This document shows positions 1 to 64,000 of a DNA stretch of 64,000 nucleotides, in pieces. How positions within the stretch are numbered: position 1 is the first letter of the stretch; the number at the start of each line of letters is the position of its first letter. The notes under the pieces were generated by a model. The model did no database searches and was not told where the DNA came from. It worked only from the letters and a program-made list of their open reading frames with translations. The DNA comes from Kiritimatiellia bacterium (GTDB taxonomy: Bacteria; Verrucomicrobiota; Kiritimatiellia; UBA8416; JADHWI01), in assembly GCA_016783565.1 (NCBI GenBank), contig JADHWI010000005.1:1-64000 (forward strand), read 5' to 3'. Both the position numbers and the translations under genes were made by a program.

Positions 1-572
1 CCCTCGTCGTGAATCATGACGTCTTTGAGTTCCACTCCACGGCCTTCGGCTGCTTTCTCGCCGAGGCGAAGGGCTGTTCCGCTCGGGGAATCTATTTTGT
101 GGACGTGATGGGTCTCGTCGATTTCGATGGTGTAATCCATCCCCAGGACTGCGGCCGCTTTGCGCGCAGTGGCGAAGAGCAGATTCACGCCCAGACTCAT
201 GTTGGGCGCCCAGACAATCGGGATGTCGTGTGATGCCTTTAGCAGAGGGGCGGTTTCTTCTTCTGATAATGCGGTGGCTCCGATGACGACGGCTCTGCGC
301 AATTTGTGGGCCGTACGTACGTTTCCTGGAACAGCCGTGTGCAGCGTGAAATCCACGAGCACATCGGCTTCGGGCAGAATGGATTCCAAGTCGCTGGTTA
401 AGGGAATGCCGATCGCATCAATGCCGGCAATCGTTCCGAGATCTTTATTCAGATCGGGGTGTTCAGAAAACTCTATGCCGCCTACGAGTTGTATGGATTC
501 CATATTCTGGGAGCAACGAATCAGCGTTTTCCCCATGCGCCCGGCAGCACCGGCAATTACTATGTTGGTCAT
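1..572 (-). CDS. dapB: 4-hydroxy-tetrahydrodipicolinate reductase (partial, C-terminus beyond window)
   Basis: Second enzyme of the diaminopimelate/lysine branch; reduces the DapA product with NAD(P)H in the cytoplasm. The N-terminus has the nucleotide-binding GAAGRMGKTL loop (residues 8-17). Further on lies the family signature HHVHKIDSPSGTAL, which carries the substrate-binding Lys and the catalytic His pair. About 190 of the usual 240-270 residues are present; the reading frame runs off the left edge without a stop. The ATG at 570-572 is preceded by AGGAGA seven bases upstream. It lies 92 bp downstream of dapA on the same strand, which fits a dapA-dapB operon. Identity is near certain; only the end is missing. 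Confidence 0.95.
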   Translation of the reverse strand, partial: MTNIVIAGAAGRMGKTLIRCSQNMESIQLVGGIEFSEHPDLNKDLGTIAGIDAIGIPLTSDLESILPEADVLVDFTLHTAVPGNVRTAHKLRRAVVIGATALSEEETAPLLKASHDIPIVWAPNMSLGVNLLFATARKAAAVLGMDYTIEIDETHHVHKIDSPSGTALRLGEKAAEGRGVELKDVMIHDE

Positions 573-664
573 GATTATTCTCCTGTCTACAATCAAGCGG
601 GACTGGCATGTCAGCCTGTCCGTTTTCTCTGGGATATGTGAAGTTGCTATGTGTTATGATCGCG

Positions 665-1531
665 CTATACGAGGTCGAGAGCTTTCAAAGTTGCTCGTAA
701 CTGCATGCGTGCCTGGTCGCCCAGTTCGCAAAGGGGAAGGCGATATGTCTCGGGTGTGAGTCCCATCATGGCCATGGCGGCCTTAACCGGAATCGGATTT
801 GTGTCAATGAACAGGTCGCGAAAGAGAGGGTAGAGCAAGCTATGGATTTGGCGTGCGTCATCCATCTTGCCTTCCCGTGCGGCGCGAACCATGTCGCAAA
901 CGTGTTTTGGAGCAACGTTGGAAGCAACGCTGATCACGCCGGTTGCGCCAACGGCAATCATGGGGAATGCCAGTCCGTCATCGCCTGATAGAACCGTGAT
1001 GTCGCAGGCATCGAGAATTTCGGACACGCGCTCCACACTTCCGCCGGCCTCCTTGACCGCGACCACATGGGGATGCTCGCTTAACCGTGCAATGGTGCTG
1101 ACGTCGATCTGACGCGATGTGCGCCCTGGTACGTTATACAGTACGACAGGGGCGCCGAGATCGGCGAGTTGTGTGAAGTGACGAAAAAGACCTTCCTGGC
1201 TGGGTTTGTTGTAGTAGGGGGTGATTTGCAACACACCGTCCACACCCGCCTCGACCGCCTTTTTCGTTAGAGTGAGGGCTTCCTTTGTGGAATTGGATCC
1301 TGATCCTGCAATGACCTTGGTGCGTCCTGCGGCAGTTTGTACTGCACATTGGATGACATCCACGTGTTCGTCGTGTGACAGGGTAGGGGATTCCCCCGTG
1401 GTGCCAACTGGCACGACGCCATCAACGCCTGCATCGATTTGCCGTTCAATCAGTTTGGTAAGGGCGTCATAGTCGACGGTTTCATCTGAATTGAATGGTG
1501 TAACCAATGCTGTAAATGTTCCATTGAACAT
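665..1531 (-). CDS. dapA: 4-hydroxy-tetrahydrodipicolinate synthase
   Basis: Condenses pyruvate with aspartate semialdehyde, the committed step to diaminopimelate and lysine. The 288-residue product is a single TIM barrel. With the start at 1531 the catalytic residues fall close to the classic numbering: Thr44-Thr45 in VGTTGES, Tyr132 in VVLYNVPGRT and the Schiff-base Lys160 in AVKEA. An upstream in-frame ATG at 1555 exists, but AAGGAGAG sits five bases before the ATG at 1531 and family proteins begin at MFxGTxTALVTPF, so 1531 is preferred. It is followed by dapB and preceded by a good sigma70-like promoter. Confidence 0.97.
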   Translation of the reverse strand: MFNGTFTALVTPFNSDETVDYDALTKLIERQIDAGVDGVVPVGTTGESPTLSHDEHVDVIQCAVQTAAGRTKVIAGSGSNSTKEALTLTKKAVEAGVDGVLQITPYYNKPSQEGLFRHFTQLADLGAPVVLYNVPGRTSRQIDVSTIARLSEHPHVVAVKEAGGSVERVSEILDACDITVLSGDDGLAFPMIAVGATGVISVASNVAPKHVCDMVRAAREGKMDDARQIHSLLYPLFRDLFIDTNPIPVKAAMAMMGLTPETYRLPLCELGDQARMQLRATLKALDLV

Positions 1532-1590
1532 TGTGACTCTCCTTATCTTACCCATGTCTTATGGCCTGGGTATCTAGATGTTCAGCTAGA

Positions 1591-1618
1591 CTTATCAAAA
1601 AGCTCGCTAGAGTGTCAA
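1591..1618 (-). promoter_or_regulatory. Predicted sigma70-type promoter of dapA-dapB
   Basis: On the minus strand, TTGACA (1613-1618) is followed after 16 bases by GATAAG (1591-1596), four of six matches to the -10 consensus. Transcription would start near 1584, leaving a leader of about 50 nt that carries the strong ribosome binding site of dapA. No lysine riboswitch fits in so short a leader. Confidence 0.55.
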
Positions 1619-1681
1619 CCGCCGCAACGTGGAAGTGGCTCCTTGTGTGAGCCTTTCTTTGTGCTGATCCAACCGGCATTG

Positions 1682-1712
1682 TGTTGCACGCAACATGAAT
1701 ACCTCGTATATT
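1682..1712 (+). promoter_or_regulatory. Predicted promoter with overlapping palindromic operator, sugar phosphotransferase gene
   Basis: TTGCAC (1684-1689) and TATATT (1707-1712) are separated by exactly 17 bases. A perfect inverted repeat TGTTGC-AC-GCAACA (1682-1695) covers the -35 box, as expected of a repressor operator. The predicted transcription start, about 1719, is next to the ATG at 1720, so the message would be nearly leaderless unless translation begins at the ATG at 1750. Confidence 0.5.
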
Positions 1713-1719
1713 TCCCGCT

Positions 1720-3192
1720 ATGCAGAAGAGGGGAAAACGAGACTGGGAGATGCGCGGACTGCGCTTTGTTTCAGATGTGGCCGCTATGGTTGCGGCTTAT
1801 TACATCGCGCTCTACGTGCGCTTTGATGCGACGATTGGGCTTCGGCTATTTTCTTATATCAATAGAGTGTTTTCTATTCGTTCGTCCGGAGAGATCGGTG
1901 ATGCGCTGAAAACGTTTTATCTGGTGAATTCTCCTCGCATTATTTTGATTCTTGCGGTGGTATTGTGCACGCTGTATGGCTTGATGGAGTTGTATTCAGG
2001 GTGTCGTTTTCTGCGTCGTCGGTTGACGGGGTGGCACGTGCTGCTTGCCAACGTAATTGCCTTGTGTCTTTTCTTTGCCTACTTCTATCTTCGTCGCAAT
2101 ACGTGGCATCCTCGAAGTGTGTTTGGAACGATACTGTTTCTCAACGTCATCTGTTGCGTTGTGTTCAGGGCGATGTTGGATCGATTTCTCAATTGGCTTC
2201 GCAAGCGCAATCTGGTTGATTCGTGTCGGGCTGTTTTGTTGGGGTCGGGTGATCGGGCCGATGAATTGTGGGAATATATCAGTACGGTTAAACCTCATGG
2301 CATCGAGGTCGAAGCGCGGGTCTCACGGGAGCCAGATGAAACGTTTGCGTCCTGTCTGGGACGCACCGTTAATGCATTGCATTCAACTGATGCGGGCATG
2401 CTGATCTGTGCGGATGAGGATGTGGATATTTCCGATATTATGCTGCTGTTGGAACGGTTGGAAGGGTTGGATATTCCGGTAAAGGTGCTTTCGGACAAGA
2501 TGTCGGTTCTCACGGATCAGGCCGCTTTATCTGCTGATCGTATTCGAGGTGTGCCGCTTGTTCATTTTGAGTCGGCGGGATCCGGCGAGCGATTTGTGGC
2601 GATTCGCCATGGTGTGGCGCGAATGTTTGCGATCCTGATTGGCATTCTGGTTTCTCCACTGATGGCGTTGATTGCGCTTTTAATCCGGTTGACCAGCCAT
2701 GGTCCGGCGTTGTTCAAACAGGAGAGGATTGGCTTGAATCGCGAACCGTTTATGATGTTCAAATTCAGGACCATGGTACAGGGCGCGCATCACAATCAAC
2801 ACGATGTTGAGGGCATGAACGAATCCGGGATGGCCTTGTTTAAGATTCGGAATGATCCGCGTATAACCAGGGTGGGTCGTTTTCTGAGGCGATTCAGTTT
2901 GGATGAGCTGCCGCAGTTGTGGAATGTGGTGCGAGGGGACATGGTGTTAGTGGGACCGCGACCATTGCCTCGCAGAGATTTTGAGCGTTATTGTGAGGAC
3001 TGGCACTACAGTCGGCATGGGGGGATGCCGGGTTTGACCTGCTTGTGGCAGGTATCGGGGCGTAGCGATGTCGACTTTCACAATATGTGCATTCTTGATA
3101 TTTATTATTTGCGAAATCAGGGATGGCTATTGGACTTGAAGCTTGTTTTGAGAACATTTTGGGTCGTGTTATTTGCGAAGGGAGCCTATTAG
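1720..3192 (+). CDS. Undecaprenyl-phosphate sugar-1-phosphate transferase (WcaJ/PssY type)
   Basis: Initiates exopolysaccharide repeat-unit synthesis by moving a hexose-1-phosphate from a UDP-sugar to undecaprenyl phosphate. The 490-residue layout is typical: four N-terminal membrane segments (about 16-34, 74-91, 106-124, 133-152), a nucleotide-binding-like CoA_binding domain (about 168-285), a fifth hydrophobic segment (302-323), then the bacterial sugar transferase core with FKQERIGLN, the catalytic Asp-Glu in SLDELPQLWN (395-396), LVGPRPLP and PGLTCLWQVSGRSD. Start is uncertain: no Shine-Dalgarno precedes 1720, and an in-frame ATG lies at 1750. It sits head-to-head with dapA and upstream of the kinase/pyrophosphorylase. 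The sugar specificity cannot be read from sequence. Confidence 0.92.
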   Translation: MQKRGKRDWEMRGLRFVSDVAAMVAAYYIALYVRFDATIGLRLFSYINRVFSIRSSGEIGDALKTFYLVNSPRIILILAVVLCTLYGLMELYSGCRFLRRRLTGWHVLLANVIALCLFFAYFYLRRNTWHPRSVFGTILFLNVICCVVFRAMLDRFLNWLRKRNLVDSCRAVLLGSGDRADELWEYISTVKPHGIEVEARVSREPDETFASCLGRTVNALHSTDAGMLICADEDVDISDIMLLLERLEGLDIPVKVLSDKMSVLTDQAALSADRIRGVPLVHFESAGSGERFVAIRHGVARMFAILIGILVSPLMALIALLIRLTSHGPALFKQERIGLNREPFMMFKFRTMVQGAHHNQHDVEGMNESGMALFKIRNDPRITRVGRFLRRFSLDELPQLWNVVRGDMVLVGPRPLPRRDFERYCEDWHYSRHGGMPGLTCLWQVSGRSDVDFHNMCILDIYYLRNQGWLLDLKLVLRTFWVVLFAKGAY

Positions 3193-3209
3193 AGTGGGAT
3201 GGGAGAGTT

Positions 3210-3270
3210 GCCGCTCATGGAGCGGCCCTACAGGAGAGCCTGTGCTGTAGTAACGGCTCCGTGAGTCGTA
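3210..3270. repeat. Cluster of three short hairpins between the phosphotransferase and kinase genes
   Basis: Three consecutive inverted repeats fill most of this 113-bp gap: GCCGCTC-ATG-GAGCGGC (3210-3226), ACAGG-AGAG-CCTGT (3230-3243, itself flanked by CTACAG/CTGTAG) and ACGGCTC-CGT-GAGTCGT (about 3252-3269, one G-U pair). No T-run follows, so a simple intrinsic terminator is unlikely. They may be intergenic palindromic repeats or an mRNA-processing structure. Confidence 0.5.
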
Positions 3271-3305
3271 AGGGGTAGAACGGGGTGTGTCATGAGGAGA
3301 GAAGC

Positions 3306-5231
3306 ATGAAAGTATTTGTTCCTGGAAGAATCTGCCTGCTGGGTGAGCATACGGATTGGGCGGGTGGTTACCGACGAATCAACGCAAATCTGGAACGTGG
3401 GGTTGCCATTATTGCGGGCACAAACCAAGGCATTCATGCTGAGGTAAAGCCACATCCCAATAAGCTCATTTTGCGTTGCACGTTAGAAAATGGTGAGCGT
3501 CGCGGACCCTATGAAATAGATATGGATCGTGATGCCCTGTTGGAAGTGGCGGAGCAGGGAGGGTTTCTCAGTTACGCGGCCGGCGTGGCATACCAGGTCC
3601 TGACGCATTACCGTGTACGCGGGTTGGAGATTGACAATTACCTGACGGACTTGCCCGTAAAGAAGGGGCTGTCTTCCAGTGCAGCAATCTGTGTGTTGGT
3701 GGCGCGGGCCTTCAACCGCGTGTACGACCTCAAGATGACGGTTCGCGGCGAGATGGAGTATGCCTATGGTGGCGAGATTACGACACCCTCACGCTGTGGG
3801 CGGCTGGATCAGGGATGCGCGTACGGGAATCGCCCCATTATGATGACTTTCGATGGAGATCGCCTGGATGTCGACGAACTGAGTGTTCCGCACAGTCTTC
3901 ATTACGTTATTGTGGATCTGATGGCGGAGAAGGATACGCTTGAGATTTTGCAGAAGCTCAACAACTGTTATCCGTTTGCGGAGAGTGATCTGCAGCGTAA
4001 CGTGCAGGAGTTCCTGGGACCGATCAGTGCGGGTATCACCAGAGAAGCGGCCGAGGCCATCAGTAAAGGGGATGTCGAAGAGGTGGGACGCCTGATGACT
4101 AAGGCGCAGGAGGAATTTGATCGTTGCCTGCAGCCTGCGTGTCCGTCGCAGTTGACGGCTCCGGTGTTGCATAAACTATTGAATCACGAACCGCTGCAAC
4201 CGTTGATGCTGGGCGCCAAGGGAGTGGGATCACAGGGCGATGGTACGGCACAGATTCTGGTTCGGACTGAGGAGGATCAAAGTAAGGCCATTGAGATTGT
4301 AGAGCGCGATCTTAAGATGCATTGTCTGCGCCTGACGATTCAGTCCGGGCAGCGAGTGCGCAAAGCGGTTATTCCAGCAGCAGGAATGGGTACGCGCCTC
4401 TTCCCGGCGACCAAGTCGGTGAAGAAGGAGCTTTTTCCGATTATCGATCGCGATGGGCGCGCTAAGCCGGTTATCATGACCATTGTGGAAGAAGTCTTGA
4501 ATGCGGGGGTGGAAGAGGTCGCCATTATCGTACAGAAAGAGGACAAGGATCTCTTTGAATCCTTTTTCGGTTTGCCGCCGCGCATTGAGCACTACAACAA
4601 GTTGTCACAGGACGACAAGGAGTACTCCGACTACCTGATGGGGATCGGTCGGCGTGTGACGCTGTTGACGCAGGATACACAAGAGGGATTTGGCCACGCG
4701 GTGTACTGCGCGCGCGAGTGGGTGGGCGCCGAACCGTTCATGCTGTTGCTGGGTGATCACATTTACTCGTCGGATACGGATGAATCCTGTGCGTTGCAGT
4801 TGATGAACCAGTTTGCCAAGACGGGTCACAGCGTGGTGGGATTGAAACGCACGCCCGTCGACAAAGTGAAGCACTTTGGGTGTGTGACGGGAGAATGGGA
4901 TGATGACGACGGGCAATTGCTGAGCATTACAGAATTTGCCGAGAAGCCATCGGAGGATTACGCGCGTGAGCATTTGCGCGTGGAGGGGATGGAATCAGAT
5001 GAATATTTGACCCTGTTTGGTCAGTATGTGCTGACGCCAAAAGTATTTGAATATTTGGAAGAGCACATTAGTGGGAATTTGCGTGAGAGCGGCGAGTTCC
5101 AGTTGACTTCATGTCTGGACCGCGTACGCAAGGAGGAGGGGTTTGCGGGGCATATCGTCCAGGGAAGACGATATGATATCGGATTGCCCGACGCCTACCG
5201 ACAGACCGTCATCGACTTCAGGATGGCGTGA
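3306..5231 (+). CDS. Bifunctional GHMP sugar kinase / UTP-type sugar-1-phosphate nucleotidyltransferase fusion
   Basis: The first half (about 1-350) is a GHMP-fold sugar kinase: GRICLLGEHTDW (7-18, galactokinase-like), the phosphate-binding KKGLSSSAA (119-127), a probable catalytic Asp in GRLDQG (about 165-170) and the third motif LGAKGVGSQGDG (302-313). The second half (from about 353) is a GalU-type nucleotidyltransferase beginning VIPAAGMGTRLFPATKS, with ELFPI and EKP signatures. The enzyme would phosphorylate a free sugar at C1 and convert it to a UDP-sugar, as a salvage route feeding the adjacent phosphotransferase. GAGGAGA lies just upstream of the ATG at 3306, better than an ATG at 3285. 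The Bacteroides fucose-salvage fusion FKP has the domains in opposite order. The actual sugar (glucuronate, galactose or other) is unknown. Confidence 0.85.
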   Translation: MKVFVPGRICLLGEHTDWAGGYRRINANLERGVAIIAGTNQGIHAEVKPHPNKLILRCTLENGERRGPYEIDMDRDALLEVAEQGGFLSYAAGVAYQVLTHYRVRGLEIDNYLTDLPVKKGLSSSAAICVLVARAFNRVYDLKMTVRGEMEYAYGGEITTPSRCGRLDQGCAYGNRPIMMTFDGDRLDVDELSVPHSLHYVIVDLMAEKDTLEILQKLNNCYPFAESDLQRNVQEFLGPISAGITREAAEAISKGDVEEVGRLMTKAQEEFDRCLQPACPSQLTAPVLHKLLNHEPLQPLMLGAKGVGSQGDGTAQILVRTEEDQSKAIEIVERDLKMHCLRLTIQSGQRVRKAVIPAAGMGTRLFPATKSVKKELFPIIDRDGRAKPVIMTIVEEVLNAGVEEVAIIVQKEDKDLFESFFGLPPRIEHYNKLSQDDKEYSDYLMGIGRRVTLLTQDTQEGFGHAVYCAREWVGAEPFMLLLGDHIYSSDTDESCALQLMNQFAKTGHSVVGLKRTPVDKVKHFGCVTGEWDDDDGQLLSITEFAEKPSEDYAREHLRVEGMESDEYLTLFGQYVLTPKVFEYLEEHISGNLRESGEFQLTSCLDRVRKEEGFAGHIVQGRRYDIGLPDAYRQTVIDFRMA

Positions 5232-5330
5232 GGGTGGGGAGGGGGCGTGGTCCGCAGCGTCGCGCAGTAAGAGAGAAACGAGGCCAGTCACCCGGGCTGC
5301 GCCACCGGTGACACGGATTATGCCTCTCAC

Positions 5331-6110
5331 TTATTCTGTGGTGGTTTTTGCGATGCGTGGATAAAAGTCCGCAATGAAGTCCGCAATGTCCTGTTTGGCG
5401 ACCTGACTTGACCGAGGGGTACCTGAACTGACGGCAATGTAGGCCCATTTGTGCGCTACACCGTGCGCGACCCTGTCCCAGGCCAGCCAGAACATTCTGA
5501 CAAGGTGGTGTGGCGTTTCTCTTCCCTGACCAACGAACCAATAGGCGTAGAACTGCGTTGCCGAGTGTGCTGTTCCGGATTCCGGATTTCTACGCGTTAT
5601 CTCCAGCAGTTTTACGGCCAGATCTTCGCGGTTGTGGAGAGGCACTGAAAGCATGTCCGTGTTGAGAATGTAGAAGCCTTGACCCACAAGGCAACGCTGC
5701 GGACGGTGGATGCTGTTGCGTTCTCTCCCGCTTACAACGATAGAAACGAAGGCGTTCCGGTTCAGGCTGTTGCTGTAGACCGCTTTAATGAACTTGGTGT
5801 CGCCAGGCAAGGCCTTGTTCTCCGCATCACTCATGGCGTGCAAAGGGGCTCCGCAGGAGCCACAGGCGTCGGTCAACGCGTTTTCAATAGCGGAGGTGAC
5901 GCCGTTAAAGGCCGGGCAGTCCTCGTTGTGGCAGTACTGAAATACAGCGGCAGTCCAGTCGCCCACCGACGGTGGTATGTCCACTCTGACACCCGCGGAA
6001 TCCGATAGAGAGGTGTCGACACAATAGTGTAACGCAAGACACGTCAGAGACATCAAAGCGCAAACGATGGCAAAGCGCAGATGCCGGGTTCTATTTCCTG
6101 ATGTGTTCAT
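5331..6110 (-). CDS. Exosortase-associated EpsI-family protein with inserted Cys4 motif
   Basis: EpsI proteins accompany exosortases in exopolysaccharide loci; their biochemical role is not firmly known. The 259-residue product has an N-terminal signal-anchor (about 11-30) and the hallmark SIHRPQRCLVGQGFYI (133-148). The region WFVGQGRETPHH and the aromatic segment after it also fit the family. Unusually, residues 60-86 carry C-x4-C-x17-C-x2-C (ending CGSCG), a zinc-ribbon-like insertion not part of the usual EpsI core. It is the last gene of the long minus-strand operon and overlaps the exosortase gene by 20 bp, implying translational coupling. Confidence 0.85.
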   Translation of the reverse strand: MNTSGNRTRHLRFAIVCALMSLTCLALHYCVDTSLSDSAGVRVDIPPSVGDWTAAVFQYCHNEDCPAFNGVTSAIENALTDACGSCGAPLHAMSDAENKALPGDTKFIKAVYSNSLNRNAFVSIVVSGRERNSIHRPQRCLVGQGFYILNTDMLSVPLHNREDLAVKLLEITRRNPESGTAHSATQFYAYWFVGQGRETPHHLVRMFWLAWDRVAHGVAHKWAYIAVSSGTPRSSQVAKQDIADFIADFYPRIAKTTTE

Positions 6111-7116
6111 GGACGAGTTGTCTCACATTCAAGTTGATGACGCGTGCGACAGCAAGCATCAGGAGGGTGGAGCCTGCGAAGATGATATATCCTGAGTAAT
6201 CGTGGTATACCTTGAGAGCGACTTCAGTCCCGAACCCGACAGCGAAGAGGCCGATGGACACGATGCGTACCACATTGCCAAATACGGCAATGGGAATTGA
6301 GAGAAAGAAAAGTATCCACTGGCGGATGCCTTTCTGTGTGAAGAAAGCGTAAGCGGCAACGAGGGACACCATGGCGAGCAATGACCGTAGTCCGCTGCAC
6401 GGGTCCGCGACATCGAAGTTGAAGCCCCCGCCGGCTGAGGAGTAGATCGCGGAGCCCACGCGCACGGCTTCAATTCCCAATCCGTTTAGAGTCAGGGCGG
6501 ATAGGTTGGCGGCGAATGTACGCAGAGGGAAGGCCAGGGCATCGAGGAAATTCAGTGGAATACAAAAGGCCAGGTAGGCACAGGGAAAGGTCAGCAGGCG
6601 AGCCAATTCCAGTCCGTGAAAATAGAGGGCGAATCCCCAGGGAAGCGCGATGAAGGCCATCAGTGAAACACGGGGCTGCTGCATGCGAGCTCCCACCCAG
6701 TGCAGGAGCAGAGCTGATGCGATGACGATGAGTCCCATCGGTGAGGGGTTGCTTTGGGCTCTTCGAATGGCTTCGCGTCGGTGCCAGAGCGCGGCAATGC
6801 TTACCAGCGGAATCAACCAACCGTGAGAATAGTCTGTCCCGAACGAGATCTTGTCGCTCCAACGGGCCACCATCCAGACAAATACGGACCGGTGCTGTAT
6901 CTCACTGACGGTGTTCCCGAGGAGATGGAACATCACAAATGTCAGCCCTGCCAGAATGGAGGCCTCAATCCAGCGCACTCGGAGCTCGCGATCGCTCGCC
7001 GCAGCCTGCCACGCACCTGACAGAATGTCGCTCAATTCCTTTAGAAAGACCCAAAAAGTCCATCTTGGACGCTTCGTGCCGGCGGTGTCGGCGCTGGTTG
7101 TGTTGTGTCGGTTCAT
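6091..7116 (-). CDS. Exosortase (EpsH-type transpeptidase)
   Basis: Integral inner-membrane cysteine protease/transpeptidase that in other bacteria cleaves PEP-CTERM sorting signals in proteins made alongside exopolysaccharide. The 341 residues are mostly hydrophobic segments. The early YSHGWLIPL motif (97-104) and the three proposed catalytic residues are all present: Cys240 in DPCSGLRSLL, Arg284 in FGNVVRI and His305 in VYHDYSGYIIF. It therefore looks active. It lies in the polysaccharide operon directly before EpsI. No Shine-Dalgarno is evident, and a 102-bp gap separates it from the upstream gene. No PEP-CTERM-like tail was seen on any protein of this window. Confidence 0.93.
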   Translation of the reverse strand: MNRHNTTSADTAGTKRPRWTFWVFLKELSDILSGAWQAAASDRELRVRWIEASILAGLTFVMFHLLGNTVSEIQHRSVFVWMVARWSDKISFGTDYSHGWLIPLVSIAALWHRREAIRRAQSNPSPMGLIVIASALLLHWVGARMQQPRVSLMAFIALPWGFALYFHGLELARLLTFPCAYLAFCIPLNFLDALAFPLRTFAANLSALTLNGLGIEAVRVGSAIYSSAGGGFNFDVADPCSGLRSLLAMVSLVAAYAFFTQKGIRQWILFFLSIPIAVFGNVVRIVSIGLFAVGFGTEVALKVYHDYSGYIIFAGSTLLMLAVARVINLNVRQLVHEHIRK

Positions 7117-7218
7117 TCAGTGATCTTGTGTCATATGGGTTGGCGTACCTGCTTGCTACTCCCCCCCCTGAGTGCAGGAAAGGGGTAGCCTACTTGTACG
7201 GAGCTTCCTCGCCAAGGA

Positions 7219-8847
7219 TCAAAAAGAAGACGGCGATCGATTGTCTGTCGAATACAGATACACACCTCCGAACGGCGATTGTGTCAGAGGGTTGAACTGT
7301 GGGCGCAGTGCCCTTCCCTGTTCCAACATGCTTGGATAGACGTGTGGATAGCGCAATGCCATGTAACGGGGCGGTAGGAACACATCGGCTGTGGCGTAGA
7401 CCTTTCCCTGCGACAGCTCGAGTTGCGTGGCCACGTATTCGAGTGTTGCCGTTTGGGTCTCCATCAGGGCGATAACTGATGCAGGTTGGTTATAGCGGAG
7501 ATATCTGATGAAAACAGGGCTCTCTGAGCTGACAATGAGATCCTTTGATTCGGTGTGCTCAATCAGCCATTTCGCTTTCTGCGCAGTGTAATCTCCCTGA
7601 GAATCAGCCACCCAAAGCATCCCGCCGAGGTAGTTATGCAAGATGAGAAGCATGGCGAAGATGGGAGCGGCGTTGAGCTGCCTGCCGGCTGGGAGACGTA
7701 GCAAGAGCCCGGCAAGCACGGCAAACGCAGGGATAGCCATTACCCATAACTCGGGATTTGCAGGCTCGTGGATCAGCACCACCGTGGCATGCAGTCCCAG
7801 CCAGAGCCCGGCGGCGACACCGAGCTGACTTACCGGAGTGGACCCGCCAGCGGGTGTGTGTTCCCGTGTAGAGGCGTGGGCTCCTCCCAGTGCCGTGCGG
7901 GCCGCTCCGCCTATAACGACCATGGAGACGAAGACAAGAGTCAGAAGCAGTCCGGATGCAACGACTGCGAGAAGAAAGCTACCTTGCTGCCCCATGAAGC
8001 ATTCTTCCGCAAACATGCGGTCAGGGAACAGTCCGCAGAGAAAACTCCGAGCCGTCTCAAATCCGAAGAGGAAGTTGCCCGAGACAATGCACTGCCCCAT
8101 GCCTACGATCCCGTGGAGGAGTGAGGTGAGGTGCAGTGATGGTCGCGAGAGAGCGGCAGAGGCGACGCCGGGACACAACAGGGATGTCGGCAGGCAAACC
8201 AAATATGCGACGAATAGCACCACCCCGGAGAAAAATGCGTGAAGCAGCGCATCTGCACGTCTCCTTCGAAGCCAAAGGATCACGGATGCTACGATGACGG
8301 CCGGGATTACTGCCATGATGTGGAGAAGGGCAGAGAAGGACGCCAATGGGCTTGCCAAGGTTAGTGCGCTTCGTGTGAGTTTCTCCCTCGTGACGATAAG
8401 AAGAGGGAATAGAGCTGCACAGACCGCAGGAATGTATATTTCCGCCTCGCAGGAGTATCGCCAGAACCCATAACTGCCTGCCATGATTGCGGTAACCACT
8501 ATGGCATCGATCTGTCGAAATGCAGATCGATTGCCGAGAAGGATAAAGAAGAGCACGGCGGCACAGGCGCCGCTCAGGATGCTCTGCCATACCATAAAAT
8601 CAAAGGCGCGAGCTGTCCCGCCGAGGAATTGGTAAGTTCGGTAGAGGCCGCGCGTGATGGGCACGAACATCACGTGATGCGGATGGTAGAGCGCCCCGTC
8701 TCCCGTTTCGACGGTTAGGGCGTAGGCGTAGCCATCCTCAGCTTCGGAATGGTTCTGTGGGACGGAGAGGACGTACGCGATTACAACCGTCGCAAAGATG
8801 AGTGCGGGAAGCCATCGAAAGTGCGTGGTGTCTGGTTTAGCGCTCAT
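7219..8847 (-). CDS. Polytopic membrane protein, GT39/DUF2723-like putative glycosyltransferase
   Basis: A 542-residue protein with about ten hydrophobic segments and a long first periplasmic loop near the N-terminus (residues about 30-60) containing an acidic SEAEDGYAY patch. This resembles the lipid-sugar-dependent GT-C glycosyltransferases (GT39, GT83, DUF2723), which transfer sugars from polyprenyl-phosphate carriers. The C-terminal 130 residues are soluble. The chosen start (8847) lies inside the end of the upstream gene (11-bp overlap) behind AAGGAAG; an ATG at 8985 would overlap that gene by almost 150 bp. The function is inferred from topology and context only. Confidence 0.6.
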   Translation of the reverse strand: MSAKPDTTHFRWLPALIFATVVIAYVLSVPQNHSEAEDGYAYALTVETGDGALYHPHHVMFVPITRGLYRTYQFLGGTARAFDFMVWQSILSGACAAVLFFILLGNRSAFRQIDAIVVTAIMAGSYGFWRYSCEAEIYIPAVCAALFPLLIVTREKLTRSALTLASPLASFSALLHIMAVIPAVIVASVILWLRRRRADALLHAFFSGVVLFVAYLVCLPTSLLCPGVASAALSRPSLHLTSLLHGIVGMGQCIVSGNFLFGFETARSFLCGLFPDRMFAEECFMGQQGSFLLAVVASGLLLTLVFVSMVVIGGAARTALGGAHASTREHTPAGGSTPVSQLGVAAGLWLGLHATVVLIHEPANPELWVMAIPAFAVLAGLLLRLPAGRQLNAAPIFAMLLILHNYLGGMLWVADSQGDYTAQKAKWLIEHTESKDLIVSSESPVFIRYLRYNQPASVIALMETQTATLEYVATQLELSQGKVYATADVFLPPRYMALRYPHVYPSMLEQGRALRPQFNPLTQSPFGGVYLYSTDNRSPSSF

Positions 8848-10507
8848 CGGCTTCCTTGTGGTTCCACGGGGACCGTATGTGTGCCCACAGGATTTGCGAC
8901 GTAAAAACCGGGATAATGTACAGATAGCGTTTCCACAGTCGACGGGGTTCCTGTAGGAGTCGGTGCGACCACTGCAGGCCGGCACGTTTCACCCACTTGG
9001 GAGCGTCCCTTAATCTTCCTGTGTGAATGTCGAATGCGGCACCCACTCCCAGCATGAGCGTCACGTCAAGCGAGTCTATGTGAGAGGCCATGAAGAACTC
9101 CTGTTTTGGCGTCCCGAGGCCTACCCACAGGATGTCAGGTTTCAGTTCTCCGATCTTGCGTTGCAGCTCCTCTTCTTCCGTTTCGGTGAGTTCTCGAAAA
9201 GGCGGTGTGTGTGTGCCGACGATGCGGATGCCGGGGCATTTCTCTTCCAACACCTTCTTCAGTGACTTGGCGACGCCCTGTTGACCGCCGTACAGAAAGT
9301 GAGAGAGACCTCTCGCAACTGAGGCCTTGCACAGGTTGAGCATCAGGTCTGGTCCATAGACACGCCCCATCTTTCCGTACCCCCGTCCCCGACCGATCCA
9401 AACGGTGGGCATTCCGTCCGGCACTGTGAGGAACGAGCGGTTCTGGATGTCGCGCAAAGCATGGGACCGCTGTGCCTCGACAACCCCGTGCACACCCGTG
9501 ACGCACACGTACCCCTTGCGTCTGGTTTGGGTCGCATGGAGCAAGGTCTCGACTGCCATGCCCATGCTCACCGGGTGAACGTTCACGCCCAGGATATCCA
9601 GCGGGGCCGGAGGGGTGAGTTGTGTGGGGTGCCCTTGCTGTGCGGGTCCTGCGGTCGTGTTGGGTGTAGCGGCTGTGTCTGCTGGTTGAGGGTGGGAGTT
9701 CCTTGTCGCCGCCGGTGGCGTTCGCCAGTAACGAATGAGTAGAAAGAGAAACCGCGGGATGCCGATCAGGTATCGTCGCCAGAGCCTCCTCGGTTCTGTT
9801 AAAAGGCGAAACAACCATTCCAGGCCTGAACGCATCACCCAGCGAGGAGCTTGACGAAGGACGCCTGCGTGAAACCGGAAGGCCGCCCCAACGGGAATGA
9901 GTGCTGATGCATCCAGAAGCGGCCTGAACGTGTGGACCCATAGGTCCTGTTTCGGGGTGCCCAGTCCGACCCAAACGATGTCGGGTTTTGCTGCGTTGAT
10001 GGTCTGTGCGATCTGACGTGTCTCGTTGTCGTCCAAGTCTCTGAAGGGGGGTGAGTAGGTTCCGGCGATTTGGAGGCCGGGAAAGCGTTCTTCGAGCCGA
10101 TCATGGAGGGACTGCAGGGTTGTCGGTGTGTCTCCGTAGAAAAAGTGACGGGTGCCCTTTGCGACGCCTTGTGCCAACACGCGAAGCATTAGATCAGGCC
10201 CGTAGATTCTTTCAACCGGGTGCCGTTTCGCGCGACCGATCCACGCCAGTGGCATTCCGTCAGGGGCCGCGAAACCGGCCGTGTTTATGTCGGAGCCAAG
10301 CTCGGGGTTATCGTATGCCTGAACCGTCGTATCTGTCGTGCACAGATGCGCAACCTGGCGTTGGTCGGTCTTGATCCATTCGAATATGAGGTCCGCGGCT
10401 GAATCCAGAGTCAACGCGCTGATCTTCGTGGTCAATACACGAAAGCGAGTATGAGTAGGATGTGACTCGGGGTCGGCCACGACTATCGATTGTGAGTCTG
10501 GCGTCAT
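8837..10507 (-). CDS. Tandem WecG/TagA/CpsF glycosyltransferase (two GT26 domains in one chain)
   Basis: Two complete GT26 domains lie in one 556-residue protein, joined by a Pro/Thr/Ala-rich linker (about 264-301). Each copy has the APDGMP or VPDGMP motif holding the proposed catalytic Asp (Asp83 and Asp364), a YGPDLML segment, an FxYG stretch, THTPPFR or TYSPPFR, and VGLGTPKQ followed by VGAAF. Both copies end in a basic EPRRLW(R/K)RYL tail, which in TagA-type enzymes contributes to membrane association. Single-domain relatives transfer N-acetylmannosaminuronate, N-acetylmannosamine or glucose to lipid-linked acceptors. The gene overlaps its upstream neighbour by ATGA and sits in the polysaccharide operon. 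Both copies look catalytically intact, so two successive additions are possible. Confidence 0.88.
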   Translation of the reverse strand: MTPDSQSIVVADPESHPTHTRFRVLTTKISALTLDSAADLIFEWIKTDQRQVAHLCTTDTTVQAYDNPELGSDINTAGFAAPDGMPLAWIGRAKRHPVERIYGPDLMLRVLAQGVAKGTRHFFYGDTPTTLQSLHDRLEERFPGLQIAGTYSPPFRDLDDNETRQIAQTINAAKPDIVWVGLGTPKQDLWVHTFRPLLDASALIPVGAAFRFHAGVLRQAPRWVMRSGLEWLFRLLTEPRRLWRRYLIGIPRFLFLLIRYWRTPPAATRNSHPQPADTAATPNTTAGPAQQGHPTQLTPPAPLDILGVNVHPVSMGMAVETLLHATQTRRKGYVCVTGVHGVVEAQRSHALRDIQNRSFLTVPDGMPTVWIGRGRGYGKMGRVYGPDLMLNLCKASVARGLSHFLYGGQQGVAKSLKKVLEEKCPGIRIVGTHTPPFRELTETEEEELQRKIGELKPDILWVGLGTPKQEFFMASHIDSLDVTLMLGVGAAFDIHTGRLRDAPKWVKRAGLQWSHRLLQEPRRLWKRYLYIIPVFTSQILWAHIRSPWNHKEADER

Positions 10508-11694
10508 TTCTTGTGAGGTGTCGATGTGGTGTCCGCGACCTGCAGGCTTTCGTATATCTCAAGCAGGCCCTGCAGGTGCGCTTCGGGAGAATACCTGTGT
10601 TCGTATTCCTCCCGGCAATTCCGGGACAGGGTGTCTCGTTCAATCGGGCTTGTTTGCCATGCACGTGACACGCTGTCTGCGAGAGATCGAGAGTCGCCGG
10701 GATCGCACAGGAGACCGGTCTGTCCGTGTTCCATGATTTCTTCCAGGCCTCCGCTGCGAGTCGCAATGACGGGGACTCCCTGCGCGAAAGCCTCGGCGAT
10801 GATGACAGGAAACCCCTCGTAGCAGGTTGAAGGGACCAGGACGAATGCTGCGTCTGCGATGAGCTCTTGAACTTGGCTGCGAGGCAACCAGTTCAGAAGC
10901 TCTACGTGCGGGCAAGTGTCCGCCAATGCTTTGGCCTGTTGCTCCAGGGGGCCGTTGCCAACGATTTTCAATGGCACGTCCGTGGGCAGTTTGGTCCACG
11001 CGTCCAGCAACACCTGGACGCCCTTCTCTGTAGACAGTCGCCCGGCATACAGGACATACGTTGATGCAGAATCCGCCGTTCGAGTCTGCCGAGGTGCGAA
11101 GTTTGGCAAGACCGAAATCTTATCAGCAGGGACCCTGTGCGACAGCATGCCTTTGGCGAAATGTGTCAACGCGATATATCTGTCAACGCGAGCGGTCCAT
11201 GTCCCGATGCAGTCGTGGATCCACACGAGGGTTGCAAGCACGGCGGTGGTTGCCCGGTTGTTGCGGTAGCAGGCGTAGCGAATGCCAGCCCATGCGAAGC
11301 GCTTGTCGATGCACAATGTGCAGGGAATGCCATCTCGCAGCAGCAGTGCGTTCGGGCAGATGAGGCGGAAGTTGTGCAATGTCTGGACGATCGGAACGCC
11401 GCGCGAGCGCGCAGCCCAGTATAGCGACGGTGACAGGACAAACTGAAGATTGTGACAATGCAGGATATCCGGTTGATGTTCGTCAATCAGCCTGCACACC
11501 TCCTTGTAGGTGCGCGGATTCCAGATTGCTGCCAATGCAGCGCGTAGCCCGCCGCGAGAGCCAATGTCATCGTTGCTGCAGACATAGCTTACGACAGAAT
11601 GACCGCTTTTCTCCAGGAGTGTAAGTTCTGCATCGAATGCAGAGTCTTCCCCCCCGGGGTTCTGATAGCTGTTGTGGCATATGAGGATACGCAT
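10504..11694 (-). CDS. Glycosyltransferase family 4 protein
   Basis: A GT-B glycosyltransferase of 396 residues adding a sugar to the growing lipid-linked repeat unit on the cytoplasmic membrane face. The N-terminal domain begins MRILICHNSYQNPGGED, typical of GT4 enzymes that bind a sugar acceptor. The C-terminal donor-binding domain starts near VLYAGRLSTEKGVQVLLDAW and contains VPSTCYEGFPVIIAEAFAQG, the EX7E-type region with both glutamates. It overlaps the tandem WecG gene by 4 bp (ATGA) and follows another GT4 gene by 18 bp. The donor sugar is not predictable. Confidence 0.9.
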   Translation of the reverse strand: MRILICHNSYQNPGGEDSAFDAELTLLEKSGHSVVSYVCSNDDIGSRGGLRAALAAIWNPRTYKEVCRLIDEHQPDILHCHNLQFVLSPSLYWAARSRGVPIVQTLHNFRLICPNALLLRDGIPCTLCIDKRFAWAGIRYACYRNNRATTAVLATLVWIHDCIGTWTARVDRYIALTHFAKGMLSHRVPADKISVLPNFAPRQTRTADSASTYVLYAGRLSTEKGVQVLLDAWTKLPTDVPLKIVGNGPLEQQAKALADTCPHVELLNWLPRSQVQELIADAAFVLVPSTCYEGFPVIIAEAFAQGVPVIATRSGGLEEIMEHGQTGLLCDPGDSRSLADSVSRAWQTSPIERDTLSRNCREEYEHRYSPEAHLQGLLEIYESLQVADTTSTPHKK

Positions 11695-11712
11695 ACAGAT
11701 CGTTCTCGGGAC

Positions 11713-12819
11713 CTACTTTATCGCGTCAAAGGCATGCAATATAACTTGGGCAACACTGGACGGCGTGGGAAGCTGCGAAGGGGATATGAATTCCCCGTCG
11801 CCCTCCCTGCCTGCTGTTATAGCCATGCGCAGAGCACGGACAAAGTCATCGTGGGAAAGGGGGTTGAATTGCCACGATGGTGGCACGAGATCGGCCGACG
11901 CTCCTGCGAAAACTGAGCTCAGAACAGGGAGCCCTGAGGCGATGGCCTCTCCAACGACTAGTCCCCAGCCGTCGCAAAGCGACGGGAAAACAAGGACATC
12001 TGCGCTCGCGTAGAGGGCGGGGAGGTCTTGTGGCTGCACAAACGGGTGAAAATGTACATCCTGCAATGATGTGGAACGCACAAGTTCCATCAGCACGTCT
12101 TGCTCGTCACCTTCTCCGACAATGAGGATCGTAAAACGTGTGCCCTCCCGTTGAAGTTCCGATGCAGCATAGAGCAGTTCTTGAACTCCCTTCAGGCGCA
12201 CAAGCCGTCCAACCACGAGAAGGACCGGTCTTGGGGTGAGCACTTTTGATGGTGCAGGGGGGACGGAAAAGAACATTGAGTTGACGGCATAGCCCGATAC
12301 GAAGATATCTTTTTTGGGCACGCCCAGTTCGGTCAGATATCGTCTGGATTCTGATCCGCATGCGACCCACATGTCGGGAAGCGTGATGAACACTTTCTTG
12401 CGAATTCTTGTTTTCAGTTTGCCTGCACGTTTCTGGTTATGCGGGGTGCCTTCCCAGTGAAGAACAAGAGGTATCCTGAAGAGGCGACAATACACCCACG
12501 CGATGAGTGTACGCAGTCCCATTTCACTGGACAGCACTGCATCGGGACGACAGCGTCGCAGCTCGCCGAAGAGGCCGAAGGGAATATGGAGGTAGGTGGT
12601 GTCAAAATGCTTGGCCCCGTGCCCGCGGATGTAGCGCTTGAAGACGAGACCGAAGGGGCGCCGGATATGAAATGTCCAGTTGTCCTGGATGTCCCACGTT
12701 CGGTTTTCTTCGGCGCCGGTGAGAAAGACAGATACTTTGGGTACCGTGTTTGCGAGGGCATCGTAGACGGGCGCACTCGACGGACTCAGTAGGTTGGTCA
12801 GAATGGCCAGATGTTTCAT
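11713..12819 (-). CDS. Glycosyltransferase family 4 protein
   Basis: A GT-B enzyme of 368 residues. The start at 12819 (MKHLAILTNLLSPSSAP) is chosen because the frame extends much further upstream only by running into the preceding gene, and GT4 proteins begin with such a strand-loop. The donor domain contains VLLVVGRLVRLKGVQELL and VFPSLCDGWGLVVGEAIASG with the conserved glutamate pair. No convincing Shine-Dalgarno precedes the ATG, common in this operon. It probably adds one sugar of the exopolysaccharide repeat unit. Confidence 0.88.
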   Translation of the reverse strand: MKHLAILTNLLSPSSAPVYDALANTVPKVSVFLTGAEENRTWDIQDNWTFHIRRPFGLVFKRYIRGHGAKHFDTTYLHIPFGLFGELRRCRPDAVLSSEMGLRTLIAWVYCRLFRIPLVLHWEGTPHNQKRAGKLKTRIRKKVFITLPDMWVACGSESRRYLTELGVPKKDIFVSGYAVNSMFFSVPPAPSKVLTPRPVLLVVGRLVRLKGVQELLYAASELQREGTRFTILIVGEGDEQDVLMELVRSTSLQDVHFHPFVQPQDLPALYASADVLVFPSLCDGWGLVVGEAIASGLPVLSSVFAGASADLVPPSWQFNPLSHDDFVRALRMAITAGREGDGEFISPSQLPTPSSVAQVILHAFDAIK

Positions 12820-12856
12820 GGGTTTTGAGGGAGGATATTTCTGAGCACGTAGCGTG

Positions 12857-14023
12857 TCATTCTGGACCGGATTTGGTCCGCTCTTTTCGCAGCGTGTCAA
12901 TAAGGTCCAGGAAGGCAGTTGCGCGCACGTCAAACCCGACATCCTTCTGCGGTTGGCTGCTGGCGTTGGTCCCGCGTTGTACTGTATCGCGCACCATCTC
13001 AATTGCCGCCTGGATGGATTCTGCATTGAACGCGCATACGTGTCCACGGTTTCGCTGTGTGAGAAGTGTTGCCACTTCGTCTTTCTGATTGTTGGTGATG
13101 TACAGCACCGGTCGCTGCGTGGCCATGTACTCGTACACTTTGCCGGGAATCTGATCGGAATGTCGGGAAGACAGGACCACAAGTACGTCAGACTGTTGTT
13201 GGAGTTCAACAACATCCCGAAGTTCCAGAAGGTCGAGCAACTCTATGTTGGGTGCACCATTTCTCATTCCGGCGGCGTCAACCTGATGTGATCCGCAAAC
13301 GACCAATCGGACCTTGTCGACGTTCCGGAATGCCTGGAAGAGTTCAGTCGGCTCGCGCCATTTTCGATAGAACCCCCCGGCATAAAGAAAGGATACTGGT
13401 GATGTGTCCGTTGGCTTTCGCTGTGTTGACCAGTCGGCTGAGACATGAAACAAGGATGCGCCCTGAGGAATGAGCTCAATTCGTCCCGAATACAATCGGC
13501 GAAAGAGGCCTGTCGAATGTTTCGTGGTGATTGTGAGGGCCGTTACGTGCCGCAGTAGCGTTTGCTCAACCCGTCGTTCGAGCCATTTTCGCGCGGCGGA
13601 ACCGGGCCGCATGCGGCTCACCGACCACGGATCGCCGTAGTCGGCAATCCAGACGGGAATCTGTCGGCGTTCCATTATGAGCCATGCGGCTATATGACTG
13701 GCGATGGGAAGAGCTGAAGATATGAGAACGTCATATTCGGCAGATTGAAGGCGGACATGACGTGCTACCCGCAGAGCCCAGATGATATCACGCCATGGCG
13801 TGGGTCCCTGATGGGCGAGGGGGATGCGGTTCGCCGTAATACGGGGATGGGCTGCTATCTCGCACAGGCTCTGATCCAGACCCAATGTTCTGGACGTAAA
13901 GTGCCCTGCCATGACCGTTACGTCATGCCCGCGTTCAGCCATGTATCTGGCAATGTTAGACCAGCGGATGCTCCGTGGTCCAGAAGCCGGCGCAAAATAG
14001 TATGGCACGATGAGGATCTTCAT
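12857..14023 (-). CDS. Glycosyltransferase family 4 protein
   Basis: A GT4-like protein of 388 residues, beginning MKILIVPYYFAPASGPRSIRW, the N-terminal pattern of the WbuB/WbuB-like subgroup. The C-terminal half has FLYAGGFYRKW and a region VVLSSRHSDQIPGKVYEYMATQ, where PGKVYEYMA replaces the more usual EGxPxxxxEAMA, a variation known among WbuB-type enzymes. Start at 14023 gives an ATGA overlap with the upstream methyltransferase, better than the ATG at 14047. It is one of three consecutive GT4 genes. Confidence 0.86.
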   Translation of the reverse strand: MKILIVPYYFAPASGPRSIRWSNIARYMAERGHDVTVMAGHFTSRTLGLDQSLCEIAAHPRITANRIPLAHQGPTPWRDIIWALRVARHVRLQSAEYDVLISSALPIASHIAAWLIMERRQIPVWIADYGDPWSVSRMRPGSAARKWLERRVEQTLLRHVTALTITTKHSTGLFRRLYSGRIELIPQGASLFHVSADWSTQRKPTDTSPVSFLYAGGFYRKWREPTELFQAFRNVDKVRLVVCGSHQVDAAGMRNGAPNIELLDLLELRDVVELQQQSDVLVVLSSRHSDQIPGKVYEYMATQRPVLYITNNQKDEVATLLTQRNRGHVCAFNAESIQAAIEMVRDTVQRGTNASSQPQKDVGFDVRATAFLDLIDTLRKERTKSGPE

Positions 14024-14667
14024 GGTCGAGTTGGCGGCCTGATGCATGTGTCGAGTTTTTCACACAGGTAGAAGAGCATGTGGTGATGAGATGGGTGCCA
14101 GGTTTCCGTCACCACACGGAACTGCGCTTGCAGGAGCGTACGAAATGCACGTCTGCTGAACGGTCTTGCCCCGATTTCCCATCTGTGATCGCCTTTTTTG
14201 AAATATGCACGTGTCCGCCAGAAAGCCGGAATGCGCATACCGACCTGCCAGTCGTGAAAACGGTGTCGCCCCCAGCGCAGCGATGGTAGGACGGTGATAC
14301 CACAATATGGAACAGAGACGACGCACCATTGACGACTGACAGACGCGAGCTCCGCGAGCGCCTGTGGTACGTCGGACCAGCTAATGTGTTCAAGGATCTG
14401 AGCGGCGATGACGCAATCGAAGGATGATGGAGGTACAATGCTGGTTATCGACCGTATGTCCCCGGAAAAGTCCGGGCTAAGGCTGGGATCGATGTCGAAG
14501 GTCTTGACAGAGATTCCTTGTGATGCCAGCGCGAAAGCAACGATTCCCGATCCCTTTCCGACCTCAAGCACTCTCTGTGCCTTGGTTTTTGAGACAAGTT
14601 CAACCTGTCTCTGGAAGGCAAGCCAGCGCTCTGGCGTCAGGTAGTTCTGTGCAACATATCTATGCAT
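14020..14667 (-). CDS. Class I SAM-dependent methyltransferase
   Basis: A 215-residue Rossmann-fold methyltransferase. Motif I is VLEVGKGSGIVAFALA (about 33-48), followed by the acidic FDIDPS loop that binds the SAM ribose, and FDCVIAAQILEHISW as motif IV. It is similar in outline to sugar or lipid-linked glycan methyltransferases found in O-antigen clusters. It lies 14 bp after the flippase gene and overlaps the next GT4 gene by ATGA. The substrate is presumably a glycan intermediate, inferred from context only. Confidence 0.8.
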   Translation of the reverse strand: MHRYVAQNYLTPERWLAFQRQVELVSKTKAQRVLEVGKGSGIVAFALASQGISVKTFDIDPSLSPDFSGDIRSITSIVPPSSFDCVIAAQILEHISWSDVPQALAELASVSRQWCVVSVPYCGITVLPSLRWGRHRFHDWQVGMRIPAFWRTRAYFKKGDHRWEIGARPFSRRAFRTLLQAQFRVVTETWHPSHHHMLFYLCEKLDTCIRPPTRP

Positions 14668-14681
14668 GTGTCACGCGCCTA

Positions 14682-16007
14682 TCAAATGATGGATGGACTG
14701 GCCGGGGTGGAGTTGTCCTTTTTGAACGTGACGTACTGTGTCAGGATCACGGTCAGCATTCCTACTTCAGAAGCTATTCGGGCGAGGACGGCACCAGAGA
14801 CTCCGACAGTGGCGGAGGTCGGAATGCAGACGGCAAGTGAGACGATAAAACCCAGCAGGCCTGTTTTTACGATGATATCAGGCCGACGCATGGCAACGAG
14901 TCCGATCGAAGGAGCACGGCGTAGGGCAAAGAGCATAAAGGCGACGGCCCACAGTCTTACGATAGTGGTGGCGTCTGAATACTTGGCACCATAGAGAAGT
15001 TGCAGCAGGAGTTGAGGATAGATGGCAACTAATCCGCAGTATATCGCCGTGATGGCTGAAAGAATGCCACCCCACCGCTTCACAAAGACACGCAAAGCTT
15101 TCTGGCCGTCCTTTGTGAAGTAGCTTGAGGCCCTGGGGGTTACAAAGTTTCCAGCGCCGACGAGAAGCATTTCAACAGGCATGAGTAGGTTTCGAGACGC
15201 ATGAAGTACGGCGGCGCTGGTCGTCCCCAGTATGGCTGCCACGACAAACGTGTTGGCCTGCAGATACCCAAAGCCACCAATCATGCCGATAAGATGCCAA
15301 CGGGCAAAAGGCCAGTTTGTAACAATCGCAAGGCGCATGGGTTTCCATATTCCCTTGCCCGAGAAGACGTCTCGAAGACCGTACAATCCAACTGCGCTTG
15401 CAGCGGCTCCGCCGCATGCTAAGACAATGAATGCGGATCGTGCACTCAACCTGTTCGAGAACAGTAGAAAGGCCAGTCCCAGCAACACGACAAAACTATA
15501 TGAGAGATCAAGCCCAAGGACTGTAAGGACCTGAAATCGAGCGAACAATAAGCGGCGGCAGAGCTCTCGCATCTGGAGAAATAGAAGCGCGCTCCCGAGT
15601 CCCATCAGCGCCGTACGAAGGCTGTTGTCGACGTCCAGGGCTGAGAGAAGACCGACTACGAGCCCGACCACGATCAAGCATGCGGCGGCGAGAGACAGTT
15701 GTGAGAACAGAAGCCCTCTCGAGTAGTCTGCCTCTCTGTCGTTTGCTTGTGATGCGTATAGATACGCAAGAGGGTCGGTGATCAGGGCGCACTGTATGCC
15801 CGCTATGGCGAGTAGTATGCTGAAAGCCAGAACATAAGCACCATACTCATCCAGAGATGCAAACCGGGCAAGCAGGATGTTCACAGCAAACCCTGTGCCG
15901 GAGACAACGCCCTGGTCCAACAACGCGAAGATGCCTTTCGACTCGTCGGATTCCGTCAGTAATGAGCGGAAGGGTCGTCGTGCGAATCCTTGTTTGTCGC
16001 TACTCAT
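14682..16007 (-). CDS. Polysaccharide flippase, Wzx/MATE-like
   Basis: A 441-residue integral membrane protein with about 12 hydrophobic segments spread over the full length, as in the MOP-family flippases that move undecaprenyl-linked repeat units across the inner membrane. After a polar N-terminus of about 25 residues the first segment reads LLDQGVVSGTGFAVNILLAR, similar to other Wzx proteins (xxDqxxxSxxNFxxxxxLAR). Location between the O-antigen ligase-like and methyltransferase genes supports the call. No strong ribosome binding site is visible. Confidence 0.85.
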   Translation of the reverse strand: MSSDKQGFARRPFRSLLTESDESKGIFALLDQGVVSGTGFAVNILLARFASLDEYGAYVLAFSILLAIAGIQCALITDPLAYLYASQANDREADYSRGLLFSQLSLAAACLIVVGLVVGLLSALDVDNSLRTALMGLGSALLFLQMRELCRRLLFARFQVLTVLGLDLSYSFVVLLGLAFLLFSNRLSARSAFIVLACGGAAASAVGLYGLRDVFSGKGIWKPMRLAIVTNWPFARWHLIGMIGGFGYLQANTFVVAAILGTTSAAVLHASRNLLMPVEMLLVGAGNFVTPRASSYFTKDGQKALRVFVKRWGGILSAITAIYCGLVAIYPQLLLQLLYGAKYSDATTIVRLWAVAFMLFALRRAPSIGLVAMRRPDIIVKTGLLGFIVSLAVCIPTSATVGVSGAVLARIASEVGMLTVILTQYVTFKKDNSTPASPSII

Positions 16008-16042
16008 ACGGATACGTGTGAGAATATGGGAGGGTGCGCTTT

Positions 16043-17473
16043 TCAGGTGTGACCTGGAACGTCTTCAGCCGTTCCTGTGGTCGTGCGGACATGCTCGCGT
16101 TGTTCGTGTTCATTCCTGGCCTCTGCGGCGCCGATGAGGATCGCAAGAGGTAACATGGCGTATGTATATACGATAGTGTTGTCGGTAATGAACGAGAGGG
16201 TAATGCTGATTGTAGCCATCAATGCCGCCAGAGTGGCTTGGTTGGCACCCGCCGAGCGGTGCGCTTGTGTCCGCATGCGTAGCAGGCCGCGAATTTTCTG
16301 AAGCCAGAAGAGAGAGAACAGAGCAAGGCCAATGATTCCCTGATCGTGAAATGCTCGCAGATAATCACAATGGGGATGATCCCACCTGGCAATCTGCTTG
16401 GAGTAAGATCGTGCAGATCCGGTTCCGTGGCCAATTATCGGCGATTCCTTGGCGTGTCGCCAAATGTGGGGCCACACGTAGCTTCGTCCCATCGTGTTGA
16501 AATTCCGCCACTCCAGAAGCCCCCGATAGTCAGAATTGCTCGTATTGAAGAACAGTCGATCCTGAATGATACTGGTGCGCAAGCTGGCAAAGGCCACGGT
16601 CGCAACAATCGCTAGGTAGATGGGGATTCTGAGAAGGTTGACAACGTTGGTTAGGGGGCGGGTGTTTCTTACGACAAACGCCAGGGGGATATGTACAAGT
16701 GCAATGCTGAAGATTACGGTTCGCGAAAGGGTGAGCAGAATCAGAATCCCCGTGGCTCCAGAGAAAACAAAGCCGAATCGTTGAGCGCGTTTCGAAGCAG
16801 GGTAGAGCCAGAGGGAAAGTGCAGCCGACAAGACGACCAACAGGAAAAGCGCCAGGGGCCTTTTTCCCAGTGGTGATGCGAGTCCCGAGGAAGTCCACGA
16901 AACCATTCCGAAAGCAAAGAAGAGCACCATGAATACAAAGGGGATTGCTCCTCCCATGAGTATGAAATAGGCGGATTTTTCGGAACGGTGTGGCCGTTCG
17001 ATCACGTAAAGTCGTGTCACCGTGCAGACACACCAAAACATGGAAAAGAAGACGAGATCCTTTGCCGCGTCGAAAACGTCGGGGGTATGGAGCGTACGGA
17101 CGATGGCCCACGCAAGGAACAGGATATAGGCAAAGTCGGATCTTAGCCACCGCGACCTGATCTGCCCGCTGGAAACGAGAATGATCACGCTGTTTATCAA
17201 TACAAGAGACAGTGTGACCAGATCGTGCAGCTGAAGTTGGGGAATGCCTGAGGGCAGTGAGTTGAGGAGTCCGACCATGCCTGCATAGCCTGCACATGCG
17301 CAGACCACAGCTCCCGGAATCGATTCAGTGGCGAAAAGAAGAGGAGGTATGAGGGAAAACTGAATAACAACAACGGTCACCAGAATGGGCGCCCTCGGCA
17401 GCTTGGTGCCAATAAGTATTGCGCAGACCACTGCGCCTGCCAGCCATATCATATCGAGGAGCTTACGGTTCAT
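16043..17473 (-). CDS. O-antigen ligase/polymerase-type membrane protein (Wzy_C family)
   Basis: A 476-residue membrane protein with 10 or more hydrophobic helices and a periplasmic loop late in the chain. That loop carries IIGHGTGSARSYSKQ and HPHCDYLRAFHDQGIIGLALF, the GxGxG and HxxxxxxxxxxGxxG pattern of WaaL/Wzy ligases and polymerases. It would polymerise flipped repeat units or transfer them to an acceptor. A second member of the same superfamily is encoded at 19048-20451 in this operon, so one may be polymerase and the other ligase. It overlaps the FkbM gene by ATGA. Confidence 0.85.
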   Translation of the reverse strand: MNRKLLDMIWLAGAVVCAILIGTKLPRAPILVTVVVIQFSLIPPLLFATESIPGAVVCACAGYAGMVGLLNSLPSGIPQLQLHDLVTLSLVLINSVIILVSSGQIRSRWLRSDFAYILFLAWAIVRTLHTPDVFDAAKDLVFFSMFWCVCTVTRLYVIERPHRSEKSAYFILMGGAIPFVFMVLFFAFGMVSWTSSGLASPLGKRPLALFLLVVLSAALSLWLYPASKRAQRFGFVFSGATGILILLTLSRTVIFSIALVHIPLAFVVRNTRPLTNVVNLLRIPIYLAIVATVAFASLRTSIIQDRLFFNTSNSDYRGLLEWRNFNTMGRSYVWPHIWRHAKESPIIGHGTGSARSYSKQIARWDHPHCDYLRAFHDQGIIGLALFSLFWLQKIRGLLRMRTQAHRSAGANQATLAALMATISITLSFITDNTIVYTYAMLPLAILIGAAEARNEHEQREHVRTTTGTAEDVPGHT

Positions 17474-18363
17474 TCATGTTTCCATTCTTGATGAGAGGAG
17501 TCGTGATGCGATTCTGCTTTCGCCGTGAAATGGAACCCGAGTCGTTTGAGCCGCTGTTGAGCGTTGTTTGAGAGATAAGCAGGGTCCTCTGCGCGGCGCT
17601 GGACCTGTGCGGAAAATTCACGGTTTCGGAAGTGACACCAGTAGGGGCCGGAAAATTGCTGCTGTGCCATCCATGTACGTGTGTCTTCTTCTTCCCCGTC
17701 TTCTATCAGTAGGATTTCGGCTTTTGCGATGCCTTTCTGAAATCCCCGCAAGACCTCAAGCTGATGTCCCTCAACGTCCAGTTTGAGGACTTGCGGCCAA
17801 GCCTTCCGCTCTGTGCATACGCTATCCAGCGTGCGGGTGGTGACCTTGAGCGAATCGCCGGTGGCGCCGCTGCCTGTTGCGGCAATGTGTGCGAGAGACG
17901 GGTCTGCTGCACTGATCAGGGCTGCAGTGCCTTCCTTGTCTGATAGTACGATCTGCAGCAGGTTCACTTGATCTCTGTTGTTGATCTCCACGTTGCGTGC
18001 GAGCTGGGAGAAGGTGACGGGGTGTGGTTCGAATGCATATACCTGGGCATTGGGGCTCTCAGAGGCAATCAATGTATAGGTGCCCACATTGGCTCCGATA
18101 TCGAAAAATGTGATTTCCGGTGAGTGGTCGAGCATCAATCGAATAAGATGCATGTTGTTAGAATCATACATCCCCATGCTGTTCGTCAACGCCGCGACGC
18201 CGCTCGGACCCTCGACAAAGATCCGCGATCGTGATATCGCCAGCTGAACCGGAAACAACCCGAATGCTCTGCGGAACTGCCAGCAAAGATGTTTACAAAG
18301 TCCTTGCCAGGTCGGGACCGCATCCGAACGAGAAATTTGCTTTAGCGTGTTGATTAGACTCAT
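17470..18363 (-). CDS. FkbM-family methyltransferase
   Basis: A 297-residue SAM-dependent O-methyltransferase of the FkbM family, common in polysaccharide clusters where it methylates sugar hydroxyls. Diagnostic motifs are FFDIGANVGTYTLIA (about 92-106), YAFEPHP and LKLDVEGHQLEVLRG, the last typical of FkbM. ATGA overlaps on both sides (with the metallophosphoesterase before it and the ligase-like gene after it) indicate tight translational coupling. Confidence 0.88.
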   Translation of the reverse strand: MSLINTLKQISRSDAVPTWQGLCKHLCWQFRRAFGLFPVQLAISRSRIFVEGPSGVAALTNSMGMYDSNNMHLIRLMLDHSPEITFFDIGANVGTYTLIASESPNAQVYAFEPHPVTFSQLARNVEINNRDQVNLLQIVLSDKEGTAALISAADPSLAHIAATGSGATGDSLKVTTRTLDSVCTERKAWPQVLKLDVEGHQLEVLRGFQKGIAKAEILLIEDGEEEDTRTWMAQQQFSGPYWCHFRNREFSAQVQRRAEDPAYLSNNAQQRLKRLGFHFTAKAESHHDSSHQEWKHE

Positions 18364-19073
18364 TGTACGGGTGTAGCCGTCGGTAACGTCCTTGGGTGTG
18401 AGATCTTTAAGAGGGCGACGTCATTGCCATTCACATCCACGGCGAAGGCGGGCCGTTCCGTCCACGCGCCGGTGTTGATGTAGCGGATGCCGTTGAGGGT
18501 GATGTCTTCGGGGTGGTGGGAGTGGCCGCAGATGATGGTGGTGCAGTTGGCGGTCTTGGCTGCTTTGATCGCGTTGCTTTTCATGTAGCCACAGAAGCCG
18601 TTGTACAGAAATGACCATTGCTTGGCGTAGTAGGCGACGTGTTTGCGGTGTCCCGTGATTCGCTGCCAGACGAGATAACATTTGTATATGACACTGGTGA
18701 GTGGTCGGGCATAGTGAAGCACCCTTTCGAAACGGTCCCCGTGCTCAACCAGAATCGTGTCGTTTAATATAAGCTGCTTTTGCATCTTGATTGCGCCAGT
18801 GGCGGGTAGGCATCGCTTAAGGGTCTTGTCATGGTTGCCTTGCAGCCAGGTCACGGGGTGGCTCTCGGCGCGGGTCAGGATCTTGTCGTAGATGGCCTGT
18901 GCGGATTCGTTGAGAGGGAACCCGTAGCGATCGAAGACGTCTCCGTTCAGGATGAGTTCCGCATCGTCGGGAAGGGAGTCAATAAATCGACTCAATGTTT
19001 CTGTGTGGCAATACTCGGACCCCAAGTGCAGGTCGCTGATGATGACGCTATGACTGATTGGTTTCTCCGTCAC
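18360..19073 (-). CDS. Calcineurin-like metallophosphoesterase (LpxH-like)
   Basis: A 237-residue binuclear metallophosphoesterase. The metal ligands are all visible: SDLHLGSE (Asp14, His16), ILNGDVFDRYG, LQGNHDK, the EHGDRF histidine and CGHSHHPED near the C-terminus. The architecture matches UDP-2,3-diacylglucosamine hydrolases and related phosphatases. In this operon it may instead act on a polysaccharide precursor or a lipid-linked intermediate. It overlaps the downstream FkbM gene by 4 bp and the upstream membrane protein gene by 26 bp. Confidence 0.78.
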   Translation of the reverse strand: MTEKPISHSVIISDLHLGSEYCHTETLSRFIDSLPDDAELILNGDVFDRYGFPLNESAQAIYDKILTRAESHPVTWLQGNHDKTLKRCLPATGAIKMQKQLILNDTILVEHGDRFERVLHYARPLTSVIYKCYLVWQRITGHRKHVAYYAKQWSFLYNGFCGYMKSNAIKAAKTANCTTIICGHSHHPEDITLNGIRYINTGAWTERPAFAVDVNGNDVALLKISHPRTLPTATPVQ

Positions 19074-20451
19074 GTTGTTCGATGATGCGTGCGAGTGGTA
19101 CGGCTAGAATGCAGGCGAGCATCCAAGTGGTGGCCGGCATCTGCAGGTTAAAATCTCCCAGGGAATGAAACATCATGCAGATTAAAGCGAGCAGGCCTCC
19201 CAGCATCAGGGGGTAGTCGGACTTGGATTTCAGCCGGTGGGAGCGCCGTCGCCAGCTTCGCGAAATGTGGCGTAATTCGGAGGTTAGCAGATGGAATATT
19301 ACGCAGCAGGGAATGAGAAAGAGACCCAACCCCACTAAGCCGTATTCTTCAAGTAGTTGAACCCAATCGCTGTGTACTTCGTATGAATGGTAGTTGTTGT
19401 TGAGTCGTGATGGCCAGCGACCCTCTTCGCGGCTGCCATCGGGCGTCGCGGCGAAACGTCGCCAGACGTTCTGGTGCATGCCGGGGCCTATGCCCCATAC
19501 CGGGTCTGTACGCCATGCGCGTAATGCACCGGAAATCATTTGTGCGCGCGTTGCCGATTGGACTTGAGTGATGGTACGCTCAATCTGCTCTGTTCTTGAA
19601 TTTTCTGTATTTGCGTTTAGGGCAAAATAGGCCTTGAAACGCTGCATATACGGAATGTTGCTGTTCCACACTACGATGGCGATGATGAGCAGTGCCATGA
19701 TTGCCGAGATGCGGTGCCACCAGCGTTGAGCATCCGGGAACTGCGAAAAGCCCCAGATGATGGTGGCCAGGATCACGACCATAAGAGTAAGGCCGCCACC
19801 GCGTGATTTGCTCATACCTACGGCAATTACAGAAAGGACGCATAGGCATGCTGCCGGGATGCGGTGGTGCGTTTCTGATCCTCGGGAAAGGACGTATGCG
19901 ATCCCGAGGCAGAATCCCAGCTCCATGATGCCGGCAAAATGATCGGGGCAGAAGTAGCTTCCAGAGGCGCGTCCATCGTTGTAGTAGTTGGCGTAGCCCG
20001 GAGCCCATAGGACCAGTTTGCTGCCAGTAAGAAAGTGGTTCACGATGCCGTAGGTTCCGAGTAGGGCGAAAACACATATGAGGAGTAGGAGAAGGTGTCG
20101 TCTTTGATCATTTTTCAGGCCGAAGATGATGACGAGCCCCAGCAAAAAGGGTGTTGCGAAAAGCAGGACGCTACGTTCGGCATCCATGAATACGTCCGCC
20201 TGAAATCCACGAACGAAGGCATAGAGTAGAAACGGAAGCATGGATCCGATGAGGATGCATGCGGTTTTGTGCTCTTTCAGTTGCGGCACAGCGTCTCGTG
20301 TTTTCTTAAGCCAATCGATGCTGCTGGCGAACGTGGCCGCGAAGATGCACAAGGCAAATCCCCAGAACCACCAGCGCTCCCATGCACCAAAGAACCATGG
20401 TGCAATGATGACTGGTAAGGCGGTTAGAAAGAAGATCAGTTTTTGACGCAT
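19048..20451 (-). CDS. O-antigen ligase/polymerase-type membrane protein (Wzy_C family), operon leader gene
   Basis: A 467-residue polytopic protein with about 11 hydrophobic segments. A long soluble loop between late helices contains WGIGPGMHQNVW and SYEVHSDWVQLLEEYGLVGLGLFL, the characteristic H-x-D-W/xxExGxxG loop of Wzy/WaaL proteins. An upstream ATG (20502) exists, but the ATG at 20451 (MRQKLIFFLTALPV) begins directly at the first membrane segment behind a weak AAGGGG. It is the first gene of the 13-gene operon and the second ligase/polymerase homologue in it. Confidence 0.85.
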   Translation of the reverse strand: MRQKLIFFLTALPVIIAPWFFGAWERWWFWGFALCIFAATFASSIDWLKKTRDAVPQLKEHKTACILIGSMLPFLLYAFVRGFQADVFMDAERSVLLFATPFLLGLVIIFGLKNDQRRHLLLLLICVFALLGTYGIVNHFLTGSKLVLWAPGYANYYNDGRASGSYFCPDHFAGIMELGFCLGIAYVLSRGSETHHRIPAACLCVLSVIAVGMSKSRGGGLTLMVVILATIIWGFSQFPDAQRWWHRISAIMALLIIAIVVWNSNIPYMQRFKAYFALNANTENSRTEQIERTITQVQSATRAQMISGALRAWRTDPVWGIGPGMHQNVWRRFAATPDGSREEGRWPSRLNNNYHSYEVHSDWVQLLEEYGLVGLGLFLIPCCVIFHLLTSELRHISRSWRRRSHRLKSKSDYPLMLGGLLALICMMFHSLGDFNLQMPATTWMLACILAVPLARIIEQRDGETNQS

Positions 20452-20584
20452 GGTGGTCTGTCCCCTTGTCGTGAACACACTCCGTGCCCGTGGATTATGC
20501 ACGCGGCGCGGCTTAATCCAGAATTCGGGTTCTAGTTGGGGTGTTGAAACTCAATGTCGTGAGACGATGGGATTCAACAGAGGT

Positions 20585-20616
20585 AGAAGATAGCACATCT
20601 TCTCTTTGCCATTCAA
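20585..20616 (-). promoter_or_regulatory. Predicted promoter and palindromic operator of the polysaccharide operon
   Basis: Minus-strand TTGAAT (20611-20616) and TATCTT (20587-20592) are 18 bases apart. A perfect inverted repeat AGAAGAT-AGCAC-ATCTTCT (20585-20603) covers the -10 box, a natural position for repressor binding. It lies about 135 bp before the first gene of the operon. The rest of the 255-bp divergent gap before trpF shows nothing clear. Confidence 0.42.
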
Positions 20617-20706
20617 TACCGCAGGTGCTTTTCGCTGATTCTGTGTTTGAGTAATAATGAATGAGCGCAAGCGTATTGATTAGTGGTGTTAAAGAGGCTA
20701 TAGGTT

Positions 20707-21348
20707 ATGGTCATGAAGTTTCCTGAGATAAAGATTTGCGGGTTGACGAATGTGGAAGATGCGCGAGCGGCGCTGGCGTTGGGGGCGGATTATCTGGGCT
20801 TTGTGATGTATGCGAAGTCGCCGCGTGGGATTTCGGCGGAGCGTCTGCGCAGTATTCGGGATGCGTTGCCGGATGAGACACGCTGTATTGCGGTGTTTGT
20901 GAATGAATCGCGGGATGTTGTGCTTCGGGTTGCAGAGGAATGCAGATTGTATGCCGTGCAGATTCATGGGGATGAGGCGGTTGATGCGTTCCGGGACATG
21001 CCGTTGCCCGTCTGGCGCGCGCTTGCGGTTTCAGCGCAGGGTGTTCGGCCTTTCCCTGCTGAATGGCCTGCGGATCGATATGTGGTTGATGCGCCTGCAC
21101 CCGGTCGCTATGGTGGCAGTGGTGAAGTGGCGGATTGGGATGTTGCCGCGAAATTGGCTGTGGACAGTCCTGTTATGTTGGCAGGTGGATTGACGCCTGA
21201 GAATGTGGTTTCTGCCTTGCAGGCTGTGAAGCCGTTGGGTGTGGATGTGGCCAGTGGCGTGGAGGCTACGCCTGGAGTTAAGGATCATGTGAAGATGAAG
21301 GCGTTCTTTGAGCGCTGCCGCAATGTGATGGAGAATATGAAACAATGA
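20707..21348 (+). CDS. trpF: Phosphoribosylanthranilate isomerase
   Basis: Catalyses the Amadori rearrangement of phosphoribosylanthranilate in tryptophan synthesis. The 213-residue TIM barrel starts KICGLTN (catalytic Cys about residue 11), has [11 protein letters not shown] near residue 36-46, the HGDE motif, the catalytic Asp in YVVDAP, and the phosphate-binding AGGLTPENV and GVDVASGVE loops. The start is either 20707 or the in-frame ATG at 20713. ATGA overlap with trpB shows coupling. trpE, G, D and C are not in the window. Confidence 0.95.
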
Positions 21349-22547
21349 AACAAGTGCCTGATTCTAAAGGCTTTTATGGGCAGTTTGGCGGTCGTTATAT
21401 CGCCGAGACGCTGATGCCGATTCTGCTGGAGGTAGAGTCGGCTTATGATGAAACGAAGGCAGATCCTGAGTTTCGGCAGGAACTGGATGCGTTGCTGCGC
21501 GATTATGTGGGCCGACCGTCGCCGCTATACCTGGCTTCCCGTATGAGCGAAAAGTATGGCGCTAAAATCTACTTGAAGCGCGAAGATCTGAATCATACCG
21601 GTGCGCATAAAGTGAATAATACGATTGGCCAGGCCCTGCTGGCCCGCCGCATGGGGAAGAAGCGGCTCATGGCCGAGACCGGCGCGGGTCAGCATGGAGT
21701 GGCCACGGCTACCGCTGCCGCATTGTTTGGGATGGAATGCGTGGTCTACATGGGCGAAGAGGATATTTGCCGCCAGGCACCGAACGTTAAACGCATGGAG
21801 CTTCTTGGCGCTGAGGTGGTTCCCGTGTCCAGTGGAACGCGCACACTCAAGGATGCGATGAGCGAAGCTCTGCGTGCATGGGTAGCCGAGGTCGATACGA
21901 CGTTTTACGTAATTGGCTCTGTGGCGGGCCCGCATCCTTATCCGTTGATGGTTCGCGATTTTCAGGCGGTGATTGGCGATGAGGCGCGCAAGCAGATTTT
22001 AGCGCAGGAAGGGCGTCTGCCGGATATGGTTTTGGCCTGCGTCGGTGGAGGAAGCAATGCCGCTGGAATCTTCTACCCATTCGTGGATGACGAAGACGTG
22101 CAATTGATTGGTGTTGAGGCCGAGGGCTACGGCCTGGCCACGGGTCAGCATTCCGCGAGTATTTGTGCGGGGCGCGTCGGAATTCTTCATGGCAGTAAAT
22201 CGTTTGTACTTCAGGATGATGAGGGTCAGATCAAGAACGCTCACAGTGTGAGTGCCGGGTTGGATTACCCTGGTGTGGGGCCGGAGCATGCGTTTTGGGC
22301 TGACAGTGGGCGAGCGACCTATTGCAGTATTACAGATGATGAGGCGCTGGAGGCGTTTCATGAATTGACGCGGCTGGAAGGCATTATTCCGGCACTCGAA
22401 TCATCGCATGCCATTGCTGAGGCGACGAAGCGCGCTATGCAGGCTTCAGAAGACGCCATATTGGTTGTCAACCTTTCCGGACGTGGGGACAAGGATCTTG
22501 ATACGGTGCTGGCCATTGATCACGGCGTGAAGGGGGATGCGGAATGA
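21345..22547 (+). CDS. trpB: Tryptophan synthase beta chain
   Basis: Pyridoxal-phosphate enzyme condensing indole with serine. At 400 residues it is a standard TrpB1. The PLP-binding lysine lies in HTGAHKVNN, the catalytic glutamate in AETGAGQHG, and the phosphate-binding loop is [11 protein letters not shown]-terminal ALESSHA and NLSGRGDKD are also conserved. The start overlaps the trpF stop and the stop overlaps the trpA start (ATGA on both sides), consistent with equimolar production of the alpha2beta2 complex. Confidence 0.98.
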
Positions 22548-23320
22548 ATCGGATAGATTCCTTTTTTCAGTCTTGTAAAGAAAGTGGTAAGAAGGCGCTT
22601 GTTGGCTATTTGACTGCAGGTGACCCGGATATGGAGCAATCTGAGGCCAACGTGCGTACGGCGCTGACGCATGGTGTGGATGTTCTGGAGTTGGGGGTTC
22701 CTTTTTCAGATCCTACGGCAGACGGTCCGACGATTCAGGCGGCGTCACATCGTGCGCTGGCAGCAGGTGCTACGCTGCCCAAGGTTCTGGACATGGTGCG
22801 GCGACTGCGGGCCGATTTTGATCAGCCCATTGTGCTTTTTGGGTACTGCAATCCGCTTTTTTCTTATGGCTATGCAGATTTCTGTCGAGATGCAAAGCGA
22901 GCAGGGGCGGATGGATTGTTGGTTGTGGATCTTCCCTTTGAAATGACACCAGAGCTGCAAGATGATGCCGATGTGCAGGATCTGGTGCTGATTCCCCTGG
23001 TTGCACCGACGACTCCGCCGGAGCGCGCTGAAAAGATTTTGCAAGGCTCACGTGGGTTTGTGTATTACATCATGGTGAAGGGCGTGACAGGGGCTCGTGA
23101 AGCACTGGTGACAGATTTGGCTGAGCGCGTGGATGCTCTGCGGGCCGTAACATCCCTGCCGATTGCAGCAGGTTTCGGGGTTAGCAGCGGTGATCAGGCG
23201 GGAGAGGTCGCCAAAGTGGCTGATGGCGTTGTGGTAGGCAGTGCGCTGGTCAAGGCGGCGGAGGCTGGTCAACTGGAAGCGTTGGTGACGGATCTACGCC
23301 GTGGTTTGGATGGCGGGTAA
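22544..23320 (+). CDS. trpA: Tryptophan synthase alpha chain
   Basis: Cleaves indole-3-glycerol phosphate to indole, which is channelled to TrpB. The 258-residue TIM barrel shows [13 protein letters not shown], the catalytic glutamate in [15 protein letters not shown] and the catalytic aspartate in the same signature, FGYCNPLF, and GFGVSSGDQ. It ends the trpF-B-A set and overlaps trpB by ATGA. Confidence 0.98.
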
Positions 23321-23330
23321 AAGAGGTAGG

Positions 23331-23385
23331 CACGCAGGCGGTTGTGCGTGGTCTGGTGCCTGGACGTCGAGGGACCTACGTCCCT
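23331..23385. repeat. Two short hairpins after trpA
   Basis: CACGCA-GGCGGTTG-TGCGTG (23331-23350, extendable by outer GGC/GCC pairing) and AGGGAC-CTAC-GTCCCT (23370-23385) occupy the trpA to thioesterase gap. Neither is followed by a T-run, so they resemble intergenic palindromes more than strong terminators, though they could limit read-through. Confidence 0.45.
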
Positions 23386-23425
23386 GCCTTGAAATGGTTG
23401 TATCAAGATGAGGGGGGCATTTTTC

Positions 23426-23839
23426 ATGTCGGGAGAACCGCGCATATTTGAACACAGTTTTTTCGTTCCCTATGCCGATATCGATCAGATGGGATTCGTG
23501 TATTATGCCAACTATCTTGTCTATTTCGAAATGGCTCGAGCGGCACTGTTGCGGGAGTCTGAATTGCCCTATCTGGAAATGGAGCGTGACGGCGTTATGC
23601 TTCCTGTCGTGGAGTCGCATTGTACCTACAGGAAACCGGCACACTATGATGATGAGCTCACGGTAAAAACGCGCTTGGTTGGGTTTAAGGGCCCGCGATT
23701 GCGTATAGAATACGACGTGTGCAGAGGTGGTGAAATTCTGGCATCCGGGCACACTGTTCACATCTGTATGTCGCCGGAAGGGAAGGTGTTGCGGCCGTCT
23801 CCGGCGCTACTTGAACTGGTTGGGATGCCTGCGCCTTGA
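23426..23839 (+). CDS. Acyl-CoA thioesterase, YbgC/4-hydroxybenzoyl-CoA thioesterase family
   Basis: A 137-residue hot-dog-fold thioesterase. The active-site signature YADIDQMGFVYYANYLVYFE (about 15-34) holds the catalytic Asp and the VYxxxY pattern of YbgC. Members hydrolyse short acyl-CoAs or acyl-ACPs, and in proteobacteria associate with Tol-Pal, but no tol genes are here. GAGGGG is positioned eight bases before the ATG at 23426; the ATG at 23408 is an alternative. It ends immediately next to the convergent rnhC. Confidence 0.88.
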   Translation: MSGEPRIFEHSFFVPYADIDQMGFVYYANYLVYFEMARAALLRESELPYLEMERDGVMLPVVESHCTYRKPAHYDDELTVKTRLVGFKGPRLRIEYDVCRGGEILASGHTVHICMSPEGKVLRPSPALLELVGMPAP

Positions 23840-24835
23840 CTACGTTTTCGTTTGCTTTTTCTGGTAAGCGGCTTTGGATTGAGATGCACCGACGTCACCC
23901 AGGTCTTTTCGCGAATGTCCCTGTGAAGCCAGAACCTTATCCGTGGTGCGAAAATGGCATTTCGCGATCTCTGTGAGCACCATGGGGCCATGCGTGCGCA
24001 CGAGTTCACCAGCCATCTCTGACACTGCGGCTGAGGCGCCTTTCTTCATCTCCACCTTGTATTGATCCCCCAGTCGCTTAAGGGAGAGCAGAAACGCCTC
24101 ACGGGCAATGATGGATGCCGCGGCTACTGCAAGGTCTTCTTCGGCACGCGGTCGTTGCTCCAGTTTGATTTTGCGTCCCTTCTTCATGAGGGCCTTCTCT
24201 ACCTGATCTTTTCGGCCAAATTGGTCGGACAGTGCACGGGGGCAGCCGGGTACCAGTTCCATGACATTTTCGATAGCCCTGGCATGTCCCCAAGCGAGCA
24301 GCGTATTCACGTTCCGCATTTTTGCGTAGAGGCGGTTATATGCAGCAGGGCCGATGCGAACGAGGGAGAACTTGCCTTGCAGCACCTTGCGTAAATCTCT
24401 CCCCAACTGGAGCGCCTTTTTATCGCTGCTGATTTGTTTGCTGTCTTTGACGCCCATGTCCTGTAGTGCGGGAATTACGGTGTCATCGATGTATGCACCC
24501 GCAATGACCAGTGGGCCGAAGAAGTCTCCTTTTCCGCTTTCATCAATGCCCATGTGTGGCTGATAAGCCTCAGGGTTCAGCATCTCTTCGTACCCGACAC
24601 CGACACTCTCAAGCACCATTGGTTCGAGTATGAACATGACGAAGTCTTCGGCTTCTTTGCCTTGCACGAGGCATTTTCCACTTTTGTAAAGATTGACGCC
24701 GTATCCAGGGGTCTTAACCGCAATCACCGTATGAGGAACTTTTGTGGGGCGATAGTTTCCTGCGCTGAGGATGTCGAGCAGTGTCTCTTGCTGCGCTTCT
24801 GTTAGCTTGAAGGTAAATGAAGTCTTTTTTGCCAT
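23840..24835 (-). CDS. rnhC: Ribonuclease HIII
   Basis: Degrades RNA in RNA-DNA hybrids. A TBP-like N-terminal substrate-binding domain (about 1-85, FKLTEAQQETLLDIL) precedes the RNase HII/HIII core. Active-site acidic residues are seen in GIDESGKGDFFGPLV (about 97-111), KDSKQ, LSDQFG and the VAAASIIARE helix. The GIDESGKGD form and the N-terminal domain separate HIII from HII. An in-frame ATG lies 36 bp upstream (24871) and neither start has a clear Shine-Dalgarno; MAKKTSFTFKL fits homologues better. Confidence 0.94.
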   Translation of the reverse strand: MAKKTSFTFKLTEAQQETLLDILSAGNYRPTKVPHTVIAVKTPGYGVNLYKSGKCLVQGKEAEDFVMFILEPMVLESVGVGYEEMLNPEAYQPHMGIDESGKGDFFGPLVIAGAYIDDTVIPALQDMGVKDSKQISSDKKALQLGRDLRKVLQGKFSLVRIGPAAYNRLYAKMRNVNTLLAWGHARAIENVMELVPGCPRALSDQFGRKDQVEKALMKKGRKIKLEQRPRAEEDLAVAAASIIAREAFLLSLKRLGDQYKVEMKKGASAAVSEMAGELVRTHGPMVLTEIAKCHFRTTDKVLASQGHSRKDLGDVGASQSKAAYQKKQTKT

Positions 24836-24901
24836 GCAAGATAGCCTATCAGGAGGGGGGCGTGGATTCAAATATCAAAAGGAAAGAGTGCCCCTTTTTT
24901 G

Positions 24902-24931
24902 TTGACGAAACTGGGGTTAGATGGCCATAGT
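24902..24931 (+). promoter_or_regulatory. Predicted sigma70-type promoter of the outer-membrane barrel gene
   Basis: TTGACG (24902-24907) and CATAGT (24926-24931) are 18 bases apart; four of six -10 positions match. Transcription would begin near 24938, leaving a leader of about 60 nt with GAGGAG before the ATG at 24997. Confidence 0.45.
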
Positions 24932-24996
24932 GAACTCCAAATACTGCCCGAGTAGTGTCGCGAATAGGTGGTTCATGTTTAAAGAGGAGACGGGTC

Positions 24997-26208
24997 ATGC
25001 GGTTAGCAATTAAGATTGTGAGTGGAATAGTATTTTCTCTGATGTTGTTTTCGATTGTCGCTCAGGGCGAGGAAACGACGGCTTTGGAACCGTTGAAGGT
25101 GTCTTTGACCCTTCGGGCAGATTACACAGACAACAGAGATTCTCTGCCGGATGGACTTGATGAAGAGACGTGGGATTTCTACGTTAAGCCTCGTGTGGAT
25201 TGGCTTATAGACTGGGAGCGATCCTATCTTGATCTGTTTTATGCACCGTCATGGCGCTATCGCACAGACGAAAGTGATACGCAGAATGAAGAGGAATGGC
25301 AGCATGATGCCGGCTTACGCATTGAGCACAGCACCAGCCCTGGTACGGTTCTGCGTTTGGATGAAAAGTTTGACTTCACAGACGACCCGGCCGTCAGCCA
25401 GGAAGAAGGTGTTGTACGACGCAATTCCAGTTATATTCTTAATCGGGTCGAAGTCGGTGCCACGCACATGTTAAGCGAAGGTTGGACGGGTGATGTGGCG
25501 GTTCGTCATATGACCAAGCAGTATGATGAAGACCTTGTTGCAGATGATTCAGACGAAGATCGTATCGACGGCATCGTTAAAGCGATCTTTCAAGCAACAC
25601 CAACCCTGAATACGTACGGAACCGTTATGTATTCTGATTATTCCTTTGATGATAGCCGAGGATTGGAACGTGATTTTTCCAGTGTGCTTCTTGCGATTGG
25701 TGTGGAGCAGACGATTAATCCGCAGCTCAGTGTAGGCGCCAGCGTGGGTGTGCAGAGTCAGGATTATGATGACGCTGACATTGATGTGGACGAGGTGCCC
25801 TATGCCTCTGTATGGGTGCAGGCGCGTACAATTCCCACCACACGTATTCGTGGTGAAGTGTCTCATGGTCTGCGTGATTCGGATGTTTATCCTTTTGCTT
25901 CCCAGGAGTATACTGATGTCAAAGCTTCTGTTGAATGGGATGTGCTCCCTCGCGTGATGTTGGGTGTGACGGGGCTTTACCGGAATAGCGATTATGATGA
26001 TGCTGCTCCCGGTGCTGCAACGGCAGGCGACTTTGTTGGCATTGCTGATGGCGAAGAGGACAAGATTATTGCTATGGGTGAGATTGCGTATAAACTCAAT
26101 GATCGCAACAAGATCTCCTTGATGCACAGATACGAAGATGTGGATTCGGACGTGTCCTGGGACTATACAAAGAATACAACGCGAATACTTTACGGACGTT
26201 CATTCTAA
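24997..26208 (+). CDS. Exopolysaccharide-associated outer-membrane beta-barrel protein
   Basis: A 403-residue secreted protein: signal peptide (about 1-22, hydrophobic run ending near AQG), then strongly acidic, aromatic-rich alternating beta-strand sequence with terminal Phe (RILYGRSF), all hallmarks of an outer-membrane barrel. It resembles the BBP2-like barrels (DUF560-like/VpsM class) that accompany Wzx/Wzy polysaccharide systems. GAGGAG seven bases before the ATG at 24997 decides the start over 24955. It lies directly before the chain-length/tyrosine kinase gene, so a role in polymer export or retention is inferred. No enzymatic motif was seen. Confidence 0.75.
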   Translation: MRLAIKIVSGIVFSLMLFSIVAQGEETTALEPLKVSLTLRADYTDNRDSLPDGLDEETWDFYVKPRVDWLIDWERSYLDLFYAPSWRYRTDESDTQNEEEWQHDAGLRIEHSTSPGTVLRLDEKFDFTDDPAVSQEEGVVRRNSSYILNRVEVGATHMLSEGWTGDVAVRHMTKQYDEDLVADDSDEDRIDGIVKAIFQATPTLNTYGTVMYSDYSFDDSRGLERDFSSVLLAIGVEQTINPQLSVGASVGVQSQDYDDADIDVDEVPYASVWVQARTIPTTRIRGEVSHGLRDSDVYPFASQEYTDVKASVEWDVLPRVMLGVTGLYRNSDYDDAAPGAATAGDFVGIADGEEDKIIAMGEIAYKLNDRNKISLMHRYEDVDSDVSWDYTKNTTRILYGRSF

Positions 26209-26234
26209 GTCAGCCTGATTGAGAGACTTTTGTG

Positions 26235-26267
26235 AGCCCGCTGACGGATATTGACCGGCAGCGGGCT
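26235..26267 (+). terminator. Hairpin terminator or attenuator between the barrel and tyrosine kinase genes
   Basis: AGCCCGCTG (26235-26243) pairs perfectly with CAGCGGGCT (26259-26267); a further CGG/CCG pair can form inside, leaving a small loop. It is followed by TTTGATT, a weak T-run. It would reduce transcription into the kinase and export genes. Confidence 0.6.
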
Positions 26268-26302
26268 TTGATTGACCTAAACACCCGAGGTGGTTCCCTC
26301 TT

Positions 26303-28408
26303 ATGCAAGAAGAACAGGAAGCGTTACATTTTTTGGATTACTGGCGCGTCATTCGCTCCAGAAAAGAAATCATTATTGCGGTCACGCTTCTGGTTGTTCT
26401 GACCGGGATACTGGTGACGTATTCTATGCCAAAGGTGTATCGTGCCTCCTGCATTATTGGCGTGCAGCAGGAGACTCCGGATGTTGAACTATGGAACCGT
26501 ACTGCGACGGGGTATGACCCGTTTTATATGCGGACAATGTTTGAGATCATTCAGTCCCGCCCAATCATTGAGGAAACCGTACGCAAATTGGGTATGGATC
26601 GCAAATTAGCCGGTATCTACGGATGGGCCAGGGGGGACGCCTTAAATCAGACGGTCAAGTTGTTGAGTCATGGGATGAAAGTTCAACAATATCGCGACAC
26701 GAATCTGATCGAGATTCAGATCTACCTTGCAGAACCGAAGGCAACCGCGCATGAAGAGGCGGCTCGTGCGGCTAACATGGTTGCAGATGTTTTTCGTGAT
26801 CAGCGCATACTCGTGAGCAGAGAAGAAACTGAGCGTGGTTTGCGCGCATTGAAGGCATCCCTTGATGACCAAATTGAGAAGGTGGACAAACTCAAGGATT
26901 CGGTGAAGGAGATTCGCGATCTGTATGGCATCAATGTAGGTATCAGGGCTTCTGGTTCTGAGCGTAATACAGATCAGGATGGGATAAGAACGCTGGATGT
27001 CTATCGACGCCGGACGAGTGTTGAACTCGCAGAGAAAGCGGCACGGCTGGAGCAAATTGAGGCTTTGAGTGGTGAACAATTATTGGAGACCACATCGCTG
27101 TTTACGGATGCCGTGTTGTCCAGCCTGGTAGCTGACAAACAGAAATATGAAGTGGAATTAAGCCGATTGATGGAGAGTTATGGCGATCGTCATCCGCGTG
27201 TGCTTGAGATAAAGGAAGTGTTACAGGGGCTTGATGTCAAAGTTAAGGACAAAATTGCGGGGCTCAAGACCAGCCTGCGCGTTGACTATGAATCCACGAA
27301 AGCCAAACTGAACATTATTATTGCCGAGCTCGACGAGCTGAAAAAGATTGAGCGTGAACGAGCGGGGAAAGATTACCAGGCTTTTGATGAAGCGGTTCAG
27401 GAATTGCAGCATGCTCAGAAGTTGCGAGACTCTCTGGAGGCACGTTATCTGCAAGAACGTATTGAATTGCGCATGCCGCGAACGATCGTGGAAAAAGTTC
27501 AGCCTGCACGCCCCTCAGGTGATCCTGTCAGCCCTGATATTGCACTGAATATCATTCTCAGCATTATTGTGGGTCTTGGGTCAGGAATCGCGCTGGCATA
27601 TTTTGTTGAGTATCTTGATACCTCAGTGAAAACGGTTGAAGACGTTGAGAAGTTCATGGGTGTACCGGTATTAGGAGTGATTCCGCAAAAGGTGAAGCCA
27701 CTATCGGATGAAGATGCCGATGCTGCGCACGCCGAGGCCTATCGAATTCTGCGGACAAACTTGCGCTTTTCCAAGCGTATTCCTGATGGCTGCATATTTT
27801 CTGTTACCAGTGGCAGTGCAGGAGAGGGTAAGTCTTTAACGCTTTTCAATATGGCGTATGTATCCGCAAAACTGGGTGAGAAGGTCTTGGTTGTGGATGC
27901 TGACTTGCATCGACCGACTCAGCACAAGATTATGGGTGTTGATCGGGATGTTGGCTTGGCTAATGTATTGGTTGGGGAGAAGTCGATTGATGACGTGACG
28001 ATGGATTCCGGACTGCCTAATCTTTCGGTAATTCCGAGTGGACGACTGACTTCCGGTCATCATGGTCTGCTCGATACGCTACGGATGAAAGAGGTCATTG
28101 AGGAACTGCGCGAGAAATATGATTTGGTTCTGTTTGATGGGCCTCCTATCACCGGCGTGAGTGATGCTGCACTGCTGGCGCGTGAAATGGATGGCGTTAT
28201 TCTTGTTATCCAGCACCGAAAACATCCCAAGGCAGTTTCGAACCGTGCAAAAGCTATGGTCGAGAACGTGGGCGGATTGATTGCGGGTGTGGTCTTGAAC
28301 AACATCAATATTTCGCGTGATTATTCGTATTATTACTATGGTCATTACTACTCGTATGCGTATACAAAGACGTCAAAGCGCAGGGGTTCGCAGGAGGGAC
28401 GGAAATGA
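26303..28408 (+). CDS. Polysaccharide co-polymerase / BY-type tyrosine autokinase (Wzc family)
   Basis: Controls polymer length and export in the inner membrane. The 701 residues contain an N-terminal Wzz domain with a membrane helix (about 26-46), a long periplasmic coiled-coil region (about 190-400) and a second membrane helix (about 412-432). The cytoplasmic kinase has Walker A GSAGEGKSLT (about 505-514), Walker A' VVDADLHRP (about 531-539), Walker B LVLFDGPP (about 610-617) and a C-terminal tyrosine cluster, YSYYYYGHYYSYAY, for autophosphorylation. Its stop overlaps the OPX gene by ATGA, so the two halves of the export channel are translated together. Confidence 0.94.
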   Translation: MQEEQEALHFLDYWRVIRSRKEIIIAVTLLVVLTGILVTYSMPKVYRASCIIGVQQETPDVELWNRTATGYDPFYMRTMFEIIQSRPIIEETVRKLGMDRKLAGIYGWARGDALNQTVKLLSHGMKVQQYRDTNLIEIQIYLAEPKATAHEEAARAANMVADVFRDQRILVSREETERGLRALKASLDDQIEKVDKLKDSVKEIRDLYGINVGIRASGSERNTDQDGIRTLDVYRRRTSVELAEKAARLEQIEALSGEQLLETTSLFTDAVLSSLVADKQKYEVELSRLMESYGDRHPRVLEIKEVLQGLDVKVKDKIAGLKTSLRVDYESTKAKLNIIIAELDELKKIERERAGKDYQAFDEAVQELQHAQKLRDSLEARYLQERIELRMPRTIVEKVQPARPSGDPVSPDIALNIILSIIVGLGSGIALAYFVEYLDTSVKTVEDVEKFMGVPVLGVIPQKVKPLSDEDADAAHAEAYRILRTNLRFSKRIPDGCIFSVTSGSAGEGKSLTLFNMAYVSAKLGEKVLVVDADLHRPTQHKIMGVDRDVGLANVLVGEKSIDDVTMDSGLPNLSVIPSGRLTSGHHGLLDTLRMKEVIEELREKYDLVLFDGPPITGVSDAALLAREMDGVILVIQHRKHPKAVSNRAKAMVENVGGLIAGVVLNNINISRDYSYYYYGHYYSYAYTKTSKRRGSQEGRK

Positions 28409-29235
28409 GTAGGTTGAACCAATGGTGTATCGGAATGCGTGACCACGTAATGCGGTATGCGCATTGCATGGTTCTCATGTTGCTCTTAGTCGGGCTGACT
28501 CTGTTGACCAGTGGTTGTTTGACCAGTGGTGTTGACGCGCTACGCATAGACCCCTATCGTCCGGAAACGCGGCGAACCGGTGAGTGGTATGAGCGTGCGC
28601 ATCCTTCCCGAATGCAGGCAGAAGGCATTTCGGAGCCTCGGGAGGAAACGTCGACAGTGGTCGCGGATCGTGAGGATCCTGTCTCAGTAATGCCAAGTGA
28701 GAATCCTGTTGAAACAGTCAAGACAGAAGAAGCCAGTCGTTCTGGCATTGATAATCAACGTCTTCGCGCTCTTGAGCGGGGCGATCGTGTGACCATTCAG
28801 GTGGATGGGCCTGAATCGAGCCGGATTGAAGATATGATTGATGGGTTGGGCATGGTGACCTTGCCTCATATTGGAGCGGTTCGTCTCGCGGGACGCACGA
28901 CTTCGGAGGTGGAGAACGCTATTGAAAAGGCCTACATTGACGGTAAGATCTTCAGGTATGTCAATGTGACGGTGGTATCGCTTGATGATGAGTTTTTTGT
29001 CAAGGGAGAGGTGAAGAAGGAAGGGCGATTTCAGCTTACCGGAAATATGACTTTAGCCAAGGCGCTGGTTGTGGCGGGTGGGTTCACTGAGTTTGCCAAG
29101 ACGTCAAGAATTGAGATTAAGCGTGGGAACGAGATCCTTCGGTTCGATATGAAAAGGATTGATCGGGGAGAGGAACCGGATCCCCTAATCCGGCGAGGCG
29201 ATGTGATTAAAGTTTTTCGTCGCTGGGTCTGGTAG
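28405..29235 (+). CDS. Polysaccharide export outer-membrane lipoprotein (OPX/Wza-like)
   Basis: A 276-residue OPX protein. The N-terminal hydrophobic stretch ends in the lipobox LLTSGC (about 33-38), so it should be lipidated and sorted to the outer membrane. A poorly conserved Pro/Glu-rich spacer (about 40-110) precedes the PES domain with LERGDRVTIQVDG and the LPHIGAVRLAGRT motif, followed by one SLBB domain with VKGEVKKEGRF and LAKALVVAGGFTEFA. It is short compared with E. coli Wza and lacks the C-terminal helix that spans the outer membrane. The adjacent barrel may provide the pore. Confidence 0.92.
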   Translation: MSRLNQWCIGMRDHVMRYAHCMVLMLLLVGLTLLTSGCLTSGVDALRIDPYRPETRRTGEWYERAHPSRMQAEGISEPREETSTVVADREDPVSVMPSENPVETVKTEEASRSGIDNQRLRALERGDRVTIQVDGPESSRIEDMIDGLGMVTLPHIGAVRLAGRTTSEVENAIEKAYIDGKIFRYVNVTVVSLDDEFFVKGEVKKEGRFQLTGNMTLAKALVVAGGFTEFAKTSRIEIKRGNEILRFDMKRIDRGEEPDPLIRRGDVIKVFRRWVW

Positions 29236-29275
29236 ATGGATTGCCTCACTCATCTTCTCGCCAGGACGGAAATGC

Positions 29276-29860
29276 ATGAAGACCAACTGGCTTAAAGGTG
29301 CAACCTTTGCACTGTTAATCTTCTCGGCACTTGGCATGGTGCACAGTGTGCGTGCACTGGTTGCGCAGTCTTTCTATCATTACGGTCGCTACGGAGAAGG
29401 CAGCAAGAAGTCTCCGCTTCGTATTGCGGCGGCTTGTGCTAAAGCGCACAAACTTTATCCCTATAACTACAACTTCTGCATCTGGGCAGGCAAACAGGCG
29501 TTCTATGGTCGGTATGAGACCAATGATGTGGCGGCAGTGGAATTATTGATCCAGGCTCGTTTATGGTCTGATGCAGCCCATACGTTGAATCCACGCAACA
29601 GCGAGGCCGTGCATCTGAAGGCTGAAGTCCTTGCGCTTGACTCTCTTGATGAAGCGATTTTGTTGTGGGAGGACTATGTAAACTGGTGTTTCTGGGAACC
29701 TTTTAATCAATGGGTCCTGTTTGATCTGTATGAAAGGGCAGGACGTCTGGAGCAGGCAGAGATGACGATGTACTGGTTGCAGGAGACTGAATATGCAGAA
29801 CGCGCGGAGTCGATGTTGCGTTCTGCATGGGCCCGCAAACGTCGTAAAAGAGATGGATGA
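29276..29860 (+). CDS. Hypothetical TPR-like membrane-anchored protein of the export locus
   Basis: A 194-residue protein with an N-terminal signal-anchor (about 8-28) and then helix-rich, alanine/tyrosine-rich sequence with TPR-like spacing (for example AAACAKAHKLYPYNYNF, DAAHTLNPRNSEAVHLKAE, YERAGRLEQAEMTMYWLQE). It follows the OPX gene by 40 bp and is probably periplasmic. I do not recognise a named family. Similar small helical repeat proteins scaffold polymerase or export complexes in other polysaccharide systems, which is the basis for a tentative link. Confidence 0.7.
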   Translation: MKTNWLKGATFALLIFSALGMVHSVRALVAQSFYHYGRYGEGSKKSPLRIAAACAKAHKLYPYNYNFCIWAGKQAFYGRYETNDVAAVELLIQARLWSDAAHTLNPRNSEAVHLKAEVLALDSLDEAILLWEDYVNWCFWEPFNQWVLFDLYERAGRLEQAEMTMYWLQETEYAERAESMLRSAWARKRRKRDG

Positions 29861-29920
29861 TTTTCTTCAGACAATCCGATTTGTCGAGTTATTATTCATG
29901 CGCGGGATGGTTTCTATAAG

Positions 29921-30565
29921 ATGAATATTCTGGTCACAGCAGGCCCAACGCGAGAATCCATTGATCCGGTTCGGTTTATCAGCAATCGCTCGTCCGGCAA
30001 GATGGGGTATGCCATTGCGTCTGCCGCTCATTCAAGGGGACACAGCGTACGTCTTGTCAGTGGCCCTGTCTCTTTGCCTGTGCCCAGTGGTGTGGATGTG
30101 GTGAGCGTGGAGTCTGCGGCGCAGATGCATGCCGCTGTTGTAGAGAGTCTCCCGAAATGTAACGTTCTTATTATGTCAGCGGCTGTCGCAGATTGGCGCC
30201 CTGGAACGGTCAACACCCGAAAGCTTAAGAAGCATACCATGGATGGATGTCTGTTGTTGGAAAGAACGACGGATATACTGCAGGAGATACGCCCTCTTAA
30301 GGGCGATCGCCTGTTTGTGGGGTTTGCCGCGGAAACACATGATGTGATTGCCGAGGCAGAACGAAAACTGAAAGAAAAGGGACTCGACCTCATTATTGCC
30401 AATGATGTGAGCGCCAGAGATTCAGGCTTTGCCGTGGATACGAATCGGGTAACGCTGATCGATACACGCGGGAATATTGAACGGTGGCCGTTACTGTCGA
30501 AGACCGAAGTGGCGAAACGCCTTCTCGAACGCGTTGAGCGGTCTTGTTGTTGGACCCGGCCGTAA
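29921..30565 (+). CDS. coaB: Phosphopantothenate-cysteine ligase (stand-alone CoaB)
   Basis: Joins cysteine to 4'-phosphopantothenate in coenzyme A synthesis. The 214 residues match only the C-terminal half of the usual CoaBC fusion: [25 protein letters not shown] at the start, [10 protein letters not shown] with the conserved Asp, FAAET and the [10 protein letters not shown] loop. No CoaC (decarboxylase) domain is attached or encoded nearby. Stand-alone CoaB proteins are known in some Gram-positives and in eukaryotes. The gene is convergent with the zinc-ribbon gene, only 4 bp away. Confidence 0.9.
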
Positions 30566-30569
30566 CGAA

Positions 30570-31211
30570 CTACCCACCCTTGGCAATCCAGGCGCGGACG
30601 AATTCACATACTGCGAAGAATTCATCTTGCATGACAATGCCGACATCCAATCCGACTCCGGCCATCAATCCACATATCGTGGCTCGGAAATACACTGCAT
30701 CTGTCACGCACACGATATAATACAGTGTGTAGAAAGGGATCAGGAGGCATAGAATGCCTTGAAACACAGAGTCTTCAAATGCTTTTAGAATGATAAGCAA
30801 GTGTAGGGCGATGCCAATCCAAATTGCATACTGTTTGAGCATCTCGAGATATACATTAGGCAGCACACCCCCAAAACGCAGGTATGCCATGAGGCTTCCC
30901 AGTACGCCGAAGAGAACCCAGCCATAGAGGTGATGGCGCACTTTGGCACGACGCGGTGCCCGCGGTGCATGTTTTCCTCCCGGCCAGAGATCTGTCGCTC
31001 GAGAACCATCCTCGTTAGGTTCTTCTGCCTCTTGCGTTTCAAAAGTTTTTGTGGATATCCCTACCTGTCGTTTCTGTTTTGTGCTGCTGTCGACAATGGG
31101 GCGGGTGAGTGCGTCGCCGCATTCTGGACACGTTAACGCACTTTCGTCCACAAACTCAGAAACGGTCATGACGTGTGAACATTTTTCGCATGTTAGCTGA
31201 ATGTCGGCCAT
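30570..31211 (-). CDS. Zinc-ribbon membrane protein of unknown function
   Basis: A 213-residue protein. The N-terminus has a clear zinc ribbon CEKC-x19-CPEC (residues 8-11 and 28-31). It is followed by a charged, proline-rich linker (about 36-90) and about four hydrophobic segments (around 95-115, 125-145, 148-170, 175-195). I do not recognise a named family; zinc-ribbon plus membrane helices of this kind are frequent in PVC bacteria. It probably stands alone; the next gene in the same direction starts 95 bp upstream of it. Confidence 0.65.
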   Translation of the reverse strand: MADIQLTCEKCSHVMTVSEFVDESALTCPECGDALTRPIVDSSTKQKRQVGISTKTFETQEAEEPNEDGSRATDLWPGGKHAPRAPRRAKVRHHLYGWVLFGVLGSLMAYLRFGGVLPNVYLEMLKQYAIWIGIALHLLIILKAFEDSVFQGILCLLIPFYTLYYIVCVTDAVYFRATICGLMAGVGLDVGIVMQDEFFAVCEFVRAWIAKGG

Positions 31212-31306
31212 GATGTATACTTTCTTGCTATCCTGAAACGCATGTTTTCGGGTTAGTTAATTCTGTGCCTTAAGCATGTTCCGACTGCCCCGCCTCTGTC
31301 AACCTA

Positions 31307-32668
31307 TTAGAGTTGACGAAGTTCACGTTCAACGTCCGCAATTTCGGCTTCAATCCTTCTTCGTGAAGAGGTGGTGCGGGCTCCATTTTGAGCTGTGCGG
31401 GGATGTGCATTTCTCCAGGCTTTGTACTGTTCGCTGGCAGCGTCATAGGCCGCTTTCAATCGGATGTCTTCGCCTTTCATATTGCGTAGCTCGTTGGCGA
31501 AGTTCATTCTTTTGGCTCCAGTGGCAGCGTTCATGCTTTCAGTGAGTTCTTTTACTCTTTCGCCAAATGCAAGGTATTCCTTTCGGGCTTTTCGGTAGGT
31601 GGCCGTGTGTGGATTGCTGCCGTGAGAACCGTTGCCGGCAGCCTGTTCCTCCGGTTGCGCATGAAGTGCTGCAAGCAGTTTGGCGCGTCGAATACGCAGC
31701 TTACGTTCATCAATTGATAGGGTGCTAAGGCTTCCTCGTTGCTCGTCAAGTGCTGAGGTGCGTATCATTACGATGGTTCCATTTCCACCCAGGATTCTGC
31801 CAATGGAGACGCTTTCTCCGGATTGTGTTCTGTTATGGTCGTGGATCGTGAGCAGTGTTCCTGCCGACAAGTCCATGAAATGGTTGCCATCCTGAGTATA
31901 AGCGGGTGCAGAATCTGACGTGACGACGCCCCATGCGTTTTCCTGTTCGGGTTGAGCCGCCGGTTCAGTGGTGGGTTGGCTTTTCTGCATCTGGGGCAGT
32001 TCAATCACAGGCTTAGTGGCGTGAACCGGTTTATGAATGGATTGCGGTCGGGAGTGGGTCATCGGCGTGGTTGTCACCGTACTGATTGTTGACGGTTGAG
32101 TCGTGGTGCGCCCGGGGCGAAGAATATTTTTCAATTCCTCCGGCACTAAATGTGCCTGATGTCGGTCGAGGATGGCTTTTGTGATCGCTTTCAGTGAGTC
32201 TGTTTTCCCCATTTTTCGTAAGTCTGCCGCCGTGGCAATATAACCCTCCCAGCTTCGAATGCGGTGGCCATTGTGCGATTTCAGAGTGGTACTGAGGGGG
32301 GCTTGGACCAGGAGCCACTCCACCTTCTCAGGTATTGTGGACGGAGAAAATCCATATGTGTCGACATCCATCAATTCTTCGGAAAATTGGATGGCGCGTG
32401 CCAGGTCTGATCGATGCGTGTGACAGCGGATTGAAACGTATAACCTTTGTTTGTTTAAGGGCGGATAAGCCTTCGACCATCGTCGACACCGATCAAGATG
32501 GCCGAGAGCGGCGCCTGCCTGTCCGCGGGCCAATAGCTTCTCTGCTGTTTGGATTTCGCGGGACATTAATGCCGGCCTTGCGAATGCGGTGGCAAGCAGC
32601 ACCAGTATTGTTCCCAAAAGGGATAGTACAATGCCCTTTGTTACGATGACTCCCCAGTTCTTGTTCAT
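31307..32668 (-). CDS. Membrane-anchored protein with helical, SH3-like and coiled-coil parts (protease operon)
   Basis: A 453-residue protein of unknown function, third gene of the protease operon and translationally coupled to the pseudoprotease gene (ATGA). Visible parts: signal-anchor (about 8-29), helical repeat-like segment (about 38-130) and a Thr/Pro/Gln-rich linker (about 195-250). A small beta-rich domain (about 253-315, including NAWGVVTSDSAPAYTQDG and VMIRTSAL) has an SH3b-like pattern. A basic C-terminal coiled coil (about 322-453) follows. Predicted location is the periplasm, anchored in the inner membrane. The composition suggests a scaffold or adaptor for its protease partners, which is inference. 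Confidence 0.65.
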   Translation of the reverse strand: MNKNWGVIVTKGIVLSLLGTILVLLATAFARPALMSREIQTAEKLLARGQAGAALGHLDRCRRWSKAYPPLNKQRLYVSIRCHTHRSDLARAIQFSEELMDVDTYGFSPSTIPEKVEWLLVQAPLSTTLKSHNGHRIRSWEGYIATAADLRKMGKTDSLKAITKAILDRHQAHLVPEELKNILRPGRTTTQPSTISTVTTTPMTHSRPQSIHKPVHATKPVIELPQMQKSQPTTEPAAQPEQENAWGVVTSDSAPAYTQDGNHFMDLSAGTLLTIHDHNRTQSGESVSIGRILGGNGTIVMIRTSALDEQRGSLSTLSIDERKLRIRRAKLLAALHAQPEEQAAGNGSHGSNPHTATYRKARKEYLAFGERVKELTESMNAATGAKRMNFANELRNMKGEDIRLKAAYDAASEQYKAWRNAHPRTAQNGARTTSSRRRIEAEIADVERELRQL

Positions 32669-34161
32669 TTGATTGAATTCCCGTTATTGCCTTTCCAATA
32701 TAATGCCGGAATCTGGTATGTCTTTGCCAGCATTCTGTTTGCTTCTGCAATGCGCTCTTTTTCGATCACGATATCAACCCCCCATTTTCCTAACGTCACT
32801 CTATGAATGTGTTGATCTCGTTCTCTTATTTCAAAAAGGTCATCCATGTTGTCAATGGGGGTTCCGTTTGCATGTGTGACTTGCATGTTCTGTATCTGCT
32901 GATAGCCTACGTTGATCGGGTGGGGTAGCACCTGCGTCAGGAGTACGATTCGCTCTCCCTTTCTGTCGGGATGCATGCGTCTTGTCAGGTACTGATGCAC
33001 AAGTGAGGAGTCCAGACGTCTTTGCCACGAGGAGCCGTAGGCGTGGATATAACGCCCTGTCATTTCACGTAGCACCAAGCCCCCTTCCACCAGGTAGGGT
33101 GCCTTGTTCCCCGGTGTATTTGCCGGAATCAGCATACGCTTCTCAGAAGGTCGCTGAAGCGTGATTTCAATATTCTTTTCGGTGCGGTCTCGCATAATCG
33201 TGACCGCGATGGTATCTCCAGGGTGTCGTTGCCCCCTGATGAGATACGGGAACATCATACGTCCGAATGTTTTATCTTTGTAGAAACCCAGATTATCGAC
33301 AGCCTGCCCGTCCCATGAGAGAATGACATCATTTGGGGCGAGCACATTGTCGGCTCCGGACCCGGGGATGCATGAGACAACCAGTACTCCGCCAGGTTGA
33401 TTTTGCACACCTAGCCATTGTCTCTTGGATGGGTCGACGAGTTCTTTCCAGATAAAACCTGCTGAAGCGAATCCTTCATATGGTAGTTTTGTAACGTCAT
33501 CTAAAAAGCGCTTAAGCACTGCGGTAGGAAGTATGGTTGCTGTGCGTGTGGATGAGGCATAGCTGACGACCAACCCCGCAAGTTTTCCGTTTTGCAGAAC
33601 GGGAGCACCGTTACCGTTGATGTTCTGGTCTGCCAGCACATCAAATACGCGTGATGGAAAGGGTGCGGAGGGGAGCACTTCTACGGAGGTTCGTAGAAAT
33701 GTGGCTTTACTGGTTTGGAGCTGTCGTAAATCGTCGAGCTGTGTAATCGTCAGGTTAGAGTCGAGACTCATGTTTGTCGCAAGCGTAAAGGGGGCCAGCG
33801 GTTCAGGTAGTGTCTGGGTGTCGATTTCCAGAAGCGCTAGATTTGCCTGGAAGTCAGAGGCGATGACCCGTGCGGGAATCTGTTCTGCCCTGCGGGGTTG
33901 CATTAATTCAACGAGACTGTGATTGCGGATAAGGCCTTCCGTTGTCAGGACAAGATTGGATGTTACGGCGATGCCGTAGCCACGTTCTTCTGAGGGTTTC
34001 CTTTTTTGCCATGGAACGCGGGCGTTAAATTCCTGGCGGGTGCAAAGGACTCTAACAAGGGCTGACGGGGGGATGGAATCCTTGATGCTGGAATGATCGG
34101 CAGCAATGCCGGGGAGGAGAGTGGAGAGCGTGATCCATGAGATAAGAGTGTTACGCATCAT
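32665..34161 (-). CDS. Deg/HtrA-like pseudoprotease with PDZ-like domains (catalytic triad lost)
   Basis: A 498-residue secreted paralogue of the neighbouring protease (signal peptide about 1-21). Alignment by eye places the catalytic His at Gly76 (VLTTEGLI instead of LTNAHVV), the Asp at Asn107 (FQANLALLE instead of HDCDLAILE) and the Ser at Asn184 (NGNGAPVL instead of GNSGGPVL). All three catalytic residues are replaced while the fold motifs remain. A PDZ-like domain (GGVLVVSCIPGSGADNVLAPNDVI) and a C-terminal region shared with the active protease (LPHPINVGY, matching LPHPVNAYS) follow. Probably a regulatory or substrate-binding partner. The ATGA overlaps on both sides and GGAGGTG before its start favour co-expression. 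Confidence 0.8.
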   Translation of the reverse strand: MMRNTLISWITLSTLLPGIAADHSSIKDSIPPSALVRVLCTRQEFNARVPWQKRKPSEERGYGIAVTSNLVLTTEGLIRNHSLVELMQPRRAEQIPARVIASDFQANLALLEIDTQTLPEPLAPFTLATNMSLDSNLTITQLDDLRQLQTSKATFLRTSVEVLPSAPFPSRVFDVLADQNINGNGAPVLQNGKLAGLVVSYASSTRTATILPTAVLKRFLDDVTKLPYEGFASAGFIWKELVDPSKRQWLGVQNQPGGVLVVSCIPGSGADNVLAPNDVILSWDGQAVDNLGFYKDKTFGRMMFPYLIRGQRHPGDTIAVTIMRDRTEKNIEITLQRPSEKRMLIPANTPGNKAPYLVEGGLVLREMTGRYIHAYGSSWQRRLDSSLVHQYLTRRMHPDRKGERIVLLTQVLPHPINVGYQQIQNMQVTHANGTPIDNMDDLFEIRERDQHIHRVTLGKWGVDIVIEKERIAEANRMLAKTYQIPALYWKGNNGNSIK

Positions 34162-35669
34162 GGTTGCACCTCCCCGAGATATGCATCAGCGGGGATGCCG
34201 TAGGCGTCGAGAATCGCTTTATGGGATGTGTCAGACAGATTTTTCCGCAGGATCAGATTTTCTTTCATCCCGGCAAACTCAAGATTGATAAACCCATTGT
34301 CAGAAGATTGCCATGCGGTGCGCACGTCCTCAAGGCGGCGAATACGTTTTCCGTTCAGGTGGGTCAAAACGCCATTCATGAATCCCCCGGAGTAAGCATT
34401 CACCGGGTGAGGCAAGCGTCTGATCAGAACGACGAATTCATCAAAATCTTTGTGAAACCCATCGATTTTGGCATGTGTTGCGAAGTAAATCAATTGGCGT
34501 ACGTTCGAAGAAGAACTTCCCTCTACCTGTTGCAGGTAGCGATGGGTGAGCGGAGCAAACACAAGGCCACCTCGCACCAGATAGCGGGGGCGTTTGTCGT
34601 AAGTATTTCGGAATAGAAATGGGTCGTGATGATTGATCAAGGGCACGTCAACACTCAGTCGTTCGTTATTGTGCCAGACTTCCATATTGATGGTTTCGCC
34701 CCATTGGCGTCGTTCTGTTAATTCTGCAAAAAGAACACGCGTGCCATTGAAGGCAATCGTTCCGTCGTTGCCGACGGTATGACCATCGACCGTTAACACG
34801 ACGTCCCCATTTTTCACAAAACCTGCTGCCGCACCATAGGGATCGACCATGGTGACGGCGACGCCGCCTTTGCTTACAGGAATATTCAGATGTTTGCGCA
34901 GGGCAGGATTTCTTGCTGACAGAAAAGAAATGCCCAGTTCCGGGTATCCGTGGTATTCGCCATCGGCAATGTCGTCGAGAAAGTGATTCAGAACGGGGAG
35001 TGGGATAGCGTAACCAATGTTTTCGGCCCAGGCCAGCCCCTGAAAGGCTAATCCGACAACACGTTTTCCAAATAAAACTGGCCCACCGCTATTTCCCGGG
35101 TTGATGGCGGCATCCACCTGCAGCACGAGATGGTGGTCGATTCCGCTGTGTGCATAGCGGCTGAAGTCAATCCGAGACACTACGCCTCGGGTTACGGACT
35201 GGCGATCTCCGCCCATGGGATAGCCCAGGACGGTCACTTCATCATTTAGATCGGGTAGTTTTTTTGCCATCGCTAGAGGATGTGTCCCCTCATAGAAGGC
35301 AGTATTGGTGACTTCAAGAATAGCGAGGTCGCAATCGTGCGCGACAAATTTTACCCGCGCCCGGTAGCGTTGGGGGGCATCTTCTTTCTGGACTTCGATG
35401 AAGCGCGCGTCGGAAACAACATGGGCATTTGTGAGAATACGCTTGTTGGCAATCATGAACCCCGTGCCCGTGCCACTCGCGGGTGGATGTGTCTGCCAAG
35501 GCATCGTGTAATCCGGGCGTTGATAAGTCGCATAGATCTTGACTACTGCTGATCGCAGGCGTTTGTCTATAGTGGCGCCCTTAATCGTCGCCAATGAGGG
35601 AGACAGAACAAGCAGCGCCATGAACAAAAGTGTGCGATTTCGAATTGCCTTGCATCTCATGGTCGGCAT
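34158..35669 (-). CDS. Deg/HtrA-type serine protease with PDZ domain
   Basis: A 503-residue periplasmic trypsin-like protease with signal peptide (about 10-32). The triad is intact: His83 in LTNAHVV, Asp114 in HDCDLAIL and Ser194 in PGNSGGPVL. A PDZ domain (about 240-320, with PYGAAAGFVKNGDVVLTVDG) and a long C-terminal extension of about 170 residues follow. The extension is shared with the pseudoprotease but not typical of DegP or DegS; it recalls plant-type Deg proteases with a degenerate second PDZ. It is the first gene of a three-gene operon and overlaps the next by ATGA. Role probably in envelope protein quality control or a specific processing event. Confidence 0.88.
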   Translation of the reverse strand: MPTMRCKAIRNRTLLFMALLVLSPSLATIKGATIDKRLRSAVVKIYATYQRPDYTMPWQTHPPASGTGTGFMIANKRILTNAHVVSDARFIEVQKEDAPQRYRARVKFVAHDCDLAILEVTNTAFYEGTHPLAMAKKLPDLNDEVTVLGYPMGGDRQSVTRGVVSRIDFSRYAHSGIDHHLVLQVDAAINPGNSGGPVLFGKRVVGLAFQGLAWAENIGYAIPLPVLNHFLDDIADGEYHGYPELGISFLSARNPALRKHLNIPVSKGGVAVTMVDPYGAAAGFVKNGDVVLTVDGHTVGNDGTIAFNGTRVLFAELTERRQWGETINMEVWHNNERLSVDVPLINHHDPFLFRNTYDKRPRYLVRGGLVFAPLTHRYLQQVEGSSSSNVRQLIYFATHAKIDGFHKDFDEFVVLIRRLPHPVNAYSGGFMNGVLTHLNGKRIRRLEDVRTAWQSSDNGFINLEFAGMKENLILRKNLSDTSHKAILDAYGIPADAYLGEVQP

Positions 35670-35850
35670 AATAGGTGTTGTGGCAGGTTGAATCAGTAAA
35701 AAAACGAATCAGGTTAGCTAAAAGGTGCGATAGTGGGACTTCAAGACAGAGAGTATATGCGGTCTAAGCATCGAGGAAGCCTGCGTAAACAGCAAGCGAC
35801 GCCCTCTGCCTGGAAGAGGTTGCGGTTCTGGGTCTGGAGATTGTTCCAGG

Positions 35851-36396
35851 CTAAAAAGAAAATTTAAGCCAACCGACAATGTCAATGTCGCTGCCATCAA
35901 ACTCGCTCAATTCATCAAATGATTCGAACGGATAGGCACCCATTACCTCTAATTCCATCCTGCCTAGTGGTATTGCGAGTCCAAGAAGAAATTGTCCGTA
36001 GACGTCTGTCCATTCGCCATCGTCAGTATCTTTGTCTATCATGTATGAGGCCAGTGCGCCTATACCACCCCGCCAGATTTCGTCTTTGAAGATAAGGTTG
36101 ATCTGCGGCGTGAGGACATAGTCGAACTCACTGGTAACTGAATTGGTCCCGCTGGGATCAAAGGATGCATCAAGGGCGATTTGCCAGTATGCTGCGCCTT
36201 CATGATATTCATAAGCGATGGCATACGAGTAGTCTCCGTCTCCAAATGGAAGTTCGCCATAGGTGGAATGTTCCTGGTGGTGGCGTGTGCCGAAAGAGAG
36301 AACATGAGAAGACAATTCTGCCTGCGCTTCAACGTTCACGAGAAATGCTGCCAGAACAGCAACCAGACCAACTGAGTAGAAACGTGTATTTTTCAT
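35851..36396 (-). CDS. Small outer-membrane beta-barrel-like protein
   Basis: About 181 residues. It has a signal peptide (about 1-26, ending AQA), then short alternating strands rich in Tyr, Gly and acidic residues (GTRHHQEHSTYGEL, YSYAIAYEYHEGAAYW) and a terminal Phe (GWLKFSF), features of a small outer-membrane barrel of about eight strands. I recognise no named family. The start could also be the ATG at 36405; neither has a clear ribosome binding site. It lies upstream of the protease operon on the same strand, separated from it by a 181-bp gap that contains only a long-looped inverted repeat (35809-35850). Confidence 0.65.
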   Translation of the reverse strand: MKNTRFYSVGLVAVLAAFLVNVEAQAELSSHVLSFGTRHHQEHSTYGELPFGDGDYSYAIAYEYHEGAAYWQIALDASFDPSGTNSVTSEFDYVLTPQINLIFKDEIWRGGIGALASYMIDKDTDDGEWTDVYGQFLLGLAIPLGRMELEVMGAYPFESFDELSEFDGSDIDIVGWLKFSF

Positions 36397-36463
36397 GCTA
36401 CGCATCGTACCAGACTTTCATCTGAACGCAAGTCGTAGTGGCTATTTTTCGCTTTGAATTATT

Positions 36464-36509
36464 GGGCCATCAGGACGAACCAATTGGCGTCTGATGTCCT
36501 GTGTTGCCC
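36464..36509 (-). other. Region with two mutually exclusive hairpins downstream of mtaB
   Basis: CAGGAC (36471-36476) can pair with GTCCTG (36496-36501), with outer GGGC/GCCC at 36464-36467 and 36506-36509. Alternatively ATCAGGACG (36469-36477, one bulged G) can pair with CGTCTGAT (36488-36495). It lies after mtaB and before the small barrel gene on the minus strand. It may be a terminator, processing site or leader switch; no T-run is present. Confidence 0.4.
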
Positions 36510-36573
36510 GTTACCGTATGAGCATGAAGGAGGTTTCGTCGTACGTACGTCGTTTAATTCCGCATGACGTTGC

Positions 36574-37836
36574 CTATGGTCGAAGGATGGCGTTGCGGGC
36601 GGATTGGGGGGTGATGCAGGCAATGGAGTTGATTAAACATTGTTCGGCAGGTAATTCGATTTCGAGGTACTCATCGGTCCAGCCACGAGCGATGCCGTCT
36701 TCGGAGACCTTTTCAATGAGCGTGTGAACGGGTCGACCGATGAAGGAATCTGCGAACTGTTGTCGTTTGCGATCTCCGAGTTCGATCAATTCGCGTGCGC
36801 GTTCCCGTCTCACATCCATCGGTATCTGGTCGGGCATGTCGGCGGCGCGTGTTCCGGTGCGGACGCTATACGGAAACACGTGCAGGTTGTTGAAGGGGAC
36901 TTGTTCCACAAGAGTGACGGTGTTGCGGAAGGCTGCATCAGTCTCCCCCGGAAATCCTGTGATGATGTCTGTGCCCAAACCCAGAAAGGGAAGTTTCTTT
37001 ACGGCGTATTCAATAACGGAGCGGTACTCGGAAGACGTATAACGGCGCCCCATTGCGGCCAGCACGTTATCGTCGCCACTTTGTAGTGGGATGTGCAGGT
37101 TGTGGCATAGCTTTGTGGAAGTGGCCATGTGATCGACAATGCGACGTTCAATGGTGGTGCTTTCAATTGAACTGAGCCTTAGTCGTTGCAAGTCATTGAT
37201 TTGCTCAAGTTGGTTAATCAGATCTACAAGGTCGTATCCTTTGTCACGGTAGCATCCCAGGTTTGCGCCTGTGAGTACGAGCTCCTTGTATCCTGCATCC
37301 ACCATGCCGCGTGCTTCGGTAACAATATCGGACAGGGGGAGGCTTCGTGGAGTGCCGCGCGCGGCGGGAACGATGCAATAAGCACAGCAGAAATCGCAGC
37401 CGTCCTGCACTTTGATCAGCGCTCGGGTTGTGTCAAACCGGGGGGCAGGGGCGGGACAGGCAGGAATGTCGGTCCTTTCATTGGGTGCGTTGTCCGAGAG
37501 CGCGTTGAGAATGATGTGCGGCAGGTTGAATTTTTCGGACTGGTCCGCCACGATGTCGACGGAAGGCTCGGCTAAGAGCTTCTCGCGTGTGGTTTCAACT
37601 GCACATCCGGCAAGGATGACCCGGCATGCGGGGTTGCGCTTTTTGACGGCTCTGGCGGTTCTGATGCAGGTTTTCTCCGCGTTAGCAGTGATGGTGCATG
37701 TATGGATCACGCACACATCCGCAGGTTCGTCGAATGGGACGATGTCAAATCCCGCTGCGTCAAACTGAGCGGACATGACTGCCGTCTCTGCTTGATTGAG
37801 ACGGCAGCCGATTGTTTTGAAGCAGATGCTGCTCAT
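36574..37836 (-). CDS. mtaB: tRNA (N6-L-threonylcarbamoyladenosine(37)-C2)-methylthiotransferase
   Basis: Radical SAM enzyme that methylthiolates t6A37 in tRNAs reading ANN codons. The 420 residues show the UPF0004 domain with cysteines in TIGCRLNQAE, VIHTCTITANAE and LAGCAV. The radical-SAM cluster is GCDFCCAYCIVP (C-x3-C-x2-C), followed by LTGANLGCY and HIPLQSGDDNVLAAMGRRY, and a C-terminal TRAM-like region. KTIGCRLNQAE and the gene length fit MtaB rather than MiaB. It is 11 bp downstream of ilvD. Confidence 0.9.
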   Translation of the reverse strand: MSSICFKTIGCRLNQAETAVMSAQFDAAGFDIVPFDEPADVCVIHTCTITANAEKTCIRTARAVKKRNPACRVILAGCAVETTREKLLAEPSVDIVADQSEKFNLPHIILNALSDNAPNERTDIPACPAPAPRFDTTRALIKVQDGCDFCCAYCIVPAARGTPRSLPLSDIVTEARGMVDAGYKELVLTGANLGCYRDKGYDLVDLINQLEQINDLQRLRLSSIESTTIERRIVDHMATSTKLCHNLHIPLQSGDDNVLAAMGRRYTSSEYRSVIEYAVKKLPFLGLGTDIITGFPGETDAAFRNTVTLVEQVPFNNLHVFPYSVRTGTRAADMPDQIPMDVRRERARELIELGDRKRQQFADSFIGRPVHTLIEKVSEDGIARGWTDEYLEIELPAEQCLINSIACITPQSARNAILRP

Positions 37837-37847
37837 GTGCAGGAGAC

Positions 37848-39521
37848 TCAGCTCTGGTTGACAATGGCGCCGGTTCCCGCGTTGCGAACCATGCGTGCAT
37901 AACGCTGCAGATAGCCGGTTGTGGCGCGCGGCTCCGGTGGCACAAAGTCGGCACGCCGCCGGGCAATCTCCTCATCGCTGATCATGGCTTCCAGTCGATG
38001 ATTAGGGATGTCGATACGAATGGTGTCGCCGTCTTTGAGCAATCCGATCAGGCCGCCTTCGGCGGCTTCCGGCGAGACGTGACCAATACAGGCACCACGG
38101 GTGCCTCCGGAGAATCGACCGTCGGTGATTAATGCAACGCTTTCCCCGAGTCCTTGTCCCATGATATAAGAAGTGGGCGCCAGCATTTCCTGCATGCCCG
38201 GGCCTCCGCGAGGACCTTCGTAGCGAATGACCACGACGTGTCCGGCCTGTACTTTTCCAGCCAGAATGCCTTCGCAGGCTTCTTCCTGGGAGTCAAAGAT
38301 GATGGCTTTTCCTTCGAATGTGAGCATGGGGGCGGCGACGCCTGCTTTCTTTACAACCGCTCCTTCTTCGGCAAGGTTGCCACGCAGGATAGTTAATCCG
38401 CCGTCAGCGGAGTAGGGCGCATCCACCGTGCGAATGACCTGGCCATCCGGCTCTGGCGCACGACTGATATTGCGTGCCAGGCTGCGACCCGTGACGGTCG
38501 CGGATTTTTTGTTGATCAGCCCGTGGACCTTTGTGATTTCTTTGAGAATTGCACTGATGCCGCCGCAGCGGTCCACATCCTCGATGTGGTACGAGGAAGA
38601 GGGCGAGACTTTGCATATGTTCGGGCAGCGCGCTGAGATCTTGTTGATGTCATCAAGGTTATAGTCCACGCCTGCTTCGTTGGCAACGGCCAGGGCATGC
38701 AGAACCGTGTTTGTGCTGCCGCCCATGGCCATGTCGAGTGCGAAGGCGTTATCAAGGGAACGTTTTGTCACAATCTCCCGCGGCAAAGGCCCGCCATCAC
38801 TCGCCATGGTGACGATGCGTTTGGCCACATCGCGATAGAGCTTTTTTCTGCGTGGATCAACGGCAAGGATCGTTCCGTTGCCAGGAAAAGCGATACCGAT
38901 GGCTTCGCACAGGCAGTTCATTGAGTTGGCTGTAAACATGCCTGAGCATGACCCGCAGGTGGGACAGGCGCATTCCTCAATGGTTTGAAGCTCCTGATCG
39001 CTGATTTTTCCCTGCCCGTGGGATGCCACGCCTTCGAAGACGCTGATCAGGTCGACGACTTTGCCGTCCGGCGTTTTGCCCGCGGCCATCGGTCCGCCGC
39101 TAACCATAATGGTGGGGATGTTGGTCCGCAGCGCACCCATCAGCATGCCGGGAACAATCTTGTCGCAATTTGGGATGCAAATCAAAGCATCAAAGCAGTG
39201 TGCATTGACAACCGATTCCACGCTGTCGGCAATGATCTCACGGCTGGGTAGAGAATATTTCATGCCCGTATGGCCCATGGCGACGCCATCGCAGATGCCG
39301 ATCGTATTGAATTCAATGGGAACTCCACCCGCTTTGGTTATGTAGCGTTTGATGTATGCGCTGACCTTGTCAAGATGCACATGTCCTGGGATTACCTGGT
39401 TGAAGGAGTTGCAGACGCCGATGAAGGGCTTTGGGAAATCTTCGGTTTTCAGTCCGGTTGCTCTCAGCAGGCTGCGATGAGGTGCTCTTTCCCAGCCTTT
39501 CTTTATTTGGTCGCTTTGCAT
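37848..39521 (-). CDS. ilvD: Dihydroxy-acid dehydratase
   Basis: Dehydrates 2,3-dihydroxy-acids to the 2-keto acids leading to valine, isoleucine and CoA. The 557-residue product has the ILVD/EDD signatures [11 protein letters not shown] and [16 protein letters not shown], whose cysteines bind the iron-sulfur cluster, and [11 protein letters not shown] and GRFSGGTRG further on. AAGGAAG lies just before the ATG at 39521, and homologues begin MxSDxIKxG, so the frame-extending ATG at 39587 is rejected. It probably shares a transcript with mtaB. No other ilv genes are in the window. Confidence 0.97.
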
Positions 39522-39619
39522 AAGTCTTCCTTTTTTTCGTGTTCCGATTAATATACAAACGCTAGCAGCATCAGGGCGACTGCGCAAAGAAAATGCAGCG
39601 GATAGAGGAGATTCAATCT

Positions 39620-39961
39620 ATGAAGAGAGTTTTGACAAGGATAGTGGTGTTGGCCGCAATGGTGTTTGTGGTCGCTTCCTGCAGGAAGGACGACGTACGC
39701 ACGGTTGTGATTCGTGTGCCCGGCATGCACAACGAGGCTTGTGTGCAGGTGATTCGGCGGGCTCTGGCACCAGCGCAATACGGTGTGAAGATGGATTCCA
39801 TTAAGGTGGATTTAGAGAACCGTCGCATCACCCTGGCTTATGACAGCATGAAGCTATCGCTTAAGAATATTGAGTTTATGATTGTGAAAGCCGGCTTCGC
39901 AGCCAATGAGGTGCCTGCCGACCCGAAGGCTGCCGCGGCCCTGCCGGAAGCATGTCGGTAA
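39620..39961 (+). CDS. Lipoprotein with heavy-metal-associated-like domain
   Basis: A 113-residue protein with a signal sequence and lipobox VVASC (about 16-20), then a ferredoxin-like fold typical of HMA domains: VVIRVPGMHNEACVQVIRRAL followed by the strand-helix pattern KVDLENRRITLAYD and LKNIEFMIVKAGF. The HMA metal-binding motif is normally GMxCxxC; here it is GMHNEAC, so only one Cys remains. GAGGAG precedes the ATG at 39620. It is immediately followed (6 bp) by the Xer recombinase gene. Function unknown; possibly metal sensing or binding in the envelope. Confidence 0.7.
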   Translation: MKRVLTRIVVLAAMVFVVASCRKDDVRTVVIRVPGMHNEACVQVIRRALAPAQYGVKMDSIKVDLENRRITLAYDSMKLSLKNIEFMIVKAGFAANEVPADPKAAAALPEACR

Positions 39962-39967
39962 CGGGGT

Positions 39968-40855
39968 ATGAACGTTCTGGTTCAGCAATTTCTGGACTAC
40001 CTGTCCCTTGAGCGCGGTCTCAGTGATAATACACGGACAGCGTATGGAACGGATTTGACCAGTTTTTTTGATTACCTTGGGACTCGAGGGATAGACCGTG
40101 TGAGCGATGTGAGTCGTTCGGTGGTTTTGGGCTACCTCATGCACGAGCGTGACCGGGGTATTAGTGTAAACTCCGTTTCACGCAGACTGGTGGCCATTAA
40201 GATGTTTCTGCGATATCTTGAGCAGGAAGGTTTGGTGCAGAGCAATGTGGCAGAAGTGATGGATTCGCCCAAGTTGTGGCAGACGTTGCCTCAGGTGCTT
40301 TCGCCTGGAGAGGTTGAGCGGATGCTGGCTTTGCCTGATGAGGGAAATCGCTGTGGTGAGCGTGACCGTGCCATCCTTGAGATGTTTTATGCCACGGGCT
40401 TACGCGTCTCGGAGCTTGCCTCTCTGAGGCTTGAGGACGTGCATTTTGATTCCGGCTATATTCGTTGTACGGGGAAAGGCAATAAGACGCGCGTGGTTCC
40501 GTTTGGGGATCGGGCGCGGCGTGCACTTGAGGCCTACTTGAAGCATAGTCGCCAGAAATTTCTAAATGAACAGTCGGATCGCACATTGTTTTTAACGATA
40601 CGCGGCACGGGTTTTTCGCGAAAAGGGCTTTGGAAGATGATTAAAGGATATGCGGAGAAGGCGGTACCGAACAAGGTGGTTTCGCCGCATACCTTGCGGC
40701 ATTCGTTTGCGAGTCACTTACTCGCTAATGGTGCTCCGCTGCGTGTTATTCAGGAGATGCTGGGGCACGCGGATATAGCGACAACACAGGTTTATACGCA
40801 TGTGGACCAGGGACGGTTACGATCGGTTCACTCGCAGTTTCATCCTCGAGCATAG
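39968..40855 (+). CDS. Tyrosine recombinase XerC/XerD type
   Basis: Resolves chromosome dimers at dif sites. The 295-residue protein has the SAM-like N-terminal domain (FLDYLSLERGLSDNT) and the catalytic domain with Arg146 (ATGLRVSEL), Lys170 (GKGNKTR), His241 and Arg244 (HTLRHSFASHLL), His267 (LGHAD) and the nucleophile Tyr276 (TTQVYTHV). The sequence most resembles XerD, but XerC cannot be excluded without a tree, and only one Xer is in the window. Housekeeping rather than integrase context; no phage genes nearby. Confidence 0.92.
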   Translation: MNVLVQQFLDYLSLERGLSDNTRTAYGTDLTSFFDYLGTRGIDRVSDVSRSVVLGYLMHERDRGISVNSVSRRLVAIKMFLRYLEQEGLVQSNVAEVMDSPKLWQTLPQVLSPGEVERMLALPDEGNRCGERDRAILEMFYATGLRVSELASLRLEDVHFDSGYIRCTGKGNKTRVVPFGDRARRALEAYLKHSRQKFLNEQSDRTLFLTIRGTGFSRKGLWKMIKGYAEKAVPNKVVSPHTLRHSFASHLLANGAPLRVIQEMLGHADIATTQVYTHVDQGRLRSVHSQFHPRA

Positions 40856-40885
40856 TGGACGTCGCTCAAATCAGGCAGGAGTCAT

Positions 40886-41602
40886 ATGAGGAAGAATGTG
40901 GATGCATTAAGGGCGTTGGAGAAGTTGATTAATTATCGATTTAAGAATCGACAATTACTGGAGATGGCGTTGACGCATCGATCCTATCGCTTCGAAAATG
41001 CAGGGATCAGTCATGATAATCAGAGACTGGAGTTTTTGGGTGATGCAGTTCTTGATCTTGTTCTTGCGGAGTTTCTTTACGAGAAATATCCTGATAAGGG
41101 CGAGGGATTTCTCACGTCGACACGCAGTCGCCTCGTGAGTGGTCGTGGGTTGGCCGTCTGTGCGCGCGGTCTCGAATTGGGTGAATTTCTACGTATCGGT
41201 AAAGGCGAAGAGGCCTCTGGCGGACGTGAGCGGGAGTCAAACCTTGCTGATTGTCTCGAAGCCATTGTAGGTGCGGCCTATCTTGATCGCGGGCACAAAG
41301 CCGCCCGCCGCGTGATTATTGCTGTGATTCTGCCGCAGCTTGGCGAGGCTGAGGGTTGCGAATGGCGTGATAATCCCAAAGGAAAACTTCAGGAATATTC
41401 GCAAAGAAGGTGGAAAGAGGGGCCTGAATATGAGGTGGTGAAGGCAACCGGCCCTGCGCATGAGCGTGTTTTTACGGTTGCAGTGCGTTTGCCTGATGGT
41501 CGGGAAGTAACGGCTCAGGCACCAAGTAAACAGGCTGCGGAGGCAGCCGCGGCGACGTGTTTGATTACGGACATGCAGAAAGAAGATGTAAATGATGGAT
41601 GA
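40886..41602 (+). CDS. rnc: Ribonuclease III
   Basis: Cleaves double-stranded RNA in rRNA and mRNA maturation. The 238 residues contain the RNase III signature NQRLEFLGDAVLDLV, with the catalytic glutamates and aspartates here and in NLADCLEAIVGAAYLD, then a C-terminal double-stranded RNA-binding domain beginning GKLQEYSQRRWKEGPEYEVV and ending ASKQAAEAAAATCL-like. It is 30 bp after the recombinase gene and just before the tRNA gene. Confidence 0.97.
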   Translation: MRKNVDALRALEKLINYRFKNRQLLEMALTHRSYRFENAGISHDNQRLEFLGDAVLDLVLAEFLYEKYPDKGEGFLTSTRSRLVSGRGLAVCARGLELGEFLRIGKGEEASGGRERESNLADCLEAIVGAAYLDRGHKAARRVIIAVILPQLGEAEGCEWRDNPKGKLQEYSQRRWKEGPEYEVVKATGPAHERVFTVAVRLPDGREVTAQAPSKQAAEAAAATCLITDMQKEDVNDG

Positions 41603-41609
41603 TCAGTGT

Positions 41610-41638
41610 TTGACATGCGAGTGTCTTCCGATTATTGT
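41610..41638 (+). promoter_or_regulatory. Predicted sigma70-type promoter of tRNA-Lys
   Basis: TTGACA (41610-41615) and TATTGT (41633-41638) are separated by exactly 17 bases. Transcription would begin near 41645, about 13 nt before the mature tRNA end. It lies directly downstream of rnc. Confidence 0.6.
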
Positions 41639-41657
41639 CACGGCCCCTTTCTTCAGT

Positions 41658-41733
41658 GGGCCGTTAGCTCAGTTGGTAGAGCACAGGACTTTTAATCCTG
41701 GGGTCGAGGGTTCGAACCCCTCACGGCCTACCA
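41658..41733 (+). tRNA. tRNA-Lys (anticodon TTT), CCA encoded
   Basis: A full cloverleaf can be drawn. Acceptor stem GGGCCGT/ACGGCCT with a G-U first pair, D-arm GCTC-AGTTGGTA-GAGC, anticodon arm CAGGA-CTTTTAA-TCCTG with TTT at the anticodon, variable loop GGGTC, T-arm GAGGG-TTCGAAC-CCCTC, discriminator A and encoded CCA (41731-41733). It is followed four bases later by a T6 run (41737-41742) that can serve as terminator. Confidence 0.97.
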
Positions 41734-41770
41734 CTCTTTTTCCGGATTGTGTAAAGCCTGGGACTGCAGT

Positions 41771-42730
41771 GTGAGGAAGTCTAAAAAAACCCTATCTCGC
41801 GAGATCCGGCAAGTTTTCGAGTCGATTTTTATTTGCCTGGGACTGGTTACCATCCCTTTGCTTCCTCGAAAAATGGTGTTGTGGGTGGCTGCATGCTTTG
41901 GTCACCTTGCGTTTTGCATGGCGGGGAGTTTGCGGCGGATAACGTTGGTGAATCTGGATGTGGCGTACGGGGATTCGCTATCGCATGCCGAGAAGCATGG
42001 TGTGGCAAAAGCGAGCTTTAAGGCCTCGGCCCTTCTTCTGTTAGATATCTTCTGGTTCAAGGTTTTTGTGAAGCGGCGTATCAAACGATTTGTACGTGTT
42101 GCTCCTTCCGTTCAACCTTTTTTTGATCAGGCTCCCATGGTGGGCGTTACAGCACATATGGGGAATTGGGAGGTATGCGGTCTGGCCTTGGCATTGCGTG
42201 GGGCTCCTATGTTGAGTATTGCAGCACCTTTGAATAATCCATTTGCTGATTCGGTGTTGAATCGTACTCGTCGTTTGACGGGTCAGAAAGTGGCATCGCG
42301 TCGAGGTGCCGTACGTGCGATGCTGCGGGAGTTGAAACGTGGAGGGCGTGTGGGTTTGCTGATGGATCAGAATGTAACGCCACGCAAAGGGGGGGTGTTT
42401 GTGCGTTTTTTCGGATTGCCGGTCCCTGTATCTAATGCCGCGGCCACCTTGAGTGTACGTAGCAATGCGCCGATCATGGTGATTATGTGCGTGGTGGATC
42501 GGCATGGATGCTACGAGCTGCAGGGGTGTGCCCCCATTGTGGTTGGAGATGGTGGCGTGAGTGAGGCCGAGGCCACGCAGGCGATGACGGATGATATTGA
42601 AAAGATGATCCGAAAGACGCCTGGACAATGGTTTTGGATGTATAAACGCTGGCGTTATGTGCCGGAGGATGCGGATTTGGAGCAGTATCCATTTTATGCG
42701 GAACGGTATCGTGCCCCGAAGAATGATTAA
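41771..42730 (+). CDS. Lipid A / lysophospholipid acyltransferase, LpxL family
   Basis: A 319-residue inner-membrane acyltransferase of the LpxL/HtrB type, which transfers a fatty acyl group to a lipid A precursor. The H-x4-E motif is TAHMGNWEVCG (the catalytic His and Glu), followed by the substrate-contact motif LMDQNVTPRKGGVFVRFFG. N-terminal membrane segment about 14-34. GQWFWMYKRWRYVPED near the end is typical of LpxL. There is no ATG; a GTG at 41771 or a TTG at 41747 (327 residues) are the options. It begins 38 bp after the tRNA gene; the lack of a strong start context leaves the start uncertain. Confidence 0.88.
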   Translation: MRKSKKTLSREIRQVFESIFICLGLVTIPLLPRKMVLWVAACFGHLAFCMAGSLRRITLVNLDVAYGDSLSHAEKHGVAKASFKASALLLLDIFWFKVFVKRRIKRFVRVAPSVQPFFDQAPMVGVTAHMGNWEVCGLALALRGAPMLSIAAPLNNPFADSVLNRTRRLTGQKVASRRGAVRAMLRELKRGGRVGLLMDQNVTPRKGGVFVRFFGLPVPVSNAAATLSVRSNAPIMVIMCVVDRHGCYELQGCAPIVVGDGGVSEAEATQAMTDDIEKMIRKTPGQWFWMYKRWRYVPEDADLEQYPFYAERYRAPKND

Positions 42731-42801
42731 TATGCAGCAAGGTGGTTGATTTTTGTGGGCGCGGCGGTTTTTTGTGCCGAGAATGATGAAGGGATATAAC
42801 C

Positions 42802-43686
42802 ATGGCGAAGGTTGGAATATTGGGTGGTAGCGGCCTGTATGATCTTGCGGGTATGGAAGCAGTTGAGAAACGGGAGTTGAGTACACCTTTTGGTGATCCC
42901 TCCGATGCGTATGTTTGTGGAACGCTTGGCGGAGTAGAGGTGTGCTTCCTGCCGCGGCATGGCGTGGGGCATCGTGTGCTTCCTTCCGAGATCAATCACC
43001 GTGCAAATATCATGGGGTTCAAGATGCTTGGAGTGGAGCGCGTCATCTCTGTGAGCGCTGTGGGCAGTCTTCGTGAAGATATTCACCCGCGCGATCTATT
43101 GCTTCCGGATCAGTATCTGGATCGGACTAAGCATGCATTGAGTCATACTTTTTTTGGAAAGGGGATTGTGGCTCACGTGGGGTTTGGAGAGCCGGCCTGT
43201 TCCGATTTGAGGCGGATTATTGCTGAGACCGCGGCCGATGTGTTGCAGGCACGTTCAGAAGAAGATCGCCCGGCACTGCATGTTGGCGGTACCTATGTCA
43301 GTATGGAGGGACCGGCATTTTCCACAAAAGCGGAATCGTGCTTTTATCGAACGCTTGATTGCAGCGTGATTGGTATGACGAGCTTGCCTGAAGCGAAGCT
43401 GTGCCGCGAGGCGGAGCTTTGCTATCAGGCGATTGCAATGGTCACGGACTATGACTGCTGGCACGAGTCGGAGGAGGCGGTGACGGTGGAGATGGTGCTG
43501 GGGCATCTCAATGCGAATACCATTTTTGCAAGAGAGCTGTTGTCCCGTGTTTTGCCCAGGGTTGCCGGGGATCGACACTGTGTTTGCGGGGATGCTCTGA
43601 AGCATGCATTGATTACGCAAGCGGATGCGATGCCGACCGATACAAAAGCAAATCTGCAACCCATTATCGGGAAGTACCTGGCGTGA
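42802..43686 (+). CDS. mtnP: S-methyl-5'-thioadenosine phosphorylase
   Basis: Phosphorolyses methylthioadenosine, recycling the by-product of polyamine synthesis and the methionine salvage route. The 294-residue protein has the PNP/MTAP signatures VGILGGSGLYDL, GTYVSMEGPAFSTKAES, the helix MTSLPEAKLCREAELCY and the MTAP-specific aspartate of VTDYDCWHE. Homologues of this type (MtnP/DeoD2) are found across bacteria and archaea. It probably forms a unit with the PHP phosphatase gene that follows 19 bp later. Confidence 0.93.
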   Translation: MAKVGILGGSGLYDLAGMEAVEKRELSTPFGDPSDAYVCGTLGGVEVCFLPRHGVGHRVLPSEINHRANIMGFKMLGVERVISVSAVGSLREDIHPRDLLLPDQYLDRTKHALSHTFFGKGIVAHVGFGEPACSDLRRIIAETAADVLQARSEEDRPALHVGGTYVSMEGPAFSTKAESCFYRTLDCSVIGMTSLPEAKLCREAELCYQAIAMVTDYDCWHESEEAVTVEMVLGHLNANTIFARELLSRVLPRVAGDRHCVCGDALKHALITQADAMPTDTKANLQPIIGKYLA

Positions 43687-43705
43687 GCGTCCGGCAACGT
43701 ACTAC

Positions 43706-44566
43706 ATGATTGATTTGCACGTACACTCAACGTTTTCCGATGGCTCGTTCACTCCCGAAGAGTTGGTGGCGCAAGCTGTAGATGCGGGAGTGTCCGTTCT
43801 GAGTTTGACGGATCATGACACCACGGATGGAGTTGCTCGCTTTCTTAAGGCCTGTCGTGCCAGTGAGGGACGTGTGGCGGGTATTCCAGGGCTTGAGCTC
43901 AGCGTGCAGCATGGGCGGCGTACTGTGCATATGCTGGGTTATTTTGTGGACTCCCATGAGGCAGGCTTGCAGGCAATGTTGTGTCGTGTTCGGGCTGGGC
44001 GGCATGAACGTAACCTGGAAATGATAAAAAAGCTGCAGGCTTTAGATGTGGCAATTGATTTTGAGTTGGTATCCCAAGCGGCAGGAGGCGATGTCATCGG
44101 GCGCCCTCATTTTGCGGCGGTGCTGCGCGATATGGGTGTTGTGCAGTCGACGAAGGAGGCTTTTGAGCGTTTTCTGGCGCGCGGACGGGCTGGCTATGCG
44201 GAGCGTTACAGGCCTGAACCTGAGGAGGGTATTGCAGCGATTCGCGGTGCGGGCGGGGTGGCCATATTGGCCCATCCTGGAGGATTGCAGTTGGGGAAGC
44301 GGGGGTTGCGTATTCTTTTGGCGCCAATGGTAGAAGCAGGACTTGAAGGGATTGAAGTGCACTACTCTGAGCATTCCGCGCAACACCGTCGGCGCTTTGC
44401 GGCTCTGGCCGCTGAATTTGACCTTATTGAGACTGGCGGATCAGATTTTCATGGCAGTTCGAATCCGAAACTTCGCCTGGGTAGGGGGTATGGGTCTTTG
44501 GCTGTGCCGGAATCGGTTGTATCTGATCTGGTTGCGCGTGCGGGTGTTGCCTGGCCTCAGCCGTAG
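43706..44566 (+). CDS. PHP-domain phosphoesterase (RNase AM/3',5'-nucleoside bisphosphate phosphatase type)
   Basis: A 286-residue PHP-fold hydrolase. The metal-binding histidines and aspartates are visible: DLHVHSTFSDGS (4-15), LTDHDTTDGVARF, the glutamate in GLELSVQHG, VIGRPHFAAVL, ILAHPGG and TGGSDFHG. It matches the YciV/TrpH family, which hydrolyses 3',5'-bisphosphates or short RNA ends, and lacks the DNA polymerase PHP context. The start at 43706 gives the family N-terminus MIDLHVHST. Ends overlap the convergent NDK gene by 10 bp. Confidence 0.9.
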   Translation: MIDLHVHSTFSDGSFTPEELVAQAVDAGVSVLSLTDHDTTDGVARFLKACRASEGRVAGIPGLELSVQHGRRTVHMLGYFVDSHEAGLQAMLCRVRAGRHERNLEMIKKLQALDVAIDFELVSQAAGGDVIGRPHFAAVLRDMGVVQSTKEAFERFLARGRAGYAERYRPEPEEGIAAIRGAGGVAILAHPGGLQLGKRGLRILLAPMVEAGLEGIEVHYSEHSAQHRRRFAALAAEFDLIETGGSDFHGSSNPKLRLGRGYGSLAVPESVVSDLVARAGVAWPQP

Positions 44567-45720
44567 TACTGGTGTATTAGATTTGCGATCGATTCTTTTC
44601 CGATTTGTACAATGCTCATTTCGCGTTGTGCATTTTCCGGAGAATCTGAGGCATGGGCGGCATTGATCATGATGTCTGTGCCGAATTCACGCCGGACAGA
44701 GCCCGGTTGTGCTTTGTTGGGATCCGTGGGGCCCAGAATGCTGCGGATCTTTTTGACGGCGTTCACGCCTTCGTATACAAGCGCCAGACATTCTTCGGAA
44801 CTCGTCTCTGCTTTGAGCGATTCGACGCAATCAGACGGACGATGACCCGTCATGAATTGGACAATCTCATCGAATTGAGTTTGGGCGAATTGGGGTCCAA
44901 GTGTACGGCAGAGGGGGCGGGTGGTGCTTTCAGGGACGGTGAAACCAAAAGCCTGCGACAAAATTGTTGCGGCACGGCTTGCCCCGATGTCTTCAAATTT
45001 CTCTGCCAGAGCTTCTTTTACGGGGCCGTAGAAATCTTCTGCTTGTGCGACGCTCATGGAGAATTTTCGTATGGCTACAATGCGTAGCCCTGAAGAGGAT
45101 AGCACGTCGATAATGCTGCCAGGTCGCAGGCTGGGGAAACGGAAATTGTCCGGTTTAAGCATGACAAGGGTTTTTTCTACATGCTCAGTGGTGGGTACAT
45201 CTATGGCGCCGTCAATCAATCCGCCATCCGAGGCAGAGTATTTGGCCCAAAGACTGAGTGTTTGTTTTGCGCGTTCTCGGGTGGGCGCAACAAGTACAGC
45301 CGGTTCAAAGTAGTGGACGCGTCCATGGTCGCCGACAATGTAGTCTCCGTACGTGTCTCGGATGGTTGACCCTGATACACGTCGTTTGGTGGCGGATCCG
45401 GTAACACCCCAGATTTTGCGAACGGCAGCTTTTCCTTCGAATAGAAGCAGCATAACCCGTCGTGGTTTCCCTGTTTTGGGATCGGGGCTATATTGTTTTT
45501 CGACGTAATTCGCCAGAAGATCGCAGGTGGATTGGTGGGTGGGGTCTGCGTGCCGGACCAGTTCTGCATATTCAGAGGCGAGCTCTTGACTGGGGCCGAA
45601 CATGCGTGCACCGACCAGTTTTAGATCGGTTCGTCCGATGACGCGGGCAATGACACCTCCGGTACGGGACTTGGCAATGGTGTACGGGTTGATCAGAACG
45701 AATGATAATTCTTTCGGCAT
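44557..45720 (-). CDS. Double-domain nucleoside-diphosphate kinase
   Basis: A 387-residue protein with two NDK domains in tandem instead of the usual single 140-150 residue unit. The C-terminal domain (from about 185) has KTLVMLKPDNFRFP, the Pro/Thr region and FGTDIMINAAHASDS, which matches the catalytic NxxHGSDS loop (here NAAHASDS). The N-terminal domain keeps the fold (SFVLINPYTIAKSRTGG, STIRDTYGDY) but its active loop reads DHGRVHYFEPAVL, so a His is present but the GSDS part is lost. The enzyme makes NTPs from NDPs; whether the first half is catalytic is unclear. I believe such long NDKs occur in PVC genomes. It is transcribed downstream of cstA. Confidence 0.85.
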   Translation of the reverse strand: MPKELSFVLINPYTIAKSRTGGVIARVIGRTDLKLVGARMFGPSQELASEYAELVRHADPTHQSTCDLLANYVEKQYSPDPKTGKPRRVMLLLFEGKAAVRKIWGVTGSATKRRVSGSTIRDTYGDYIVGDHGRVHYFEPAVLVAPTRERAKQTLSLWAKYSASDGGLIDGAIDVPTTEHVEKTLVMLKPDNFRFPSLRPGSIIDVLSSSGLRIVAIRKFSMSVAQAEDFYGPVKEALAEKFEDIGASRAATILSQAFGFTVPESTTRPLCRTLGPQFAQTQFDEIVQFMTGHRPSDCVESLKAETSSEECLALVYEGVNAVKKIRSILGPTDPNKAQPGSVRREFGTDIMINAAHASDSPENAQREMSIVQIGKESIANLIHQYYG

Positions 45721-45729
45721 GACGAGATC

Positions 45730-47403
45730 CTATTGTGTTTTCACTGTTTTCCTCAGAAACCAGACTGACTGGGCTGCCAGCACCACCGCCATGATGAGCA
45801 GGAAGGCGGTGGCAATTACAAGCTCCATCTTTTTATCTACAAGATTCTTTGTGAACAACTGTACCAGCGCCCATACGGTGATGGTTGTCATGAATATCAT
45901 GGGTGCCAAAGTGACCCAGAAATTCTTTCGTCTTCGTACGAGCCAGAGCGTGACAATCAATAGTGTCAACGCAGCCAGAAGCTGATTGGATGCTCCAAAA
46001 ACGGGCCAGAGTCGTCCTGCATCACCGCTGAAGGCAAGGTACCCTGCCATGGTAACCGCAATGGCCGTTGCGGTGATCGGGTGCGCAAAGTAACGGCGCA
46101 CAGATCCAACCGGGTCGGACTCATGTCCCTTTGGAGGAATAAACAGTTCCTGCCAAGTAAACCGGGTTAATCTGGTCGCGGTATCCAGCGTTGTCAACAT
46201 GAAAGCGGAAATAGTGAGTGAGAAAAAAATGGAAGCCAATGCCGGGCTGATGCCCAGATAGGCTGTGAACGACGCCAGGCCTTCTGCAAAAGCCGGGATT
46301 TTTTGCCCTGCTGATAGTTTAGCCAGGAAATCGTCAGGGGCCAGGGATGCGACGGCAATAAGCGCCATGAGGGCCACGAGTCCTTCAATCAGCATGGATC
46401 CGTATCCGATGGGGCGGATATGTCGTTCGGAGAAAAGCTGTTTGGCGGTAGTCCCTGAAGACACCAGTGCATGAAAGCCTGAGCAGGCGCCGCAGGCCAC
46501 GGTCACATAGAGGATCGGGAAAAGGCTGCCCATGCCGCCTCCGGGTTTTTCTGCGCTCCAACCCACAAAAGCGGGCATTTGGAACTCTGGTCGCGCGATG
46601 AGGATACCTCCAAATCCAGCAATAATCATGGCGTAGAGCAGGTAAGAGTTCAGGTAATCACGTGGTTGAAGCAGCATCCATACGGGGATGGTGGATGCCA
46701 CAAACACGTAGGCGAATAGAACCATCAACCAAATGTTGGCAGCGGTTTTGTCGCTCACGGAAAGCAATGAGGTGAGGTCGAGTGGCAGTTGAGCCCCGAT
46801 CCAGATTCCTGCAAACAGCAGGGGAACAAAAATCAAACTGGCCACGACAAGGCTTACATTACGACGATATACGAGCGTGCCAAAGATTGGTGCAAGTATG
46901 ATGAACAGTAGCGATGAGGTGGCTACTGCCGGGGTTGCCACGAAGGTTTTGGCGACGAGCAGGGCGAAAATGGCAACGACCAATACCAGGGCAACCCAGC
47001 AGAAGAGGAGAAAGATGATGCGCCCCGCGTAGCCGAGCTGCGCCTCAATGACGTGACCGATAGAGTGCCCGTTATTTCGTATCGACAGGAACAAAGCGGC
47101 GAAGTCGTGCACCGCGCCGATAATGATGCATCCCACAACGATCCAGATCGCTACGGCGCCCCACCCGAGGTAGGCTGCTGCAACGGGACCTACGATGGGT
47201 CCCGCGCCGGCGATTGAGGCGAAATGATGTCCGAACAGGACCGGCAATCGTGTGGGGATGTAATCGACTCCGTCTGTTTGTGTGTGCGCGGGTGTAGCGC
47301 GATCCGGTTTTATGCCGAATAATCGTTCCAGGTATTTCCCGTACGTTAAATATGCGATAATGAAGAGCAACGCTCCGCCGACAAGCAACAGCATACCGTT
47401 CAT
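45730..47403 (-). CDS. cstA: Carbon starvation CstA-family membrane transporter
   Basis: A 557-residue transporter with about 16 hydrophobic helices. Family signatures: HHFASIAGAGPIVGP (residues about 60-74), GAVHDFAALFLSIRNNGHSIG, SGTTAKQLFSERHIRPIGYG and LDTATRLTRFTWQELF. CstA proteins are peptide or pyruvate importers made in carbon limitation. The start at 47403 (MNGMLLL) has GGGAG eight bases before it; a TTG two codons earlier is less likely. It precedes the NDK gene by 9 bp, so both probably share a transcript. Confidence 0.94.
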   Translation of the reverse strand: MNGMLLLVGGALLFIIAYLTYGKYLERLFGIKPDRATPAHTQTDGVDYIPTRLPVLFGHHFASIAGAGPIVGPVAAAYLGWGAVAIWIVVGCIIIGAVHDFAALFLSIRNNGHSIGHVIEAQLGYAGRIIFLLFCWVALVLVVAIFALLVAKTFVATPAVATSSLLFIILAPIFGTLVYRRNVSLVVASLIFVPLLFAGIWIGAQLPLDLTSLLSVSDKTAANIWLMVLFAYVFVASTIPVWMLLQPRDYLNSYLLYAMIIAGFGGILIARPEFQMPAFVGWSAEKPGGGMGSLFPILYVTVACGACSGFHALVSSGTTAKQLFSERHIRPIGYGSMLIEGLVALMALIAVASLAPDDFLAKLSAGQKIPAFAEGLASFTAYLGISPALASIFFSLTISAFMLTTLDTATRLTRFTWQELFIPPKGHESDPVGSVRRYFAHPITATAIAVTMAGYLAFSGDAGRLWPVFGASNQLLAALTLLIVTLWLVRRRKNFWVTLAPMIFMTTITVWALVQLFTKNLVDKKMELVIATAFLLIMAVVLAAQSVWFLRKTVKTQ

Positions 47404-47584
47404 AATCAAAAGCTCCCAGTCGGTACTTTGGATAAAAAATGATATTATAACTGTGCCCTATCGAGCTGACCAGCATCAAAAGCAGGTGAACCGTGACTTG
47501 CACGCTAAGCGCGTCTGCGGTAGTGTCCTGTCCCTGTTTTGGAAAATTGCGTCATGGGCGTATGGCGCATCAGGATTATATCGT

Positions 47585-48490
47585 ATGTTTACAGTGAAAT
47601 TACAGCTTCCCTCGGATGTAACCGTGTCGGTTTCGGCACTGTTGGAGTTGACAGAACATAGCATCGTGCAACGCGAAGATCGGGAAACGGGCAAAGCATG
47701 GCTGGAGATGTTTTTTTCTACGCGTGATGAAGCCCAGGCGGAGTCTGGAAATCTGGTTTCCATCCTGGAGCTGTTCGGATGTGAAGATATTGGTCAGCCG
47801 GAAGTGGTGGAGAGCCCCGATCGGGATTGGCAGGATGCATGGAAAGAACACTTTCATGCTGTGAAGGTGTCGTCGCGCCTCACGGTGGCTCCAACTTGGG
47901 AGTCAGAGCCGGAAACGGATGGAGAGATAGTGGTTCGGTTGGATCCCGGCATGAGTTTCGGTACGGGGCAGCATCCCACGACACAAGCATGTCTGGCATT
48001 CCTGGATCAGTTGAGTGATTCCGGATGTGACGGTAGCCTGTGTGATGTCGGGTGCGGCTCGGGTATTCTCAGCATTGCTGCCGCAAAGTTGGGGTTTTCT
48101 CCCGTGTTGGCTTTCGATAATGACCCTCTGGCTGTCAAGATCGCGAAAGAGAACCTGGTGTTGAACGGTGTGAATGATGTGGACGTGCAACAGGTCGATC
48201 TTGCAGAGGCGTCGGAAGAGATAACGTCTTGTGATGTGGTGGTTGCCAACATGCTGGCGAATCTTCTGGATGCATTTGCCTCCTCTATTGCGGCGCGTCT
48301 CAAGCCCGGAGCGGCATCACGCTTGATCCTGGCGGGGATGATGGGAGAAGGACAATACGCATGGACGCGTGCAATGTTTGAAAAGCGGGGTCTGCGTGAG
48401 ATTGAGCATCAATATGATGGTGACTGGGTAAGTATGGTTTTGGGCTGGCAGACGAACTCGCCTTCCTTTGACAAGGCAAATGTGCTTTAA
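47585..48490 (+). CDS. prmA: Ribosomal protein L11 methyltransferase
   Basis: Trimethylates ribosomal protein L11 using SAM. The 301 residues carry the N-terminal substrate-recognition domain with SVSALLELTE and FFSTRDEAQ. The catalytic domain has MSFGTGQHPTTQACL, motif I DVGCGSGILSIAAAKLG, DNDPLAV and VVANMLANLL, a pattern specific for PrmA. The start at 47585 (MFTVKLQL) is favoured over longer in-frame extensions, which would overlap the divergent cstA gene. It overlaps nothing and is followed by the unknown gene at 48510. Confidence 0.92.
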   Translation: MFTVKLQLPSDVTVSVSALLELTEHSIVQREDRETGKAWLEMFFSTRDEAQAESGNLVSILELFGCEDIGQPEVVESPDRDWQDAWKEHFHAVKVSSRLTVAPTWESEPETDGEIVVRLDPGMSFGTGQHPTTQACLAFLDQLSDSGCDGSLCDVGCGSGILSIAAAKLGFSPVLAFDNDPLAVKIAKENLVLNGVNDVDVQQVDLAEASEEITSCDVVVANMLANLLDAFASSIAARLKPGAASRLILAGMMGEGQYAWTRAMFEKRGLREIEHQYDGDWVSMVLGWQTNSPSFDKANVL

Positions 48491-48509
48491 TGAAAGTGAA
48501 GTTTTTGAT

Positions 48510-49229
48510 ATGAGCAACAACCCCATGAAGCAGATTGACGCATTTGATTTTTGGTATGCCGTAAATAATACGGAAGTGGTCTTGATGCCTAAAGGGCATT
48601 TGGAAACGTTCGGGACGACCGTGTTGCACTATCATTTGATTAGTGAGCTCATGGACTCTGTGGGGCAAATTCGTGTGCGTGAAGGGCGAATACGTGCGGG
48701 TCGCCCGCAAATTGTGACGCCGGAAGCCTATCAGAAGACCCTGTTGGAGGGGTTTGGAGAAGAGGCGGAACGGTACATTGAATGGATGCGGGAACACGAG
48801 CAAGATATGCGTGTGTTGCAATACGGTTACTCTCTGCGGCGCGAGTCATTCAGTGAGCACTTGGTGTCCGATTCTCTTGCTTCGGTTGCCGAGAGGGTGA
48901 AACAGGATGTCAGCGACAGTGAAGATCCTCTCAGTGCGGTTGTCGTGGGGGTGGATAAGCCGTGGGATGTGTGTCTGGTGAAACTTTTCAGAGAGGTCAT
49001 TCAGCAATCTGCGGTGACTAATATCCGCGAGATGGAGCGGAAGCAGTGCTTTGATGATGTGAATGGGTTGCCGCGTGGTGTGCGGAATGAGATTGAATCG
49101 GATTTTTTGCATGCGAGCAAGACCCCGACGCTCGTTAACGCTTTAGCCGAGAAACTACAGCGTCTGGGCGTGTTTGAAGAGTATGAGGATCGTTTTTTCT
49201 CTCTGGTGAAAGCCTCACGAGGGATGTAG
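48510..49229 (+). CDS. Hypothetical protein between prmA and a ParA gene
   Basis: A 239-residue soluble protein that I cannot assign to a family. It begins MSNNPMKQIDAFDFWYAVNNT and is mainly helical with many charged residues (LRRESFSEHLVSDSLASVAERVKQD, EYEDRFFSLVKASRGM). No signal peptide, membrane segment, zinc motif or nucleotide-binding loop is visible. A TTG in frame at 48468 would give 14 more residues and overlap the end of prmA. It stops 40 bp before parA, so it may be transcribed with it. Confidence 0.6.
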   Translation: MSNNPMKQIDAFDFWYAVNNTEVVLMPKGHLETFGTTVLHYHLISELMDSVGQIRVREGRIRAGRPQIVTPEAYQKTLLEGFGEEAERYIEWMREHEQDMRVLQYGYSLRRESFSEHLVSDSLASVAERVKQDVSDSEDPLSAVVVGVDKPWDVCLVKLFREVIQQSAVTNIREMERKQCFDDVNGLPRGVRNEIESDFLHASKTPTLVNALAEKLQRLGVFEEYEDRFFSLVKASRGM

Positions 49230-49269
49230 AGCGGCATGGCTGCAAGTCTTGACTGTGGAGAAGTTGTGT

Positions 49270-50067
49270 ATGGGTGCGCGAATTATTGCCATAGCGAATC
49301 AGAAGGGCGGAGTGGGGAAGACCACTACGGTTATCAGCCTGGCTGCCTGTCTGGGGGAACTCGGTCGTAAGGTTCTTGTGGTAGATCTTGATCCGCAGGC
49401 GAATGCAACCAGTGGCTTGGGATTGCCAATAAAAGAGGGTGGAAGTCTCTATGAGGCCATGCTCAGCGGCGTGTTGAAGGAAGGGGTTATCCGCGAGACG
49501 ACTGTAAACAACGTCCATGTGGTTCCATCCGAGCTGGATCTGGCCGGTGCTGAGATTGAGATTGCCCGACAGGACTCCTATTTGCATTGTGCCAGTCGAG
49601 TTCTGAAGCCACTGGTGGCTCGGTCGGACTATGATTTTGTTCTTGTTGATTGCCCGCCATCTCTCGGCATCCTGACCATGAACGGTCTTACGGCGTCTGA
49701 TGGCATGGTGGTGCCCATGCAATGTGAGTACTATGCCCTTGAGGGGTTGAGTGTGATAACCAGTCTTTTGAATCGGGTCCGAAAAAGCGGTGCTAATCCG
49801 AATCTACAGCTTGATGGTATTTTGATGACGATGTTTGATAGTCGTACGAATCTTTCTGAGCAGGTTGTGGCGGAGGTGCGTGAGCATTTTGGCGAGAAGG
49901 TGTATCGAACGGTAATTCCGCGCAATGTGCGACTGAGTGAGGCGCCAAGCTACGGACAGCCTATTACGCTTTATGATTCTTTCTCGCCAGGCGCACGTGC
50001 GTATCGTTTCTTTGCGCGAGAATTCGCAAAATCACAGGCATCCATTACGCCTGCGATTCCTTCTTGA
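49270..50067 (+). CDS. ParA-family ATPase (Soj-like), without adjacent parB
   Basis: A 265-residue deviant-Walker ATPase that segregates chromosomes or positions cargo. It contains IAIANQKGGVGKTTTVISL (deviant Walker A, about residues 6-24), VVDLDPQANATSGLG (Walker A'/B), DYDFVLVDCPPSLGIL and VPMQCEYYALEGL, typical of Soj. The gene normally followed by parB is instead convergent with def, with 23 bp of overlap at their 3' ends. GTGGAG precedes the ATG at 49270. A second parA copy may exist elsewhere. Confidence 0.92.
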   Translation: MGARIIAIANQKGGVGKTTTVISLAACLGELGRKVLVVDLDPQANATSGLGLPIKEGGSLYEAMLSGVLKEGVIRETTVNNVHVVPSELDLAGAEIEIARQDSYLHCASRVLKPLVARSDYDFVLVDCPPSLGILTMNGLTASDGMVVPMQCEYYALEGLSVITSLLNRVRKSGANPNLQLDGILMTMFDSRTNLSEQVVAEVREHFGEKVYRTVIPRNVRLSEAPSYGQPITLYDSFSPGARAYRFFAREFAKSQASITPAIPS

Positions 50068-50596
50068 GGCGTTTAAGGCGGCCTGAGACGGCCATCTTCT
50101 GGATGTGAGACATGTGGTCCACAAGCAGGACGCCGTTCAGATGATCAAGTTCGTGCTGAATGGCACGCGAAAGCAGTCCTTTTGCCTCGACTTCACGGGG
50201 GGTTCCTTCTAAATCGAGATATTTACAGGTCACATTCTCAGAACGTTTCACGTTGGCATAAATCTCTGGAAAGCTCAGGCATCCTTCTTGCCCCACTTGT
50301 GACCCGTTATGAGCTGTGATCTCCGGGTTAATCAGTACCATGGGCATAGGGGTGTCTGGATTCTCATTGGCGATCTCATCATCCTGATGAGCATACGAGA
50401 CGTCGATAACGCAGATACGTTCAGTGCGGCCAATCTGTTCGGCCGCAAGTCCTGCTCCGCTGGCCGCGTACATGGTTTCCAACATGTCTTTGGCAAGGGA
50501 ACGAATATCTTCCGTTATCGTTATCACGGGCATGCTTTGTTTTCGCAAAACCGCGTCTCCATATGTGACAATTTTGTGAACCAATGGCTCCTCCAT
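50045..50596 (-). CDS. def: Peptide deformylase
   Basis: Removes the N-formyl group from new proteins, using a metal ion. The 183 residues contain the three family motifs: GAGLAAEQIG, EGCLS and QHELDHLNG, which hold the Cys and two His metal ligands and the catalytic Glu. The start given is the ATG at 50596 (MEEPLVHKIVTYGD). However, the second and third codons form GGAGGAG, a perfect ribosome binding site five bases before a TTG at 50584 that would give MVHKIVTYGD, the usual PDF beginning; this alternative is quite possible. It converges on parA. Confidence 0.93.
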   Translation of the reverse strand: MEEPLVHKIVTYGDAVLRKQSMPVITITEDIRSLAKDMLETMYAASGAGLAAEQIGRTERICVIDVSYAHQDDEIANENPDTPMPMVLINPEITAHNGSQVGQEGCLSFPEIYANVKRSENVTCKYLDLEGTPREVEAKGLLSRAIQHELDHLNGVLLVDHMSHIQKMAVSGRLKRLKKESQA

Positions 50597-50704
50597 CCAT
50601 CTTGAATAATTAAAATCACCATTATGCTATCATTTCATCCCTGTATCGAAAAGTAGGATTGCTCGCTTGCGCTATAACAAATCTACCCTATATACTCCGC
50701 AAGT

Positions 50705-51475
50705 ATGAATACTAAACTGATTGTAATACCTACGTACGATGAGAAGGACAATGTTGGCCCGATTGCTGAGGCGGTGTTCGGGATTAGTCCTCAGACAGAT
50801 ATTCTTTTTGTGGATGACAATTCCCCTGACGGTACCGGCGACTTGCTTGACAAAATGCATGCCGCGGATGCTCGGGTTAATGTGATGCACCGACAGGAGA
50901 AGTCCGGTTTGGGCCGCGCGTATATAGCTGGTTTCAAATGGGCACTTGAGCGTCATTACGAGTTTGTGTTCGAGATGGATGCCGATTTTTCTCATGATCC
51001 TGGTGAAATTCCTCATTTTATGACTGCTGCCGAGAATGCAGACTTGGTTTTGGGGTCACGTTATGTTGATGGGATCCGCATCACCAATTGGCCGTTGAGT
51101 CGGTTGATGCTCAGCAAAAGTGCTGCACTGTACGTGCGCATGATCACAGGGATGCCGGTGACCGATCCTACGGGTGGATTCAAGTGTTATCGGCGAAACG
51201 TGTTGAGCGCCATTGATCTCGATATCATCCAGTCGAATGGGTATTCCTTCCAGGTGGAAATGACGCATACAACCTGGAATAAGGGATTTTGTATTGCGGA
51301 AATTCCGATTACGTTTGTAGATCGGCGCGCGGGTTATTCCAAAATGAACAGTGTCATTTTCAAGGAGGCGCTGTGGATGGTTTGGAAACTGGCGTTACGG
51401 AATCATTTCCGGCGTAAACCGCAGGTTGTAACTTCAGCGTTGTCCGTCATGGCACCAGAGGAGTCTTGTTCTTGA
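50705..51475 (+). CDS. Polyprenol-phosphate mannosyltransferase-like GT2 glycosyltransferase (DPM1/Ppm1-like)
   Basis: A 256-residue GT2 enzyme of the dolichol-phosphate mannosyltransferase class, which transfers a sugar from a nucleotide donor to polyprenol phosphate. Visible motifs: IPTYDEKDNVGP, FVDDNSPDGTGD, the metal-binding EMDADFSHDP (DxD equivalent) and DPTGGFKCYRR. The length without a C-terminal membrane domain matches bacterial Ppm1/DpmI type enzymes. It overlaps the UbiA gene (TTGA) so both likely supply polyprenyl-linked sugar donors for GT-C enzymes such as the one at 7219-8847. Confidence 0.92.
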   Translation: MNTKLIVIPTYDEKDNVGPIAEAVFGISPQTDILFVDDNSPDGTGDLLDKMHAADARVNVMHRQEKSGLGRAYIAGFKWALERHYEFVFEMDADFSHDPGEIPHFMTAAENADLVLGSRYVDGIRITNWPLSRLMLSKSAALYVRMITGMPVTDPTGGFKCYRRNVLSAIDLDIIQSNGYSFQVEMTHTTWNKGFCIAEIPITFVDRRAGYSKMNSVIFKEALWMVWKLALRNHFRRKPQVVTSALSVMAPEESCS

Positions 51476-52380
51476 GTGCATGGACCTCCAGGTCGATGGA
51501 TGTTTTGAGAGCCATGCGCCCGGGGCAGTGGACCAAGAATGCAGTGGTCGCTGCAGCCTTCTTTTTTGCGATTGGAGATAAAGCCCAGTCGCTGGATTTA
51601 TTTTCCGCCACGATACAGACCATTCTGGCCGTTGTCGCATTTTGCCTCGTGTCGAGTGGCGTCTATGTGTTTAACGATATTCGTGATCGAGACGCTGACC
51701 GGCGACACCCTGAAAAGCGATTTCGCCCTATTGCGGCGGGGCGTATGCCTGTGCGTGATGCGGTCGTGTTGTCATGTTGCCTTCTGATGGTTGGCATCGG
51801 TTTGGCTTCGTGGTTGCATATCAATATGGGCCTGATTGTTTCTTCTTATGTTGGGCTACAGGCGTTATATAGCCTGGTGCTCAAGCGTGTGGCGCTGTTG
51901 GATATCCTGGTTATTGCGATGGGATTTGTTATTCGGGCACTGGCAGGTGGTTTGGCGTTGAATGTGCCCGTTTCTCCCTGGTTGCTGATGTGTACGTTCT
52001 TACTGGCGCTTTTTCTTGGCGTGTGCAAGCGCCGTCACGAAAAGGTCCAGGTGGGCGATGAGGAGCAGGTGCAGCGGGAAGCGCTCGAAAAGTACGATAC
52101 GCGCCTTCTGGATCAGCTCGTTGCGATTACAAGTTCGTCTACGGTGTTATCCTACGCCATCTATACCTTATCCCCGGAAACTATCGAAAAATTTGGTACT
52201 TCTGCGCTGGGATTGACGATACCGTTTGTGGTGTTTGGTGTGTTCCGCTATCTCGATCTGGTTTATCGGCAGCAATTGGGTGACCGTCCGGAGAAGATCC
52301 TGTTAACGGATGTCCCTATTTTGATTAATCTGGCAGCGTATGGAATCACCTTGTTGATTATCTTTGCATGCGCTGTCTGA
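51472..52380 (+). CDS. UbiA-family prenyltransferase, decaprenyl-phosphate phosphoribosyltransferase-like
   Basis: A 302-residue membrane enzyme with about eight hydrophobic segments. The prenyl-diphosphate binding motif is NDIRDRDADRRHPEKRFRP (about 65-83), which matches decaprenylphosphate phosphoribosyltransferases (NDxxDxxxDRxHPxKRFRPIAAG) better than ubiquinone or haem UbiA enzymes. It would attach phosphoribose to polyprenyl phosphate, the first step towards lipid-linked ribose or arabinose. The start is a TTG at 51472, behind GAGGAG; it overlaps the previous stop as TTGA. An ATG at 51496 is the alternative. Confidence 0.85.
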   Translation: MSAWTSRSMDVLRAMRPGQWTKNAVVAAAFFFAIGDKAQSLDLFSATIQTILAVVAFCLVSSGVYVFNDIRDRDADRRHPEKRFRPIAAGRMPVRDAVVLSCCLLMVGIGLASWLHINMGLIVSSYVGLQALYSLVLKRVALLDILVIAMGFVIRALAGGLALNVPVSPWLLMCTFLLALFLGVCKRRHEKVQVGDEEQVQREALEKYDTRLLDQLVAITSSSTVLSYAIYTLSPETIEKFGTSALGLTIPFVVFGVFRYLDLVYRQQLGDRPEKILLTDVPILINLAAYGITLLIIFACAV

Positions 52381-52390
52381 TGGTCCGTGA

Positions 52391-53380
52391 TTATGCCATC
52401 CAGTTGAAACGGATTGGGGTTTCATCCGTCGCGGTATCTCGTCGCCTTTCCAAGGCTTTGCGATAGCGTCCTGGAAGTGCGCATACAAAATCCCTGGCAT
52501 CCTGCGCTTCGGTGGATAGACCCGTGAGTTGGGCTAGTTCCCATGCGTCGATAAGAAATTCCATGATCTCAATGTAGTCGCGCGATGTATAGACTCCTGC
52601 GCGCTGCGCAAGGACTTCAAAACGCTTGAAAGCGATGCCTTTTTCGCCCCCGGATTCCCTTAAATTCATTGCCGGCATGATGATCTTTTTGCGAAACATA
52701 TCTGCGATAGCCAGCACGGCTTCGTCGGTATCGATCTCAAGAAATTTCTGGATGAATAATCTATAGGCTTTGGCATGCCAGCCTTCATCGCCCGCAATGA
52801 CGCGGTTCATCTTTGCCAGACGTGGCGCACCGGCGGATTCTGCCATTCGGCCAATATTGCGGTGAGACCGTAGCGTCGCCAGTTCCTGGAAACTTGTGTA
52901 GACAAAAAAGCGGTAGGGATCACTTCCTGTCTGTATATCCATGCCATCGTAAACCAGATGGTGGATGGTGAGTTCCACTTCGCGCATCTTAACTCTGCCG
53001 CAGAGACGCAGGTATGCGGCCAGGACATCGCCATGTCGATTTTCTTCAGCGCACCAGGCCCTGTTCCAGGCTGCCCAGGGTGTACCGTTCGTGCAGCCCG
53101 CCTGCCCGACGCCCTTCATAGACGCCAGCCATTGTGCATATGTGGGCAGAGCTTCCTCGGTGATGGTGTCGCCCACTAGCGAATTGAGGATGTCCTCAGG
53201 AAGTCGAGAGGCCTCCTCTTGCAGCTCGGCAAGGTCTTCTGCGGCTGATTCCGAGGTGAAATCAGGCAAAAAATCTGAGGGTTGCCACAATTCGTCGGTG
53301 GAGCGCAATAGCTTTGGCCATTGTTCATCAATAAATGGTTCCAGGTGCTTCATAACACTTTTTCGTGATGCATACATCAT
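52391..53380 (-). CDS. Acyl-[acyl-carrier-protein] desaturase, plant stearoyl-ACP type
   Basis: A soluble di-iron desaturase of 329 residues. Iron ligands occur in two ferritin-like motifs: EENRHG (112-117) and DEGWH (198-202). EEALPTY near residue 75 and YTSFQELAT near 161 match the plant delta-9 stearoyl-ACP desaturase pattern, normally seen in plants and actinobacteria. It would introduce a double bond into ACP-bound fatty acids. The ATG at 53380 is favoured because AAGGA lies five bases before it; an upstream ATG (53407) has no such site. It is convergent with the UbiA gene and divergent from the operon at 53577. Confidence 0.85.
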   Translation of the reverse strand: MMYASRKSVMKHLEPFIDEQWPKLLRSTDELWQPSDFLPDFTSESAAEDLAELQEEASRLPEDILNSLVGDTITEEALPTYAQWLASMKGVGQAGCTNGTPWAAWNRAWCAEENRHGDVLAAYLRLCGRVKMREVELTIHHLVYDGMDIQTGSDPYRFFVYTSFQELATLRSHRNIGRMAESAGAPRLAKMNRVIAGDEGWHAKAYRLFIQKFLEIDTDEAVLAIADMFRKKIIMPAMNLRESGGEKGIAFKRFEVLAQRAGVYTSRDYIEIMEFLIDAWELAQLTGLSTEAQDARDFVCALPGRYRKALERRRDTATDETPIRFNWMA

Positions 53381-53510
53381 TTTGGTCCTTTTGCGCTGAG
53401 TATTCATCTAATTTATTATATGAGACCGACAAGGTAGCATATTGTGTCGGTAATGGCGAGCAAAGAATGAAGGTGAGGTTTCTGTTCTTTAGACAAGTCC
53501 ACCGCCGAGG

Positions 53511-53539
53511 TTGACTGTCTCGTGCGATGCCTCTATACT
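53511..53539 (+). promoter_or_regulatory. Strong predicted sigma70 promoter of the HAD-thiC-mazG operon
   Basis: TTGACT (53511-53516) and TATACT (53534-53539) are exactly 17 bases apart, five of six matches at each box. Transcription would start near 53546, leaving a leader of about 31 nt with GGAGGA before the first gene. There is no room for a TPP riboswitch. Confidence 0.65.
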
Positions 53540-53576
53540 CCACCACGTTTTTTAATGATCAGGAGGAAAAAGTCGT

Positions 53577-54287
53577 ATGTCCGATAAGGAAGCCCCGCAG
53601 GAAGAAGCCGTCGAAGAAGCGCTCCCAACACGTGCACTGATGTTTGTGCTTGAGGATCTGGCCTTTGATGTGCACGAGATTATGTATTCAACGCTCAAAA
53701 AGCTGCTCAAGAACCGAGAGATCGATTTGACACAAGCGTTGTTCAGTGCGCATTTTGTCTCAGGTCGTATCGATAGAAAATTACCTCATTTTCTTCGCGC
53801 TGTCGGAAGAGAGCGGCTGTCTGAGGAAAAGTTGATTGCGGAGATTAACGAGGCTATATCGGCTGCCATTTTGTCTGAAGATGTACAGACGGGTCTCAAA
53901 CCTTTGTTGAAAAAGTTTCGAGGCGACGATGTCGCCATAGGTGTGATCAGTCTGCTTAATGATGAGCAGGCGGAAGCCGTCATTGAAAAGGCTGGACTGG
54001 AAGAGTTGATTGACGGTGTCATTTGCTGTGGTCATTCCGGTCTCGCTTTACCTGCTGCAGAGGCTTGGTGGCGTTTGGTGCGGACCTTGTCCGTGAAGCC
54101 CGTACGTAGTGTAGCGGTTTCATCCACTTCTGCGGCGATGCGTGCATCGCTTAAAACGGGTTCGCGCGCATTCGTGTTGGAGTCGACGTATACAGAGTGT
54201 CAGGATTTTGGCGGTGCGGATGCCGTAATATCATCGCTTAAAGATCTGCAGGGAGTTTTGAAAGAGTGGTTGGACGCCGCAGGATGA
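53577..54287 (+). CDS. Degenerate HAD-like protein upstream of thiC
   Basis: A 236-residue protein with the layout of a HAD-superfamily phosphatase (beta-phosphoglucomutase-like cap and core) but no catalytic residues. Where DxDGTLxD is expected the sequence reads VLEDLAFDV (about 23-31). Later segments match HAD motifs in spacing (VIGVISLLNDEQAE, GLEELIDGVICCGHSGL, VAVSSTSAAMRASLKTGS) but lack the conserved Lys and the acidic pair. It is the first gene of an operon with thiC and mazG and overlaps thiC by ATGA. Probably a non-catalytic partner or a very divergent phosphatase; the assignment is by pattern only. Confidence 0.6.
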   Translation: MSDKEAPQEEAVEEALPTRALMFVLEDLAFDVHEIMYSTLKKLLKNREIDLTQALFSAHFVSGRIDRKLPHFLRAVGRERLSEEKLIAEINEAISAAILSEDVQTGLKPLLKKFRGDDVAIGVISLLNDEQAEAVIEKAGLEELIDGVICCGHSGLALPAAEAWWRLVRTLSVKPVRSVAVSSTSAAMRASLKTGSRAFVLESTYTECQDFGGADAVISSLKDLQGVLKEWLDAAG

Positions 54288-55573
54288 TGACACAGCTGGC
54301 TGCTGCTCTTAACCATACCATCACGCCCGCTATGGAAGCGGCCGCAACGGCCGAGCAGGTTTCTGCGGAGCTCGTTCGTTCCGAGGTGGCTGCGGGTCGC
54401 GCTGTGGTGCCTTGTAATCCTGCGCATCGTGCCTTGGTGCCCGCGGTCGCCGGCCGCTCTTTCAGGACCAAGGTGAACGCGAACATCGGCTTTTCTCCCG
54501 ATCTGTCTTCTCGCCAGGAAGAACAGTGCAAACTCATCGAAGCACTTTCTGCCGGTGCTGATTTTGTCATGGACTTGAGTGTGGGTAAGGAGCTTGGTCC
54601 GATACGTCAGTCGATTCTGGATACCTCTACCGTTGCGGTTGGCACTGTCCCGATTTACGAGGCGTTGTCGCGCTTGGATGGGGATGGAACTGCGTTGACG
54701 GATGAACTGCTTCTGCAGGTGATTACTGAGCAGGCGGAGCAGGGGGTGGATTTCATGACCATTCATGCGGGACTGCTCAAGGAGCATGTGCCGCTGGCTG
54801 TGCGGCGTAAGCTGGGCATTGCGAGTCGGGGTGGGGCAATTCTTGCGGGATGGATGCAGCATCATGAGCGTCAGAATCCTTTTTACGAGCGTTGGGATGA
54901 TGTGCTTGAGATTTGCCGTCGTCATGATGTGACGGTTTCGCTTGGGGATGGTTTGCGACCTGGCTGTTTGGCTGATGCCAGTGATGAAGCGCAGTTTGCA
55001 GAACTGGCTGTGCTGGGCGATTTGGTGAAGCGCTGTCGCAGCGCGCACGTGCAGGTGATGGTTGAGGGGCCGGGGCATGTGCCGTACGACCAGATTCAAA
55101 TGAATATGGAGCGGCAGCAGGACGTTTGTGACGGTGCGCCTTTCTATGTGCTTGGGCCGCTGGTTACGGATGTTGCAGCCGGGTACGATCACATTGCTTG
55201 TGCAATCGGTGGTACGGCTGCTGCATACCACGGTGCCTGCTTGCTCTGTTATGTCACGCCATCTGAGCATCTTGGGCTTCCAACATGCGATGACGTACGC
55301 GAGGGCGTCATGGCCTGCCGTATCGCTGCACATGCAGCAGATGTGGCCAGAGGGCTTGCCGGGGCGCGCGATCTGGACGACCGTATGTCGGAAGCGCGAG
55401 CTGAACTGGACTGGGAAACACAGTTTTCTGTGGCGTTGGACGGTGAACGGGCTCGAAAACGTTATTTAGAGGGAAACCCATCGGCCGGACACGGCAATGA
55501 TCACTGTTCTATGTGTGGACGTGAATTCTGCGCGGTACGAACCAGTCAGCATTTGCGGGAACAGGCAAAATGA
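54284..55573 (+). CDS. thiC: Phosphomethylpyrimidine synthase
   Basis: Radical SAM enzyme that rearranges aminoimidazole ribotide to the thiamine pyrimidine precursor. The 429 residues are the short form without the N-terminal domain found in proteobacteria. The C-terminal iron-sulfur motif CSMCGREFC (C-x2-C-x4-C), the VEGPGHVP motif with RCRSAHVQVM before it, and ALSRLDGDG are all present. The start at 54284 overlaps the upstream stop (ATGA). The gene is coupled to mazG by another ATGA. No TPP riboswitch (CTGAGA with ACCTGA) was found upstream. Confidence 0.96.
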   Translation: MMTQLAAALNHTITPAMEAAATAEQVSAELVRSEVAAGRAVVPCNPAHRALVPAVAGRSFRTKVNANIGFSPDLSSRQEEQCKLIEALSAGADFVMDLSVGKELGPIRQSILDTSTVAVGTVPIYEALSRLDGDGTALTDELLLQVITEQAEQGVDFMTIHAGLLKEHVPLAVRRKLGIASRGGAILAGWMQHHERQNPFYERWDDVLEICRRHDVTVSLGDGLRPGCLADASDEAQFAELAVLGDLVKRCRSAHVQVMVEGPGHVPYDQIQMNMERQQDVCDGAPFYVLGPLVTDVAAGYDHIACAIGGTAAAYHGACLLCYVTPSEHLGLPTCDDVREGVMACRIAAHAADVARGLAGARDLDDRMSEARAELDWETQFSVALDGERARKRYLEGNPSAGHGNDHCSMCGREFCAVRTSQHLREQAK

Positions 55574-56355
55574 CGGATGATCAACCAGCCATGGACCGTC
55601 TCGTGGATGTTATTCGACGGTTGCGGGGACCGGATGGCTGCCCCTGGGATCGCGAGCAAACCCTTGAATCTCTTCGCCCTTATCTGATTGAGGAAGCCTA
55701 TGAGCTTCTGGAGGCGGTGGAGTCGGGTGATCCCGCAAAGCATCGTGAGGAACTGGGGGATGTTTTGCTCCAGATTTTGCTGCATGCACAGATTCGAGAT
55801 GAGCAGTCCGATTTCAATCTTGAGGATGTGGTCGACCAGTTGACGGAAAAGCTTATCCGCCGACATCCGCATGTGTTCGGCGATGTGCAGGTCGATGGCG
55901 CGCAGGAGGTACTCAAGAATTGGGAAACAATCAAGGCCCGGGAACGTAATCAGCGCCGAAGTGAATCGGTCGTGCACGGTATTCCTGCTGCTTTGCCAGC
56001 GTTACAGCGGGCGCAGCGCATTCAGTCGCGTGCTGCGCGGGTGGGCTTTGACTGGGAGCATGAGGACGACGTGCTCGATAAGATACATGAAGAAATTGAT
56101 GAATTGCGTGTGGAACTGGATCGCTGTGACGCGCAACGCTCTGCCGAGGAGGTGGGTGATCTCCTGTTTTCGATCGTCAACTTTTGCCGGTTTCGTAAAA
56201 TTGACGCTGAAGGTGCATTGCGTCATGCCACAACGAAGTTTGTGACACGTTTTCAAGGAGTGGAGCGTCGCGTGCATGCTGAGGATCGCGAGATGAGTGA
56301 TTGCACCCTGGCTGAACTCGATGCACATTGGGATGCGGTGAAGCGCGAGGAGTGA
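55570..56355 (+). CDS. mazG: Nucleoside triphosphate pyrophosphohydrolase MazG
   Basis: House-cleaning pyrophosphatase that hydrolyses non-canonical NTPs. The 261 residues have two complete MazG domains: LRGPDGCPWDREQT and EEAYELLEAVES with HREELGDVLLQIL in the first, and KIHEEIDELRVELD with AEEVGDLLFSIVNF in the second, each carrying the EExxE and ExxD metal-binding residues. This is the full-length, two-domain type. It ends 8 bp before the convergent coiled-coil gene. Confidence 0.94.
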   Translation: MTDDQPAMDRLVDVIRRLRGPDGCPWDREQTLESLRPYLIEEAYELLEAVESGDPAKHREELGDVLLQILLHAQIRDEQSDFNLEDVVDQLTEKLIRRHPHVFGDVQVDGAQEVLKNWETIKARERNQRRSESVVHGIPAALPALQRAQRIQSRAARVGFDWEHEDDVLDKIHEEIDELRVELDRCDAQRSAEEVGDLLFSIVNFCRFRKIDAEGALRHATTKFVTRFQGVERRVHAEDREMSDCTLAELDAHWDAVKREE

Positions 56356-56363
56356 AGACTCTA

Positions 56364-57647
56364 TTATGGCGCCAAGCCAGCGACAAGGCGTGTTTCATTG
56401 GTGCGGATGTTTCGAATTTTCTGATCGCGACTGATCGCGCCGGTTTTTACAAGATGACGGGTCGCTTGCAAGTGGAAGGGTCCAAAGGTTGTACCGTCGG
56501 TCAGGTCTGCGACCCAGTCCATTCCTAATGCGGTGAGATCTGGCGCAGCAATCCAATGTGTGCCGTCAGAAGAGATCTGGTGTGAGGGATCAATGCGGCA
56601 ATCGGTCGCCCATTTCTGTAGTTCGCTCAAGCTGGCAGGCCCATATTCTGCATAGTCGGCGTCTCGAATGCGCCACTTCAGAGTTGCTGCGTTTTCGGTT
56701 TCTTGTTCGCGTTCCCGTTGCTCTTTATCGAATTGCTGTTGCAGGCGTCGGTTATCTTGTGCCATATCCCGATTTTTTTTTTGCAGCGCTGTGAGCTCGC
56801 GGTTGAATTTGGCCTGTGCATCCTGCTCCTGCTTTTCTACTGTCTCGCGTGCAAGTCGTTCGGCCTGAAGCTCATCACGCATGCGGCTGAGGAGGGTCGC
56901 ATCACGTTGGGACGCTTTGAGCGCATGGTCCAACTTCGCAGCAAGATCGGTTTCTTTATTGCGGGCGGCTTGCAGTTCTGCTTCAAGCATTGCAGCCTGT
57001 TTTTCTATCTGCGCAAGAGATTGCTTCAGTGCCGCTTTTTCGCTGGTTAATTTTTCGGTCGTACTATCCAGTTTTTTTTGTAGTCGGGCTTGCTGCTGTT
57101 TTGTTGTCGTCAGCGCTTTTTTCGTTTGCTTTGATTCTTCCAGGGTTTTGGCCAGTTTGTTTGAGGTATTTTTCAGGGCCGTGTCTGCTGCCTCGATCTT
57201 TTTCTGTAGTTTTGCACGAGTCTCTTTGTGCTTCTGTGTGATTTCTCGGACGGATTTCTGGCGCTTATCTAACTCCTTTTGGGCATGTTCGAAGAGTTCC
57301 GTTGAAGCGTGGTGATCGTCTGAGAGTCTGTTGACTTGTTCGGTGAGGGCTTCGGATCGGTGGTGCAAGCGTCGCTTGTCATCCTGGTGCTTCTCTAAGG
57401 CTTGTTTGAGCTCGGAGATCTCTGATTCCAGCTTATTACTTTTGCGTTCAAGCCCTCGGGCGCTTTTGCGGGTGGATTGCACTTTCTCTCGACGCTTTTC
57501 TTTTTCCTGTTCGAGCCGTTGCTCAAGAACCTTGATGCGTCGTTCCGCGCCTTTGGCACGTTTCTCGGCCTCTTTGACTTGCTCTGCGATTTGGCGCGAG
57601 AATGCCTGCACGGCATCGCTGAGAGCTTTTTCGGTGAGATCAACCAT
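56364..57647 (-). CDS. Long coiled-coil protein with C-terminal tandem GYF_2-like domains
   Basis: A 427-residue protein. Residues about 5-325 form one long coiled coil of Lys, Glu, Gln and Ala (repeated heptads, for example LESEISELKQALEKHQDDKRRL, in short runs). The C-terminal about 95 residues contain two small domains of the GYF_2/DUF4339 type: WRIRDADYAEYGPASLSELQ and VADLTDGTTFGPFHLQATRH, with the YGP and FGP landmarks. No signal peptide or membrane segment. GYF_2 domains bind peptides; such proteins are common in PVC bacteria. Function unknown; a scaffold is plausible. Confidence 0.7.
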   Translation of the reverse strand: MVDLTEKALSDAVQAFSRQIAEQVKEAEKRAKGAERRIKVLEQRLEQEKEKRREKVQSTRKSARGLERKSNKLESEISELKQALEKHQDDKRRLHHRSEALTEQVNRLSDDHHASTELFEHAQKELDKRQKSVREITQKHKETRAKLQKKIEAADTALKNTSNKLAKTLEESKQTKKALTTTKQQQARLQKKLDSTTEKLTSEKAALKQSLAQIEKQAAMLEAELQAARNKETDLAAKLDHALKASQRDATLLSRMRDELQAERLARETVEKQEQDAQAKFNRELTALQKKNRDMAQDNRRLQQQFDKEQREREQETENAATLKWRIRDADYAEYGPASLSELQKWATDCRIDPSHQISSDGTHWIAAPDLTALGMDWVADLTDGTTFGPFHLQATRHLVKTGAISRDQKIRNIRTNETRLVAGLAP

Positions 57648-57721
57648 AAATACCTTTCACTAAGTGCCTATTGTCTATGCGGTTTTGACGTTGGTGGTCA
57701 AGCTTTTTGGTCGCTGTTGTG

Positions 57722-57750
57722 TTGACAGAAGGCGGGGCAGATCCTAATCT
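57722..57750 (+). promoter_or_regulatory. Predicted sigma70-type promoter of efp
   Basis: TTGACA (57722-57727) is followed after 17 bases by TAATCT (57745-57750). The -35 is perfect and the -10 is weak. Transcription would start near 57757, leaving a 37-nt leader with GGAG before the ATG at 57794. Confidence 0.5.
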
Positions 57751-57793
57751 GAGCGCCCATTTCAATCCGAAAACACAAGACGTGGAGAGAATA

Positions 57794-58357
57794 ATGTACA
57801 GTGCTTCAGATTTGCGCAAAGGCCTTCGAATCGAGATTGACGGTTCGCCCTATATTGTGACGGAATTTCGATTTAACAAACCCGGTAAGGGACAGGCGAT
57901 CTATAACTGCAAATTGAAGAATATGCTTACGGGTAGCACCATGAGCAAAAGTTATCGTTCAAACGATAAAATGGATAAGCCTGCCCTGTCAGAACGGCCG
58001 TTGGTTTATTCTTACGAGGATAGTGGCCAGTATGTCTTTATGGATGAGAACTATGAACAACTGGAGTTGACAGCTGAAGTGCTGGGCGACATGCGTCTTT
58101 TTCTCGAGGAAGACATGAAAGTCGATGTTTTGTTCTATAATGGTGCACCCGTGGGTGTGACGTTGCCGACTTTTGTTGTGAAGGTGATTGAATTTACCGA
58201 ACCGGGGGCACGTGGTAACACGGCCACGAATGTTCTGAAACCCGCCACGGTGACCGGTGGTTACGAAGTAAACGTTCCGATTTTTATCAACCAGGGCGAT
58301 ACCATTCGTATTGACACACGCACGGGTGAATATTCAGAGCGTGTCGCAACGGCTTGA
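57794..58357 (+). CDS. efp: Elongation factor P
   Basis: Relieves ribosome stalling at polyproline stretches. The 187-residue protein has the three KOW/OB-like domains of EF-P. The tip loop of domain I reads FNKPGKGQAIYNCK, with the modifiable lysine at residue 32. The signature ending GDTIRIDTRTGEYSERV is intact. Translation starts at the ATG at 57794 behind GGAG, which gives the usual MxSASDLRKG N-terminus. It is followed by an epmA-like gene 49 bp later, so the tip lysine is probably beta-lysylated. Confidence 0.97.
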   Translation: MYSASDLRKGLRIEIDGSPYIVTEFRFNKPGKGQAIYNCKLKNMLTGSTMSKSYRSNDKMDKPALSERPLVYSYEDSGQYVFMDENYEQLELTAEVLGDMRLFLEEDMKVDVLFYNGAPVGVTLPTFVVKVIEFTEPGARGNTATNVLKPATVTGGYEVNVPIFINQGDTIRIDTRTGEYSERVATA

Positions 58358-58406
58358 TGCCGGGAGTTGGTAATGGCCTAACGTGTTTGCGGGGGATGGT
58401 GGTAGT

Positions 58407-59297
58407 ATGAGACGCGATCACCTCATTTGTCGCAGCCGAGTTCTTCAGGCTTTACGACGTTTTTTTCTGCAGCGCGATTTTATTGAGGTGGAAACCCCTG
58501 TTCGCATTCCTGCGCCTGCCCTTGAGTTGCATATTGATGCCGAGTTGTCCGGGGATGCCTATCTGCGCACTTCTCCTGAACTGCACATGAAGCGGCTGCT
58601 TGCAGGTGGGATGGAACGAATTTATCAGATGGGCCCCTGTTTTCGTCGTGGCGAGCGCGGACGCATCCATCACCCCGAATATACGATGTTAGAGTGGTAT
58701 CGGGCCCATGCGGATTACGAAGACATCCTCCGGGATACTCGAGCTTTGCTTCCGGAACTCTGTATGGCGGTTGTAGGCGACACGCACTTTACATACCTTG
58801 GAAGGCGTATAGACGTTGGGGAACCGTGGCACGAAATGAGCGTTCGGGACCTGTTTATGCGTGAAGCGGGCTGGGACCCCATCGCGGATTTTGATGCGGA
58901 TCGCTTTGATCTGGATCTGGTTAACAAGATTGAACCGATCTTACCTGGCGATCGCCCCGTTATTTTGCGGGATTATCCCGCAAAGGTGGCTGCGCTGGCG
59001 CGTCTGTCGCCTGCGGATCATGCCGTGGCAGAACGCTGGGAGTTGTATCTCGGTGGCATGGAACTGGCGAATGCTTACTCTGAGCTTGTGGATGCGGTGG
59101 AACAGCGTCACAGGTTTGAGGTGTGTGCAGAGCAGCGGCGTGCAGCAGGTCGTGCGGTTTATCCGCTTGATGAGGCATTCTTGGCTGCTTTGCCCTGTAT
59201 GCCTCCCTCGGGAGGCATTGCATTGGGTGTGGACCGCCTGGTGATGCTTCTTTCGGGTGCTGAGTCGATAGAGGACGTTCTGGCCTGTTGCGTTTAG
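58407..59297 (+). CDS. epmA: EF-P--(R)-beta-lysine ligase
   Basis: A stand-alone class II aminoacyl-tRNA synthetase-like ligase (GenX/PoxA/YjeA) that attaches a beta-lysine to the tip lysine of EF-P. The 296 residues show motif 2 PCFRRGERGRIHHPEYTMLEW and motif 3 GGIALGVDRLVMLL; the N-terminal anticodon-binding domain of lysyl-tRNA synthetase is absent, as in EpmA. The efp-epmA adjacency supports the role. No epmB gene is seen in the window. It overlaps the convergent obg gene by 4 bp. The ATG at 58407 is preferred to a GTG at 58383. Confidence 0.93.
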   Translation: MRRDHLICRSRVLQALRRFFLQRDFIEVETPVRIPAPALELHIDAELSGDAYLRTSPELHMKRLLAGGMERIYQMGPCFRRGERGRIHHPEYTMLEWYRAHADYEDILRDTRALLPELCMAVVGDTHFTYLGRRIDVGEPWHEMSVRDLFMREAGWDPIADFDADRFDLDLVNKIEPILPGDRPVILRDYPAKVAALARLSPADHAVAERWELYLGGMELANAYSELVDAVEQRHRFEVCAEQRRAAGRAVYPLDEAFLAALPCMPPSGGIALGVDRLVMLLSGAESIEDVLACCV

Positions 59298-60337
59298 CGT
59301 GAGGGCAATTCAGGGGTCCAGGGGGCTGCAGGCTTGCGCAGAGGGGTTCCCAAGTCGTAGATGGCTCGCCGCAGAGGGGGAAGACCTTCTCCTGTTTCGG
59401 CTGAGATTTCCAGGGGTTGTGTGCCTGTCTCTTCTTTGAACCGTGAAATATTCTCGCGTGCGGCTTCGAGATCCATCTTGTTTGCCACAACGATAAACGG
59501 GCGCTCTGCCAGTGATTGGTCATGCAAGGTGAGTTCTTCTCGCAGGTTCGCAAAGTCGACCCAGGGGTCGCGGCCATCAACGCCTGCCATATCAATCACA
59601 AAGGTTAACGCAAATGCGCGTTCAATATGACGAAGAAACGCGTGGCCCAAACCTACACCTTCATGGGCACCTTTTATCAGTCCGGGGATGTCGGCCACGG
59701 TCAGGCTGGTGAAGTCCTCAAATTTCATGGTGCCAACAATGGGGTTCAGTGTGGTGAAGGGGTAGGAGGCCACCTTGGGATGCGCATCACTGAGTTTTCG
59801 TAGCAAGGAAGATTTACCGGCGTTCGGGAACCCAACCAGTCCGATGTCGGCAATGAGTTTCAGAATCAGTCGAAAATCCGCGTTTTCTCCGCGTTTTCCT
59901 TCTGTATGTTCCTGTGGGGCTTGGTTTGTGGAGGATTTCCAGTGCACATTGCCAAGGCCGCCTTTACCGCCGGATGCTGCCACGAATTCTGAGCCATGCT
60001 CGACGATATCCACGAGCAGTTCTTTGGTTTCTATGTCTCTGACTTCGGTTCCACAGGGCACTTTGACGATGCAGTCTTTTCCATTGCGTCCGTGCTGCTG
60101 TTTTCCCAATCCGGGACCCGCATGTTCAGCGCGCTGATGGGGCGAAAAGAAAATATGAATGAGAGAGGTGACGTCTTTATCGGCGCGGAGAATAACGCTG
60201 CCGCCGTGGCCGCCATCTCCGCCGTCCGGTCCGCCGCGGGGTACAAACTTTTCGCGACGAAAACTTGCGGATCCATTACCGCCGTTTCCTGCGTAGGTGT
60301 GCAGGATGACAGTGTCAATAAATGAGCGGGATTTCAC
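59294..60337 (-). CDS. obgE: Obg family GTPase
   Basis: Ribosome-assembly GTPase. The N-terminal Obg fold is glycine-rich (GNGGNGSASFRREKFVPRGG, GPDGGDGGHGG, ASGGKGGLGN). The G domain has G1 GFPNAGKSSLL, G3 DIPGLI, G4 NKMD and G5 SAETG. With a GTG start at 60337 the protein is 347 residues; it lies inside the end of rpmA (14-bp overlap on the same strand), and no ATG is placed suitably. The order rplU-rpmA-obg is the classic operon. Confidence 0.93.
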   Translation of the reverse strand: MKSRSFIDTVILHTYAGNGGNGSASFRREKFVPRGGPDGGDGGHGGSVILRADKDVTSLIHIFFSPHQRAEHAGPGLGKQQHGRNGKDCIVKVPCGTEVRDIETKELLVDIVEHGSEFVAASGGKGGLGNVHWKSSTNQAPQEHTEGKRGENADFRLILKLIADIGLVGFPNAGKSSLLRKLSDAHPKVASYPFTTLNPIVGTMKFEDFTSLTVADIPGLIKGAHEGVGLGHAFLRHIERAFALTFVIDMAGVDGRDPWVDFANLREELTLHDQSLAERPFIVVANKMDLEAARENISRFKEETGTQPLEISAETGEGLPPLRRAIYDLGTPLRKPAAPWTPELPSR

Positions 60338-60350
60338 AGTGACGTGCCGG

Positions 60351-60605
60351 TTAAGCCGTGGCAGCTTCAAGCACGGAGACAACTTTCCCCTGTTTTTCAA
60401 ATGTCACGACGCCATCAATCAGTGCAAAGAGTGTGTCGTCTTTGCCGCGTTTGACGTTCTGTCCAGGGTGCAATTTGGTTCCGCGCTGACGAACAAGGAT
60501 TGATCCGGCGCTGACGGTTTGTCCGCCAAATCGCTTAACGCCAAGGCGTTTTGAATTGCTGTCGCGCCCGTTCTTGGCTGACCCGCCACTTTTCTTATGT
60601 GCCAT
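60351..60605 (-). CDS. rpmA: 50S ribosomal protein L27
   Basis: An 84-residue ribosomal protein with the characteristic start [20 protein letters not shown] and [19 protein letters not shown]. It begins directly with AHKKS, so it lacks the cleavable N-terminal extension seen in Firmicutes. It is the second gene of the rplU-rpmA-obg unit. Confidence 0.99.
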
Positions 60606-60659
60606 TGTCTTCTCCTAAAAAAGTCGTCCTGCAGACCGCTTTTCGGCCTGAAAGGCTGA

Positions 60660-60974
60660 CTACTGGATATTGTCCACCTTGAGTACGGTCAACTCCTGCC
60701 GATGTCCGACCTTGCGTGAGTAACCTTTACGGCGCTTTTTCTTGAAATTGACTACTTTCGGGCCGCGAATCTGATCCACAACGGTGGTTGTTACGGTGGC
60801 ACCTTCGACGGCTGGTGTCCCGATTTTCAACTCGTTTCCGTCTGATACGGCTAAAACATTGGTCAGTTCCAATTTGTCGCCGGCTGTTCCTTCAAGCTTT
60901 TCCACCTGCAGGGTATCCCCTGTACTCACCCGATATTGTTTTCCACCGGTTTCAACTACAGCGTATGCTTCCAT
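60660..60974 (-). CDS. rplU: 50S ribosomal protein L21
   Basis: A 104-residue protein with YAVVETGGKQYRV at the start and the basic FKKKRRKGYSRKVGHRQ motif at the C-terminus. AAGGAAG lies eight bases before the ATG at 60974, which decides the start over an in-frame ATG at 61043. It is the first gene of the ribosomal operon and 54 bp before rpmA. Confidence 0.98.
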   Translation of the reverse strand: MEAYAVVETGGKQYRVSTGDTLQVEKLEGTAGDKLELTNVLAVSDGNELKIGTPAVEGATVTTTVVDQIRGPKVVNFKKKRRKGYSRKVGHRQELTVLKVDNIQ

Positions 60975-61039
60975 GGTCTCGCTTCCTTCGGGTATTGTTT
61001 GCCCGTATTGATTTGTTCGTTTCCGAACGAAACGCGGGG

Positions 61040-61068
61040 ACACTACGTGAAGTGGTGGTATGTGTCAA
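61040..61068 (-). promoter_or_regulatory. Predicted promoter of rplU-rpmA-obg
   Basis: Minus-strand TTGACA (61063-61068) and TAGTGT (61040-61045) are 17 bases apart. The leader, about 60 nt, can form the short hairpin TTCGTT-CGGA-AACGAA. The -10 is weak but the spacing and -35 are ideal. Confidence 0.5.
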
Positions 61069-61258
61069 GTCTTGCATAAGCGAAATTTTCAGAAAATCAC
61101 GAGATTGTGCGCTGAATAATCTCTTCCGCTGCCTTTGTTGTATGCATTTTTGATTCTTGTTGAGTGTCGTGGCTTGTGGTATTTAATTATAGAGACGATG
61201 GTGATGTTGTGAGCATGTCATGCGGGTGGTGGGCGTGACTTGGTGCGTAGGGGGTGTC

Positions 61259-63250
61259 ATGGAACCGTTAGAGGAGATGGGTGCAAGTTCGGCTTCTACA
61301 ACTGAGCCTCCGGTAAGTTATGACTTGGATGCAACGTTGGATTGTAATGATCCTGTGTGCCGGTATCTATTGGACCGATTGCCGGTAGGCTGTTTGTTGC
61401 TTGCCTCGGCTCCACCCGCACGTTGTCTGTTTGTTAATAAGGCTTTTGTTCGTATCACCGGTTACTGTCTTGACGATATTCCGACTTACAACGCATGGAT
61501 CGAGAAAGCCTATCCGGATTCCCGTTACCGCGAACAGGTGACGGCATTCTGGGGTGAGGAGGATTCCTGCGGGAGTGGGGATACCCGGCCTGTACGGCGC
61601 ATCATTTGTAAAGATGGAGCAGAATGTGCGATTCAGATGTGCGTGAAGCAGATGGGGCCTGACGCCGTTCTGCTGACGCTTGTGGATATAGACTGCAGGC
61701 GAGATCGTGATCAGGCGCTTCGCGATAGCGAACAGAAATACAGTAATCTTTTTCATCAATCTCATGATGCCATTATTGTTCATGATCTGTCGGGAAACAT
61801 TCTGGATGTTAATCAAAGTGCTTTGGATTTATTCGGTTATCAAACGAATGAGTTGTTGGCGTTGAAGATTGCGGTTCTGCACCCGAATGATCAGGTGGAT
61901 ATCGCTCGTAAGGCCTTTCAAGATGTGGAGTCGGATGGGCATGCACGTTTTGAAATTCGTTTTCTCAGGAGGGATGGCAGCAGTTTCCCTGCAGAGGTGT
62001 CTTCAAGTCTGTTTGAGGCCTCCGGACGGCAGTTGGTGCAGGGTATTGTGCGAGACATGACTGAACGGATCGCGTCGGACAGTTACCGTCGCGGTATTGA
62101 GAATCGCCTGCGTCACATGCAAAAGATGGAGGCTGTGGGGGAGCTTGCCGGTGGTGTTGCGCACGATTTTAATAATATGCTGACCGTTATTATGGGGAAT
62201 TGTGAACTGCTGGAAATGAGCCTGAAGGAGTCTCCTGATTACGAGTTGGTCAAGCAGGTGTTGACAGCGGGACGTCGAGCGGCGGAGCTGACGGGGCAGC
62301 TCTTGGCCTTTGCCCGTCGAGGTGGTTTCTCGCCGCATGTGGTGGATGTCCATGACACAATTCGAGATGTTCATGCACTGTTGCAGCATGGGATTGACCG
62401 AAAAATCGGGATCAATATTGAGCTTGGCGCTGATGTTTCTCAAGTCATGGCCGATCCTGCGTTTCTGCAGACAGCACTTTTGAACCTGGGGATCAACGCT
62501 CGGGATGCGATGCGTGATGGGGGCACGATTACATATCGCACGCGCAGTGTTGAATTGCTGAAGAAAACCTCTATGGCGACGGGATTTGAGCTTGCACCGG
62601 GTCGCTATGTGGAGATTACGGTTTCCGATACCGGGTGTGGGATTACCCCGGAGTTGCGTGAGCGAGTCTTTGAGCCGTTTTTCACCACTAAGGAGACGGG
62701 GAAGGGGACCGGGATGGGGTTGGCGGCAGTCTATGGTTGTGCGAAGCGCCATGGTGGTAGCATCGAAGTGTCCGCAGGATCTCCTTCTGGTACTGTGTTT
62801 ACGCTTAGGTTGCCGGAGACCATAGATGCTGATCATGTCGTAGATAGCCCTCCTGTCAGAGAGTTCATGACAGGGCAGGGGCAGGTCCTGGTTGTGGATG
62901 ATGAGGAAATGGTTAGAAATTTCGCTGCGACGGCCATTCGTAGCCTGGGGTATACGGTAACCACGGCTGTTGATGGATGTGATGCGGTCGAGTTTTACGC
63001 GCAGAATTGGACAAGCATTGATCTGGTGGTATTGGATCTCGTGATGCCGAACATGAACGGGGAAGAGGCATTTTTGGCATTTAAGCGTGTGAACCCGAAT
63101 GTGCGTGTGCTGGTGGCAACTGGGTATACAGAGCAGGATATTTATGATCGGCTTGGCAAGCAAGGCGTTGCCGGGTTTGTGAGCAAACCCTTCCGCATTG
63201 ATGATCTGGCGCGAAAAATCCACGCTCATGTGGGCGAGCAGGTGGACTGA
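61259..63250 (+). CDS. Hybrid sensor histidine kinase with PAS domains and receiver
   Basis: A 663-residue soluble hybrid two-component protein. Two PAS domains (about 35-155, with [17 protein letters not shown], and about 160-280, with [20 protein letters not shown]) are followed by a HisKA domain with the phospho-accepting His in [12 protein letters not shown]. The HATPase_c domain has [13 protein letters not shown] (N box), DTGCGIT (G1), [18 protein letters not shown] (F and G2). A C-terminal receiver has [10 protein letters not shown] and phosphorylatable Asp in [12 protein letters not shown]. No membrane helix. The ATG at 61259 with AGGGGG upstream is preferred to 61220. The output partner is not encoded here. 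Confidence 0.9.
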
Positions 63251-64000
63251 TTAGAATAAAGTCAGAGTGGTTTTCTCTCGGGTTGATTCGAGACGTGCGG
63301 TTCCTCCCAGGGCAATAGCGCTTCGATGTGGCACATGCCCATAGTTAAAACCTGCCGCAACGGGGCCATTGATCCATTGCGGGAGTTCTTTCAATACCTC
63401 TTTCACAGATCCGTCTGCAGGATTTTTTGCGGTACAGTCTGTGAATTGGCCAAGCACCATGCCTGCGATTTGCGAAAAGATGCCTGCAAGGCGTAATTGG
63501 GTCAGCATGCGGTCAATACGGTAGGGCTCCTCCTTGACGTCTTCGAGGACCAGGATGGATCCGGAGAAATTGGGACAATACGGTGTGCCCATGAGGGAAA
63601 CCAGCATGGAGAGGCATCCGCCGATAATGCGACCTTCGCAGGTTCCTGCTTGTTGGTTTGTCAAGTCGCTGAATGAGACTGTTCTGCCCTCAAGGAATGC
63701 CCATAGGTTCGCGTTGTTCTGCTTGCTGTCGTTCTGAAGGTCCGGATATAGGTTGACCGCAGAATAACTGATGAGCTCGGCGCGGGTCAGTAGTGCAAGC
63801 TGCAGTGCCGAGATGTCGCTGAATCCGATAAATGGCTTCTTGTGCGTAGCAATGGCTCTGTAGTCCAGCTTGTCCAGAATGCGCGGTGAGCCGTAGCCCC
63901 CGCGGGCCGCAAGAATGGCGTCGATCGTCGGATCTAGAAATGCGGTCATCAGGTCTTCAGCACGCTCCGCGTCACTTCCGGCGAGATAGCGCTCCTGTTT
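63251..64000 (-). CDS. LD-carboxypeptidase (peptidase S66), partial
   Basis: The reading frame enters from the right edge (no start in window) and ends with a stop at 63251-63253. It covers at least 249 residues. The S66 signatures are present: YLAGSDAERAEDL at the edge, ILAARGGYGSPRILDKLD, the nucleophile Ser in FIGFSDISALQLAL, the catalytic Glu in LEDVKEEPYRIDR and His in AGFNYGHVPHRSAIALG. Members cleave the L-D bond in murein tetrapeptides (LdcA) or act on microcin-like conjugates (MccF). The general LD-carboxypeptidase call is more likely than MccF. Confidence 0.92.
   Translation of the reverse strand, partial: KQERYLAGSDAERAEDLMTAFLDPTIDAILAARGGYGSPRILDKLDYRAIATHKKPFIGFSDISALQLALLTRAELISYSAVNLYPDLQNDSKQNNANLWAFLEGRTVSFSDLTNQQAGTCEGRIIGGCLSMLVSLMGTPYCPNFSGSILVLEDVKEEPYRIDRMLTQLRLAGIFSQIAGMVLGQFTDCTAKNPADGSVKEVLKELPQWINGPVAAGFNYGHVPHRSAIALGGTARLESTREKTTLTLF

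Follow-up and report, generated by a model that had tools for sequence, protein, structure and literature searches.

The closest described relatives of the locus studied here are the plant proteases Deg2 and Deg9 (PDB 4fln, 5il9, 5ilb), which combine Trypsin_2, PDZ_2 and PDZ_3 domains over their full length, and whose solved representatives are active enzymes. The DegP, DegQ and DegS proteases belong to the same superfamily and possess the His-Asp-Ser (HDS) triad and a PDZ domain but no PDZ_3 domain. Catalytically dead partners have been described in two other settings. In magnetotactic bacteria, the HtrA protease MamE and its dead paralogue MamO are encoded in one gene cluster, and MamO activates MamE non-catalytically (PMC4794232). 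MamO carries a TauE domain and a metal site, and it acts on MamE without a detected interaction between the two. In plant Deg7, which represents another Deg clade, an active and an inactive protease domain and four PDZ domains are united in one polypeptide of ~1000 amino acids, and the inactive domain is involved in trimerization (PMC3473262). Finally, in Leptospira the genes LIC20143 and LIC20144 form an operon, in which LIC20143 has the triad and LIC20144 was described as a PDZ-only protein without a protease domain (PMC7709667).

The window analyzed here is a stretch of 64,000 nucleotides from a Kiritimatiellia bacterium (phylum Verrucomicrobiota; contig JADHWI010000005.1, positions 1 to 64,000). 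Its region 31307-35669 had been proposed in the initial annotation to encode an undescribed envelope proteolysis module consisting of an active Deg-type protease, a dead paralogue and a membrane anchor. The three ORFs (34158-35669, 32665-34161 and 31307-32668) lie on the same, minus strand, and their coordinates bear out the 4-bp overlaps reported for both junctions. Translational coupling is likely at the overlap between genes 1 and 2. The features of the locus, all on the minus strand (-), are as follows:

35851..36405 (-), upstream gene for a 184-aa secreted protein without a Pfam match
34158..35669 (-), gene 1, intact Deg2/Deg9-type (S1C) serine protease, 503 aa, Trypsin_2 + PDZ_2 + PDZ_3
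35421..35423 (-), codon of catalytic His83 of gene 1 (coordinates derived from the ORF position)
35328..35330 (-), codon of catalytic Asp114 of gene 1
35088..35090 (-), codon of catalytic Ser194 of gene 1
34638..34943 (-), PDZ_2 domain of gene 1, residues 243-344 (Pfam)
34185..34607 (-), PDZ_3 (PF17815) domain of gene 1, the "C-terminal extension" of the initial annotation
34158..34161 (-), 4-bp overlap of genes 1 and 2
32665..34161 (-), gene 2, Deg2/Deg9-type pseudoprotease, 498 aa, with G76/N107/N184 at the triad positions
33934..33936 (-), codon of Gly76 of gene 2, aligned with the catalytic His
33841..33843 (-), codon of Asn107 of gene 2, aligned with the catalytic Asp
33610..33612 (-), codon of Asn184 of gene 2, aligned with the catalytic Ser
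33157..33408 (-), PDZ_2 domain of gene 2, residues 252-335
32704..33126 (-), PDZ_3 domain of gene 2
32665..32668 (-), 4-bp overlap of genes 2 and 3
31307..32668 (-), gene 3, membrane-anchored protein, 453 aa, no Pfam family
31736..31936 (-), SH3-like beta-barrel of gene 3, residues 245-311 (AlphaFold2 model)

The product of gene 1 has the Pfam domains Trypsin_2, PDZ_2 and PDZ_3, each above the gathering cut-off, and its triad H83/D114/S194 lies within the motifs TNAHVV, HDCDLAIL and NPGNSGGP. Its closest solved structures are plant Deg2 and Deg9, with full-length matches to 4fln (1.5e-78) and 5il9. With the domain set, the triad and the GNSGG loop of this type all present, gene 1 is a Deg2/Deg9-type Deg protease and is predicted to be active.

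In the product of gene 2, G76/N107/N184 align with the triad of gene 1, and the oxyanion motif is absent as well; the residue numbers given initially for both proteins were all correct by alignment. PDZ_3 (7.7e-27) and PDZ_2 were found above the cut-off, and Trypsin_2 was detectable only as a sub-threshold trace. Nevertheless, phmmer matched gene 2 to plant Deg9 over its full length (6e-41 to 5il9), and the AlphaFold2 model (mean pLDDT 88.5, pTM 0.82) overlays full-length Deg2/Deg9 with TM-scores of 0.80-0.84 by query length and 0.86-0.89 by target length; its fit to DegP is far poorer (0.47-0.49). Plant Deg2/Deg9 are thus the best PDB matches for both genes, and both paralogues have their architecture; gene 2 shares the fold and the PDZ domains and fails in the catalytic triad. 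The difference from the plant enzymes is that here an active and a dead copy are neighboring bacterial genes.

Other assignments were rejected. The curated NCBIfam DegP/DegS model TIGR02037 gave 114 bits for gene 1 and 36.5 bits for gene 2, far under its cut-off of 416. The C-terminal extension shared by the two proteins, which had been noted as untypical, is indeed foreign to DegP/DegS, but it is not novel: Pfam identifies it in both paralogues as PDZ_3 (PF17815), and together with the Deg2/Deg9 structure matches this makes it the known domain of that subtype. In the genome of the window, PDZ_3 is confined to genes 1 and 2. Deg7 was rejected because there are two separate genes with two PDZ-type domains each, and membership in a MamE/MamO system because the MamE family score was 77.6 bits against a cut-off of 800; no magnetosome genes were recognized among the ORFs of the window. 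The two pairs differ in architecture, are of independent origin and are not homologous as pairs. We also noted that the other Deg protein of this genome, which is DegP-like (G000:C56:54471-55931; L294/L003), has Glu instead of the catalytic Asp (His-Glu-Ser). The same triad occurs in 8 of the 16 other Kiritimatiellia homologues read (L295, L297, L298 and L300-L304), the remainder having Asp.

The loss of the triad is fixed. Among upstream copies of the tandem, 87 of 90 have HDS, the three others coming from additional pairs of spirochaetes whose copies are both degenerate, and so do all copies without a partner (33/33). None of the 89 downstream copies has it, so that the triad-bearing orthologues of gene 2 whose existence in relatives would speak against the initial proposal were looked for and not found among these 89. 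In 87 dead copies all three positions could be read: 71 retain no canonical residue, 14 one and 2 two; the rows of this census are related to each other and do not represent independent events. Therefore, given its own replacements and the absence of an intact triad from all 89 orthologues, we regard gene 2 as a pseudoprotease and not a protease; the fixed loss, the full-length Deg9 match and the fold overlay also argue against a chance resemblance. The extra tandems of Deg2/Deg9 type in Spirochaetota (L232, L238 and L239) have EGS/PGR, DAA/PGP and HGR/-DA at the triad positions, and their genes are still adjacent. Since such pairs exist, a dead copy can persist without an active neighbor in a few Spirochaetota.

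We located about 89 tandems of an active gene followed by a dead one, in Spirochaetota and in Kiritimatiellia and other classes of Verrucomicrobiota. A search with gene 2 hit 75 of 195 sampled genomes of the window's phylum, 29 of the 31 genomes of its order, and 24 of 149 Spirochaetota genomes, the last mostly as tandems. We read 60 loci. In nearly every case the second copy directly follows the active one on the same strand; the active gene comes first, the two are always adjacent, and often they overlap by 1-4 bp or almost do. When named genomes were scanned (some MAG titles being misnamed), MAGs of Kiritimatiellia, 'Lentisphaerae' and Verrucomicrobia and a single Leptospiraceae MAG also had this tandem. 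No orphan dead copies were found outside contig ends. One spirochaete (L236) has an active gene of the paired type without a detectable dead neighbor, and in one genome of the window's order (L243, G210) both protease genes are absent together; this joint loss was encountered only once, in an assembly of 90% completeness. Across two phyla, genes 1 and 2 have been conserved as a unit; the third gene of the proposed trio has not.

The Leptospira interrogans locus (L214) has HDS in the first copy and S/N/F at the triad positions of the second. By gene order beside the adenine phosphoribosyltransferase gene and by annotation, we assigned this tandem to LIC20143/LIC20144. It is the same tandem as in the window: the S1C protease has HDS and precedes a degenerate paralogue. 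LIC20144, in contrast to its published description as PDZ-only, aligns here as a degenerate protease. The claim of an undescribed system was therefore too strong, given the plant Deg2/Deg9 architecture, the Leptospira members named in print and the MamE/MamO precedent, although a literature search of partial coverage found no published description of the pair as such.

In a maximum-likelihood tree of 80 rows, all active copies are separated from the dead ones, which group together (SH-aLRT 100), and the subgroups of the two sets mirror each other. In a tree of 213 rows, all 89 dead copies fall in one clade (FastTree support 0.992), and the smallest clade of their active partners takes in just two rows without a partner, of which one lies at a contig end. 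Since the support for this active clade is low (0.378), it is unsure where exactly the paired active copies end and the single ones begin. Forcing a separate duplication in the class of the window costs 152 log-likelihood units (AU p 1e-62), and the distances of gene 1 and gene 2 correlate (Mantel r 0.86, with 0 of 5000 permutations as high). Long-branch attraction among the fast-evolving dead copies is a caveat for such trees, but the mirrored branching order is hard to explain by it. Because the dead copies are one clade mirroring the active one, we conclude that a single, ancient tandem duplication gave rise to the two genes, which were then inherited together. Independent, repeated deaths of the second copy were rejected by the single dead clade and the AU test. 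The mirrored trees and the adjacency follow from co-inheritance, and they do not prove contact between the two proteins.

Since the two genes have remained neighbors in at least two phyla, it is very probable that the dead copy has a genuine, non-enzymatic function for its active twin, and the initial idea of a dedicated protease/pseudoprotease pair gains support from the fixed triad loss and from the conservation of the two genes as a unit. We consider it probable that gene 2, which arose in the ancient duplication, serves the active gene 1 as a non-catalytic subunit, adaptor or regulator. The pattern of constraint agrees with such a role. Between close relatives dN/dS of gene 2 is 0.07-0.23, usually higher than for gene 1 and far below 1 in both halves, indicative of purifying selection. 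The mean pairwise identity of the protease domain is 49.8% for gene 1 and 24.5% for gene 2, whereas the values for PDZ_2 (34.3% and 31.1%) and PDZ_3 (31.1% and 29.8%) are alike; catalysis was thus abandoned, and the scaffold and PDZ functions were retained.

The same constraint, lying in the PDZ domains and not in the former active site, would also be expected of a free-standing PDZ chaperone or peptide-binding protein that works independently of gene 1 and is adjacent to it only through the operon. The near-invariant positions of gene 2 (D278, D289, G292, Y294, D296, G300, R324 and Y420) are mostly in PDZ_2/PDZ_3, and some pairs have outlived the loss of both active sites. We nevertheless consider this reading unlikely in view of the strict order and adjacency in two phyla, the lack of orphan dead copies and the joint loss; even the pairs with two dead copies retain both genes.

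The initial annotation saw in gene 3 the anchor of the pair, which would make the three genes one obligatory complex. The gene is present in 30 of the 31 genomes of the window's order, adjoining the pair directly 3' of gene 2, with the 4-bp overlap in the window and several relatives. Its description as a membrane-anchored, helical and SH3-like protein is consistent with the AlphaFold2 model (pLDDT 80), in which a long N-terminal membrane-type helix and helical repeats up to about residue 183 are followed by a disordered linker, a seven-stranded SH3-like barrel (residues 245-311) and C-terminal helices; the arrangement of these parts is unsure because of the pTM of 0.44. A Pfam search returned no family for gene 3, and against the PDB the model gave only generic helical matches and nothing below E 0.03. 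On its distribution, however, gene 3 was rejected as a core member. It was found in 37 of 146 genomes of the class and is linked to the pair only in the window's order and one neighboring family (f12), so the anchor role could not be upheld; gene 3 is missing from most of the other Verrucomicrobiota and Spirochaetota that carry the pair. In several Kiritimatiellia genomes gene 3 is located apart from the pair, at least twice by ABC-exporter genes, which it precedes (L253 and L258; the exporter genes were identified from their sequence similarity, judged by eye, to those at L092). In L243 it lies beside the barrel gene discussed below, the place of both proteases between them being empty. Since gene 3 occurs apart from the pair and is kept where both proteases were lost, we regard it as accessory, and the obligatory three-gene complex as improbable. 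In many genomes of the order gene 3 is followed by genes for a secreted protein, an ABC ATPase and a PF16949 permease; in the genome of the window the exporter genes are on a different contig. Gene 3 may encode an envelope protein linked to an exporter and recruited into the operon in the lineage of the window.

A further alternative is that the old scaffold of gene 2 took on a different chemistry, such as the binding of a metal. MamO, which carries a metal site, provides the precedent, and the old Asp position holds Asn (54) or Gly (26) in 80 of the 89 rows. The former His and Ser residues vary freely between lineages, and therefore no shared replacement active site is visible; a general inspection, as opposed to a dedicated metal-site search, revealed no conserved His/Cys/Asp cluster in the protease part. 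This makes the alternative very unlikely. Finally, that gene 2 is a decaying pseudogene, as the loss of triad and oxyanion motif might suggest, can practically be dismissed, since its frames are open in nearly all relatives, its origin is single and ancient, and its conservation and dN/dS, well below 1 in both halves, contradict decay.

Further genes accompany the pair in the order of the window. The secreted protein encoded immediately 5' of it (35851-36405), probably a small outer-membrane beta-barrel, belongs to a family seen at 11 loci, and its gene has the same position and strand in many relatives; we regard this barrel-like protein as a candidate substrate or partner of the pair. Downstream of gene 3, a zinc-ribbon and membrane protein (30570-31211, minus strand) is conserved in seven of the loci read and is followed in several by a CoaB-like gene. 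Among the loci read outside the order, the pair itself was the only conserved neighborhood.

To summarize, the pair is real, well conserved and broader in distribution than initially seen, and the third part is different. The most economical model is a protease assisted by a subunit without catalytic activity, for which MamO and the inactive protease domain of Deg7 are precedents. It starts from an envelope protease of Deg2/Deg9 type, whose ancient tandem duplication gave rise to active gene 1 and dead gene 2; their products would be made together, exported, as their signal-peptide-like N-termini suggest, and act together. The gene 1 protein would cut the substrate; the gene 2 protein, with its Deg fold and both PDZ domains, would bind substrates or peptides through these domains and/or shape the gene 1 oligomer. 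Gene 3 would not belong to the core, being an accessory envelope protein that the operon acquired in this lineage. We infer both that proteins 1 and 2 associate physically and which of them regulates the other; the MamE/MamO case counts against taking contact for granted, and the pair may form mixed oligomers or gene 2 may serve as an adaptor or regulator without a stable complex. There is an even chance, in our estimation, that Verrucomicrobiota and Spirochaetota, including Leptospira, possess an ancient, obligate heteromeric envelope protease with the dead twin as its structural or substrate-selecting subunit.

Dead HtrA copies have so far been known as isolated cases (MamO) or fused halves (Deg7). 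A co-inherited active/dead pair of single origin in two phyla would, if true, provide a natural series on the control of HtrA enzymes by pseudoproteases. Its range includes Leptospira, the genus that causes leptospirosis, where the pair offers a testable role for an uncharacterized gene adjoining an HtrA protease discussed as a possible virulence factor.
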